A stretch of DNA of 41,933 nucleotides, taken from positions 1-41,933 of the forward strand of contig JAEOSG010000004.1 of the NCBI GenBank assembly GCA_016840485.1. Reading direction: 5' to 3'. Position numbers and translations under genes: made by a program. The notes under the pieces are model-generated. The model saw nothing but the letters and a program-made list of their open reading frames with translations, did not search any database and was not told the origin of the DNA. Positions 1-41,933 of this stretch are shown one piece after another. Source of the DNA: Candidatus Baldrarchaeota archaeon (lineage in GTDB: Archaea; Asgardarchaeota; Baldrarchaeia; Baldrarchaeales; DXJG01). The number at the start of each line of letters is the position of its first letter. Position 1 is the stretch's first letter.

Positions 1-187
1 GGGGTAATAGATTAATTTGTTGCCACTGTTGATATTATCTATAGAGAAAATAATTGTTAAAATATTAATGATAGTGTTTATTAGTCTCGAATGTAAATGT
101 GAACTTAAAAAACAAGAAAAATCTTGATCACATATAAGTATTAAAAGTTACTTTAGTACACTGGTGTATTAGTGGAGGATATAAACA

Positions 188-511
188 ATGGGGAAAAAGG
201 AAAATGCCCAAAAAATGTTAGAATTTATTGAGGAAGCTTGGAAAAGTGCACCGTCAATAGTGTTAATGACTGATGATTATGTCTATGCACTATGGCCTCT
301 AGATGAAGAAAGAAAAACATGGAAGGAGGTTTCTTTTGTTTTTGAAGACGGATCATTAGAAATATCTGAACATCCTGCACACATAGCTTTGCAACTCTTT
401 ATCAAAGAAGTCTCTCTTGCCCTTCCAAACTATAAGAACGTTGTAATTGCTGCTGAAGACCGGGAGAAACTAAATAGAATACTAAAAAGGATAGAAGAGT
501 TTGTAGAGTAG
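188..511 (+). CDS. Conserved-looking small protein of unknown function
   Basis: This 107-residue soluble protein begins with an ATG preceded by a good ribosome site (GGAGG about 10 nt upstream, in tagtggaggatata). The N-terminal 20 residues and the C-terminal 30 residues are predicted to be charged amphipathic helices. The middle has beta-like segments (SIVLMTDDYVYALWPL, KEVSFVFEDGSLEISE), so a small alpha-beta fold is likely. There are no cysteine clusters, signal peptide or membrane segments. It ends 22 nt before the stop of the convergent SPFH gene. I do not recognise the family. The strong ribosome site and typical codon use support a real gene. Confidence 0.75.
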   Translation: MGKKENAQKMLEFIEEAWKSAPSIVLMTDDYVYALWPLDEERKTWKEVSFVFEDGSLEISEHPAHIALQLFIKEVSLALPNYKNVVIAAEDREKLNRILKRIEEFVE

Positions 512-532
512 GTCTCACGATACTAATAACAT

Positions 533-1471
533 TTACTCTTCACTGCTTGTAGAACTTGAAACTCCGCTTAGGAATTCTCTTATTGGAGCAATTAGTTGCA
601 TAAACTCTGCTGGGAATATGAATTTGGTCGAAGGACTTGCTCCAAGAGATTTCAATGTTTCTAGATATTGTAATGTCATTGTCTTATAGTCTATGTTCCT
701 TGCTACAGAATATATTTTGTCAAGCGCAGTTGCATAGCCTTCCGCTTTTAGTATTGCTGCTTGTCTTTCTCCTTCAGCTTCCAAGATCGTTGCTCTTCGT
801 TTACCCTCCGCTTTTAGTATTGCTGCTTGCTTTTCTCCCTCAGCGACTTTAATTGCTGCTTCTCTTTTACCATCTGCTTCGGTTACCATCGCTCTTCTAA
901 TTCTTTCAGCTTCCATTTGTTTAATCATCGCATCTTGTACTTGTTTTGGAGGATCTATCTCTCTTATTTCTACTGTTGTAACTTTTACTCCCCATCTTTC
1001 GGTAGCTTCGTCGAGTTTATCTCTAAGTACGGTATTGATGTACTCCCTCTTAGCCAATACGTCATCTAAAACTATGTCTCCAACTACGGCTCTTAATGTT
1101 GTTTGCGCAATTCCAACAGATGCCCCTTTAAAATCTTTTACCTTAATTACCGAATCTCTCGCGTCAACCACTTTGTAGTAAATTAGGACATCTATGTCAA
1201 CAGGGGCATTATCTTTCGTTATACATCTTTGCCTCGGTATTTCAAAAAAGTGTTCTCTCAGATCCACCTTCACTAATCGGTCAATTATAGGTATTAAGAA
1301 TATGATACCAGGTCCCTTTACCCCAGGTAATGCTCTTCCAAGTCTAAATATTACTCCCCTTTCATATTCTGCTAATACTCGTATGCTGGAAAGTAGTATT
1401 ACTACCACTATTATTAGGAGAAAGGCTATTACCCAAAGCCATGTACCCGATAATAAATTAAAAAGTTGCAT
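533..1471 (-). CDS. SPFH/stomatin-like (slipin) membrane protein
   Basis: This is a 312-residue stomatin/prohibitin-family protein that scaffolds membrane microdomains as large oligomers. One N-terminal membrane helix (about residues 8-30, WLWVIAFLLIIVVVILL) is followed by the SPFH domain, with the family signature EYERGVIFRLGR and RAVVGDIVLDDVLAKRE. A long alanine- and glutamate-rich coiled coil follows, with repeated AAILKAEG and ATILEAEG units. I chose the ATG at 1471 because GGGAGG lies 5 nt upstream of it. The longer form from 1501 would add ten residues that overlap this ribosome site. Slipins are often paired with an NfeD membrane protease, but no NfeD gene is adjacent here. Client proteins cannot be predicted. 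Confidence 0.95.
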   Translation of the reverse strand: MQLFNLLSGTWLWVIAFLLIIVVVILLSSIRVLAEYERGVIFRLGRALPGVKGPGIIFLIPIIDRLVKVDLREHFFEIPRQRCITKDNAPVDIDVLIYYKVVDARDSVIKVKDFKGASVGIAQTTLRAVVGDIVLDDVLAKREYINTVLRDKLDEATERWGVKVTTVEIREIDPPKQVQDAMIKQMEAERIRRAMVTEADGKREAAIKVAEGEKQAAILKAEGKRRATILEAEGERQAAILKAEGYATALDKIYSVARNIDYKTMTLQYLETLKSLGASPSTKFIFPAEFMQLIAPIREFLSGVSSSTSSEE

Positions 1472-1613
1472 TTTTTCCTCCCTTAAACCTAATTTTTGCA
1501 TTTAATGATATAAAGAAAGTTTCCTTTTTATCTTTTTTGTTAAAGCCTTTTATTTCGATGAACACTTTCATGGTGATGAATTTTAATACTAACCGTCAAA
1601 ATTAAATTACTGC

Positions 1614-1694
1614 GTGCTGGACGCCCTCTTCTCCTGCGTAGGTTCATCATACGGTTTAATATCTATCAGACGGCCGAGCAAGATCATCGGGCAC
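1614..1694. ncRNA. Possible structured RNA in the 330-nt gap after the SPFH gene
   Basis: This GC-rich island sits in an otherwise AT-rich intergenic gap (1472-1801). GTGC at 1614-1617 can pair with GCAC at 1691-1694. Inside are two hairpins with 4-bp stems and 9-nt loops: CGTA/TACG (1637-1653) and CCGA/TCGG (1674-1690). On the minus strand both loops begin with TGAT. The minus strand also carries ATGATGA- and CTGA-like boxes, but no complete C/D box set. On the plus strand the element ends GGGC-ACA like an H/ACA RNA, but I could not form a proper guide pocket. The strand and class are therefore unresolved. Confidence 0.35.
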
Positions 1695-1801
1695 AATTAA
1701 TTGCAACTTTTACTTGAATAAATTTTACTATCAAACTAGTTTTCATAAATTTTAAATCTAATATGCCAAAGTATGGTAATGATTTTGTGGAGGTTTAAAG
1801 A

Positions 1802-1945
1802 ATGCGAGATAAAATAATCGCATTGGTGTACATCTCAATCGCGCTTTCGCTAATTGGTATTGGACTGTCTACTGGAGAATTTGACATTATCTGGAAAACC
1901 GTTCAAGAGCATATAGATCGTATATTGGCTGGGCTGTCCTTATGA
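1802..1945 (+). CDS. 47-residue single-pass membrane mini-protein
   Basis: This small open frame begins with an ATG at 1802, with GGAGGT at 1789-1794, an excellent ribosome site. The product begins MRDKIIALVYISIALSLIG, so a short positively charged N-terminus leads straight into one hydrophobic helix (about residues 5-22). An amphipathic tail follows (residues 27-45). It ends 5 nt before the stop codon of the convergent zinc protein at 1951. I recognise no family. The ribosome site, the coherent membrane topology and the placement in an intergenic gap argue that it is translated. Confidence 0.65.
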   Translation: MRDKIIALVYISIALSLIGIGLSTGEFDIIWKTVQEHIDRILAGLSL

Positions 1946-1950
1946 TGTAA

Positions 1951-2184
1951 TTAGGTAAAGGGAAGGCCGTGTTTCCATTTTTCTACTTTTTTCATTCTTT
2001 TAAGCTGTTTTTTAATTTCTTTATAGTGTTTCTCACAGAGGTATACTCTTCTTGATGTTTTGATGTTTAGCTTTAGACCTATAGTCCGAATCGCTTCCTG
2101 TACTTTGTCTATGGATAACGAATGTAATGCTCGCTCGTTACATCCAATTACGCTGCAATTGACCCCCTTTTTTATTTTACCCAA
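1951..2184 (-). CDS. Small zinc-binding protein, function unknown
   Basis: This basic protein of 77 residues has four apparent zinc ligands: two cysteines in NCSVIGC (residues 10-15) and CEKH near residue 50. That spacing resembles a treble-clef or zinc-ribbon finger. The C-terminus is lysine-rich, which suggests nucleic-acid or ribosome binding. It is the last gene of a compact minus-strand operon (1951-5232) and starts 2 nt after the stop of the gene upstream. Small zinc proteins of this kind are common in archaea and are mostly uncharacterised, so I assign no function. Its link to the glycosyltransferase genes may be positional only. Confidence 0.75.
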   Translation of the reverse strand: MGKIKKGVNCSVIGCNERALHSLSIDKVQEAIRTIGLKLNIKTSRRVYLCEKHYKEIKKQLKRMKKVEKWKHGLPFT

Positions 2185-2186
2185 TA

Positions 2187-2867
2187 TTATTCCTCCTCGA
2201 CATTTTTAAATTCTTGCAAGATCCTTTTTTTCCAGTAAAGTAAATCTAGCAACAATTTTTTAGCTGTTTCCGTGTTAAGTCCGACATTGTGATCTTTTCT
2301 AAGACTATTAAGAATATTCAACCATTGCCCTGTCTTAATAGATATGTCTAATAGATTTTTCGCAGAGTTGCATGCCCTTTCTCGTAGTAGCGAAAGCGAG
2401 AAATATAACTCCTCCACATTCTTTTGGTTTAAAATCGACTGAATTGTCCTATCTATTTCTTTTATTACTCTAAAGATTTCTCTGAGTTTTTCTTTACTTT
2501 CCTCATTTAATTTTGAGAAGTTTTCTGCAAGACGTGAAATCTTATTTCCAATATTGCAGATTAAGCTTTTAGCTTCATTTATTTCTTTATATTTGCATGT
2601 TATTGTGAGTTGATTTGATTCTCTATAAAGCGAAAGGCTCATGGGCATCTTTTCTCGCTTTGAAATTTGAAAGTAGAGTTCACCGACTATTAAATTGCCC
2701 TTTTTTAATTTCTCAACTGTTTTTAGTATCTCAGCATCCAGTTGAGAAAGCGCAATGTAGGAAAGCATAAAAAGATCCTTTGGGCTAATTCCAGAACATT
2801 TTATTAACATTTTTGTTTCTGTGTTTTTTGATTCGGAATTTTTTATTTCAACATTGTTTCCATTCAT
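2187..2867 (-). CDS. Helical protein of unknown function
   Basis: This 226-residue soluble protein is predicted to be mainly alpha-helical from about residue 90 onward, with long stretches rich in Lys, Glu and Leu. The N-terminal half looks mixed alpha-beta (GELYFQISKR, NQLTITCKYKEI). No enzyme motif, signal peptide or membrane segment is visible. It starts directly after the stop codon of the two-helix membrane protein gene, so the two are translationally coupled and may act together. I do not recognise the family. Coupling to the lipid-linked sugar genes upstream suggests a peripheral envelope role, but that is inference only. Confidence 0.75.
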   Translation of the reverse strand: MNGNNVEIKNSESKNTETKMLIKCSGISPKDLFMLSYIALSQLDAEILKTVEKLKKGNLIVGELYFQISKREKMPMSLSLYRESNQLTITCKYKEINEAKSLICNIGNKISRLAENFSKLNEESKEKLREIFRVIKEIDRTIQSILNQKNVEELYFSLSLLRERACNSAKNLLDISIKTGQWLNILNSLRKDHNVGLNTETAKKLLLDLLYWKKRILQEFKNVEEE

Positions 2868-3116
2868 TTATGTACCTGCCTTTAGTGTCTTCCAGAAATA
2901 AATTTGTACAAGTTTGTTCCATAAATAAAGCCATATAAGGGCTAGTGTTCCAGAAGCTCCCACCTTAAAAATACCAATTAAAAACTGCATAGTGTATGAT
3001 TCAGAAGGATACGATATTGGGACAATAAATTTCCAAATAAAAACAAGACCCAGTAACATTGTAGCCCATACTAATGTTATTATACCAAGGATATTAAATA
3101 TGTGTCTGTAATTCAA
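2868..3116 (-). CDS. Small two-helix membrane protein
   Basis: This 82-residue protein has two clear membrane helices, about residues 9-31 (ILGIITLVWATMLLGLVFIW) and 45-67 (IGIFKVGASGTLALIWLYLW). It starts with TTG at 3116, only 3 nt after the stop of the phosphoglycosyltransferase gene, and ends directly before the next start codon, so it sits inside a tight operon. The second helix contains a GASG packing motif. It is likely an accessory subunit of the membrane enzyme next to it, but no family is recognised. Confidence 0.75.
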   Translation of the reverse strand: MNYRHIFNILGIITLVWATMLLGLVFIWKFIVPISYPSESYTMQFLIGIFKVGASGTLALIWLYLWNKLVQIYFWKTLKAGT

Positions 3117-3119
3117 TGT

Positions 3120-4124
3120 CTATAACCCCCAAGCGATTAGTAACGCGGTTAAAATAGCAAGCACTCCACTATATATAGATAAGAGAATAAATACTTTGAC
3201 TACTTCGTTCTCATAAAGAGGACCACCTGCTAAAATGAGCCTGGCAAGTGTTATTGGGGCTTTGGGATCTTTACTGGCTGCAAGTCTTCCATCAGCAAGT
3301 ACCTTGGTTGGTCGTGCTTTTATTTGTCTTCTTTCTAGAAGTCCTCCTATACTCGCTAAGCTATGAAAACCGTTCATGATATGCGGCATCATCGCGACTA
3401 CTGTTACTATTTCAAGTCTTCCCATTACAGCGATTGTTGCTATGGCTGCTCCGACTGTAAGTGAACCTACATCCCCAGAAAATATTTTTGCCGGATATTT
3501 ATTGTAGTAGAAGAAAGCAATTAGAGAGCCCAGTGTTATGGCGGATAATAAGATCCCGATATTAGAGCCCAGTATAATGGACGATATGAGAAGAGTTAAG
3601 AGAAGTATACTGCAAGTACCAGCCATGGAACCATTAAATACGTCTAGCATGTTTACAGCATTAGTCGACACTGCTAGACCTGCTACTATAAGTAATGGAT
3701 ACACTATGGTTAACCTTGTCTTTCCAATTATAGGAAACACCGGCCTTGGAACATATGTCCCAAAAATTATTATTGGTAAAGATGCCAATGCTGTTAAAGT
3801 TGGCTTCAATTTTGGGTTTAGGGGTTTAATATCGTCTATTGCTCCGACAATTCCTACTACTATAACCACTATTAAAAAAGTGATAAAAAACTTCGTTAGA
3901 TTGTTACATACTATGATGAGGAAAACTGTTGAAACAATGATAGAGATTAAAATACTTAATCCTCCCATTTCAGGTATTTCTGGTTTTTCGGGTTTGTGAA
4001 CGTCAATGCCCACGATGCCTTTTTCTTTGAACTTTCGAATTAGAAAAGGCACTAAAATGAAAGTTATGATAAAGGAAATAGTAAAGCCTGTTGCAGCATA
4101 TATTAAATCAGGAGCTGATATCAT
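3120..4124 (-). CDS. MraY/WecA/GPT-family phospho-sugar transferase
   Basis: This is a 334-residue polytopic membrane enzyme of glycosyltransferase family 4. Such enzymes move a sugar-1-phosphate from a UDP-sugar to a polyprenyl or dolichyl phosphate and so start N-glycan or cell-surface glycan synthesis. About ten membrane helices are visible. Family motifs appear in order: HKPEKPEIPEMGG (residues about 43-55), the Asp pair in VGAIDDIKPLNPKLKPT, NMLDVFNGSMAGT (the catalytic NxxDxxNG loop), FSGDVGSLTVGA, and the C-terminal loop HIMNGFHSLASIGGLLERR that reads the sugar. The DxFNG form is closest to the GPT (GlcNAc-1-P transferase) branch found in eukaryotes and archaea. It lies 16 nt after a DUF354 glycosyltransferase-like gene, in keeping with a glycan pathway. 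The donor sugar cannot be read from the sequence. Confidence 0.92.
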   Translation of the reverse strand: MISAPDLIYAATGFTISFIITFILVPFLIRKFKEKGIVGIDVHKPEKPEIPEMGGLSILISIIVSTVFLIIVCNNLTKFFITFLIVVIVVGIVGAIDDIKPLNPKLKPTLTALASLPIIIFGTYVPRPVFPIIGKTRLTIVYPLLIVAGLAVSTNAVNMLDVFNGSMAGTCSILLLTLLISSIILGSNIGILLSAITLGSLIAFFYYNKYPAKIFSGDVGSLTVGAAIATIAVMGRLEIVTVVAMMPHIMNGFHSLASIGGLLERRQIKARPTKVLADGRLAASKDPKAPITLARLILAGGPLYENEVVKVFILLSIYSGVLAILTALLIAWGL

Positions 4125-4140
4125 TTTATCATTCTCCTAT

Positions 4141-5232
4141 TCATAGTAACTTATTTAAACGTTTTTTTAATTCTTTTGCAATAACCTCGGCCGGATCTTC
4201 CATATGGTTTAATATTTTTAGTGCTCGTTCCTTATGGGAACTTAAAAATTTTTCTGCATTCTGTAAAATATTTAATGCTAATTTAACTGTCTTTTCTGGA
4301 TTTTTTACCCTATATATTAACTTTGCATTTACCAAGTAGCGTTCAACAAGTGTGGTTTTTCCTGGGAAACACGATATGACCGGTTTTCCCAGAAGAGCGG
4401 CTTCTATGTTCATTGTACCCCCCGCTCCTATAAATAAGCTGGAGTAGTATAGGAGACTAGCAGTGTCAATAGCATGTTCAGGAATTACAACATTTTCTGC
4501 TAATTTTTCCTTTAATACTTTTCTTTGCTCCTTGTACCTTGGTATAATTACTATTTGGACCTTGTTCTCTAAAAGTTTAAGCAATTTTTGTGCTATTTTT
4601 ATCGTAACTGGACAAATATTGGATATCTTTCCTCTAAGATAAGCCGCGTAAGCTTCTGTTGGTCTTATCGTGACAATCGGCTGTTTTAAGTTCAATTTTA
4701 AGTTCTTTAAGATTTCTGGATTTGGTTGAAAGTCCTTGATCCATGTAACGGGATCCAGTGCTCTATACTGAATGATAGCTTGTTTAGGTATTCCATATTT
4801 TTCCCAAACTTTTTTAGGGATTATTTTTGGTGTAAATAGTAATTTAGATAATGGAATTGTTAATCGAGCAACTGCTTCGGAATGAGGGGAGTCATTTACA
4901 CATACATGTGGTATGTTGAGCCCGTAGGCTACCCGTGCCGCTTCAGGAGATGAAAAAGATAAAGCTATGTCTGGTTCTATTTTTTCTATGTGACGAATTA
5001 GGAATAAAATTCTTTCAGTGCTTGCTAATAGTTTATCTTTAAGGCGGTAGCCTCCATGTTTACCGATTATTGGTATATTTAATCCCTTTAATTTTATGAG
5101 TTCACAAACCTCTTGATACTCTCTTGAAGTAAGAAAAACTTCAAAACCGTGTTCTTCTAGTTTTTTTGAAATTTTTGTGAGAAATAATAGTTGCTTCGGG
5201 GTAAGTACATCAATCCATATTTTGGTCAACAT
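4141..5232 (-). CDS. DUF354 family protein (GT-B-like glycosyltransferase)
   Basis: This 363-residue protein matches the archaeal/bacterial DUF354 family by its start (KIWIDVLTPKQLLFLTKISK) and by SFSSPEAARVAYGLNIPHVCVNDSPHSEAV. The fold resembles UDP-GlcNAc 2-epimerase and MurG-type GT-B enzymes. The C-terminal half has the nucleotide-sugar-like region LYYSSLFIGAGGTMNIEAALLGKPV. I chose the ATG at 5232 because it gives the family N-terminus and has GGTG about 6 nt upstream. A longer frame from 5262 would add ten residues. It is the first gene of a five-gene operon and is followed by a GPT-like transferase. It probably acts on or near the same lipid-linked sugar. The exact reaction is unknown for the family. 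Confidence 0.9.
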   Translation of the reverse strand: MLTKIWIDVLTPKQLLFLTKISKKLEEHGFEVFLTSREYQEVCELIKLKGLNIPIIGKHGGYRLKDKLLASTERILFLIRHIEKIEPDIALSFSSPEAARVAYGLNIPHVCVNDSPHSEAVARLTIPLSKLLFTPKIIPKKVWEKYGIPKQAIIQYRALDPVTWIKDFQPNPEILKNLKLNLKQPIVTIRPTEAYAAYLRGKISNICPVTIKIAQKLLKLLENKVQIVIIPRYKEQRKVLKEKLAENVVIPEHAIDTASLLYYSSLFIGAGGTMNIEAALLGKPVISCFPGKTTLVERYLVNAKLIYRVKNPEKTVKLALNILQNAEKFLSSHKERALKILNHMEDPAEVIAKELKKRLNKLL

Positions 5233-5360
5233 GACCACACCCATAAATTTTGAATCGTTCATGTGAGAGCAAGCATGATCGGAAGAATTCTTATAGTTTC
5301 TATTTTAGTTTTGACTTTATATACATTGGATGCCGATACTTAATTTTGAGGTGAGCAACT

Positions 5361-5615
5361 ATGTTCTTACTTATATTTATTCTCGTGGTGTTAACTATTT
5401 GGTTTCTCGATGCTATTGTAATAGCTATATCAAATGATGCTGTGACTCTGTTTATTTCCTGTATACCGTTTTTGGCATCTCTTTTTGTATTAAAAGTAGT
5501 TCTAAAAAATCTTGTGATTACTAGTTTAATTATAGGTAGTGTTTTGAATTTTTCCATTCTTCTCATATCTTTGATCATAGTAGTTAAGTGTTTGATGATT
5601 TTAACAAGTTCGTAG
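5361..5615 (+). CDS. Small hydrophobic membrane protein (84 residues)
   Basis: This ATG start has an archaeal ribosome site GAGGTGA 7 nt upstream, which selects this strand over a shadow frame on the other strand. Almost the whole protein is hydrophobic: helices at about residues 3-23, 27-47 and 53-78 give two or three membrane passes. A single acidic residue (LDAIVIA) lies in the first helix. It stands alone, divergent from the DUF354 operon and convergent with the hydrolase gene that ends 9 nt downstream. No family is recognised. Confidence 0.75.
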   Translation: MFLLIFILVVLTIWFLDAIVIAISNDAVTLFISCIPFLASLFVLKVVLKNLVITSLIIGSVLNFSILLISLIIVVKCLMILTSS

Positions 5616-5623
5616 CTCTCTTA

Positions 5624-6517
5624 TTAATGTTTTAATTTTGTTGCTATTCCTGCGATTTTTTCACCTTTGAATACATACATTACCTTTTTAATGTAAACTA
5701 GCAGTCCATTAAGGGGCGAAGTTATGTTGTTTTTGTTTTTTATTTCTCCTATTGGCGATTCTTCACTTATTTCTGATCCACAGAAGGATTTTGGTATGAA
5801 TAATCCATCTGTGGGTGCTCTTATTTCAACTATTCTTCCATAGAATTCCGGTTTACTTTCTAATTCATATCCTTGAATTATGCCCAGAGATGTAAGAAAA
5901 TTTAAGAGGGAATCTCTAACTCGCACTGCCGACTGTAGATCTACAGAACACTTGCCTCCCATTTCGATTATTATCGCTGGTATTCCTTCTCGGCTTGCTT
6001 CAACAAATAGCTGCCCACGTGTTCCTGTTGATTCGATAACGTAGGGTATTCCAACTTTATATGCAAGTGATTTAACGTAGCTAAACTCTCTATGTAAAGC
6101 AAGCACATACGGTATACACTCCTCTTCACAGGAGTGTAAGTCTATGATATAATCTGCCTGTATAGCTTGTTCCCATATTTCTGCAGCTAAACGTTCTGTG
6201 ACTGTTCCTTCCCTATTTCCTGGGAAGACCCTGTTCATGTCTAGACCGTCCATGGGTGAGTTGCGAGATTTACATCTAAAGGCTGGTGGATTTGCAACTG
6301 GTACTATAGTTATGCTTCCAAAAAGCTCCGTTTTACTAAGTTTTTCAATAAGATTTTCTGCTACGTAGACCCCAGTTTGTTCATTTCCATGAATCCCACT
6401 TATTACAAAAACATGCGGTTTCCCGTCTCCTAGCCTGAAAATAAATAAAGAAATTCCCTTCTCCACCTCTATTGTCTCCGACTCGATATTTGTATTTACA
6501 AATAGATGGTGAAGCAC
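5624..6517 (-). CDS. Succinylglutamate desuccinylase/aspartoacylase-like zinc hydrolase
   Basis: This 297-residue enzyme belongs to the AstE/AspA branch of M14 zinc carboxypeptidases. The zinc site is plain: HGNEQTG (His and Glu, about residues 44-47) and the third ligand in DYIIDLHSCEE (about residue 127). The substrate-binding stretch GLDMNRVFPG and the catalytic-Glu region PAIIIEMGGKC are also present. A beta-rich C-terminal domain (residues 225-297) is usual for the family. The start is GTG at 6517, with GGGAGGT about 8 nt upstream. Family members release an acyl group or amino acid from N-acyl amino acids, but sequence alone does not give the substrate. It is a single gene, divergent from TIP49 across a 495-nt gap that holds a structured element. 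Confidence 0.92.
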   Translation of the reverse strand: MLHHLFVNTNIESETIEVEKGISLFIFRLGDGKPHVFVISGIHGNEQTGVYVAENLIEKLSKTELFGSITIVPVANPPAFRCKSRNSPMDGLDMNRVFPGNREGTVTERLAAEIWEQAIQADYIIDLHSCEEECIPYVLALHREFSYVKSLAYKVGIPYVIESTGTRGQLFVEASREGIPAIIIEMGGKCSVDLQSAVRVRDSLLNFLTSLGIIQGYELESKPEFYGRIVEIRAPTDGLFIPKSFCGSEISEESPIGEIKNKNNITSPLNGLLVYIKKVMYVFKGEKIAGIATKLKH

Positions 6518-6575
6518 GAAGGAAACCTCCCAAAAATTCTCAATGTTAATTTGTAAAAGTAGTAAATTAAGGTTT

Positions 6576-6679
6576 GGCGGGCTCCGTCAAAAAACAGAAA
6601 CACGCCACAAATGCACAATATCAGTGGCGAGGGGGAGGAGGGGGGAGACCTACTCACACATTTGACGGAGCCTTTCGCC
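6576..6679 (-). ncRNA. Candidate structured RNA with C-rich core (element A)
   Basis: This 104-nt element lies between two divergent genes. A perfect 12-bp stem closes it (6580-6591 with 6661-6672), extended by GGCG/CGCC (6576-6579 with 6676-6679) across a 3-nt bulge. Inside is a second hairpin, CGCCAC/GTGGCG (6603-6608 with 6624-6629). Between them is a 20-nt strand asymmetry: all purines on the plus strand (6629-6648), hence all pyrimidines with CCCUCCUCCCC on the minus strand. A related element lies at 11718-11811, with a different but equally well-paired stem and the same core. I infer transcription of the minus strand by analogy with that element. The rest of the gap (6518-7012) shows only the TIP49 promoter. 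Confidence 0.5.
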
Positions 6680-6955
6680 CTATACTGGCCTTCTTCTCAC
6701 GCTTCCACTCTAATAGTATGTAGCCATATATAAATTTAAGCTTTGCTTTAAAAACTTTGATTAAAATTATTAAAATTTTTATTTTATTTTTAGAATATAT
6801 GTTTCATCTATACAACCATGTCAACACAATCAAAAATCTTTCTTTGTAAAAAAGAAATGTCATTATAGACTTTGACTATAATGAAGAGACTAAGAATGAA
6901 AATTTTTCTCTACGTGATCCTAAACTTTTTGAGAACTAATATTATCAACGTGAAC

Positions 6956-6962
6956 TTTAAAT
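6956..6962 (+). promoter_or_regulatory. TATA box of the TIP49 gene
   Basis: The sequence ctTTAAATttt lies about 55 nt before the GTG start of the TIP49 gene and matches the archaeal TATA consensus. Transcription would begin near 6985, leaving a short leader with the AGGAGGG ribosome site at about 7000. Confidence 0.5.
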
Positions 6963-7012
6963 TTTGAACGTTGTTTCTAATAGTAGTTATTGGATGACAG
7001 GAGGGTTGTGAG

Positions 7013-8377
7013 GTGGCGGAGATTCGAGAAGTACGAGGACCAGGAAGATTTGAAAGAATCGGTGCCCATAGTCATATTAAAGGTCTTGGACTAAAAGGTT
7101 TGAAAGCTGAACTTATTGCAGATGGCATGGTTGGTCAAACGGAAGCAAGAGAAGCGGCAGGTATAATAGTAAACATGATTAAGGATGGAAAGATGGCAGG
7201 AAGAGCTGTTTTATTAGCAGGTCCACCGGGAACTGGGAAAACCGCAATTGCAATAGCAATTGCAAAGGAATTAGGAGAAGACGTACCCTTTGTAATGATT
7301 GCAGGTAGTGAGATCTACAGCGAAGAGAAAAAGAAGACAGAAATATTGATGAGTGCCATGCGTAAATCAATCGGTGTCAGGATACATGAATTACGCAAAA
7401 TATACGAAGGAGAAGTCAAAAGTTTAGACATAAAAATGACCAGAAATCCCTACAATCCTTACATGCAAATACCAGAGTCTGCAAGAATTACATTGAGAAC
7501 AAAAAATGAAACAAAAACATTTGAAGTGGGTCAGAGTGTAGCAATGCAACTCATAAATCAGGGAATATCAGAAGGCGATATAATAATGATAGACGCTGAA
7601 ACTGGAAGGGTAACTAGACTTGGACGCAGCGCAGAAAGAGAAAAAACATATGATATTGAAGCTGAACGAATAATTCCAGTTCCCTCAGGACCGATATTGA
7701 AAGAAAAGGAATTTGTCTACACAGTTACTCTAAACGACTTGGATGAGATGACTGCAAGAAGATCGGGTGCTACACTTCTCTCATTGTTCTTTGGAGGAAG
7801 GGAAGAAAAGGAAATTGACCCTGAAATCAGAGAGCAAGTTAATGAGATGGTTAAAGAATGGGTAGAACAAGGTAAAGCAGAAATTCTTCCAGGAGTTCTC
7901 TTCATCGACGAAGCAAGTCTCCTAGATCTAGAAGCCTTCTCCTTCCTAACGCGGGCCATGGAAAGCGAACTAGCGCCAATCATTATCTTAGCCACAAATC
8001 GTGGCATAACAAAAATCCGTGGAACCGACTACATTTCCCCAATGGGAATGCCTCTTGATTTTCTAGACAGACTTCTAATAATTCGTACAAGGCCCTACTC
8101 TAGAGAAGAAGTCATGGAAATACTAAAGATCAGAGCCAGAGCTGAAGGAGTCGAGCTTACCAAAGAAGCTTTAAATAAGCTGGCCGACATTGCGGTAGAG
8201 AGTTCTTTAAGATTTGCTTCACTCCTGATCACGCCAGCGGCTGTTAATGCTAGAGAGGAAGGACGAAAGGAAGTACATATCGAAGACATCGAACGAGTAC
8301 GGAAATTGTTCTCAGACATAAAGGAAGCTTCGGAGTTTTTAAGAAAATACGAGGAGAAATTCATTAAGGCGGCTTAG
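7013..8377 (+). CDS. TIP49/RuvB-like AAA+ ATPase
   Basis: This 454-residue AAA+ protein is an archaeal homologue of eukaryotic RUVBL1/2 (TIP49/TIP48), hexameric ATPases used in chromatin remodelling and in snoRNP and other complex assembly. The opening RIGAHSHIKGLGL and the Walker A site GPPGTGKTAIA (about residues 70-80) are typical. The OB-fold insertion (about 125-240) that separates this family from RuvB is present. Walker B is LFIDEASLLDLEAFSFL and sensor 1 is IILATNRG. Eukaryotic members read DEVHMLD at Walker B, so the usual His is Ser here. The start is GTG at 7013, with AGGAGGG upstream. It is followed at 122 nt by a Rab-like GTPase on the same strand. In archaea a role with box C/D RNPs is attractive but unproven. 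Confidence 0.96.
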   Translation: MAEIREVRGPGRFERIGAHSHIKGLGLKGLKAELIADGMVGQTEAREAAGIIVNMIKDGKMAGRAVLLAGPPGTGKTAIAIAIAKELGEDVPFVMIAGSEIYSEEKKKTEILMSAMRKSIGVRIHELRKIYEGEVKSLDIKMTRNPYNPYMQIPESARITLRTKNETKTFEVGQSVAMQLINQGISEGDIIMIDAETGRVTRLGRSAEREKTYDIEAERIIPVPSGPILKEKEFVYTVTLNDLDEMTARRSGATLLSLFFGGREEKEIDPEIREQVNEMVKEWVEQGKAEILPGVLFIDEASLLDLEAFSFLTRAMESELAPIIILATNRGITKIRGTDYISPMGMPLDFLDRLLIIRTRPYSREEVMEILKIRARAEGVELTKEALNKLADIAVESSLRFASLLITPAAVNAREEGRKEVHIEDIERVRKLFSDIKEASEFLRKYEEKFIKAA

Positions 8378-8499
8378 CAGAGACGCATTAGTTATCCTAA
8401 CCACATAATAATTTTATTCTCGACATATTATACACATACATGTAAACAATTTTATATTGCTTTGATAAAATAATTTTAGGGAAATTTTGAGGCTTCGCA

Positions 8500-9033
8500 A
8501 TGACAGAAGGTTATTTGTTTAAGGTTATTGTTGTTGGAGACGCTGGTGTTGGTAAGACTAGTTTAACTATTAGATTTGCTCATGGATATTTTATTGATAG
8601 TTATCTAATGACGATAGGAGTTGATTTATACACTAAGAATGTTGATCTAGGTATAGGAAAACCCGTAAAGCTACAAATATGGGATACCGGAGGCCAGGAG
8701 CGATTTAAAAAATTAAGACCCTTATACTATAAGGGGGCTGCCGGCGGACTATTGGTATACGATATAACAAATAGAAACAGTTTTAAACATTTAAAGGATT
8801 GGTTTGATGAAGTTCAGAAATATTGTGGAAAGATTCCATTGATTTTAGTTGGAAATAAAGTTGATTTAATTAAAAACCGCAAAGTCAGCGTATCCGAAGA
8901 AAAAAGACTTGCAGAGTCCTTTAAAATTCCTCATTACAGAACCAGCGCGAAAACGGGAGAAAATGTTAACGATGTTTTTCTTAAACTTGCAAAATTCATA
9001 TATGAAACTAGCATTGGAGGAAAAAATATATGA
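8500..9033 (+). CDS. Rab/Ras-like small GTPase
   Basis: This 177-residue single-domain GTPase has all five G motifs: G1 GDAGVGKTSL (residues 12-21), G2 threonine in MTIGVDLYTK, G3 WDTGGQERF, G4 GNKVDL and G5 TSAKTGE. The combination TIGVD plus LQIWDTGGQERF plus LLVYDITNRNSF is strongly Rab-like rather than bacterial MglA-like. No C-terminal cysteine is present (the protein ends SIGGKNI), so it is not prenylated like eukaryotic Rabs. A GAGG ribosome site lies about 10 nt before the ATG. Its stop codon overlaps the start of the DUF72 gene by 4 nt, so the two are translated together. Archaeal relatives are thought to act in membrane or cell-polarity control, but the partner here is unknown. Confidence 0.95.
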   Translation: MTEGYLFKVIVVGDAGVGKTSLTIRFAHGYFIDSYLMTIGVDLYTKNVDLGIGKPVKLQIWDTGGQERFKKLRPLYYKGAAGGLLVYDITNRNSFKHLKDWFDEVQKYCGKIPLILVGNKVDLIKNRKVSVSEEKRLAESFKIPHYRTSAKTGENVNDVFLKLAKFIYETSIGGKNI

Positions 9034-9782
9034 ATATTAAAGTTGGATGTTGTGGTTTTCCCGGTGGAATGAAAAAATATTTTGAAGAATTCAACCTTGT
9101 TGAAGTTCAAAAAACATTTTACAAACCACCAAGGCTAAATACCCTTGAAAAATGGAGAAAAAATGCCCCACATAATTTTGAATTTGTAGTAAAGGCATGG
9201 CAATTAATAACGCATCCTGCAACCTCACCAACCTATAAAAAGGCAGGAATAGAAATCTCAGAAAAAAACAAAGATAAATATGGCTTTTTTAAACCTACAA
9301 ACGCAGTATTCGAGGCTTGGGAAACCACCAAAAATATTTGTGAAATTCTAAAAAGTAAAATCTGCATAATGCAGACCCCTGCAAAATTTAAGCCCTCGGA
9401 AGAAAACCTAAAAAACATGACAGAATTCTTTAATTCCATCGATAGAGGGAACCTCGTCATTGGATGGGAACCTAGAGGGAAGGACTGGACTTCTGACATA
9501 GTTAAGGATATATGCGAGAGATTAAATTTGATTCATGTTGTTGACCCCTTTGCGCAAGACCCACAACACTTTGTCGAAAATATAGCATACTTTAGGCTTC
9601 ATGGGGCTCCTCCCGGTAAAAAAATGTATAGATATAAATATTCGGCAAAGGATTTTGAGTATTTGTTCTCTAAAGTAAAAACTTTGACTGTAGAAAAAGT
9701 TTACATCTTATTTAACAACCTGTACATGGGTGAGGACGCTAAGAAATTTAAGGATTTCTTAAAAAAACAGAAACCTAAATAA
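9030..9782 (+). CDS. DUF72 family protein (TIM-barrel, YecE-like)
   Basis: This 250-residue protein belongs to the widespread DUF72 family. Visible marks are the opening KVGCCGFPGGMKKYF, the EVQKTFYKPPRLNTLEKW segment with NFEFVVKAWQLITHP, the VIGWEPRG strand and the C-terminal AYFRLHGAPPG followed by VYILFNNLYMG, which is the family's usual F-N-N-x-x-x-G-x-A-type end. DUF72 proteins adopt a TIM-barrel fold and have no firmly established activity. A link to DNA repair or iron-sulfur chemistry has been suggested from fusions. The ATG overlaps the GTPase stop by 4 nt, so the pair is co-translated, which is the best functional clue available. Confidence 0.93.
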   Translation: MNIKVGCCGFPGGMKKYFEEFNLVEVQKTFYKPPRLNTLEKWRKNAPHNFEFVVKAWQLITHPATSPTYKKAGIEISEKNKDKYGFFKPTNAVFEAWETTKNICEILKSKICIMQTPAKFKPSEENLKNMTEFFNSIDRGNLVIGWEPRGKDWTSDIVKDICERLNLIHVVDPFAQDPQHFVENIAYFRLHGAPPGKKMYRYKYSAKDFEYLFSKVKTLTVEKVYILFNNLYMGEDAKKFKDFLKKQKPK

Positions 9783-9940
9783 ACAATGTTTCTCCCAAGA
9801 ATTTTCCTAGTTTATTTATGTAGAATTTAAATCGTTATCAATTTTAATTAAAAACTTTTAAATAATGAAAATCTTTAGGAGAAACTTTGAAAGTAAATTA
9901 TAAACACCGGAAATTGTTGATTAATTTTGAGGGAACAAAA

Positions 9941-11689
9941 GTGGCCGCGAATATGAGTAACGAAATAAGAAAAACAATTGTTAAGTTTGCATTAGCTAAT
10001 GCTGTAAAGCATGATGGTAAGGCCGATGAAAAAGCTGTCATGAGTAAGATCATGGGAGAACACCCAGAGTTGAGACCTAAGGCCCGTGAAATAATTGAAA
10101 TGGTAAGAGATGTAGTAAAAGCTGTAAATTCTCTTACATTGGAAGAACAACGCAGTAAATTAAGAGAAATTGCCCCAGAGTTACTTGAAGAAAAAAAGAT
10201 AAAAGAAATAAAGGAACTTCCGCCATTGCCCAATGTTGAGAAATGGAAAAAAATTGTTATGAGGATGGCCCCTTTCCCTTCCGGCCCTCTTCACATAGGT
10301 AATGCAAGAATGGTTATTCTTAACGATGAATATGCTAAACGTTATAACGGAAAGCTTCTCCTAGTTTATGATGATACCATAGGAGCAGAAGAACATAAAA
10401 TCATTCCAGAGGCATATGATTTAATTAGGGAAGGTCTGGAATGGCTTGGCGTTAAATGGCATAAAACCATCTACAAATCCGATCGCGTAGAAATTTTTTA
10501 CAAATATTGCAAACAACTTTTGGAACAGGGTCATGCATATGTATGCTTATGCAAAGCAGATGAATGGAGAATAAAATATAAGATACCAGGCAAGCCATGC
10601 CCACATAGAAATCAAACCGTTGAAGAAAATTTAGAACACTGGGAGAAAATGCTTAGTGGAGAATATTCACAAGGAGAAGCTGTTGTTCGGTTGAAAACAG
10701 GAATGAATCATCCAGATCCAGCTATGAGAGACCACGTGATTATGAGAATATCTGAAAGAGAACATCCGAGAGTTGGCACAAAATATAGGGTGTGGCCTTT
10801 ATTGGAATTCTCTTGGGGAATTGATGATCATCTTCTAGGTGTAACCCATATACTTAGAGGAAAAGATTTGATTAAAGAAGATATGATGGAAGAATTCATA
10901 TGGAAGCTTTTTAACTGGCCTAGAAGGGAGTTTATACACTATGGGAAAATACTGTTTAAAGGAATAACATTAAGCAAACGTAAAGCTAGAAAACTTATCG
11001 AAGAAGGGGTCTATAGAGGTTGGGATGATCCTCGAACTTGGAGTTTGCAGTCCCTAGCAAAGAGAGGAATAAAACCTGAAGCACTTAGAAGAGCTATTTT
11101 AGACTTAGGACTAAGCATAGTTGATATAGAGTATAGTCCATCAAATCTTTACGCCTATAATCGTAGGTTAATTGACCCCATTGCACTAAGATATTTCTTT
11201 GTAGATAACCCTGTACGTTTAAGAATTGAAAATATACCAGAAGAAAAAATTGTCGCAAAACCTCCTCTTCACCCTGAAAAACCAGAATTGGGATATAGAG
11301 ATATACCTCTAACTGTAAAGGATAATATAGTTGAGTTATTTGTAAGCCAGAGAGACCTAGATCTCTTAAAAAATGGGAATATAATAAGATTGAAAGATCT
11401 ATTTAATTTTAAGGTCACTTCAGTTAGAAAAACAGCTATTGAAGGAGAATTTTATAGTTGGAGTGTTCATGAAGCTAGAAGAGTAAAAGCACCAATTATT
11501 CATTGGGTTCCTACGCAAAATTATGTAGATATAAAAGTGATTATGCCAGATGGAAATGAAATCAAAGGTGTTGGAGAATATAATTGTAAAAATTTGAAAG
11601 TTAATCAAGTTGTTCAATTTGAACGATTTGGATTTGTAAGAGTTGACTCGGTGAATGAGGAAATAGTATGTTATTATACTCACAACTAA
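9941..11689 (+). CDS. gltX: Glutamyl-tRNA synthetase (archaeal type)
   Basis: This enzyme charges tRNA-Glu, and in many archaea it supplies Glu-tRNA-Gln for GatDE. Class I marks are the HIGH-like motif PSGPLHIGNARM and the KMSKS-like motif ITLSKRKARKL. The archaeal/eukaryotic-type beta-barrel anticodon-binding domain follows (about residues 400-580). Start choice is open. The GTG at 9941 has GAGGG 7 nt upstream and puts the family N-terminus (SNEIRKTIVKFALANAVKHDGKA) near the beginning. An in-frame TTG at 9887, with AGGAGA before it, would add 18 residues, and an ATG lies at 9953. A TATA-like CTTTTAAATA sits near 9854. The length is normal for archaeal GluRS and nothing appears broken. Confidence 0.96.
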   Translation: MAANMSNEIRKTIVKFALANAVKHDGKADEKAVMSKIMGEHPELRPKAREIIEMVRDVVKAVNSLTLEEQRSKLREIAPELLEEKKIKEIKELPPLPNVEKWKKIVMRMAPFPSGPLHIGNARMVILNDEYAKRYNGKLLLVYDDTIGAEEHKIIPEAYDLIREGLEWLGVKWHKTIYKSDRVEIFYKYCKQLLEQGHAYVCLCKADEWRIKYKIPGKPCPHRNQTVEENLEHWEKMLSGEYSQGEAVVRLKTGMNHPDPAMRDHVIMRISEREHPRVGTKYRVWPLLEFSWGIDDHLLGVTHILRGKDLIKEDMMEEFIWKLFNWPRREFIHYGKILFKGITLSKRKARKLIEEGVYRGWDDPRTWSLQSLAKRGIKPEALRRAILDLGLSIVDIEYSPSNLYAYNRRLIDPIALRYFFVDNPVRLRIENIPEEKIVAKPPLHPEKPELGYRDIPLTVKDNIVELFVSQRDLDLLKNGNIIRLKDLFNFKVTSVRKTAIEGEFYSWSVHEARRVKAPIIHWVPTQNYVDIKVIMPDGNEIKGVGEYNCKNLKVNQVVQFERFGFVRVDSVNEEIVCYYTHN

Positions 11690-11717
11690 GTTAAACTGGT
11701 ATCATTGAAAGAATGCC

Positions 11718-11811
11718 GGCCTCATTGCCAGTCCTGGGGGGAGAGGGGAGGAGGGCGAGAACCAAAAATCCGACAAATAGATATATTACACTTTGCAGGA
11801 CTGGCTCGGCC
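11718..11811 (-). ncRNA. Candidate structured RNA with K-turn and C-rich core (element B)
   Basis: This 94-nt element lies in the gap between two convergent genes. A perfect 10-bp stem (11727-11736 with 11796-11805) is followed by an outer GGCC/GGCC helix. On the minus strand the junction reads GGCC-GA-GCCAG on one side and CTGGC-AAT-GA-GGCC on the other. That is a consensus kink-turn (3-nt bulge, two tandem G-A pairs), the classical L7Ae site, and it fixes the strand. The plus strand has TC in place of GA and cannot form it. The internal loop on the minus strand holds GGTTCTCGCCCTCCTCCCC, closely matching the core of element A at 6576-6679. I know no named family for it. Confidence 0.55.
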
Positions 11812-11931
11812 AATATCACTCTATGTTGCGAACTATTTAAATGTTTCGTTTATGAATTGTAATATTCCTAATGAAACATAGGACGTTAGAAAAGACATAT
11901 ATTTTTTACAAAAGTAAAGTAAATCACAAAC

Positions 11932-12489
11932 CTAATTATTGGTCTTTTCTTCCTCTCCCATTTGTGTTCCACAGACTACGCAGTATTTTGGATTAGATTC
12001 GTACATTCTTCCACACACAAGGCATCTTATAGGCTTAAACTCTTGCTGTAAAACTTGTATATTGTTTTTCTTCCTAAGTAGTACTATTAGGATTGTAGGA
12101 ACAATCGATACTACTCCATTTAATATAAAGTTGACAATTATTGAAAGTACACCCCAAATTTTTTGGAATAAAGGTAAAGTGTTCCAAGACATTATATTAT
12201 AGTGGGTAAGTAAGTATAATTTCAAAAATGCGTACGTAAAGATGGTAATTGAAATAGAAGACACGTGTTTTTGTAAATCTTTTAACGCCCCCCCTACTAA
12301 AATACCCGTTATAAGCCACGCTAGCAAAACTCTCCATGAATGGAAACTAACCTCTCTAAGTACCAGGAATAAAAAGATGGGCAATGGTTCGTAGTTTATC
12401 TCAGAATATCTGTTAAATGTTAGTAAATAGGTTAAATACACTGGAAGTATTATATGAGCGATTTTTAAAATGAAATCTTTGGTTGACAT
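11932..12489 (-). CDS. Membrane protein with C-terminal zinc ribbon
   Basis: This 185-residue protein has about four membrane helices (residues 10-25, 35-50, 50-72 and 115-140). It ends in a cytosolic zinc ribbon, CLVCGRMYESNPKYCVVCG, with two CxxC pairs. The middle region (FHSWRVLLAWLITGILVGGA) resembles the matching part of the next gene upstream (ERIFSWLIWYTCGLIAGLAA). The two look like diverged paralogues, and only this one has gained or kept the zinc ribbon. The genes are 9 nt apart and surely co-transcribed. I do not recognise the family. A sensor or regulatory membrane role is possible but not shown. Confidence 0.75.
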   Translation of the reverse strand: MSTKDFILKIAHIILPVYLTYLLTFNRYSEINYEPLPIFLFLVLREVSFHSWRVLLAWLITGILVGGALKDLQKHVSSISITIFTYAFLKLYLLTHYNIMSWNTLPLFQKIWGVLSIIVNFILNGVVSIVPTILIVLLRKKNNIQVLQQEFKPIRCLVCGRMYESNPKYCVVCGTQMGEEEKTNN

Positions 12490-12498
12490 TGTAGATAT

Positions 12499-12948
12499 CT
12501 ACCTCTGCCTTGTTGCTGCTCCTCCTAAGCCCCCACCAACTGCAGCTATTACTCCAAATCTTATTGTAATATCTGTGAGGATGTATAGTTCATTAATGAT
12601 TTCCCAAATGCTCATGGAAATTTCAGCAGACAAAAGTATAAATAAGACCCAGTAAAGGACTGCCCATACTATTGGGATAGAAAAAGCGGATAATATTCCT
12701 TTAAGGGTTCCTCGAGCAGCCAAACCGGCTATTAGTCCACAGGTATACCATATCAACCATGAAAAAATTCGTTCTTGAGAAAAAAGGATAAACTCCGATA
12801 TACTTACGAGGAACACAGAAAAACTGCTAATCGACTGCCTTTGAAAGTGGTATAAAATGTCAGATGGAAGCATTTTTGCAACAATGGTGAATAAACACAC
12901 CACTGGGATACTAATTATGCCGACAATTATCGATTTACCGTAACCCAT
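12499..12948 (-). CDS. Membrane protein, likely paralogue of its downstream neighbour
   Basis: This 149-residue protein has about four hydrophobic helices (YGKSIIVGIISIPVVCLFTI at the N-terminus, then near residues 35-50, 55-80 and 85-110, with a glycine-rich end). I chose the ATG at 12948 because GGTTGGTG lies 5 nt before it. A start at 12975 would add nine residues that cover this site. It is the first gene of a two-gene operon, and its central segment is similar to the downstream zinc-ribbon protein, which suggests tandem duplication. No catalytic motif is visible and no family is recognised. Confidence 0.7.
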   Translation of the reverse strand: MGYGKSIIVGIISIPVVCLFTIVAKMLPSDILYHFQRQSISSFSVFLVSISEFILFSQERIFSWLIWYTCGLIAGLAARGTLKGILSAFSIPIVWAVLYWVLFILLSAEISMSIWEIINELYILTDITIRFGVIAAVGGGLGGAATRQR

Positions 12949-13066
12949 AAAAGCACCAACCTGATACACCAACATACTATAATATCTACTTAAAAATTAT
13001 AATGATACTTTCCATCTACCAAAGGTTATTAAAATCCATGTAGTATGATTACTCAGTAGAGGATGA

Positions 13067-13211
13067 TATCCCCGCCGTCACAGTGCCGGTTGAGTTTCCT
13101 TCGGCGGATGCGATGATGCCGTGTCTCCGCAGCGGGGGACACCGATGAGGCACACACCCGGAAGGCTTCTTCGAATATTTGATGAGAAGAAGCTGAGGGG
13201 TGTGCCACAGC
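13067..13211 (+). ncRNA. Box H/ACA guide RNA with two hairpins
   Basis: This GC-rich island has the layout of an archaeal H/ACA pseudouridylation guide. Hairpin 1 is closed by CCCCGC (13070-13075) with GCGGGG (13132-13137) and followed by ACA at 13139. Hairpin 2 is closed by GGCACAC (13149-13155) with GTGTGCC (13200-13206) and directly followed by ACA at 13207. Its upper stem GCTTCTTC/GAAGAAGC (13165-13172 with 13186-13193) carries a 13-nt loop ending TTGATGA, a K-loop for L7Ae. The distance from the upper stem to ACA is 13-14 nt, the usual spacing below the guide pocket. Targets were not worked out. The 3' end abuts the eL13 stop codon on the other strand. Confidence 0.8.
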
Positions 13212-13212
13212 A

Positions 13213-13650
13213 TTAGCGAATCATGTTCTCTGCAGCTGCGATCCATCTTCTGATTCTACTTTTTGAGTAACCCGTCCTCCTTGACAGTTCATCAACATTG
13301 CTGTTTACAAGATCTTCTATAGAGAGTATTGAGGCTTTTTTAGCGAGTATTCGCGCAATATGTATATTTACACCCGGTACCTTGGTTAATTCTTCGATTA
13401 CTTTTTTATCAACTTTTGGAAGTAGGGGTTTCTCAATTTCATCTTTAAATTGCTGATAATATTTTTTTAGGGTTTCTACATTTTTTTCATGTATAGTTTT
13501 TCTTCTTTTATCAACCGGTATGCCAAGTTTTGCTGCGACGGTGATATTTATTCCAGCCGCTTTAATTTCGCTGATACTGAATCCTTTTCCTTTTCTTAAC
13601 TCGTGTTTCCAAGACGGTGATTTGACTATCGGGAGAAATTCTTCAGTCAT
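13213..13650 (-). CDS. rpl13e: Ribosomal protein eL13 with C-terminal helix-hairpin-helix domain
   Basis: The N-terminal half (residues 1-70) is the eL13 family of the large ribosomal subunit: PSWKHELRKGKGFSISEIKAAGI, then AAKLGIPVDKRRKTIHEKNV. The C-terminal half (about 85-145: IEELTKVPGVNIHIARIL, SIEDLVNSNVDELSRRTGYS) looks like a helix-hairpin-helix DNA/RNA-binding domain. eL13 occurs in eukaryotes and in some archaea, mainly the TACK/Asgard side, so it is a useful lineage marker. The ATG at 13650 is chosen because GAGGTGA lies 6 nt upstream. The ORF from 13671 would start before that site. The HhH extension is unusual for a ribosomal protein. Confidence 0.9.
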   Translation of the reverse strand: MTEEFLPIVKSPSWKHELRKGKGFSISEIKAAGINITVAAKLGIPVDKRRKTIHEKNVETLKKYYQQFKDEIEKPLLPKVDKKVIEELTKVPGVNIHIARILAKKASILSIEDLVNSNVDELSRRTGYSKSRIRRWIAAAENMIR

Positions 13651-13742
13651 TTTTTTCACCTCATTCACCATAAATCGATTTTACGACCCTGTGTTTAACC
13701 TGTGACTTTGTATAATATTGATGTAGAATACGGGTTATCGAT

Positions 13743-14645
13743 TTAGGGTGTCCTATAAAAAGCCATCGCTAAATATCCTACTATTGCTGTAGCATCTCCT
13801 CCTCGTATGTCATAGCTAGTTTCATATTTCAGTACCTTTGCCTCTACTTTTCCAATGTTTTTAATGGCTTCTATCATTGCGGCTACTGGAGCGAATCCAC
13901 ACATGGTTAAGCCTTGGTCGAAGACGTAGTTTATTACCCCTTCTCCATCTAACTTTTTAATTCTTTCAATAATTTGTCTGTCCGTCTGATATATCCATTC
14001 TAAGACTTTTTCCAGTGGTCTGACGCCAGCTGGCGTGTATCCGTAATATGTACCGTAATGCGTCATATCCGTACTGCTTATTATTACAATGTCTTTGTTT
14101 GTATTCTTTATAGCTTTCGCTATTGCTATGCCTACCTCTTGACAGGATTCAAAGTCTGACATGCCTATTGCTATGGGTACGATTGCAAATTTTCCATTAT
14201 ACAAATGCTGAAGAAATGGTAATTGGACTTCTAAGCTATGTTCTCCTTCGTGCGCCTCTGGAGCGTCTAATATTATGTCACAATTTTCTAAGATTACATT
14301 TGCAAGGTTTTCATCTACTGGTACCTCTCCTAAGGGTGTTTTCCATATACCCTCTGTCATTATTCCAATACCTGGGTAGCCAGTGTGACTTGGACCGAGA
14401 AGGATGAAAGATTCAGGTTTTCCGTCTTTTGCAAGCTCGTAATAGAAGTGGGCTGCTACAGGTCCTGAGTACGCGTACCCTGCGTGGGGAACTATTCCTG
14501 CAACAATTTTTCTTTCCCCATTTTCATTAACCTTTGGCAAGGCTTTTGGGCCGTGTGTGTTTAAATAGGATCTCTCTATAGTTTCTATCGTTTCTTGGGG
14601 ATCCAGCGGGTAAAAACCTATTGCTGCCGGTTCTCTTATCGACAT
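13743..14645 (-). CDS. MEMO family protein (AmmeMemoRadiSam system B-like)
   Basis: This 300-residue protein is an archaeal Memo homologue. Memo proteins share a fold with non-heme iron extradiol dioxygenases, and their biochemical role in archaea is not settled. Metal-site residues are visible in GIVPHAGYAYSGPVA (His about residue 53), GEHSLEVQLPFL (His and Glu) and ISSTDMTHYG. LLGPSHTGYPG and TMCGFAPVAAMIEA are also family signatures. In many archaea the gene sits with AMMECR1 and a radical SAM gene, or with mevalonate pathway genes. Here it follows the ASCH and TmcA genes on the same strand after a 35-nt gap. No defect is seen. Confidence 0.95.
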   Translation of the reverse strand: MSIREPAAIGFYPLDPQETIETIERSYLNTHGPKALPKVNENGERKIVAGIVPHAGYAYSGPVAAHFYYELAKDGKPESFILLGPSHTGYPGIGIMTEGIWKTPLGEVPVDENLANVILENCDIILDAPEAHEGEHSLEVQLPFLQHLYNGKFAIVPIAIGMSDFESCQEVGIAIAKAIKNTNKDIVIISSTDMTHYGTYYGYTPAGVRPLEKVLEWIYQTDRQIIERIKKLDGEGVINYVFDQGLTMCGFAPVAAMIEAIKNIGKVEAKVLKYETSYDIRGGDATAIVGYLAMAFYRTP

Positions 14646-14680
14646 CTTAAACCCTCTATAAGGTTTTGAAGGTAGATTTG

Positions 14681-15295
14681 TTAAATGTCTTCTTCGTACC
14701 TTTTAATTTTTGGTGTTATAATGTTCTCTTTAACTAAGGTGTTGAAAACTTTTTTTAGAATTTTTCTAATTATAAAACGTTTATTTAGGCTACCCATCTG
14801 CTTGGCGGTTTTTCTTATACTTCCTGTACTTAGTAAAGTTTTAAGTATCTCTTTTTCTTTCTCGGATAGATCAAAGTCATGGGTGAGTGCTAATTTAGCT
14901 ATTTCAGTTGCTTTATACCCGCCGTATGCGAAGTCGGATGATGATATTTCATCTTTAAATTTATCTTGTATTTTAAATTCTATAATTGTTACAGGGGTGT
15001 CTTTATCCAGTTTACCATAATGTTTTTTCAAAGCTTTTAAGAGTTCCTTTTTATTTTTAAATCCATCTCGTTTTGCATCTTCATCTGTAAGCTCTTTTAA
15101 AGGTTTTATTTTAACGTTAGTCACAACTGCTTTGCCAAGCACATGTCCCCGGGCATGGATGTAGAAACTTCTCCCCCTTTTTATAGAGTATTTCCCCACT
15201 CTGATTGTCGATGTTTTTTCTTCTTTTAGTATCTTTTCGGCGTACCTTCCGTCAAAGAATAAGTGTTTTCTAAACTTTTTTGGCAATGATATCAC
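14681..15295 (-). CDS. ASCH-domain protein with C-terminal helical/HTH region
   Basis: The first 110 residues form an ASCH domain, a PUA-like RNA-binding fold: MISLPKKFRKHLFFDGRYAE, KTSTIRVGKYSIKRG, the central GHVLGKAVVTNVKIKPLKEL and DEDAKRDGF. The last 80 residues (SEKEKEILKTLLSTGSIRKT, AKQMGSLNKRFIIRKILKKV) look like a helix-turn-helix. The gene starts 4 nt after the stop of tmcA, so the two proteins are made together. ASCH proteins are thought to act as RNA-binding cofactors or processing factors. Co-translation with a tRNA acetyltransferase fits a tRNA-related job, as inference. Confidence 0.85.
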   Translation of the reverse strand: MISLPKKFRKHLFFDGRYAEKILKEEKTSTIRVGKYSIKRGRSFYIHARGHVLGKAVVTNVKIKPLKELTDEDAKRDGFKNKKELLKALKKHYGKLDKDTPVTIIEFKIQDKFKDEISSSDFAYGGYKATEIAKLALTHDFDLSEKEKEILKTLLSTGSIRKTAKQMGSLNKRFIIRKILKKVFNTLVKENIITPKIKRYEEDI

Positions 15296-15299
15296 CTGG

Positions 15300-17729
15300 T
15301 CATTCTATTTTTCCGATGTAAGTTTTGTAGAGTTTCTTTATTGCGCTCCTGAACATCGTATATGCTGCTGCAGGTTCTAGGTTAATTACGTCCAAGGTTT
15401 GTTTCCAACTTCTTGCTTGAAGACTCTTTAAAATAAGTAACAACGTTTTTCCTTCGGAAAGCTTTACTCTATCTGAAGTATGATCTAAAAAGTACATTTT
15501 TACTATTTCGCGAATTACGTCGCAAACAACTTCATAGTATAGTGCACCCTTAACATATGCTTCAAGCCGTTTCCGCTGGCTTTCCGTTAAACTTAATTCG
15601 TGAAACCTTTCTTCTACACCTTTTAATTTTGAGTTGAGAATATACATAGCTATTTCTGGTTCCATATCGTAATGTAGGTCTCGTAACCATTCAACAAATT
15701 TTATTTTAAACTCTTTGAAAATAAACTTGGTAATTTCTTTTGCTTTATCAGAAAGGGGTTTTATTACTATCGTAGAATATTCTCCGCTAATAGGATTTCT
15801 TCTCGGGCTAACGTGTATTGGTATGAAGCCGTTTTTGATCCAGAATCGAAGGAGTTCTGGTGTTGCACCGAAACCAGCTCCAACCCAATCTAACCCCTCT
15901 TTTTTAGCTTCTTCGCAAAGTCTTGATAAACCCTCACTTCCCAGTCCCATGCTCATAACTTGTGGGTGTGTTGCAATTCTAACGATTCTATACCCTTTAA
16001 GTTTTGGGAACTCTACATCCCGAAAATGTTTTTCCACAAGAGTTGGTATTATGTTTCCATCTGGCTCAAACCCGCTATAGATTTCCTTTATAACGTCGTC
16101 AGGTAGTCCTCCCTCTAACGCAACTTGAATAGCGTTAACAATTTTTCCGTTCTTTGTCTCAAGCATGTAGGCCTTATGGTGGGGGGCATCGGCGAGGAGT
16201 GCTACATCTTTAGGTTGGTTTCTATAATGTGCATATACGTAGATGCCAACAAATTGTCTTAGTTTTTCTTCGTTGCCATCTATGAACCACTCATCTAAGT
16301 TGGCTTTTTTGAATACGACCTTCATCTTTTTTATTTGTTCTATATCTTTTCTTAAAAGCTGAGCTGGCTCTGCGTCGAGAAGAAGAGCGTCATAAAGCCA
16401 TTGCTCAATGGGATCATCTTCACTATAACGGATAGGTTCCTCCAATTCAACCATATTGATTTCTATGTTTTTAATTTCCTTTAATCCTCCTAGAAATCTT
16501 ATAGAAAATCCTCTACCCGCTCCTTCATAACCATGTATGGTGGATGAGTATATAATTCTCTTAGCTTTTCTTAATAGACGGAAGAGCAACGGAATAGGGA
16601 TGCCCGCTGCTTCGTCCACAGCAGTGATATCAGCCTTTCGCTCAATCGCATCCCACGGAGATTCATAAAATATTCTAATTCCTGAAGCTGTTACTTCTTC
16701 AATATAATAATCTCGTGTTTTAACTTTCGGTGAATAGCCAAATCTTTTAAGCATTCTAATAGCAAATTCAAAAAGTGTCCTAACATTTCCTATTTGTGGA
16801 GAAGTTACTAGAATGGACACTCTGCCTGAGGGAAAACTTTTCTTTAATTCATGTGCTATTGCGGCTATGGCTATTCCGACTATGGCACTTTTTCCTCGTC
16901 CTCTGTCGGCAATCATAACTATAACAGGTTTCTTTTCCCTTTTTATCAAAAATCTTTCCATTACTTTTAAGGCTCTTACTTGTCCTTGGGTTAGAGCCAT
17001 TTCATAGGCTTCTTTCGGTAACATGTGTTCTTCCGGAATACTTATGGTCATGTGACTTTTACTAGAAATCTGTTCTTTAGTAACTTTCAAGGCAATCTCT
17101 TCATCTACATCAAAAATATAAATGCCTTGATGTTCCTTTAATTTTCTTATAAATCTTTTATTGAATCTTCCAGGAACGTCATCAATAGTCCATGGAGGTG
17201 TTATGAGTTTTTTGTGGAAGCGTGTTTTCATAACCAACCATTTATCCATTGGAGGAGCCAATATTATGATGATTCCACCGCCACTAACAGTTTCAATTAA
17301 CCGGCCAAGGTCATTTGGGTTTAAATCTCTATTTAGATCTAAAACTAATACATCAAAAGTTTGTCCCATAACGTTATCTGTATTTTTAAAACTAATTCCA
17401 TTAACTTCGACTTTTTTATGATTTTGTTCTATCCTTGACTTAAGTTCCATGTATAGTTCCTTTTCACGTCCGGAAGAGATATCTACTGCTACATAGAGCA
17501 TTCTTATTTGTACATCGCCCTTAATTTCAATGAATTTGGAGAAAACTTTATAGGCGGCATCAATTACCCTCTTGTCACTTCCACAAAAAACAAACATTCT
17601 TCTATGGTTATTTTTTATTGCGGTCTTAATAGCAAGCTCAGATATTTGTTCAAGACCATTCAAAAATTTTTCAGAGCAAGTTTTAATTTCAGTTTTTTCT
17701 TCTTTGGTAGCCGTGGCCACCGATACCAC
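15300..17729 (-). CDS. tmcA: tRNA/rRNA cytidine N4-acetyltransferase TmcA (NAT10/Kre33 family)
   Basis: This 809-residue enzyme makes N4-acetylcytidine using acetyl-CoA and ATP. Bacterial TmcA modifies the tRNA-Met wobble base, and archaeal and eukaryotic relatives also acetylate rRNA and other RNAs. Domains in order: N-terminal DUF1726-like region (to about 200); RecD-like helicase with Walker A ADRGRGKSAIVG (about 277) and Walker B ITAVDEAAGIPIPLLFRLL; GNAT acetyltransferase with acetyl-CoA loop HPQVMSMGLGSEGL and GAGFGATPELLRFW; and the C-terminal tRNA-binding region (about 690-809). The start is GTG at 17729. A second GTG nine nt downstream is equally possible. It heads an operon with the ASCH protein. 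The promoter is in the 126-nt gap shared with the divergent KH gene. Confidence 0.96.
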   Translation of the reverse strand: MVSVATATKEEKTEIKTCSEKFLNGLEQISELAIKTAIKNNHRRMFVFCGSDKRVIDAAYKVFSKFIEIKGDVQIRMLYVAVDISSGREKELYMELKSRIEQNHKKVEVNGISFKNTDNVMGQTFDVLVLDLNRDLNPNDLGRLIETVSGGGIIIILAPPMDKWLVMKTRFHKKLITPPWTIDDVPGRFNKRFIRKLKEHQGIYIFDVDEEIALKVTKEQISSKSHMTISIPEEHMLPKEAYEMALTQGQVRALKVMERFLIKREKKPVIVMIADRGRGKSAIVGIAIAAIAHELKKSFPSGRVSILVTSPQIGNVRTLFEFAIRMLKRFGYSPKVKTRDYYIEEVTASGIRIFYESPWDAIERKADITAVDEAAGIPIPLLFRLLRKAKRIIYSSTIHGYEGAGRGFSIRFLGGLKEIKNIEINMVELEEPIRYSEDDPIEQWLYDALLLDAEPAQLLRKDIEQIKKMKVVFKKANLDEWFIDGNEEKLRQFVGIYVYAHYRNQPKDVALLADAPHHKAYMLETKNGKIVNAIQVALEGGLPDDVIKEIYSGFEPDGNIIPTLVEKHFRDVEFPKLKGYRIVRIATHPQVMSMGLGSEGLSRLCEEAKKEGLDWVGAGFGATPELLRFWIKNGFIPIHVSPRRNPISGEYSTIVIKPLSDKAKEITKFIFKEFKIKFVEWLRDLHYDMEPEIAMYILNSKLKGVEERFHELSLTESQRKRLEAYVKGALYYEVVCDVIREIVKMYFLDHTSDRVKLSEGKTLLLILKSLQARSWKQTLDVINLEPAAAYTMFRSAIKKLYKTYIGKIE

Positions 17730-17855
17730 CCCCGCAGTCCTTAAATTTAAATGTGAGAATTATATTCACGGCCACCTAAGTTCCAGCTTTACACCACAAA
17801 ATCCAAAAATAAATTTTTCTAAGAAAAAGAAAAGAACCAAGTATTCGAGGCTTAA

Positions 17856-18392
17856 GTGATGACATCTGCCATGTACGCGAAAATCGAAGAAAAAATGTTT
17901 GAGAAGTTTAAGACATTAAAGAAGCAAATTGAGGAAAAAATGAAAGTCACATTGACATTAGAATCCGGTGGTATTGTCAGAATAGAGACAGAAGACCCCT
18001 ATATGGCTATGAAAGTAAAACAAGTCATAGAAGCAATCTCCATGGGATATGATAAACTGGATATACTTCAAATGATGGATGCCGACTTAGTGTTACAAAC
18101 AATAGATGTTAAAGAACTAGTGGGCAGTGGAAACAAACTTAAAAGAACTTTAGGGAGACTTATCGGAACAAAAGGAAAAGTAAAAGAGGCTATAGAGCAT
18201 TTGACGGAGACAAAAATAAAAATAAATGAAGAAGAGGGAACCGTTGGAATACTTGGAAGACCTGAAAACACGGATATAGCTAGAATTGCATTATTAAAAA
18301 TTATTAGAGGAAAACCTCAAAACAAAGTAGTTCAAGAGTTAGAACGTAAAAGAATAGATATTAAAATGAGAAAATTTGGTATATGGATGTGA
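17856..18392 (+). CDS. KH-domain RNA-binding protein (archaeal Dim2/Krr1-like)
   Basis: This 178-residue protein has two KH domains. KH1 covers about residues 28-85 (KVTLTLESGGIVRIETEDPY, AIEAISMGY-type region). KH2 covers about 95-165, with the GxxG loop in GRLIGTKGKVKEAIEHLT and TKIKINEEEGTVGILG. The layout matches archaeal homologues of Dim2/Pno1 and Krr1, factors that bind the 3' end of small-subunit rRNA and help Nob1 and Dim1. The start could be the ATG at 17856 or, six codons on, at 17874. It is divergent from tmcA and is followed 5 nt later by a zinc mini-protein. Confidence 0.92.
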   Translation: MMTSAMYAKIEEKMFEKFKTLKKQIEEKMKVTLTLESGGIVRIETEDPYMAMKVKQVIEAISMGYDKLDILQMMDADLVLQTIDVKELVGSGNKLKRTLGRLIGTKGKVKEAIEHLTETKIKINEEEGTVGILGRPENTDIARIALLKIIRGKPQNKVVQELERKRIDIKMRKFGIWM

Positions 18393-18397
18393 CAGAT

Positions 18398-18556
18398 ATG
18401 TCGAGAAGAAAATGTTATGAATGCGGTGCAGTACTCTCGGATAGAAGAGAAAAACCATTAGTTATCTACACAAGAAGAGGTAAAAAAATAAAGGCCTACC
18501 TATGCAAGAACTGTAGGGAGAACCCGGCAATTAGAGAGAAATATAGAATACGTTAA
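18398..18556 (+). CDS. 52-residue zinc-ribbon mini-protein
   Basis: The ATG at 18398 is 5 nt after the stop of the KH gene. The product begins MSRRKCYECGAVLSDRREKP and contains a second pair in YLCKNCRENP, so two CxxC pairs spaced 27 residues apart form a likely zinc ribbon. The rest is strongly basic (KYRIR end), which suggests RNA or ribosome binding. It is probably co-transcribed with the Dim2-like KH gene and so may act in ribosome assembly, as inference. No family name is offered. Confidence 0.75.
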   Translation: MSRRKCYECGAVLSDRREKPLVIYTRRGKKIKAYLCKNCRENPAIREKYRIR

Positions 18557-18564
18557 TATTACAG

Positions 18565-19920
18565 TTATCTTGTTTTAACGAGCTTAGCTATGAAAAAACC
18601 TTCAGTGTCATGTAGGTGTGGGAAAAGTCTTTGTGCATCGGTTAAATCATTAAATCCAGGTCTTCCTATAAATGGTTCTGCTTTAACAATCTTAAATGAA
18701 TTCGTATCTTCTATGAACCTTTTAATTAGATATTCATTTTCTTCTAGTGTCATGGAACAAGTAGAATATACAAGTATACCGTTTTCTTTAACTATTTCTG
18801 CAGCCGCCTTTAATATTTCCCATTGAAGTTTAGCGAATCTTTTAACGTCTTTCTTTTTGACCCACAATCTAACTTCAGGTCTAGAACGGAGATTTCCAGT
18901 GGAAGAACAAGCCGGGTCCACGAGTACACGATCAGCCTCTATCTTAAGTTTTCTAGGAATATCTCTTGCATCCATGATTTTTGTTTCCACAATTTTTACA
19001 CCTAACCTCTTCATGTTATTTTTAAGGGCTTTAATTCTAAGTCTTGATATATCGATTGCTATAATCTTGCCTTCATTTTCCATAAGTTGTGCAATATGAG
19101 AAGTTTTTCCACCTGGAGCTGCACATACATCAACAATTAGCTCTCCAGGCTTAGGATCTAAAACGTGTCCTGCCAGCACTGAGGCTTTATCTTGAATGTA
19201 GAAAAGCCCCCTAGAAAAACTGGACAAACGGATTGGCGGCTTTCTACTCTCAATAACTCTAAAAACATCCGGAAGATCTGCATCCAGAGCAACTTTTGTT
19301 CCTTCCCTTTCCAAAGTTTTTATTATTTTTTCCTTATCCGTTTTTAAAGTGTTTACGCGAAGCCAAACTGGAGCAGGAGAATTATTTACCTCAAAAAGTT
19401 TTATGGCTTCTTCTTCGCCCAGTAATTCAATCATATAGCGAACAAACCACGTAGGATGAGAATATTTTAATGCTAAAACCTCAGCTTTATCCTCTCTCTC
19501 CAAAACCTTCTCTATTTTAAAATCTTCTATTTGCCTTAACAATGCGTTAACTAAGCGAGCAGCATTATCATCAAGCATCTTCTTTGCTAAATTAACCGCA
19601 ACCATAGTTACAGTCCTTGCTGGAACCGCCCGTCTAATATGAATATCATAAACAGCTACCCTCAAAATATTTCTAAGTTCAGGCTTAAACATATGAACAG
19701 AACCTTTCTTCAACGTCAAATTGATAGCTTGATCAATCAAACGATAATTACGTAAAATTCCAAGTACATGAGCAGTAACAGCACTACGAACCCTCCAATC
19801 TACAGACTCCCCAGAAAAAATATCTTCTAATCCAGATTTAAGAGGAATTCTTCTCCTTTCAACCCTAGACAAAACAGAAACTACATATTCATACCTTTTA
19901 GGCAATTTTAAGTTCACCAT
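18565..19920 (-). CDS. NOL1/NOP2/Sun-family RNA m5C methyltransferase with NusB-like domain
   Basis: This 451-residue S-adenosylmethionine-dependent enzyme methylates cytosine-5 in rRNA or tRNA. The N-terminal 140 residues are a NusB-like helical RNA-binding domain (WRVRSAVTAHVLGILRNY, ARLVNALLRQIED), as in RsmB. The catalytic domain shows VCAAPGGKTSHIAQLM (SAM motif I), VLVDPACSSTGNLRSRPE (motif IV, with the product-release Cys) and VYSTCSMTLEENEYLI (motif VI, catalytic Cys). The usual DAPCSGxG is written DPACSSTG here. GGTGGTG sits 6 nt before the ATG. The rRNA or tRNA target cannot be told from the sequence. It converges on the zinc mini-protein with an 8-nt gap. Confidence 0.95.
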   Translation of the reverse strand: MVNLKLPKRYEYVVSVLSRVERRRIPLKSGLEDIFSGESVDWRVRSAVTAHVLGILRNYRLIDQAINLTLKKGSVHMFKPELRNILRVAVYDIHIRRAVPARTVTMVAVNLAKKMLDDNAARLVNALLRQIEDFKIEKVLEREDKAEVLALKYSHPTWFVRYMIELLGEEEAIKLFEVNNSPAPVWLRVNTLKTDKEKIIKTLEREGTKVALDADLPDVFRVIESRKPPIRLSSFSRGLFYIQDKASVLAGHVLDPKPGELIVDVCAAPGGKTSHIAQLMENEGKIIAIDISRLRIKALKNNMKRLGVKIVETKIMDARDIPRKLKIEADRVLVDPACSSTGNLRSRPEVRLWVKKKDVKRFAKLQWEILKAAAEIVKENGILVYSTCSMTLEENEYLIKRFIEDTNSFKIVKAEPFIGRPGFNDLTDAQRLFPHLHDTEGFFIAKLVKTR

Positions 19921-20018
19921 TTAAAGCACCACCATCGTCGCTAGCAAAAAATCTTTCATGAGACCTACACGGTGTAAAATGTGATATTACAGACCAAATA
20001 TAATACCCGTGCAGACAA

Positions 20019-20042
20019 GTCGTGAAAGCTGACTTTCACGAC
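20019..20042. repeat. Perfect 10-bp hairpin in the NSUN promoter gap
   Basis: GTCGTGAAAG and CTTTCACGAC flank a 4-nt loop, forming a perfect inverted repeat in the 203-nt gap between the nuclease stop and the NSUN start. An outer CACGG/CCGTG pair is also nearby (about 19971-20011). It could be an operator, a terminator for the nuclease gene or part of a small RNA. There is no long T-run on either side, so simple termination is not favoured. Confidence 0.45.
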
Positions 20043-20123
20043 AACACATTTCTTCTACATTCAACTATTCTTTGGTCTTATACGTTGCTATTTGATTTAG
20101 GGTGTTAATTGCTGGTTGTTTTG

Positions 20124-20789
20124 TTAAATTGTTAGGTAGTTTATTATGTCTTGGATGAATTTTTGTGTTTCGTCTTTTTCTTCTGGGTTGAATTGGTATA
20201 TGTTGTTTATTACTGCTTTTGCTATGTGTTTTAATGTTTTTTTGGCGTTCCAGTTTATGTATATTAGCGTGCAGAATACGGATGGGTTTAATGTTTTGAG
20301 GAGAGAGAAGTTGGCCATGACTGCTTTTAGTCTTGGTGCGTCGACGTCGACCTTTGTTTCTATTACTATTAGGGGTATTATTGTTTTGTTTTGTTGTTTG
20401 CCTATTGTTAGGTCAAATTGTGTGGTGTATGTTTCTTCTATTAATTTTCCTTGGTCTATTATGATTCCCCGCCAGACTTCTATTGGCTCGTTCCAGAACA
20501 CGTCTAAACCAAGTTTTTTTAGGTTTGTTTTTCTTAGGATGAGATCGTGTACGTATTCTTCGAAGGCAAATGCTCTGAACTGTCCGATTAGTTGTATTTC
20601 TCCTTTTAGTGCTTTCATGATTTCTTTTTCATATTTTTTCCATATGAGTTGGATAAAGTGGTAAAAGTCCTTTAACTCTAGGTTTTGCTTCCATTTTTTG
20701 TATTGCTCTTGTAATATTTCCCCTATTTTCTTGCCAACCTCTGATTTTAATAGTTTTTTAATATATGTTTCTGTTGTTGCTTTACGCAT
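20124..20789 (-). CDS. PD-(D/E)XK nuclease-like protein
   Basis: This 221-residue protein has the core of a PD-(D/E)XK nuclease: acidic FDLTIGKQQ (about residue 128), then beta-strand IIPLIVIETKVDVDAPRLKAVMANF (about 138-162), giving D...ExK plus a downstream helix. The N-terminal 80 residues are a helical domain. The layout recalls restriction endonucleases of the Bpu10I/BstXI-like group, but no methyltransferase gene is adjacent, so it is an orphan. The coding strand is unusually rich in A and C, which may mark recent transfer. RBS context is weak and no operon partner exists. A role in defence is possible but unproven. Confidence 0.75.
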   Translation of the reverse strand: MRKATTETYIKKLLKSEVGKKIGEILQEQYKKWKQNLELKDFYHFIQLIWKKYEKEIMKALKGEIQLIGQFRAFAFEEYVHDLILRKTNLKKLGLDVFWNEPIEVWRGIIIDQGKLIEETYTTQFDLTIGKQQNKTIIPLIVIETKVDVDAPRLKAVMANFSLLKTLNPSVFCTLIYINWNAKKTLKHIAKAVINNIYQFNPEEKDETQKFIQDIINYLTI

Positions 20790-20980
20790 TACTCCGCACC
20801 CTACTTTGTATCTATAATGTTAATGCAACAAAATTTGAATATTATCAAACTTATTAATTACCTCTTGTGGTTACTGATAGAAACTTGAGATTTTTTGAGA
20901 ACGTAGTATTTTAAGTGCAATGCGGCGTTACCTTTAAATTGTGAGTATGCATGATGTTTAGGTGGAGGTCTTGAAAAAAT

Positions 20981-21274
20981 ATGGGTAACCTCGGAATAAA
21001 AAGACTTGTACTTGATGTTTTAAAACCGCACCGCCCTATTACTCCAGAACTTGCAGATAACCTTGCAAAGCTACCTGGAGTAGAGGGAGTAAATATTTCA
21101 CTGATAGAGGTAGACGCAGACACTGAAAACGTAAAGATAACCATTGAGGGAAGCAGTTTAGACTATGAGTTAATAAGGCGCGAACTTGAAAAACTGGGTG
21201 CAAGTATACATTCAATTGACCAAGTCGTTGCCGGTAAGGTTCTTGTCGAAGAAGTCAAGACCTATCAGGATTAA
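20981..21274 (+). CDS. DUF211 family protein
   Basis: This 97-residue protein is a clear member of the archaeal DUF211 family (MTH889-like ferredoxin-like fold): [15 protein letters not shown] at the start, [20 protein letters not shown] and [20 protein letters not shown]. Family structures form rings of several subunits, and a metal-binding role has been suggested. GGAGGT lies about 12 nt before the ATG. An earlier in-frame TTG is not available because the frame at 20972 closes at once. It is a single-gene unit with an AT-rich promoter near 20930 (ctttaaatt). Confidence 0.92.
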
Positions 21275-21338
21275 GGCAAAACCACTAAAATGAATCGTAT
21301 TTATTATATTGATCCATTTATTTATGAGTTAATTTTGG

Positions 21339-21884
21339 CTATTTGACTTTATCGAGTATTGTTTCTAATGTCCATCTTATCGTTTTTTCTATTTCGTTTA
21401 TTCTTTCTTCCTTCCTATAATTCTTGATTAAAATTTCTTTAACATTACCATTTTTGATGTCTATTTCATATTCTAGTGCCCTTCCGCTAGGGATCTTTCC
21501 TTTCTTTACGAGATCAAGATCTTCCTGCTGCATTTTCCTTAGTATTTGCCTTATGAAGAAGGATTTAAAGGGCGGAGATTTTACGTTTATGTTTAAACCT
21601 TCGGGGATTGTGATTTTAATCATTGTTGGATACACTTTCATGTAGGCTAAAGTTTCTCCTCTTCTTGATTTTATAGTTATTTCCCTTGTTGGTGATGGCT
21701 CTTTCTCCTCCTTTACGAGTGCTGCTGCTGGTTTAAAACTAAGTTTTGCTAATATGCTATTAACTATGTTAAGGAATTTTTCCAGTTGTGCTATTTCTCT
21801 TTTCCTTTTTTCCACTTCGCCTTCTAGATATTTTTTAAGATCAGCTAATGTTTTAACTTCTTCTTCCGCTTCCTTATTTTTCAA
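21339..21884 (-). CDS. Coiled-coil protein of unknown function
   Basis: This 181-residue protein starts with a charged coiled coil (residues 1-50, EEEVKTLADLKKYLEGEVEK) and a linker. A compact alpha-beta domain follows, with TREITIKSRRGETLAYMKV, MIKITIPEGLNINVKSPPFK and GRALEYEIDIKNGNVKEI. A final helix ends KTIRWTLETILDKVK. There are no membrane segments or metal sites. The ATG at 21884 has only a weak ribosome site. It is convergent with DUF211 across a 64-nt gap. Similar short coiled-coil proteins are common in Thermoproteota, but I cannot assign a function. Confidence 0.8.
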   Translation of the reverse strand: MKNKEAEEEVKTLADLKKYLEGEVEKRKREIAQLEKFLNIVNSILAKLSFKPAAALVKEEKEPSPTREITIKSRRGETLAYMKVYPTMIKITIPEGLNINVKSPPFKSFFIRQILRKMQQEDLDLVKKGKIPSGRALEYEIDIKNGNVKEILIKNYRKEERINEIEKTIRWTLETILDKVK

Positions 21885-22008
21885 TATTTTTCCCTCAATA
21901 TTTTAGGAAATGTTGATATATTATATCTGCGTGTCTATGTAAAATGAGGGTTGAATCGCATATAATGTATTTGATTAACTCTTATGATAGTTTGTGTGAG
22001 GCGATTAT

Positions 22009-22761
22009 GTGAGAAAAAGGTTTGTTGTTTTTAGATGCCCTATTTGTGGTAAATTTACATATGCTCCTCTGGGTCAGAAGACCCGATTATGCAGTTTTTG
22101 TGGAAAAATTATTCGAATAGATGTTAGACAGGCTATTGTTGTTGATGATGCTAGGCAGGCATCTTTTCTTGTAAAAAGGTACAATTTGAAAGGTGGGGAG
22201 AAGAGTTACCTTGAAGCATTAAAGACCCAAAAGAAAGAATTATCGAAGTTGATCGAAGAAGTAGAAGAAGTACCCGAATCATCATATGAGGGGAAAGAAG
22301 TTGTAAGTTCGTCTAAAACTAGAAGGATGTTCATTATGTTAAAAGAAAACTGTACGAATCCAATAAATATTGATGAATTAAGGGAATTATGTAAAAAATA
22401 TAATTTAGAGTGGGATTGGGTTAGGGAGCAACTAGAAGTACTTTCAAAGGAAGGAACCGTAATTTTTCCAAAGCCATGGCTTCTACAGTATATAAGTGAT
22501 GAAACCGTGGAGGGATATGTTCCAAAGAAAAAACCTCTGCAAAAGAAGAATTCTTTATATCAAGTAAAAAACTTACGTAAAGCATTAGCTAACGTTTTAA
22601 AAGATAAAAATGAACCTGTAAGTTATGATGAATTAGTCGAGATTTTAAAGGCCAAAGGATTTACTTTAGAGGAAATAGAAGAGACTGTAAGAAAACTTTC
22701 CATGGAAGGACTACTTATAGAGCCAAAACCAGGATATTTCCTTTGGATAGGAGACTATTAG
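22009..22761 (+). CDS. Zinc-ribbon protein with two tandem winged-helix domains
   Basis: This 250-residue protein opens with a DUF1922-like zinc ribbon, FRCPICGKFTYAPLGQKTRL then CSFCGK (four cysteines, residues 9-34). Two repeats follow that look like winged helices. The first (about 105-165) ends LSKEGTVIFPKPWLLQYI and the second (about 185-247) ends LSMEGLLIEPKPGYFLWIG. The ending E/F-PKP-x-x-x-L resembles the winged helix at the C-terminus of archaeal MCM. The start is GTG at 22009. It probably binds nucleic acid, perhaps in replication or transcription, but no partner is evident. The two wings look like an internal duplication. Confidence 0.85.
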   Translation: MRKRFVVFRCPICGKFTYAPLGQKTRLCSFCGKIIRIDVRQAIVVDDARQASFLVKRYNLKGGEKSYLEALKTQKKELSKLIEEVEEVPESSYEGKEVVSSSKTRRMFIMLKENCTNPINIDELRELCKKYNLEWDWVREQLEVLSKEGTVIFPKPWLLQYISDETVEGYVPKKKPLQKKNSLYQVKNLRKALANVLKDKNEPVSYDELVEILKAKGFTLEEIEETVRKLSMEGLLIEPKPGYFLWIGDY

Positions 22762-22880
22762 ACCCCCTTATACTTAGACTTTACGGTTGCAATGTAAAAG
22801 AAAAAAATCTTACATGAAAAGGAAAAAGTTTACAAAATTTTTACATCAAGTAAAAGTAACGGCTCAAATTTAACAAGTTT

Positions 22881-23279
22881 GTGATAGTAATGCCTGTTGT
22901 TGAATTATTAGCACGAACGATAGAAAAAATACGTGATTTAGACCCTGAACTTACATTAGTGGATATTATAATACTTTTGTGGCTTTATGCCAGTCCATAC
23001 GAAGCGAAAAAACGTTATCTTACAAGCATTAAACGGATTTTACGTCATGTTTCCATGTTTCAGCTACCGGATGGAAAACCAGTATTAAGTGACGGTGAAA
23101 TGACCAATTTAGTCATAACTTCGCTTGAGAAGTTGAGGAAATTAGGATATGTGAAATTATTTTCTATTGGCCCGATTTACGTAAGAGTTCATTTAACTCA
23201 AAAGGGTGTAGAATTTGTGAAAGAAAACTTGTCAGATGCAGCGTTAGAATTTTTAGAAGAATATGGTCACTTAAAGTGA
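22881..23279 (+). CDS. Winged-helix DNA-binding-like protein
   Basis: This 132-residue protein looks like a small winged-helix regulator: LTLVDIIILLWLYASPYEAKK, then LVITSLEKLRKLGYVKLFSIGPIYVRVHLTQKGVEFV, where the last part is the wing. The start could be GTG at 22881 or ATG at 22890 (MPVVELLARTIEKI). No ribosome site is visible before either, so the message may be leaderless. It stands 119 nt after the zinc-ribbon/winged-helix gene on the same strand. The target genes are unknown. Confidence 0.8.
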   Translation: MIVMPVVELLARTIEKIRDLDPELTLVDIIILLWLYASPYEAKKRYLTSIKRILRHVSMFQLPDGKPVLSDGEMTNLVITSLEKLRKLGYVKLFSIGPIYVRVHLTQKGVEFVKENLSDAALEFLEEYGHLK

Positions 23280-23360
23280 TACTCACATTTTTGCATATGA
23301 TTTACCAAATGTTTAAAAAAGAAAATACACGTAAAATATTATTTAAATCATGCATGGTGG

Positions 23361-24050
23361 GTGCTGTTGAGTTCGGGTTTACTAGAATGGCTTAAGGGAA
23401 GAAGAGAAGCAAAGATCATAACGATGCTAAGAGATCATGCCAGAAAGGTTTATGATTGTGTGTTAGAATTGGAAAAAGTAATCAAACTTTTCAGTGATGG
23501 TAAAATAAGTGAAGCAAAACTTGGGATTAAAAGAATATCAGAAATTGAAAGCGAAGCTGACAGTATTAGGAAAAGAATTATGACGTTACTGACTGAAGGA
23601 ACTCTGAGCTCAGCTTACAGAGAGGATCTTGCCCATCTTACTAAAAGATTGGATAGTGTAGCTAATTTTGCAAACGCCGCTGCAAGACGACTAAGCCTCT
23701 TAGATGAAAATATTATCATAAGTGATGCTGAATTTAAGAAAAAAATCTTGAAAATGATGGAAGATGTAGTTAAATGTGTAGGAAAAATGTATGAAATGGT
23801 CATTAGGCTTGGCAAAGAACCCGTTGAGAGAATCATCGAGTATGCTGATGCTGTCGACCGTCTGGAGCATGTTGTAGACGAAAGTCATATGGACGTTAGA
23901 AGATATCTTGTAAAAATGTCTTGGGACCAGTTGAAAACTCCCTTTAACGCAATAACCTTACATACATTCATAGAATGCATAGAAAGCATTGCTGATTTTA
24001 GTGAAGACACCGCCGAATTTGTTAGAATTGTGGCAATCAAGGTAAGATGA
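23361..24050 (+). CDS. DUF47 family protein (PhoU-like)
   Basis: This 229-residue, fully helical protein matches the DUF47/TIGR00153 PhoU-like family: GLLEWLKGRREAKIITML, GIKRISEIESEADSIRKRI with its E-x-x-x-D metal motif, LAHLTKRLDSVANFANAAAR and the second repeat IECIESIADFSEDTAEFVRI. Such proteins bind metal clusters and usually regulate a Pit-type phosphate transporter, but no pit gene lies next to it here. The start is GTG at 23361. A TTG two codons on, with GGTGG about 6 nt before it, is an equal alternative. Confidence 0.93.
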   Translation: MLLSSGLLEWLKGRREAKIITMLRDHARKVYDCVLELEKVIKLFSDGKISEAKLGIKRISEIESEADSIRKRIMTLLTEGTLSSAYREDLAHLTKRLDSVANFANAAARRLSLLDENIIISDAEFKKKILKMMEDVVKCVGKMYEMVIRLGKEPVERIIEYADAVDRLEHVVDESHMDVRRYLVKMSWDQLKTPFNAITLHTFIECIESIADFSEDTAEFVRIVAIKVR

Positions 24051-24097
24051 CCCGATAGCGCCTTAAATTAATATAACTTTTCTAGTCAGCTTATTAT

Positions 24098-24637
24098 TTA
24101 TGATAGCCTTTTTTTCCCAAATATTTCATAGTGTACTACTTTTTCCAGCGGCATTCTTGGCCTTGGGGCCGGACTTTCAGCAGGTCTACCAATGGGGATA
24201 ATGGCAACTGGTCGAATATCTCGTGGAAGTTTCAATATTTTTTTAGCTTCATCCTCTCTGAATGCTCCGACCCAACATGTACCGTAGCCAAGCGCATAAG
24301 CCGCAAGCAAGATGTTTTGGATAGCTGCTGCTGTATCTTGAATGCAGTAAAGAGTTCTCCCTCGTTCACCATAACCCCTACCTGATCTCTCTAGGTTCGC
24401 ACAAACTACTATGACTACCGGTGCTTCAGCAATAAACGTTTGATTTAGTGCTGCTCGGGCCAGTTGACGTTTTCTTTCCTCATCACGAACTACAACAAAT
24501 TCCCAACTTTGGAGATTCCCTGCACTGGGGGCGTGAATAGCGGCATCTAATATTTTTTTAAGATCTTCTTCGTTTACTGGATCCAGTTTAAACGCCCTAA
24601 TACTTCTTCTACCTTTAATACATTCAAATACATCCAT
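24098..24637 (-). CDS. Nitroreductase-family flavoprotein
   Basis: This 179-residue FMN-dependent oxidoreductase is of the nitroreductase fold. The signature FECIKGRRSIRAFKLDPV gives the Arg residues that hold the FMN phosphate. HAPSAGNLQSWEFVVV is the dimer/FMN loop, and AAYALGYGTCWVGAF and AIIPIGRPAES are the C-terminal FMN contacts. It has the ordinary length for the short members. GAGGAT lies 5 nt before the ATG. It follows the hexapeptide-repeat gene on the minus strand with a 14-nt gap, so they form an operon, perhaps with the CBS gene as well. The physiological substrate is not predictable. Confidence 0.95.
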   Translation of the reverse strand: MDVFECIKGRRSIRAFKLDPVNEEDLKKILDAAIHAPSAGNLQSWEFVVVRDEERKRQLARAALNQTFIAEAPVVIVVCANLERSGRGYGERGRTLYCIQDTAAAIQNILLAAYALGYGTCWVGAFREDEAKKILKLPRDIRPVAIIPIGRPAESPAPRPRMPLEKVVHYEIFGKKRLS

Positions 24638-24651
24638 TTTTTATCCTCACC

Positions 24652-25152
24652 CTACGTCCTCAGCATCTTATAATATACTAACGCTTTCTCTCTAATAGTT
24701 TTTAGTGAGTTCTTAAGATTAATAATATCTTCTTCTCTTATCTCCCTAACTACTTTTGCTGGTACGCCAGCAACAACAGTACCCTCATCAATTTTAGTTT
24801 TGGGTGGAACCACTGAGCCAGCAGCAACTATACTATCATCACCTATTTTTGCATTATCCAATATAATTGCTCCTATGCCGACCAGAACATTGTCTCCAAT
24901 ACTACACGAATGTAAAATAGCTCCATGGCTGATTAACGTCTCTTTTCCTATGTTAGATCCTTCAACGAAACAATTTTCAAGAATAGCTGAATTTTCATCC
25001 ACATAAACCTCTTTACTGTCCCCTTTGAGAACAGTCCCAAACCAAACACTTACACCACTCATTAATTTAACTTCTCCAAGAAGAGTTGCGTTGGGCGCCA
25101 CGAAAAGGGCCCTTTTTATGTCAGGTGACTTATTCTTGTAAGGCACAATCAA
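24652..25152 (-). CDS. Gamma-carbonic-anhydrase-like hexapeptide-repeat protein
   Basis: This 166-residue left-handed beta-helix protein is of the gamma-CA/YrdA/PaaY group: SVWFGTVLKGDSKEVYV, then IGKETLISHGAILHSCSIGDN and GIGAIILDNAKIGDDSIVAAGS, ending VAGVPAKVVREI. Two of the three zinc histidines are present in SHGAILHSC. The first, usually in a NIQDxxxxH stretch, aligns with ILENCFVE and appears to be Glu instead of His. Classical carbonic anhydrase activity is therefore doubtful. The start is TTG at 25152, with GAGGTG about 9 nt upstream. It is co-transcribed with the nitroreductase and lies 22 nt after the CBS gene. Confidence 0.92.
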   Translation of the reverse strand: MIVPYKNKSPDIKRALFVAPNATLLGEVKLMSGVSVWFGTVLKGDSKEVYVDENSAILENCFVEGSNIGKETLISHGAILHSCSIGDNVLVGIGAIILDNAKIGDDSIVAAGSVVPPKTKIDEGTVVAGVPAKVVREIREEDIINLKNSLKTIREKALVYYKMLRT

Positions 25153-25174
25153 TATTGAGACACCTCGTTACCTA

Positions 25175-25621
25175 TTACTTTAAGAATTTCCTCATATGTG
25201 GAGGGAGGGTTTCTTCGGCTAAGGCCTTTCTCAAAATGTTAATTGCCAAAGGTTCCCATCTTACAATGTCGAATAGAGTCACGATGCCTACCAGTTTTCC
25301 CTTATCAACTATTGGCAGCTTTTTAATTCTCTTCAGTACTAAAAGTCTAGCAGCGTTTTCCAATGTCATATTAGGCGACCCTGTTATGAGAGGGGAAGAC
25401 ATTATTTCCTCTACTCTAGTTTTTTGCGGATCTCTCCCTTCAACAACAATTTTCTTCAAAACATCTCTTTCAGTAACAATCCCTATTGGAGCTTCGTTTT
25501 TAGTTATAACTATGCAGCCGATTTCCTTTTCATTCATTATCTCAACTGCTTCTCGAACGGTTTTTCCAATTTCTATGGTTATAACATCTCTGGTCATAAT
25601 GTCACCAACTTTAAATGACAT
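25175..25621 (-). CDS. CBS-domain pair protein
   Basis: This 148-residue protein consists of two CBS repeats forming one Bateman module. Repeat 1 is KVGDIMTRDVITIEIGKTVREAV with GIVTERDVLKKIV. Repeat 2 is VEEIMSSPLITGSPNMTLENA with GIVTLFDIVRWEP. Such modules sense adenine nucleotides or related ligands and regulate a partner. I chose the ATG at 25621, which has GAGGG about 8 nt upstream and starts one residue before the first CBS motif. The frame from 25660 would add 13 residues without support. It is the first gene of a minus-strand unit with the gamma-CA-like and nitroreductase genes. Confidence 0.93.
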   Translation of the reverse strand: MSFKVGDIMTRDVITIEIGKTVREAVEIMNEKEIGCIVITKNEAPIGIVTERDVLKKIVVEGRDPQKTRVEEIMSSPLITGSPNMTLENAARLLVLKRIKKLPIVDKGKLVGIVTLFDIVRWEPLAINILRKALAEETLPPHMRKFLK

Positions 25622-25873
25622 TACTAACCCTCTCAAGCTAATATACTTACTTTGAAACATAATTAGTTCAATTGTTCGTTAATATTTTTCTTCTAGAATT
25701 TGGAAAAGAAGACGTAAACAAACTCTGTCTTAAAAGTCGCTGGGAAGGAATCCATATTACGTATTAAAAACAATAACTCTGAACGCTGTTTTTGAATAAT
25801 TTAACCTTCTACAGTCTTGGATGTCTTCAAAATTTTACTATTAGGCAGTAAAATCTAGACATTGTTATCAGAA

Positions 25874-25883
25874 TTTTTAAAAA
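25874..25883 (+). promoter_or_regulatory. TATA box of the GAPDH gene
   Basis: TTTTTAAAAA about 70 nt before the start codon fits an archaeal TATA element, with initiation expected near 25905. The 328-nt gap between the CBS and GAPDH starts (25622-25949) otherwise shows no gene or stable structure. A GGAGAGG ribosome site lies at about 25938. Confidence 0.5.
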
Positions 25884-25925
25884 GTTATGAAATCTTATCA
25901 AAATTACAGTCTTGCAATATTATGA

Positions 25926-26978
<1,053 letters not shown>

Positions 26979-26990
26979 TATTTATTGGTC

Positions 26991-26997
26991 TTTTTTT
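26991..26997 (+). terminator. T-rich transcription stop after GAPDH
   Basis: Seven consecutive T residues 12 nt after the GAPDH stop codon, followed by ATTTT, fit an archaeal oligo-U terminator. The next gene (27028) starts about 30 nt downstream and would then need its own promoter. Confidence 0.4.
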
Positions 26998-27027
26998 ATT
27001 TTAAAGGATGACAACTAAACTTACGAT

Positions 27028-28038
27028 ATGGAGATGTCCTTGACGAGAGGATTAACGTTAAAATACATAAAGATTAAGCCCTTAGCAGCTGAAAGTCTTG
27101 GCGTTAGATCCATGGCAACGTTTGTAAAAACCCCCGACGTAAGCATATTAATTGATGCTTCAGCGGCGCTGGGTTTTAGGTACGGGTTAGTACCTCATCC
27201 GCTTGAGTATAAAGCTGTTGAAAGAGCGACAAAAGAAATTATAAGATATGCATACTATGCAGATATCGTCACGCTGAGCCACTTACATTGGGATCATTTT
27301 AAACCGTTTTTTGAAGAATACAGATATATTTGGAGCAGTAAAGAAATAGCAGAAGCAATCTACGCAGATAAGATTGTTCTAGGTAAAGATTATCAAGAAA
27401 ATATTAATTTTAGTCAGAGAAAACGAGGTTACTCATTCTACAAAGATGTTAGAAAAGTAGCTAAAAAAGTTGAGTTTGCGGATGGAAAGTCCTACGTGTT
27501 TGGAAACACCATAATAAAGTTTTCAACTCCAGTACCACATGGAGAGGAAAATACGCCCCTAGGATATGTACTTATGTGTACAATAAAATATGAAGATGAA
27601 ACTTTTATCCATACATCAGACGTTCAAGGACCCGTAAGTGAAAGAACGCTAAATCTGATTCTAAAAGAAAAACCTAATGCAATATATGTGAGCGGCCCGC
27701 CAACTTATTTGGAAAGCTACAGAATAAAAGAAGATACGCTTAGAAAAGCGAAAGAGAACCTTACTAAACTCGCAAGAAATGTACGTCTCATAATAGTAGA
27801 TCACCATCTACTAAGAGATTTAGATTGGAAAGTGTGGTTACAGTCGGCTGTGGGAGAAGCAAAAATGAATAAACATGAGATCATGTGTGTCTCGGAATAT
27901 CTAAACAAAGAACATAGACCATTAGAAGCTAATAGACAGATGTTATACCAGCAAGATCCTCCATCAGAAGAATTTGAAAAATGGAAAAACCGACCAAGAG
28001 AGGAGAGGAGAAAGATAAAACCTCCAATTGATCACTGA
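27028..28038 (+). CDS. UPF0282-type metallo-beta-lactamase-fold protein
   Basis: This 336-residue protein of the archaeal UPF0282 family has a metallo-beta-lactamase fold. The metal motif TLSHLHWDHFKPFFEEY (about residues 87-103, HxHxDH) is clear. Further ligands lie in TPVPHGEENTPLGYVL and FIHTSDVQGPV, and LIIVDHHLLRD near residue 257 supplies the final His. Family members are found in nearly all archaea, often near genes for tRNA or DNA repair, but their substrate is not known. The ATG at 27028 has no good ribosome site. An internal ATG four codons on, or a downstream start, is possible. Confidence 0.93.
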   Translation: MEMSLTRGLTLKYIKIKPLAAESLGVRSMATFVKTPDVSILIDASAALGFRYGLVPHPLEYKAVERATKEIIRYAYYADIVTLSHLHWDHFKPFFEEYRYIWSSKEIAEAIYADKIVLGKDYQENINFSQRKRGYSFYKDVRKVAKKVEFADGKSYVFGNTIIKFSTPVPHGEENTPLGYVLMCTIKYEDETFIHTSDVQGPVSERTLNLILKEKPNAIYVSGPPTYLESYRIKEDTLRKAKENLTKLARNVRLIIVDHHLLRDLDWKVWLQSAVGEAKMNKHEIMCVSEYLNKEHRPLEANRQMLYQQDPPSEEFEKWKNRPREERRKIKPPIDH

Positions 28039-28138
28039 GTTTAAAATTGTTATGCGGTTCCACAACTTATAATTATATTGTTAATATTATCATTTTAGTT
28101 AGTAGGGCTGAGAAAATTTTAGTTTGAAGGTGTGCTAT

Positions 28139-28930
28139 TTGCAAGCAACATTGTTTGGGGAAGTTCCTTCTATTGTGATCGACGTCCATGAGACTCGAAG
28201 CGAAAGTGGAGCTGCAAATATTCTCATAAAGATTCTTGAGAAAGAGAATATCACATATAGAGTCAATCATTTACCGATAGGGGATTATCTCCTTCCAAAT
28301 GAAACTGTAATAGAGAGAAAAACTGTGATGGATCTTATACACACTCTAAAGGGTTCACAAAAAGGATTACCAAGATTAGAGAAACAGATAGAGTCCATGT
28401 CAGAAAAGTACGGCAATCCTATACTTGTCATTGAAGGAGGATTAGCCATTAGGAAAGATCCCATAAACAAGTGTATCTATGTACCCATTAAACGTACAAC
28501 AAAAAACCATCTACATTACATAGTTGTTGAAAAAAAGGTAAGGCTTAGTCCAAAAGCTTATGAAGCCCTAAAACAAGAAACAGAAAGACGAGGAGTCACA
28601 GTAGTAGAGACTTTTGACGCGCTACATACTGCACTATTTATTTATCAAAAGTTAAGGGATATTTTAGGCAAAGAGGAAAAAAGAAAGCATAGGAAACAGA
28701 TACCGATAATTAGATTGAAGCCCAAGCTTTCAAGCATTTCTCAACAGCAGATATTCTTTTTAGCTGGATTACCAGGCATATCAACAGTACGCGCCCAAAA
28801 AATACTAGAGGTTTTCAAGACACCAATGAAAGCTATCCAGAATGTCGATAAATGGAAACAACTTAGAGGAATAGGTCACCAAACAATAAAAGAAATAAAG
28901 AAAATACTATACACCGAATATAACCCGTAA
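28139..28930 (+). CDS. xpf: ERCC4/XPF-family nuclease with helix-hairpin-helix domain
   Basis: This 263-residue nuclease is of the short crenarchaeal XPF type, without the helicase domain of Hef. It has the ERCC4 catalytic signature: PSIVIDVHETRSESGAANIL, GDYLLPNETVIERKTVMDLI (the GDY...ERKxxxD active site) and KGLPRLEKQIESM. The C-terminal 65 residues hold two HhH motifs (LAGLPGISTVRAQKILEVF, QLRGIGHQTIKEIKKIL) used for DNA binding and dimerisation. These enzymes cut 3'-flap and branched DNA with PCNA. The TTG at 28139 is favoured because AGGTG lies 6-7 nt upstream. A TTG at 28124 would add five residues. It is a single gene. Confidence 0.94.
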   Translation: MQATLFGEVPSIVIDVHETRSESGAANILIKILEKENITYRVNHLPIGDYLLPNETVIERKTVMDLIHTLKGSQKGLPRLEKQIESMSEKYGNPILVIEGGLAIRKDPINKCIYVPIKRTTKNHLHYIVVEKKVRLSPKAYEALKQETERRGVTVVETFDALHTALFIYQKLRDILGKEEKRKHRKQIPIIRLKPKLSSISQQQIFFLAGLPGISTVRAQKILEVFKTPMKAIQNVDKWKQLRGIGHQTIKEIKKILYTEYNP

Positions 28931-29052
28931 ATTTTCTTAATAACTATACTATCTTACATCTGCTTTCGAACCGATGTTGACCCCTATTTCCGTTTTTTAC
29001 AAATAGTATTATGGTATTATATACCAAAGTTCATGCATAATTACCAAAAATA

Positions 29053-29062
29053 CTTAAAAATT
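29053..29062 (+). promoter_or_regulatory. TATA box of rtcB
   Basis: CTTAAAAATT is centred about 23 nt before the rtcB ATG at 29080. That spacing puts the transcription start at or next to the ATG, so rtcB is probably a leaderless message. Confidence 0.5.
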
Positions 29063-29079
29063 TTAAAGAGACCATAAAT

Positions 29080-30546
29080 ATGGTGGAGGAAATGAGTTAT
29101 AAAGGACCTCTTAAAAAATTGGATGAATACCTTTGGGAAATACCGCAAAACTACAAGCCATGTATGCGGGTTCCAGCAAGAATCTTTGCAGATGAATTTT
29201 TACTAGATAAAATGAAAACAGATCTAACTTTAGAACAAGCTGCAAATATTGCATGTTTACCAGGAGTATATAAATACAGTATAGTTCTTCCGGATGGTCA
29301 TCAAGGATATGGATTTCCAATAGGAGGAGTTGCAGCAAGCGATGCAGAAACGGGTGTAATTTCACCAGGTGGGGTAGGATACGACATTAATTGCGGTGTA
29401 AGGTTAATGAGAACCAACTTGAATAAAGATGAGGTACGTAAAGTTTTACCTGAGCTTTTAGAGGCATTATTTAGAAATATACCCAGTGGAGTCGGGAGTA
29501 CCGGGAAATTAAGGTTGTCAGGTGCTGAGTTAGATGAGGCAATGCAAGGCGGTGCAAAATGGGCTGTTGAACAAGGGTATGGTTGGGATGAAGATTGGAA
29601 GCATTGTGAAGAAGAAGGAGCAATGCCGGATGCAAACCCGGACATGGTATCATCAAGGGCAAAGCAAAGAGGAAGACCCCAACTTGGAACTTTAGGTAGT
29701 GGAAACCACTTCCTCGAAATACAATACGTAGATAAGATTTACAATCCAGAAGTAGCTAAAAGGCTTGGAATACGTGAAGAAGGACAAGTAACGGTTATGA
29801 TTCATACCGGTTCCAGAGGGTTTGGACATCAAGTTTGTTCTGACTATCTTAGAGTTATGGAGAGAGCCGTACATAAATATGGAATAAAGCTTCCAGATAG
29901 AGAGTTAGCATGCGCACCAGCGAATAGCAAAGAAGCTGAACAATATTTCCAAGCAATGCAATGTGCAGCCAATTTTGCTTGGGCAAACAGGCAACTAATA
30001 ACTCACTGGACAAGAGAATCATTCCAGAAAGTGTTTAAGAAAGATGCCGAAGACTTAGATTTACATTTAATTTATGATGTTGCTCACAATATAGCGAAAT
30101 TAGAAGAACATAGAGTTGACGGAAAGAGAGTTAAAGTCTTTGTCCATAGAAAAGGTGCCACAAGAGCATTTCCACCAGGACATAGAGATATACCCGCCGA
30201 CTATCGGGAAATGGGCCAACCTGTATTAATACCTGGTAGCATGGGAACCGCTAGCTATCTGTTAATTGGATCAAAGCAGGCTATGGAGATTACGTTCGGT
30301 AGTACTGCTCATGGTGCAGGGCGACATTTGTCACGGGCCGCTGCGACTCGACGTTACTGGGGTTCCACCGTAAAGAAAGAGTTAGAGCAAAGGGGAATAC
30401 TGATTAGAGCTGCGAACATCAGAGTTGTTGCAGAAGAAGCTCCAGGTGCGTACAAGGATATCGATAGGGTTGTTATGGTTAGCCATAAGGTTGGTATTGC
30501 TACTCTTGTAGCGAGAATGGTGCCAATGGGCGTTACGAAAGGTTAA
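29080..30546 (+). CDS. rtcB: RtcB RNA-splicing ligase
   Basis: This 488-residue GTP- and Mn-dependent ligase joins 2',3'-cyclic-phosphate and 5'-hydroxyl RNA ends. In archaea it seals tRNA exons (and other BHB-spliced RNAs) after cutting by the splicing endonuclease. The metal-binding Cys lies in GGVGYDINCGVRLMRTNL (about residue 105). HTGSRGFGHQVCSDYL, VAHNIAKLEEH and the guanylylated His region FGSTAHGAGRHLSRAAA are all intact. The length is normal and no intein is present. No archease gene is adjacent. Its presence matters here because the pyrG gene 6.4 kb downstream appears to carry a BHB intron. Confidence 0.97.
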   Translation: MVEEMSYKGPLKKLDEYLWEIPQNYKPCMRVPARIFADEFLLDKMKTDLTLEQAANIACLPGVYKYSIVLPDGHQGYGFPIGGVAASDAETGVISPGGVGYDINCGVRLMRTNLNKDEVRKVLPELLEALFRNIPSGVGSTGKLRLSGAELDEAMQGGAKWAVEQGYGWDEDWKHCEEEGAMPDANPDMVSSRAKQRGRPQLGTLGSGNHFLEIQYVDKIYNPEVAKRLGIREEGQVTVMIHTGSRGFGHQVCSDYLRVMERAVHKYGIKLPDRELACAPANSKEAEQYFQAMQCAANFAWANRQLITHWTRESFQKVFKKDAEDLDLHLIYDVAHNIAKLEEHRVDGKRVKVFVHRKGATRAFPPGHRDIPADYREMGQPVLIPGSMGTASYLLIGSKQAMEITFGSTAHGAGRHLSRAAATRRYWGSTVKKELEQRGILIRAANIRVVAEEAPGAYKDIDRVVMVSHKVGIATLVARMVPMGVTKG

Positions 30547-30643
30547 AAGTGTTAAATAAAAACACAAAAAACAGAAGTAGTGGACAAAATCTATTTAACG
30601 GAACTCTGTGAAGGCTATAAAACTTAATGTTACTATTTATTTA

Positions 30644-30922
30644 TTACTCTTCTTCTGATTCCCATTCTTGGTAATAATCTAGTGCTGCCTTATATTCTTC
30701 CTCTCTTCCGTCTTTTGTTACTTGAATTTTCCTTTTAAGTTCTCCTTCCACTACAATTATTTCCTCTTGCGGTGTGTGTTTTATCTTAAATGTTAGTTTG
30801 TAATCATCCTTGTCCTTTTTCGCTGGGACCGAATATCCACAATTCCTACAAACAAGTACGACTGTTCCATCTTTTTGTTTTTGAGGCACCAGCATACTTT
30901 CGCATTTTGGACAAAATTCCAT
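30644..30922 (-). CDS. RPB9/TFS-like zinc-ribbon protein (N-ribbon only)
   Basis: This 92-residue protein begins MEFCPKCESMLVPQK and continues VLVCRNCGYSVPAKKD, the N-terminal zinc ribbon of the RNA polymerase M/RPB9/TFS family. The second TFIIS-type ribbon, with its acidic hairpin (RSADEP) and another four cysteines, is absent. It is replaced by an acidic tail (DYYQEWESEEE). It therefore should not stimulate transcript cleavage like full TFS. I chose the ATG at 30922, which has GGAGTGA 6 nt upstream, over the GTG three codons earlier. It may bind RNA polymerase as a TFS-like variant, but this is inference. It converges with rtcB across about 100 nt. Confidence 0.85.
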   Translation of the reverse strand: MEFCPKCESMLVPQKQKDGTVVLVCRNCGYSVPAKKDKDDYKLTFKIKHTPQEEIIVVEGELKRKIQVTKDGREEEYKAALDYYQEWESEEE

Positions 30923-31136
30923 TAATATCACTCCGATGAAGTGTTAATCAAGTAACGTAGCACGTACCTAAATATTATTTAAAGTTTTCGTATTTTTCGT
31001 TTTTTGAAGAATGTAAAGTATTATTGTGTGTATGTATGGTACTATTAAGTGAGTACTTTATATTCAAGACAACAACCAAAAAATAGAACCCTGTTCGCAG
31101 GCTTTAATTAATAATCTTTATCGACTTAAAAATATG

Positions 31137-31261
31137 ATTCGACAAAATACGAAAAAATTGTAACGATTGATAGTGAAAGTGATTTTGTTTTACGGTAATA
31201 TGAGTTAAAGTACTTGAACAGTATTTCGTCAGTTGTCGAATGGACAGCGGGTGTTGTCGAA
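31137..31261 (+). promoter_or_regulatory. TTGTCGAA repeats before the XRE regulator (candidate operator)
   Basis: ATTCGACAA at 31137-31145 is the exact inverse of TTGTCGAAT at 31233-31241, and a third copy TTGTCGAA follows at 31254-31261. The last two are direct repeats 21 nt apart, i.e. on one DNA face. They lie in the 374-nt gap (30923-31296) before a helix-turn-helix gene, which suggests autoregulation. Nothing else is recognised in this gap. Confidence 0.4.
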
Positions 31262-31296
31262 ATACTCAAATACTCATTAATATTTATCAGAGAGAT

Positions 31297-32037
31297 ATGA
31301 ACTATAGGGATAATGGTTTAGAAAGGATAGCACAAAGCATAGCTGGGGAAATAATTCTTTCAGATGAACCAGGAAAGGTCATGAAGAAATGGAGAGAACT
31401 TTTCCAAATTTCTCAGAAAACCCTAGCTCAGTTCCTTAATATATCTCCATCAGTAATAAGCGATTACGAAAGTGGACGACGATCATCGCCTAGAGTAGAA
31501 ACTGTTAAGAAATTTGTTGAAGCATTAATGGAGATGGATGAGAGAAGGGGAGGATACGTTACGGGTGCATTAAAAAAGTTAATGTCTCCAGAAATACCCT
31601 CTGATGTTATACTTGCCATTAGAGAATTCCCCTATCCGGTTAATGCTAAAGAATTTGCAAATTATTTAAGCTGTAAAGCGTATGCTTGTGAAGATATTCT
31701 GGAAAAAGAAGTTATCTATGGTTACACTGCAGTAGATTCTGTAAACGCTATAATTAAGCTTTCTCCACCACAGTTATTACGGTTATATGGTGCAACACCG
31801 CGAAGAGCTGCTATTTTTACACGTGTATCAACTGGTAGATCTCCTATGACTGCAATTCGTGTAGCTCAAATGACGGGAGGAAAAGCGTTAAAACCAGCAA
31901 TAGTAATTCTCCACGGATTGGAAAAAATCGACCCATTGGCCATAAAAATAGCAGAAATAGAACAAATACCGTTATTAGTATCGAGGATAGAGGATGTAGA
32001 GGAATTAGTAAAAAAGTTAAGAAGCTTTACACCCTAG
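31297..32037 (+). CDS. XRE-type helix-turn-helix transcription regulator
   Basis: This archaeal regulator of about 246 residues has a Cro/C1 HTH at about residues 28-85 (KKWRELFQISQKTLAQFLNI with SPSVISDYESGRRSSPRVET). The C-terminal domain has EIPSDVILAIREFPYPVNAKEF, YGATPRRAAIFTRVSTGRSPMTAIRVAQ and KPAIVILHGLEKIDPLAIKIAEIE. That domain is shared by a group of archaeal HTH proteins annotated only as predicted transcriptional regulators, and it may bind a ligand. I prefer the ATG at 31297 because all three TTGTCGAA repeats then lie upstream. The longer frame from 31240 would place one inside the gene. RBS context is weak at both. Confidence 0.9.
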   Translation: MNYRDNGLERIAQSIAGEIILSDEPGKVMKKWRELFQISQKTLAQFLNISPSVISDYESGRRSSPRVETVKKFVEALMEMDERRGGYVTGALKKLMSPEIPSDVILAIREFPYPVNAKEFANYLSCKAYACEDILEKEVIYGYTAVDSVNAIIKLSPPQLLRLYGATPRRAAIFTRVSTGRSPMTAIRVAQMTGGKALKPAIVILHGLEKIDPLAIKIAEIEQIPLLVSRIEDVEELVKKLRSFTP

Positions 32038-32188
32038 CCTCTTTTTGTTAAGAATATTTCAACCTAGGGAATTGAATCATAAATTATTTAAGCATGGGAA
32101 ATTACGATTTCGTAGATACATTATTCTAAGATAATAGGGATGTCATTGCAAAATTTGTGGTTTAATTAATCTTGAGTGGGTGTGAATC

Positions 32189-34951
32189 TTGATCACTAAA
32201 TCTCAATTAAAGAACCTACTGACCGAAGAGAAGTATAAGGTAAATCTATTTAGAGAGGTAGGATTTATTAGAAAGCAGTGTGTAAAGTGCGGAGGTTTTT
32301 TCTGGACTTTGGACCCAGACAGAGCTACCTGTGGAGACCCTGTTTGTGAAAATGGTTACAAATTCATTGGTGAGCAAAAAGGTAACTGGGATTATCATGA
32401 AACTATTGAACGTTGGTGCAGTTTCTTTGAAAAACACGGACACAAAAGAATTAGGGAATATCCAGTTGTTGCACGTTGGAGAGATGATATAACATTTACT
32501 ATAGCTTCAATTGCCGATTTCCAACCATGGGTAGTAAGTGGGGTTGTAGACCCACCAGCAAATCCGCTTGTTGTTCCACAACCTTGTTTGAGGTTTGGAG
32601 GTAAGGGTTTTAATGATGTAGATAATGTTGGAAGAACCGGAAGACATTTTTCCCTTTTTGTAATGGGAGGACAACATGCCTTTAATTCAGATAAATGGAA
32701 AGGTTATTGGATGGATCGCTGTATAGAATTAAACTTCAAATTTTTGACTGAAGAGCTTAGAATACCTCAAGAAGAGATAACATATCGCGAAGATGTTTGG
32801 ATTGGTGGAGGAAACTTTGGACCATGCTTAGAAGCTTTTGCAAAAGGTCTTGAAATCGTTAATAACGTTTTCATGCAATATGAAGTGCTTCCCGACGGAA
32901 GTTATCGAGAAATGAAAATTAGGGTAATAGACGTTGGTTGGGGAATAGAAAGGATCTGCTGGTTTAGTCAAGGCACACCTACTGCCTACGAAGCAACTTT
33001 TGGTCCAGTTCTTGACTGGTTGAAATCACAGGTTGGTCTGAAAGTAGATGAAAAGTTGTTAAAGGAATACGTAATTTACACGGGAATGTTAGATGTTAGT
33101 GAAATGGGAAATATAGATGATATTAGGCGGAAAATTGCTGAACAAATTGGAGTAGATCATGAAGAATTAAAGAAAGAGTTAGAGCCGTTAGAGGCCCTTT
33201 ATGCAATAGCGGACCATACACGTGCTCTAATCTTCGCTATAGCTGATGGCGCATTACCATCCAATGTGGGAGGCGGTTACAATTTACGTACAATCTTGAG
33301 AAGAGCATTAAGTTTAAATGATCTTTATGGTTTTGAGATAGATTTTCTAGAACTATTTTATAGGCACATCGAGTATTTGAAGAAGACATATGAAAGAGTC
33401 TTAGAAGCAAAAGAAATAATAGATGACATATTCAGGATAGAGAAACAAAGATATTACGAAACATTAAAACGAGGGGAAAACTACGTTAAGAGGCTTCTAC
33501 TTAAGAAGAAAAAGTTAGAAAAAGATGATCTCATAGAACTTTACGAATCAAAGGGCATACAGCCAGAAACTGTACAGGAAATCGGTAGGAAAGTTGGCAT
33601 ACAAATAGATGTGCCATCAGATTTTTATGTAACCATTGGGGAAAAAAGAGAAAAAGGAGAAAAAGTACAAAAACAGATAGAAGAAGAATTAAAACGGTAT
33701 GTCGAACCACTTCCTCCAACAAAAGAATTATATTACGAAGATCCATATAAAACTGTTTTTGAAGCCAGAGTTTTGAAAGTTCTTCAAAATAAATATGTGG
33801 TATTGGATAAAACATGTTTTTATCCAATAGGTGGAGGACAGCTTTATGACACTGGAGAAATAAACGGTCACAAGGTTGTAAGTGTACAAAAAGTTAACCA
33901 CGTGATCGTACATGAGATAAGAGGACAAGTTACATTAAAGGAAGGGCAACGTGTTGAAGGGAGAATAGATTTAGAGCGTAGATTAGCTCTTATGCGTCAT
34001 CATACTGCGACTCACATAATTAATGAAGCAGCTAGACGTGTGTTGGGTAAGCATGTGTGGCAAGCTGGAGCGGAAAAACGGCCAGACAGGGCAAGATTAG
34101 ATATAACCCACTATAAACTTCCGTCGAAAGATGAGGTCAGAAAAATAGAGTTGCTAGCAAATAAAATAGTTATGGAGAATCGACCAGTACGTATTTTTTG
34201 GATGCCTAGAAACGAAGCAGAACAGAAATATGGATTTAAAATATATCAGGGAGGAGTAGTCCCAGGAAGGGACATAAGGATAATTGAAATAGAGAATTGG
34301 GATGTTGAAGCTTGTGGTGGACTTCACTGCGAAAACACCGGAAAAGTGGGTCCTATAAAGATAATTAAAGTAGAAAGAATCCAAGATGGTGTGGTTAGGA
34401 TAGAGTTTTGTGCAGGGTTAGCAGCTATCCACCAAATACAGCAACAGGAAGAAATACTTGAGAAAACAGCTACCGTATTTCGAGTTCCACTGACGCAAGT
34501 ACCTAGAACAGCTGAAAGATTCTTTAAAGAATGGAAGGAATTAAACAAGGAAATAGAAAAATTAAGAGCTCAGCTTTCCTCGATGATCGCTGAGAAAATA
34601 TTAAAGGAAACAAAAACAGTTAAGGGTCGCAAAATTATAGTTAAGAGATTAAACTTAAATGAAAAGGAATTAATTTCAATAGTTGAAAAAATACTCGAAA
34701 GGGAAAAGGAAGCAATAATAGTGTTAGGTGGAGGGGTAGACAGAGCCATAATTGTGGGAGGTACGAGGGGGCCATTTAAAACAGAGCTACTAAGCATAGT
34801 AAGAAGTAATTGTAAGGAACTTGGCGGCTCTGCCGGAGGAAAAGGAGAAATTATAATTGGTGGCGGTCCAAAAATACAACATTTAGATCAAGTACTTCAA
34901 AGGATCTTTCATCTAATAGCCGAAAAAGTAGAGCAACTTATTTCTTCATAA
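32189..34951 (+). CDS. alaS: Alanyl-tRNA synthetase (archaeal type)
   Basis: This 920-residue class II synthetase has the archaeal N-terminal extension with its own zinc site (QCVKCGGFFWTLDPDRATCG then PVCENGYKFIG). The catalytic core has motif 2 near WRDDITFTIASIADFQPW and RFGGKGFNDVDNVGRTGRH. The editing domain shows RHHTATHIINEAARR (HxxxH) and DVEACGGLHCENTG (CxxxH-like zinc site). The C-terminal C-Ala domain ends in GGSAGGKGEIIIGGG. The start is TTG at 32189, with GGTG about 8 nt before it. Every expected domain is present and the length is normal for archaeal AlaRS. Confidence 0.97.
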   Translation: MITKSQLKNLLTEEKYKVNLFREVGFIRKQCVKCGGFFWTLDPDRATCGDPVCENGYKFIGEQKGNWDYHETIERWCSFFEKHGHKRIREYPVVARWRDDITFTIASIADFQPWVVSGVVDPPANPLVVPQPCLRFGGKGFNDVDNVGRTGRHFSLFVMGGQHAFNSDKWKGYWMDRCIELNFKFLTEELRIPQEEITYREDVWIGGGNFGPCLEAFAKGLEIVNNVFMQYEVLPDGSYREMKIRVIDVGWGIERICWFSQGTPTAYEATFGPVLDWLKSQVGLKVDEKLLKEYVIYTGMLDVSEMGNIDDIRRKIAEQIGVDHEELKKELEPLEALYAIADHTRALIFAIADGALPSNVGGGYNLRTILRRALSLNDLYGFEIDFLELFYRHIEYLKKTYERVLEAKEIIDDIFRIEKQRYYETLKRGENYVKRLLLKKKKLEKDDLIELYESKGIQPETVQEIGRKVGIQIDVPSDFYVTIGEKREKGEKVQKQIEEELKRYVEPLPPTKELYYEDPYKTVFEARVLKVLQNKYVVLDKTCFYPIGGGQLYDTGEINGHKVVSVQKVNHVIVHEIRGQVTLKEGQRVEGRIDLERRLALMRHHTATHIINEAARRVLGKHVWQAGAEKRPDRARLDITHYKLPSKDEVRKIELLANKIVMENRPVRIFWMPRNEAEQKYGFKIYQGGVVPGRDIRIIEIENWDVEACGGLHCENTGKVGPIKIIKVERIQDGVVRIEFCAGLAAIHQIQQQEEILEKTATVFRVPLTQVPRTAERFFKEWKELNKEIEKLRAQLSSMIAEKILKETKTVKGRKIIVKRLNLNEKELISIVEKILEREKEAIIVLGGGVDRAIIVGGTRGPFKTELLSIVRSNCKELGGSAGGKGEIIIGGGPKIQHLDQVLQRIFHLIAEKVEQLISS

Positions 34952-35080
34952 TTTAGTTGTTAACCTACTACATGAATACTTTCAGTTAACTCTCTTTCCT
35001 TTTTACTTGTTAGTTTAAAAGAAATATTACGCCTAGAAAAACACAAAAGTAGAAATTCTAAGGAAAATCAGGGGATTAAA

Positions 35081-35263
35081 ATGAGACACTTATTTAAACA
35101 AGTGAGAATACACAAAATGTTGGAAATTATTGATGAAATGCTATTGAGAGGATTTAAGAAAGAATATTTGACAGAATATCTTACATTACGATACAATCCC
35201 ACAGAGTTAGCCGACGCATTAATTACACTAAGGAAAAATGTATTGGAAAGTTTCGCTGAGTAA
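35081..35263 (+). CDS. 60-residue helical protein of unknown function
   Basis: The ATG at 35081 has AGGGG about 7 nt upstream. The product (RHLFKQVRIHKMLEIIDEML, then a second helix pair with LTLRYNPTELADALITLRKN) is predicted to be three short helices with a basic start and an acidic end. It has no metal or membrane motifs. It lies 130 nt after alaS and converges on purA. I do not recognise the family. A small DNA- or RNA-binding helical bundle is possible. Confidence 0.65.
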   Translation: MRHLFKQVRIHKMLEIIDEMLLRGFKKEYLTEYLTLRYNPTELADALITLRKNVLESFAE

Positions 35264-35322
35264 TTATTGTTCGTTGAACCTTTCGAGGCTTAAGTGAAAT
35301 TATATCGTTAATATCACTGTGT

Positions 35323-36342
35323 TCATTTTAATTCAATTTCATCTCTTCGATCGATCATCGCATTTATCTCTGGTCCTGTTCCGATTAAAGTCACTGGAAC
35401 TCCTGTTTCATGCTCAATTTTTTCGATGAATTTTTTTGTTTCTGCTGGAAGTTCGTCATATTTCGTTACTCCACGAGTTTCTGGAAACACTATGTCAATT
35501 TTTGTTAATGCTATTTGTGTAGCTCCATTTAACATTACAGCTCTTTTTGCTAATTTGAAATTAAATGGAGCCGATCTTCTTTTCCTCCCGGTCACAGTTG
35601 CTATTTCTAGCCATCCTCTTTTCTTCGCCTCTTCCTCCGGTAGTTCGCCTTCAAGCGGTCCAGATCCTACCCTTGTTACATAGGCTTTAAAAACTACTAT
35701 CACATCATCGACTTTCGTAGGACCTATTCCCACATCAGAACAGGCAGCCGCTGCACATACGTCCTTTGACGTTACAAACGGGTAAGTACCATGATAAAGA
35801 GATAGGTAGGTACCTTGAGTGCCCTCGATAAGAACACCTTCTCCCCGGTCTAATGCTTCGTTAATTTCTAATGGTACATCCGTTAAATACGGCTGTAACT
35901 CTGGTATATCTTTAGCAATTTTTAGTCTTCTTAAAGCTCTCTCAGCGTTTGCGGGACCACATCCACTCCCGGTGCTGCCGATTTTCCCGTGTAAATGTGA
36001 GGATCCTTTATCTTCCTCTATATGTTTCCTCTCAATAACACCGCACTGATAGTCTATGCCAACGCGATCTTTGCAGTTTGTCTCTTCGATTTCCTTGAAA
36101 AAAACTTCTGGATTAACAAGTACGCCTGGACCTATTAGGAGCCTTGCTTTTTCATAGGCAAACCCGCTGGGAATTTGTCTTAGCTTAAAAAGTTTACCAT
36201 TAATAACTACGGTGTGACCTGCGTTTGTACCGACTCCAGCCCTAGCAATGACCGCTGGTTTATCTCTAAGAGCAAGATAGGATATAATTTTTCCTTTACC
36301 CTCGTCTCCGAAAAATCCACCAACAACCACTTCACATGGCAT
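35323..36342 (-). CDS. purA: Adenylosuccinate synthetase
   Basis: This 339-residue enzyme is of the short archaeal PurA type (bacterial forms are about 430). It couples GTP hydrolysis to IMP plus aspartate to give adenylosuccinate, the first step from IMP to AMP. Motifs: [19 protein letters not shown] (GTP loop with the catalytic Asp), [14 protein letters not shown] (catalytic His), [13 protein letters not shown] (IMP binding), [20 protein letters not shown] and [13 protein letters not shown]. It starts with ATG at 36342 and is divergent from pyrG across a 586-nt gap that holds two C/D guide RNAs. With pyrG it makes a nucleotide-synthesis pair. Confidence 0.97.
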
Positions 36343-36548
36343 GCAAATCCCTCAGTTTGTGCTACCTTTTCTCTTATAAGCTTTTCCGTTTCATGCATAG
36401 GCCATCAAGTACCGAATGGACAAATTTAAGAAAATTAAAATTATATAGATTTGATCATTCTTAAGGCAATAATATTTAAGAAAAATAGGTATTTACTAGA
36501 TTTCAAGGTAGTAGATATCTTTTTAAACAGATTAGCATAATTTTAATT

Positions 36549-36612
36549 GGTTGGTCGATGATTGATGCTTCCGGCACTGATATGTGATGACAAGGCATTT
36601 GGATGAGGCCCT
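36549..36612 (+). ncRNA. Box C/D guide RNA 1 (2'-O-methylation)
   Basis: Elements in order: terminal stem GGTC (36553-36556), variant box C ATGATTG (36558-36564), a 12-nt guide, box D' CTGA (36577-36580), TATG, box C' GTGATGA (36584-36590), a 12-nt guide (36591-36602), box D as ATGA (36603-36606), and closing GGCC (36607-36610). The stem, bulge and G-A pairs fit the L7Ae kink-turn exactly. The usual box C G / box D C pair is replaced by U-A. From memory, the second guide (CAAGGCATTTGG) is complementary to the archaeal 23S stretch CCAAATGCCTTG next to E. coli U1939. The predicted methylated base would be the A equivalent to about 1938. Confidence 0.8.
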
Positions 36613-36711
36613 CAACTTAGCTTATTTTAAATTTAATTGTAGAATTATACTCGTAATTTTTAAGACTTAAAAGTAACAGAGTTTAGAAAAATATTTGCGC
36701 AAAATATTTGG

Positions 36712-36787
36712 TGCGGTCATGCTGCCCATTTCTCATCCTTGCTAGTGAATCTACAAGCTCATGAGACCGTCGTTTAATCATACCGCA
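36712..36787 (-). ncRNA. Box C/D guide RNA 2 (2'-O-methylation)
   Basis: On the minus strand, terminal stem TGCGG/CCGCA (36783-36787 with 36712-36716) encloses box C ATGATTA, a 12-nt guide AACGACGGTCTC, a D' box ATGA, a spacer, C' AGGATGA, a 12-nt guide GAAATGGGCAGC and box D ATGA. Like RNA 1, box C position 6 is U and box D position 1 is A, so the K-turn pair is kept by covariation. The first guide is complementary to AGACCGTCGT, which I recall from domain V of 23S/28S rRNA (…GACCGUCGUGAGACAG). The 19-nt D'-C' spacer is long. It is convergent with RNA 1. Confidence 0.7.
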
Positions 36788-36871
36788 ATATTACACATCA
36801 TGGTTGAAGTTAAATATTTATCGTAAAAATAGAATGATGATTTTTCAATTTCAAACAATATCTTAAAGTTC

Positions 36872-36890
36872 TTTATACCATCAATTTATA
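36872..36890 (+). promoter_or_regulatory. TATA region of pyrG
   Basis: Two overlapping TATA-like elements, TTTATAC and TTTATAC (in ctttataccatcaatttata), lie 40-57 nt before the TTG start of pyrG. Initiation is expected near 36900-36910, so the two guide RNA genes are not in the pyrG leader. Confidence 0.45.
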
Positions 36891-36928
36891 CATGTATTGG
36901 GTAGTTAATTTGTTATGGGGTGTGGAAC

Positions 36929-38630
36929 TTGACAAAGTATATATTTGTAACAGGTGGAGTGATGTCTGGTATCGGTAAAGGGGTTACCACAGCTTCGATA
37001 GCTAAACTTTTTCAATTTAGAGGATTCACTGTCGATGCTATAAAGATAGACCCTTAACACGGCTAGATTCGCCTAGCCGTGGGGGAATTTAAATGTTGAT
37101 CCAGGTACTCTTAACCCGATAGAACATGGAGAGGTTTTTGTAACTGAGGAAGTTTGGGAGTTTACACCGGCGGATGGATTTAAATTTAGAATATCTGAAA
37201 TTGACCAGGATTTTGGAACATATGAGCGGTTTTTGGATAAAAATATACATCCCTGCAATAATATTACTAGCGGCCAGGTTTATTTGTCAGTTATTCTTCG
37301 CGAAAGGATTGGAAAATATCTTGGTAAGACTGTTCAAATAATACCTCACATTACTGATGAAATAAAAAACAGAATCAGACAAGTTGCTATGAGAGAAAAA
37401 CCAGATATATTGATTATTGAAGTGGGAGGAACTGTAGGCGACATAGAGGCTATGCCTTTTCTTGAAGCCATAAGACAATTTCGACTGGAGGAACCTAAAG
37501 AAAATACTGCATTAGTTCACGTTACTCTTCTTCCCTTTCTCAAAACTGTTGGGGAGTTAAAGACTAAACCTACGCAACATAGCGTTAAAGTTCTTCAAGG
37601 CATGGGTCTTCAGCCTGATGTTATTGTTGGTAGAGCAGAAATTCCCCTAAATCAGAAAATAAAAGAAAAAATAAGTTTATACTGCAACGTTCCAGTAGAA
37701 GCTGTAATTTCAAATCCCGATACCGATTGTGTATATGAACTTCCACTTCTTTTTGAAGAACAGGGCCTTGGAGACTATCTGTCTAAAATCCTAAACCTTC
37801 AGAAACGCCCTCCCTCGCTTCAAAACTGGAAACAGGTCGTATACAAATTTAAGAATTTCAATGACACCGTGAAAATAGCAATGCCCGGTAAATACACAGC
37901 TATTATTGATAGTTATATTTCGATAAATGAAGCTCTAAAACACGCAGGGGCGCATCTAGGAGTAAAAGTATTACTTGAATGGATTGAAACTGAAATGTTT
38001 GAGGAAGATCCAGATAAATTAAGTATACTGGATAATTTTGATGGCATTCTTCTTACACCCGGTTTTGGTAAGAGAGGCGTAGAGGGTATGATTGCAACTG
38101 CAGATTATGCTATACTTAAGGGAAAACCATTCTTAGGAATATGTTTCGGTGCCCAACTTTTGTTCATAGCCTTTTGCAGAAGGGTATTAGGGTTAAAGAA
38201 TGCAAATAGTACGGAAATTGACCCAAACACACCACATCCTGTGGTTGATATGCTTCCAGAACAACGTAGGGTTGAGGCAAAGGGTGGAACCATGCGGCTA
38301 GGGGGACATAAGATTTACATTAAGAGGGGAACAAAGCTTTTCGAGGCCTATGGAAAGGAAGTCGTTGTAGAGAGATTTAGACATAGATATCATATTATTA
38401 AGAAATATGCAGAGAAAGCTGAAAGTAAAAACTTGGTTGTTTCAGCGTATGATGAAACTGGCAATATCATAAATGCGATAGAACTTGCTAATGATTCTTG
38501 GATTGTAGGAGTTCAATTCCATCCAGAGTTCAAAAGTAGACCTAATAGACCGTCTCCCATATACGTTTCATTCATCAAAGAGGCTCTAAAACATAAGAGA
38601 AATAGAAGGGGAGCAAACACTAATGTTTGA
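36929..38630 (+). CDS. pyrG: CTP synthase, split by a 31-nt BHB intron
   Basis: This enzyme makes CTP from UTP, ATP and glutamine. Exon 1 (36929-37056, TTG start, GGGGTG about 7 nt before it) codes for 42 residues, [20 protein letters not shown] to AIKIDP, then meets TAA. Exon 2 (37088-38630) resumes in another frame at [20 protein letters not shown]. Removing 37057-37087 gives GAC CCT TAT TTA AAT (DPYLN) and a 556-residue product. The synthetase domain (to about 285) shows [11 protein letters not shown] and [20 protein letters not shown]. The glutaminase domain has the nucleophile GICFGAQLL and GVQFHPEF. A 12-13-residue insertion ([12 protein letters not shown]) follows HGEVFVT. The stop overlaps the nurA start by 8 nt. 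Confidence 0.95.
37057..37087 (+). other. BHB intron in pyrG pre-mRNA
   Basis: The 31-nt intron has an inner hairpin of 9 bp (37058-37066 with 37073-37081, loop ATTCGC). The 4-bp central helix is CCCT of exon 1 (37051-37054) with GGGG of the intron (37082-37085). The 5' bulge is TA|A (37055-37057) and the 3' bulge is AA|T (37086-37088). Cuts after the second base of each bulge, as the archaeal EndA endonuclease makes, fall at exactly 37056/37057 and 37087/37088 and restore the frame. The outer helix is weak (A-T, G-T), a relaxed form tolerated by TACK-type endonucleases. Confidence 0.92.
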
Positions 38631-39777
38631 TTTGCAAAGACAAGTAAAAAATGTTGTAAAGAACCTCATAAAAATCGAAAAAAGTAAAGAAACTTTTTGC
38701 AACATCCTCAGATCCATTAAAAGAAAAGCAGAAATTTCTTTTTTGCCTAAAATTGGCCGGATGGATTTATTAGAAGATAAATTCACATATTCCGTGGTGC
38801 CTACCAGTCTTAAAGGTCTTTGCATAGCTGGAGTTGATGGTGGAATTGTTAGTCGATCTTTACATTGTGCTGATATGATTGTTACTAGGGCTGTAGCAGC
38901 TATTTTTAGATACGAATCTGAAAATGGCCCTTGTGTTGAATATTTCCCGGATAAGTTTCCAGAACCAAAAATAATAGTTAATATTACTCCGTTAAATAGA
39001 ATTAATTCAGAAATAAATGCTAATTTAGAGAGGCTTAAAGCTGAGTTAGAAGTAGCAATTAAGACTCAAGATGAATATACCATTGATGTAATTCTTCTTA
39101 ATGGATCACTCCTCCCGCAAGTTACAGATAAACCCTTTACCCCGAGTACACCGTTAACCAAAAAGTACGAAAAAATCATAGATTTATATGTAAAGTTATA
39201 TGAAAAATCCATGGAGACAAATACTATTTTAGCTGGAGTGATCGAGGACAGCAGAAGTACAAGATTCATGCAGATTATAAATAGAATACTTCCGCATATG
39301 ATTTATAAATATCCTGAACTCAGGGATCTATTAAATTTTGATTACAGACAAGTATTAAGACTAATGAGAGATTCAGATTTTTTATTCCGATTTTTGGACG
39401 TAGGCGAGAGAACTCTAACATTTCAATATTCCGAAAACCCGTACGAACACCCAATTCTAAAAGATTTAAAAAATAGAGGATGGAAGCAGCCAATTGCAGT
39501 TTTTTATCTTAAAACTGTGGAGTTTGATATTCCACTTCGAATAGAATATTTAACATCCAAATTTGACCCAATAACTTTAGCAAACAGGTTAGCTTCAATA
39601 ATTTATCCTCTTTCAAGCTATCATCCTGAGTACGCAACTCCTTCAGTCATAGTTGAAGCAGATGCAAGAGCAAGGCTCCTTGAATCAGACCTTGAGATCG
39701 TTTATGACAGTTTAGTTCATGCTATGGGGATGATACCCTCATTACTTAGACTTAGGCGAGATAGAAGACCATTTTAA
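38623..39777 (+). CDS. nurA: NurA 5'-3' nuclease
   Basis: This 384-residue nuclease works with the HerA translocase and Mre11-Rad50 in double-strand-break end resection. RNase H-like active-site features are IAGVDGGIVSRSLHCAD (catalytic Asp about residue 70), DVILLNGSLLP (second acidic strand) and the C-terminal IIYPLSSYHPEYATPSVIVEADARARL. The start ATG overlaps the pyrG stop by 8 nt, so nurA translation depends on the pyrG message, and on its splicing if coupling is tight. herA follows after 90 nt. The length fits the family. Confidence 0.93.
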   Translation: MFDLQRQVKNVVKNLIKIEKSKETFCNILRSIKRKAEISFLPKIGRMDLLEDKFTYSVVPTSLKGLCIAGVDGGIVSRSLHCADMIVTRAVAAIFRYESENGPCVEYFPDKFPEPKIIVNITPLNRINSEINANLERLKAELEVAIKTQDEYTIDVILLNGSLLPQVTDKPFTPSTPLTKKYEKIIDLYVKLYEKSMETNTILAGVIEDSRSTRFMQIINRILPHMIYKYPELRDLLNFDYRQVLRLMRDSDFLFRFLDVGERTLTFQYSENPYEHPILKDLKNRGWKQPIAVFYLKTVEFDIPLRIEYLTSKFDPITLANRLASIIYPLSSYHPEYATPSVIVEADARARLLESDLEIVYDSLVHAMGMIPSLLRLRRDRRPF

Positions 39778-39842
39778 CATCAGATTAGATACTGGTTTTT
39801 AGCGCCACTTTATCCTAACCGACTTATCACATAAGAAAGAAT

Positions 39843-39850
39843 TTTATAAT
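39843..39850 (+). promoter_or_regulatory. TATA box of herA
   Basis: TTTATAAT lies 18-25 nt before the herA ATG at 39868. This spacing predicts a leaderless herA transcript and gives herA its own promoter besides read-through from nurA. Confidence 0.45.
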
Positions 39851-39867
39851 GTTTTATTTTTAAAAGC

Positions 39868-41394
39868 ATGGGGATACCTGTGGAAAGAGAAATAGGAACA
39901 GTTATATGCACCAGTAATGGTCCGAGTGCTGTTGAATTCAACTTTGTAGTTACAAATACCTCCTTATCTGTGCCGGTTAGAACTGGTCAATTTGTTGAAG
40001 TTAGAACTGAAGAAGGAATGATGATTGCTCAGGTAACTGAAATTATAAAGACTAATAGGTATTTTATGCATGCTGAGGCGGTTAGAGAGTATGAGAAGGG
40101 AGGAAAACCGCTAACAACAATATTCCCAGTTGATAAATGGGAGTACATCATAGCTAAGGCGAAACCACTTGCAGTAAGCGTAAACGGGCAACTAGAAAGA
40201 GTAACTTTTCCGCCGTCACCGGGAGAAAAAGTTAAAATTGCAGATAAAGACACATTGGCAGAATTTTTAGGGTTAGATTTAGAAAATGGTGTAGAACTTG
40301 GCACGGTTCGCTATCATAATATACCAGCAAAGTTAAATCTCACAAGATTGCTTCAAAAGCATTTAGCCATCCTCGCAATTTCTGGAGCTGGTAAATCTTA
40401 TCTTGCATCCGTTTTGACGGAAGAATTATTGTTACGTGATCCATCGAAAGGAAGGGTTGCGGTTGTGATTATTGATGTTCATGGAGAATATGTTTCTTTT
40501 GCCGAAAAAATAAGTGACAACAATTATGTGGACTTTTCTGATAAAGCTTCCGTCTTTAAAAGTTCCTTCTTCCAAATAGCTGTTCCTCAAATAAGTGAAA
40601 GAATGTTTGGAGAATTTCAACCGCAAATGTCGCCAATTCAGATAAGGGAATTAGGTAGAATTTTAAAAAATCTTAAAAAGAGAATGTACAAAACAGGACT
40701 TCCTTATTCTCTTCAAGATGTTATAAAGGAAGTAGAACACGACGAGAAAATGAGCACACGAACAAAGGAAGCTCTTCTCGGATGGTTATACGACTTGGAA
40801 GATACAGGGCTTTTTGGACCTGTCGAATCTCCAAATTTAGAAAATATCGTAAAACTGGGCCGTGCAACAATAATTGACTTGAGTGAAACAATAAGCTTGA
40901 GAAATAAACAGATTTTAGTCTCGTATATTGCGCAAAGGCTTTTTGACATGCGTAAGCAGGAAAAAATACCACCATTTATTTTAATCCTAGAGGAGGCACA
41001 TCAATTTTGCCCCGAAGCGAGAAAGGAACTTGCAATATCGAAGAGTATTATTGAAACTATTGCTAGGGAAGGAAGGAAGTTTTTTGCATCTCTCTGCCTC
41101 ATAAGTCAAAGACCCGTAAAGCTGTCAACAACAGTACTATCACAGTGCAACACCCACATAATTCTTCGCATTACAAACCCCTATGACTTAAAACATATAG
41201 GTGAAAGTAGTGAGGGAATAGATAAAGCTGTGCTAGATGTTATCACAACTCTTAACGTAGGTGAGGCCCTAGTTGTAGGTGAAGCCGTAAACTTTCCACT
41301 GTTTATCAAAATTAGAAAAAGAAAAAGCAAAGAACCAAAACATGCGTTAAACTTAGAAGAAGTTGCAAGAATCTATGAAAGAATATTTACTTAA
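39868..41394 (+). CDS. herA: HerA DNA-translocating ATPase
   Basis: This 508-residue hexameric ATPase is of the FtsK/HerA family and pumps DNA through NurA during end resection. The N-terminal HAS-barrel (residues 1-130, GQFVEVRTEEGMMIAQVTEI) is followed by Walker A LAISGAGKSYLASVLTEEL (about 170-188) and Walker B FILILEEAHQFCPEA (about 370). The motif RSREGRKF-like IETIAREGRKFFASLCLISQRP holds the arginine finger and sensor. It lies directly after nurA, the standard archaeal pairing. mre11 and rad50 are not in this window. Everything needed for activity is present. Confidence 0.96.
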   Translation: MGIPVEREIGTVICTSNGPSAVEFNFVVTNTSLSVPVRTGQFVEVRTEEGMMIAQVTEIIKTNRYFMHAEAVREYEKGGKPLTTIFPVDKWEYIIAKAKPLAVSVNGQLERVTFPPSPGEKVKIADKDTLAEFLGLDLENGVELGTVRYHNIPAKLNLTRLLQKHLAILAISGAGKSYLASVLTEELLLRDPSKGRVAVVIIDVHGEYVSFAEKISDNNYVDFSDKASVFKSSFFQIAVPQISERMFGEFQPQMSPIQIRELGRILKNLKKRMYKTGLPYSLQDVIKEVEHDEKMSTRTKEALLGWLYDLEDTGLFGPVESPNLENIVKLGRATIIDLSETISLRNKQILVSYIAQRLFDMRKQEKIPPFILILEEAHQFCPEARKELAISKSIIETIAREGRKFFASLCLISQRPVKLSTTVLSQCNTHIILRITNPYDLKHIGESSEGIDKAVLDVITTLNVGEALVVGEAVNFPLFIKIRKRKSKEPKHALNLEEVARIYERIFT

Positions 41395-41520
41395 TCTACA
41401 TTTAACGCAACTCTAAAATTAAATTACAAGTCCAAGCTCATTTTAACAGACTATAAAGAAAATTAAAAGATCACATCTGCTCATTTATATTTAAAAGAGG
41501 ATGTAATAAGAGGGAAAAGG

Positions 41521-41796
41521 TCATTTAATTTTAATAACTATTCTTTCAACTGCAGGTTCGCAGACTTTTCTCACTCCATGTTCACCAGGCTCATATTTGC
41601 TTCTAATTAAACCAGCCTTCTCGAGAATCTTGACTTGGGCGGAGATATTGGCCTCTGTTTGGTTTAGTACTTCAGCAATTCTGCTTACATCCATTTTTTT
41701 CTCTCTAAGTAGTTTGAGAATTTGCCAGCGTGTTTTTGATGCTAGTGCTTTTGCTATTTTTGCTACGCTCTCATCTTCTACAACGAGTTCCTGCAT
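41521..41796 (-). CDS. ArsR-type winged-helix regulator
   Basis: This 91-residue winged-helix protein reads VAKIAKALASKTRWQILKLL, then the HTH DVSRIAEVLNQTEANISAQV with ILEKAGLIRSKYEPGEHGVRKV as the wing. This is the archaeal ArsR/HTH_5 layout. There is no metal-binding cysteine pair in the recognition helix, so metal sensing like ArsR or SmtB is unlikely. It converges with herA across 126 nt, and its promoter lies in the AT-rich end of the window (41797-41933), where nothing else is seen. The regulated genes are beyond the window or unknown. Confidence 0.9.
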   Translation of the reverse strand: MQELVVEDESVAKIAKALASKTRWQILKLLREKKMDVSRIAEVLNQTEANISAQVKILEKAGLIRSKYEPGEHGVRKVCEPAVERIVIKIK

Positions 41797-41933
41797 AGAA
41801 TAACCACCTTATGTATCTTGTTTTGTTTGAGTTATTTCTCTAAGTGAAAACTTATAAATTTACCTTTTTTATCTATCATTTATATTTTCTCAATTAAACA
41901 AAAAATATAGTTTAGAACAACAAAATGATATAT

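Follow-up and report, generated by a model that had tools for sequence, protein, structure and literature searches.

Described RNAs closest to element B

Asgard archaea are the closest known relatives of eukaryotes, and to our knowledge almost nothing is known about their regulatory RNAs. The protein L7Ae is otherwise known as a platform in snoRNPs, in RNase P and in ribosomes, and the U4 snRNA 5' stem-loop has a kink-turn that is capped at its NC helix. All archaea are stated to have L7Ae (PMC5539422). Two ncRNAs of Pyrococcus abyssi, sRkB and sRkC, are non-guide kink-turn RNAs shown experimentally to be bound by L7Ae (PMC3124441). The alpha-r14/NfeR1 sRNAs of the Rhizobiales have an 'ultraconserved CCUCCUCCC' anti-Shine-Dalgarno motif that is unpaired while the stems diverge, and they act on mRNAs at the start site, silencing them (PMC10746234, PMC3927594).

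We describe here a kink-turn RNA gene, element B, in a 41,933-nt stretch of a Candidatus Baldrarchaeota archaeon genome (the window; the whole assembly is 3.2 Mb). Like sRkB and sRkC it is an archaeal non-guide ncRNA with a kink-turn, but those RNAs are 216 nt long with two kink-turns, are linked to IS605/IS200 and have no reported C-rich anti-Shine-Dalgarno motif, and L7Ae binding to element B is a prediction. With alpha-r14/NfeR1 it shares a conserved CCUCCUCCC-type motif predicted to be unpaired, stems free to vary and a stand-alone intergenic gene. The alpha-r14/NfeR1 RNAs are bacterial, lack a kink-turn and have three or four hairpins each with a copy of the motif, whereas element B is a single kink-turn hairpin with a big loop and an archaeal TATA promoter, with no sequence relation to them. 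Descent from alpha-r14 was rejected on the single kink-turn hairpin and on the distribution of the exact pattern, which, over 84,980 genomes, hit three Asgard contigs and had one chance-looking match in a high-GC Tessaracoccus; searching IMG/VR for viral carriage gave no match to it. The alpha-r14/NfeR1 RNAs are analogues rather than homologues, and in presumed function the closest parallel.

A hairpin with a kink-turn at its base

Read directly from the window (11716-11813), the minus strand is UUGGCC-GA-GCCAGUCCUG ... CAGGACUGGC-AAU-GA-GGCCGG, that is, an outer helix of 6 bp and an inner one of 10 bp, with a 3-nt bulge and tandem G·A/A·G between them. The original prediction had placed a consensus kink-turn at the base of a hairpin at 11718-11811, quoting GGCC-GA-GCCAG against CTGGC-AAT-GA-GGCC. 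These letters and their pairing are right, as are the AAU bulge and tandem pairs on the minus strand, but the extent is not: the outer helix (UUGGCC/GGCCGG) really has 6 bp, two pairs more, so the structured core is 11716-11813. The features of the locus are as follows.

9887-11689, plus strand: gltX (glutamyl-tRNA synthetase), convergent neighbour, likewise in G001, G004 and G166
11707-11715, minus strand: pyrimidine/U-rich tract CAUUCUUUC 3' of the helix, probable termination region (inferred)
11716-11813, minus strand: kink-turn hairpin forming the structured core, 18-copy family
11716-11721, minus strand: outer (NC) helix 3' strand GGCCGG, pairs with 11808-11813
11722-11726, minus strand: kink-turn bulge AAU (L1-L3) and GA (1b,2b), RAU-GA in 18 of 18 copies
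11727-11736, minus strand: inner (C) helix 3' strand CAGGACUGGC, pairs with 11796-11805
11739-11748, minus strand: C-rich motif C CCCCUCUCCC, sharing bases with motif B in the window copy and recurring in f1, f2, f3, f13, f20 and f23
11745-11757, minus strand: C-rich motif B CGCCCUCCUCCCC, resembling an anti-Shine-Dalgarno sequence, uninterrupted and unchanged in 13 of 18 copies
11796-11805, minus strand: inner (C) helix 5' strand GCCAGUCCUG, pairs with 11727-11736
11806-11807, minus strand: kink-turn non-bulged strand GA (2n,1n), invariant where sequence exists (G072 is masked here)
11808-11813, minus strand: outer (NC) helix 5' strand UUGGCC, pairs with 11716-11721
11834-11841, minus strand: TATA box TTTAAATA, 8/8 match, with BRE-like GAAACA at 11842-11847
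11932-12489, minus strand: membrane protein with C-terminal zinc ribbon, upstream neighbour, conserved synteny

The transcript probably covers about 11707-11815 of the minus strand. The 94-nt element folds with an MFE z of -2.28; the hairpin fold is well beyond chance, and its recurrence with covarying stems in 17 further copies is more decisive than this z score.

The arrangement is the standard one for kink-turns, a 3-nt bulge and then tandem G·A and A·G between two helices. Besides the bulged strand, the opposite-strand GA is present in every copy with sequence there. Disruption of the kink-turn in close relatives, which would have spoken against the original prediction, was not seen: wherever a relative has sequence at this place, the kink-turn is whole. 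The 3b·3n pair is mostly Watson-Crick (G-C or A-U), with G·U in some copies and a mismatch in three of the second f13 ('b') copies. Kink-turns of the Watson-Crick class do not fold with ions alone and need protein (PMC4382518), so folding here is predicted to depend on an L7Ae-class protein. L7Ae binding here is predicted from the conformity of the motif and its invariance.

The kink-turn letters are nearly identical to those of U4 snRNA (AAUGAGG / CCGA, the U4 side taken from general knowledge), with protein-dependent folding by the 3b·3n rule (PMC4382518), but element B caps its C helix where U4 caps its NC helix, and the two have nothing else in common; the resemblance most likely arose by convergence towards the L7Ae/15.5K consensus.

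The assertion that the element is neither box C/D (no boxes) nor H/ACA (no ACA, no pocket) was borne out in the window. We took a box C/D sRNA to have RUGAUGA near its 5' end, a D box CUGA near its 3' end, and a guide adjoining D/D'. Element B approaches this class, and C'/D' in particular, by its L7Ae-type kink-turn and, in some f12 copies and in the f13a and f20 copies, by a 5'-strand CUGA and a 3'-strand AUGA. It differs in its long loop between the boxes, a 3b·3n pair that is mostly Watson-Crick rather than U·U, and the absence of guide regions. We rejected the class on the reversed order (D-like precedes C-like), the form of the C-like box (AUGA[A/G]GC), the missing guide layout and the lack of an Rfam match. 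H/ACA sRNAs were likewise rejected, there being no ACA after the helix and no pseudouridylation pocket, and the kink-turn being basal rather than apical.

A new RNA family in Asgard archaea

By blastn the element was found at 89% identity, at the same site beside gltX, in Candidatus Baldrarchaeota MAG_95 (G001), then as matches in Candidatus Baldrarchaeum yapensis (G003) and Asgard archaeon LC30 (G004). Three successive covariance models were run on 228 genomes of the phylum and candidates were judged by eye; the E-values of the matches are rough, and the scores of the later models are not independent, because these were built from copies that the earlier models had found. The family has 18 copies in 14 Asgard genomes of seven GTDB families (f1, f2, f3, f12, f13, f20, f23), one copy per genome including the window's own, except that four f13 genomes carry two each. 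Weak model matches in other Asgard genomes (L030-L045, L052-L060, L078-L082) were coding or had no kink-turn, among those read, and a candidate in G183 (L023) was a coding purine repeat. Rfam 15, under both gathering and E-value thresholds, gave no credible family for element B, and a search of the published literature found no paper on such an Asgard RNA.

The stems covary. Changes visible by eye include, in the helices, GGCC/GGCC, GGGGUU/AACCCC, GCGGCC/GGCCGC, GCCAGU/ACUGGC, GUCAGC/GCUGAC and GCCAAC/GUUGGC. In the 18-row alignment 91.0% of cells pair versus 78.5 ± 1.7% when shuffled, and 31 cells are double-changed versus 10.7 ± 2.7 in shuffles, figures that lean towards the model structure because the alignment was fitted to it. 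Both sides change in nine of 12 pairs (across the family, at five of the six pairs of the outer helix); the six inner-helix pairs counted are paired in 100% of cells, and when partners were slid, pairing fell to 49% or less.

Element B is a real and new RNA family, an RNA gene maintained by natural selection across 14 Asgard genomes and confined to some Asgard lineages. In any case it is a family ready for Rfam as a covariance model, with covariation support from seven Asgard families.

Promoter, strand and genomic context

In 13 of 13 copies scored, the kink-turn GA is preceded at 33-43 nt by a TATA box with 7-8 of 8 matches. Four others were judged by eye and have TTTATAAA (G004), CTATATATA (G076b), TTATAAA (G166) and ATATAAATA (G079b) at similar places; G072 is masked there. 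In the window, GAAACA-TTTAAATA (11834-11847, minus strand) fits the archaeal BRE/TATA consensus, RNNANNTTTAWA (PMC3124441). In most copies the helix is followed by U-tracts. That the minus strand is the RNA follows from the G-U wobbles there, which would turn into A·C mismatches if the plus strand were read instead. The RNA gene, its strand, its promoter and its kink-turn are well supported.

The original prediction had offered as an alternative that the G-rich plus strand forms a G-quadruplex, as DNA or RNA. Tracts of GGGGGG, GGGG and GGG are indeed there, but the promoter and the 3' U-tracts are on the minus strand, the G-U wobbles exist only if that strand is the RNA, and in five copies hairpin inserts break the C-rich block; we now give this idea next to no credence.

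The block upstream of the TATA box (CCTATGTTTCATTAGGAA...CGAAAC; 11842-11890, minus strand) is strongly conserved with G001 and contains a palindromic CCTA..TAGG, possibly a regulator site or second promoter element.

The zinc-ribbon membrane gene lies just upstream of the RNA on the same strand in f1, f2, f3, f12 and f23, at 120-170 nt where measured. The f20 loci have flanks like those of f12 but lack this gene, and the f13 loci lack it among different neighbours. Such conservation, in five of seven families, would suit a 3' UTR element or a processing or termination signal of the upstream membrane/zinc-ribbon operon, with no independent RNA. That explanation is very improbable, since a TATA box stands at near-constant spacing between gene and RNA, the f13 and f20 copies are beside other genes, and the f13 genomes hold a second copy elsewhere. 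A gltX terminator was also rejected, as the neighbour differs in G003, f12, f13 and f20. Given the changing gene context across families, an independent gene is most likely, rather than a piece of a 3' UTR or a gltX terminator.

In the window, 11932-12975 (minus strand) encodes two small fast-evolving membrane proteins, the second with the C-terminal zinc ribbon; neither has a confident Pfam family. Genes for a Rab-like GTPase and an L13e-like protein are also present in the window, as would be expected of a Baldrarchaeia-like Asgard archaeon.

The C-rich loop

The helix closes a loop with C-rich motifs. Motif A (CCCCUCCUCCC) is found in f12, f13 and f20, is degenerate in G003 and G004, and is missing from the window. 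Motif B is split in five copies, those of G166 and the four f13 'b' copies (G076b-G079b), by hairpin inserts whose sequences differ among copies while each is self-complementary. The bases of the C-rich motifs are predicted to be 0.66-0.99 unpaired. A conserved CCUCC-type motif in unpaired regions, the mark of anti-Shine-Dalgarno sRNAs, is therefore present, the unpaired state being a prediction. The exposed C-rich strand resembling an anti-Shine-Dalgarno sequence, as first proposed, is conserved and predicted mostly unpaired.

The G166 copy (L028, 1501-1614) has an insert that puts GAGGGG beside motif C; the pairing GAGGGG-AAU-CCCCUC is possible there and would mask one C-rich half, so that this copy could be a self-regulated variant.

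Shine-Dalgarno sites are used in the sister genome G001: for 301 ORFs from 400 kb of that genome, GGAGG occurs 51 times at -20..-3 versus 4 times at -40..-23. The 16S tail ends in CACCUCCU in the genomes examined. Masking of such sites by the C-rich loop is plausible, and we infer that pairing with mRNAs, for translational control, is the function. At about even odds, in our judgment, element B is a stable trans-acting RNA, bound by L7Ae at the kink-turn, that presents a CCUCCUCCC-type anti-Shine-Dalgarno sequence against mRNAs. A stable minus-strand ncRNA of about 100-110 nt would be made from its own TATA promoter. Its ends would pair into the helix with the kink-turn, which would most likely attract L7Ae to stabilise the RNA and possibly to offer partners a handle, and the helix would close a large, mostly unstructured loop bearing one to three CCUCC-type segments. 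These would most likely pair with mRNAs at their purine-rich Shine-Dalgarno regions, so that translation is repressed in trans.

Three observations count against this mRNA-pairing reading. First, motif B is identical over 13 nt, a tighter constraint than generic Shine-Dalgarno pairing calls for. Second, the C-rich motif in element A (below) is predicted to be partly paired. Third, only some Asgard lineages have the family. Moreover, specific mRNA targets sought among G001 start regions gave no specificity, the real loop performing about as shuffled C-rich loops did: 28% of start regions fell below -12 kcal/mol with the window loop, compared with 9% of internal controls and 16-28% with composition-matched shuffled loops. 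No regulon could be called, because start regions pair with any C-rich loop.

In a different role, the RNA would be the scaffold of an L7Ae-anchored RNP and a dedicated C-tract-binding protein, not mRNAs, would occupy the C-rich loops, in a Y RNA-like layout. A long identical motif amid covarying stems fits this, as do the lack of preference for start sites over shuffled loops and the toleration of structured inserts at one fixed place between the C-rich halves (G166, G076b-G079b). We nevertheless think it rather unlikely. The C-rich motif matches exactly the anti-Shine-Dalgarno type described from bacterial sRNAs, and no gene for a candidate protein is a constant neighbour: the one for the zinc-ribbon membrane protein is missing at f13 and f20. 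Ro60/TROVE is absent from 12 of the 14 member genomes: the PF05731 (TROVE) search found it in neither the window's genome nor 226 of the 228 Asgard genomes, and among members only G076 and G079 have it. Classification as a Y RNA / Ro RNP was rejected for want of this TROVE-domain partner.

The near-invariance of motif B over seven families could also suggest one fixed partner, such that a single RNA (rRNA, another ncRNA or one mRNA) pairs with it, element B acting for example as an RNA chaperone or like a guide. Runs of 9-11 pairs can indeed be formed with 16S. However, when partners were sought in 16S and 23S, the best pairings did not exceed those of shuffled motifs in most genomes and for most motifs, isolated cases apart, and no site was consistent across genomes; C/D and H/ACA hallmarks are missing as well, and we consider a single RNA partner improbable.

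Element A and the wider proposal

A second minus-strand intergenic RNA, element A (6573-6681), has five copies in two genomes, three in the window's (the window, L102 and L103 of G000) and two in G001 (L096, L101). It has a stem GGCUCCGUCAA/UUGACGGAGCC, a 3-nt A bulge, a variable second hairpin and a TATA-like TTTATATA upstream; it has neither a kink-turn nor an Rfam match. In this scaffold, unrelated to element B, the conserved GAGUAGGUCUCCCCCCUCCUCCC, which includes CCCUCCUCCC, is predicted to be 0.27-0.80 unpaired. That an unrelated scaffold in the same genus also carries the C-rich motif suggests that the motif is the working part.

We tentatively raise the wider possibility, which we hold to be somewhat doubtful, that a class of L7Ae-bound RNAs in Asgard archaea globally tunes translation via anti-Shine-Dalgarno loops, having evolved independently of the bacterial CCUCCUCCC sRNAs, and that one genome bears the same motif on two or more unrelated scaffolds (elements A and B). 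If true, this would join L7Ae, a snoRNP and ribosome protein, to mRNA control by trans-acting RNAs. If the anti-Shine-Dalgarno reading of element B is right, archaea invented such sRNAs convergently, here coupled to an L7Ae platform. The family offers testable handles, namely a kink-turn predicted to be protein-dependent and a motif with which bacteria switch translation off.

A GC-rich multi-hairpin intergenic element lies at about 13063-13215 (minus strand), between the L13e-like and membrane genes; it has no Rfam match, is very strongly conserved in G001, and is probably a further ncRNA.

Follow-up and report, generated by a model that had tools for sequence, protein, structure and literature searches.

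A predicted BHB intron in the CTP synthase mRNA of a Baldrarchaeota archaeon, within a set of candidate introns in housekeeping genes of its lineage

The interrupted pyrG gene

The window analysed here is a stretch of 41,933 nt from a Candidatus Baldrarchaeota archaeon (contig JAEOSG010000004.1), whose genome, G000, is a fragmented 3.2-Mb MAG, 91% complete and with 8% contamination; it was compared with two congeners (G001 and G002) and with a member of the same order (G003), all of these genomes being MAGs. The CTP synthase gene, pyrG, lies on the forward strand as two exons separated by 31 nt. Exon 1 (36929-37056) begins with a TTG start and contains 42 codons plus the TA of a split Tyr codon; it matches positions 1-40 of the CTP_synth_N HMM and agrees with the spliced translation. 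The frame runs through KIDP and then meets TAA at 37055-37057, so that unspliced mRNA would give 42 residues only, as an earlier note on this DNA had pointed out. The protein is open again from 37088 in a different frame: exon 2 (37088-38630, forward strand) starts with the T of the split Tyr codon and comprises 514 codons and a stop, covering HMM positions 42-265 and the GATase domain. No reading frame is open through the insert. Excision of 37057-37087 restores the DPYLN motif at nucleotide precision and gives a full CTP synthase of 556 aa, with the Pfam N-domain complete (1-265/265) and the GATase domain present; the sequence and this translation agree with the earlier reading of a frame that stops at 37055 in DPYLN and resumes 31 nt further on. 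At the codon rebuilt by joining the exons, Tyr is invariant, occurring in 105/105 relatives where the motif was found. A second pyrG, which the earlier note had regarded, if intact, as potential counter-evidence, was not found in the G000 genome. Directly after pyrG, NurA and HerA-like genes are present on the same strand (window positions 38623-41394).

The 31-nt insert (37057-37087, forward strand) was delimited by folding, BHB scan, congener comparison and spliced translation. Its central helix of 4 bp is formed by the exonic CCCT (37051-37054), which is CCCC in G001 and still pairs, and by the intronic GGGG (37082-37085). The inner hairpin is a 9-bp stem of CACGGCTAG (37058-37066) and CTAGCCGTG (37073-37081) closed by a 6-nt loop (37067-37072). 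Two 3-nt bulges complete the motif: TA|A (37055-37057, predicted cut 37056/37057), which doubles as the TAA stop of the unspliced frame, and AA|T (37086-37088, predicted cut 37087/37088). This structure is the RNAfold minimum and was also recovered by the scan, in keeping with the near-textbook splicing-endonuclease substrate described previously; the outer helix measures 2 bp in the window's copy versus 4 bp in G001. The predicted cuts, after the second base of each bulge, coincide with the exon ends, split the Tyr codon as TA^T and rebuild DPYLN exactly; both therefore fall where the conserved protein demands them, as had been proposed. Two equivalent cut registers exist at the junction, one of which is the canonical BHB cut.

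In a brute-force scan of both strands of the 42-kb window the pyrG site ranked first among BHBs, with an energy of -28.1, while the runner-up among gene-splitting, frame-joining candidates reached -16.5. The specificity of the motif was evaluated on both strands of G001 (1.9 Mb), where 16 BHBs with true 3-nt bulges were found at E<=-26 versus 0-6 with mock bulges of 1, 2 or 4-7 nt; at E<=-24 the figures were 30 and 2-8, tRNA introns accounting for part of the excess. Because true-bulge BHBs outnumber mock-bulge ones in this genome, we estimate at ~1e-5 the chance of finding a BHB this strong within ~10 nt of a given gene break. A group I or group II self-splicing intron was considered and rejected, since the window as a whole gave no match to any Rfam family and the insert is 31 nt long.

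The predicted pyrG intron in related genomes

Alignment of pyrG from relatives, a check named in the earlier note, locates an interruption at the same place in both congeners, with an identical 31 nt in G002 and 32 nt in G001, whose removal gives the same protein; the gene is uninterrupted in G003 and in most of the 59 Asgard genomes searched. Compared to the window's BHB, that of G001 differs in its loop, has G-U in place of A-U in the stem and C-G in place of U-G in the central helix. The genus is represented by three genomes, and the pyrG introns of two of these are identical. Between G000 and G001 the exons have a Ka/Ks of about 0.03, with Ks near saturation; they are under strong purifying selection, and this includes exon 1 taken alone.

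These data bear on the possibility that pyrG is a pseudogene, or that the insert arose as an error of assembly, which the earlier note had contemplated, or of binning. The fragmented state of the source MAG and its contamination would favour such an explanation; however, the same interruption is found in three separate genomes and in two lengths, strong selection acts on both exons and no other pyrG is present, making this reading hardly credible.

Predicted BHB introns in other housekeeping genes

The 1.92 Mb of G001 were scanned for BHBs whose removal joins coding frames, and candidates were retained only if the BHB was strong and short-looped and the protein conserved on either side of the junction. 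At weak energies the number of ORF-joining BHBs was no better than in frame-shifted controls, because neighbouring genes join by chance; a relaxed scan, in which the central helix could contain a mismatch, contributed glyA intron 3 alone and apart from this did no better than its own frame-shifted controls. The accepted set comprises ten BHB introns in eight protein genes of G001. Besides the 32-nt pyrG intron, these are found in infB/aIF5B (33 nt, GGI^TQHIGA), porG (35 nt, FGAE^RRGAP), pcm (31 nt, SAP^HMVA), atpD (36 nt, PPTR^MELL), rpoN (41 nt, IIPVR^CFTCGK) and a cyclic-2,3-diphosphoglycerate-synthetase-like (cDPGS-like) gene (22 nt, GRD^FHNFN), a label given by eye to a protein whose first 75 residues have no Pfam match. 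The serine hydroxymethyltransferase gene, glyA, contains three: intron 1 (28 nt, LIASE^N), intron 2 (26 nt, RYAE^GWPG) and intron 3 (29 nt, AG^KAVAFAEM), the last with the relaxed motif in its central helix.

Several other strong BHBs of G001 were discarded as mRNA introns, being tRNA introns, and a BHB-like hairpin at C6+ 17332-17357 was rejected since the GTPase gene around it is uninterrupted. A strong 29-nt BHB-like hairpin is also located just upstream of the transcription factor B (TFB) gene (C17+ 241579-241607), with no coding exon upstream of it.

The pyrG, infB, porG and all three glyA introns are also present in G000 and G002; thus, glyA carries three BHB introns in 3/3 genomes of the genus (L262, L263 and G001 C6- 43039-44300), the middle one being 26-27 nt long. 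A second SHMT-family match in G000 (C297:36287-37152, locus L265) is likewise interrupted, by one internal TAA and one internal TGA. The pcm intron occurs in G000 too, and no pcm match was found in G002; the atpD, rpoN and cDPGS-like introns were examined in G001 alone. Intron length varies among genomes: the pcm intron has 30 nt in G000, 31 nt in G001 and 32 nt in G003, and the porG intron 33 nt in G000, 35 nt in G001 and 34 nt in G002, the protein remaining the same throughout. All three length classes modulo 3 preserve the protein frame, and therefore the insert is not read through. The stems of the pcm, porG and infB introns have compensatory pair changes between genomes; in the alignment of four infB sequences, three pairs changed on both sides, where shuffles gave 0.8, and pairing holds in 96% of cells, against <=40% in slid controls. 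With four sequences, this covariation supports the structure, short of proof.

A stop codon and a hairpin can also interrupt a reading frame in translational bypassing, as in phage T4 gene 60. Applied to pyrG, the ribosome would take off from CCT, the Pro codon that precedes the stop, and land in or beyond the hairpin, with no RNA cleavage; the stop followed directly by a stable hairpin, and a Pro triplet CCG that lies upstream of the junction in the frame of exon 2, are the features that would suit it. However, the only possible jump, from CCT to CCG, would produce DPWGNLN, with loss of the invariant Tyr, so that, differently from gene 60, pyrG offers no landing site giving the conserved protein. 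Moreover, the BHB cuts fall precisely at the split in the Tyr codon, the same geometry and exact cuts, following the BHB rule, recur in many unrelated genes with different flanking codons, and the intron stems covary; bypassing is thus very improbable.

A different proposal accepts a real intron and holds that regulated splicing, by setting the level of CTP synthase, is the reason for its retention. Intron retention would halt translation after 42 residues, and the G000 and G002 introns are identical despite a difference at 26% of synonymous positions of pyrG; conversely, the structural need for splicing alone explains intron conservation, and the presence of introns in functionally unrelated genes is better fitted by passive insertion and retention. 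Regulation as the reason for retention is accordingly unlikely, and a control of CTP supply by splicing is a matter of speculation.

Predicted splicing machinery, known systems and possible spread

The window also contains rtcB (29080-30546, forward strand; Pfam RtcB 1-426/426, E 8e-183), encoding the RNA ligase that would join the exons. Two EndA genes are found in each genome of the genus. The alpha subunit, which keeps the catalytic His and Lys, has its best matches in PDB chains 3p1z_B and 3ajv_B, which we take to be the crenarchaeal enzyme of Aeropyrum pernix; in the other subunit the catalytic His is lost. The tRNA genes of G001 are intron-rich, and cbf5 is uninterrupted in this order, with no sign of the classic intron. 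Judged by sequence, the two subunits suit an (alpha-beta)2 enzyme of the hetero-oligomeric, broad-specificity type, which has been linked to relaxed substrates (PMC6379350) and to cbf5 splicing in Crenarchaeota (PMC2738675).

The BHB mRNA intron put forward in the earlier note is supported by the geometry, the cuts, conservation in congeners, intron-less relatives, the EndA and RtcB genes and the single pyrG. We hold with high confidence that the insert represents an archaeal BHB intron of the pyrG pre-mRNA, one of a set distributed across housekeeping genes of this Asgard lineage. For its cleavage and ligation, and for the enzymes responsible, we infer the following route: the transcript would fold so that CCCU of the 5' exon pairs with GGGG of the intron, leaving two 3-nt bulges; a two-subunit (alpha-beta)2 EndA would cleave both bulges behind their second base; RtcB would join the exons, and the intron would be released, perhaps as a circle. 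CTP synthase would then be encoded by the spliced mRNA only.

As of 2009, mRNA introns had been confirmed in Archaea for cbf5 only, and earlier predictions in other genes were mentioned in the same paper (PMC2738675); in 2016, a review still considered archaeal mRNA introns as confined to cbf5 (PMC4810243). The open PMC literature agrees with the earlier statement that no BHB intron is known in pyrG and that cbf5 of Crenarchaeota is the known case; neither a pyrG BHB intron nor an Asgard mRNA intron set was found in the open PMC papers searched, a scope too narrow to establish priority. The cbf5 pre-mRNA intron of Desulfurococcales and Sulfolobales (PMC2738675) resembles that of pyrG in being a BHB in a protein gene, cut between the second and third bulge base; both interrupt a conserved catalytic motif, have a patchy phylogeny and occur in hosts with a hetero-oligomeric EndA, predicted from sequence for the pyrG host. 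The differences concern the gene, the Asgard phylum, the length of about 31 nt and the membership of a set, which numbers about ten introns to a genome and as many as three within a gene. The introns of archaeal pre-tRNAs, whose BHBs may be canonical or relaxed (PMC6379350), have the motif and the predicted enzymes in common with the pyrG intron, and one of the mRNA inserts is similar to a tRNA intron encoded in its own genome; the pyrG intron, however, sits in an mRNA and must be removed exactly if the reading frame is to be kept. The cytoplasmic splicing of HAC1/XBP1 in eukaryotes (PMC4090602) likewise involves a short mRNA intron, a protein endonuclease and a tRNA ligase, as in the model for pyrG, but IRE1 makes the cuts, the motif is not a BHB and the process is stress-regulated.

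As for gain and loss, G003 shares the infB and pcm introns and lacks those of pyrG and glyA, and its porG has a different intron of 28 nt (VL^NTPMLGAF). A 30-nt BHB insert, in frame and with no stop, is present in the FBP aldolase/phosphatase gene of G001 alone (C17+ 208556-208585, locus L309), and it is missing from the aligned genes of G000, G002 and G003. It has the appearance of a recent acquisition, but it keeps the frame and might instead be translated, and for this reason it was left out of the ten. This insert matches the BHB of a predicted tRNA-Arg gene of G001 (C9+ 4557-4585) in 22/30 alignment columns, in a post hoc comparison picked from many pairs, a resemblance that hints at intron transposition.

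The main result is that the pyrG intron is one of a set distributed over several genes, for which there are signs of recent gain. As a broader and more tentative proposal, somewhat short of an even chance, BHB introns of this Asgard lineage may form a spreading mRNA class, copied from tRNA introns into conserved protein genes through recent gains that differ among species, several per gene in places, and removed by the tRNA-splicing machinery. If true, intron invasion would have a counterpart in Archaea, within the group most closely related to eukaryotes. Archaeal mRNA introns have so far been treated as a cbf5 curiosity, and the present set, about ten in eight housekeeping genes of one genus, makes mRNA intron gain, loss and mobility testable in a prokaryote of that group.

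Further cases are indicated at other sites in other Asgard families, where relaxed motifs were fitted by hand. In four genomes of family f6, infB carries a 29-nt hairpin insert that interrupts it at HGK^T (L242, L244, L246, L248); among 128 Asgard genomes with infB, internal stops are found only in these four and in the four of this order. Single-genome candidates are a 41-nt insert in glyA of G008 (GWPGE^RVYAG; L264, reverse strand) and a 31-nt insert in pyrG of G013 (GTY^ERFLG; L036 332-900). In the genomes carrying the introns, gene callers split essential genes, including those for CTP synthase, aIF5B, SHMT and an RNA polymerase subunit.
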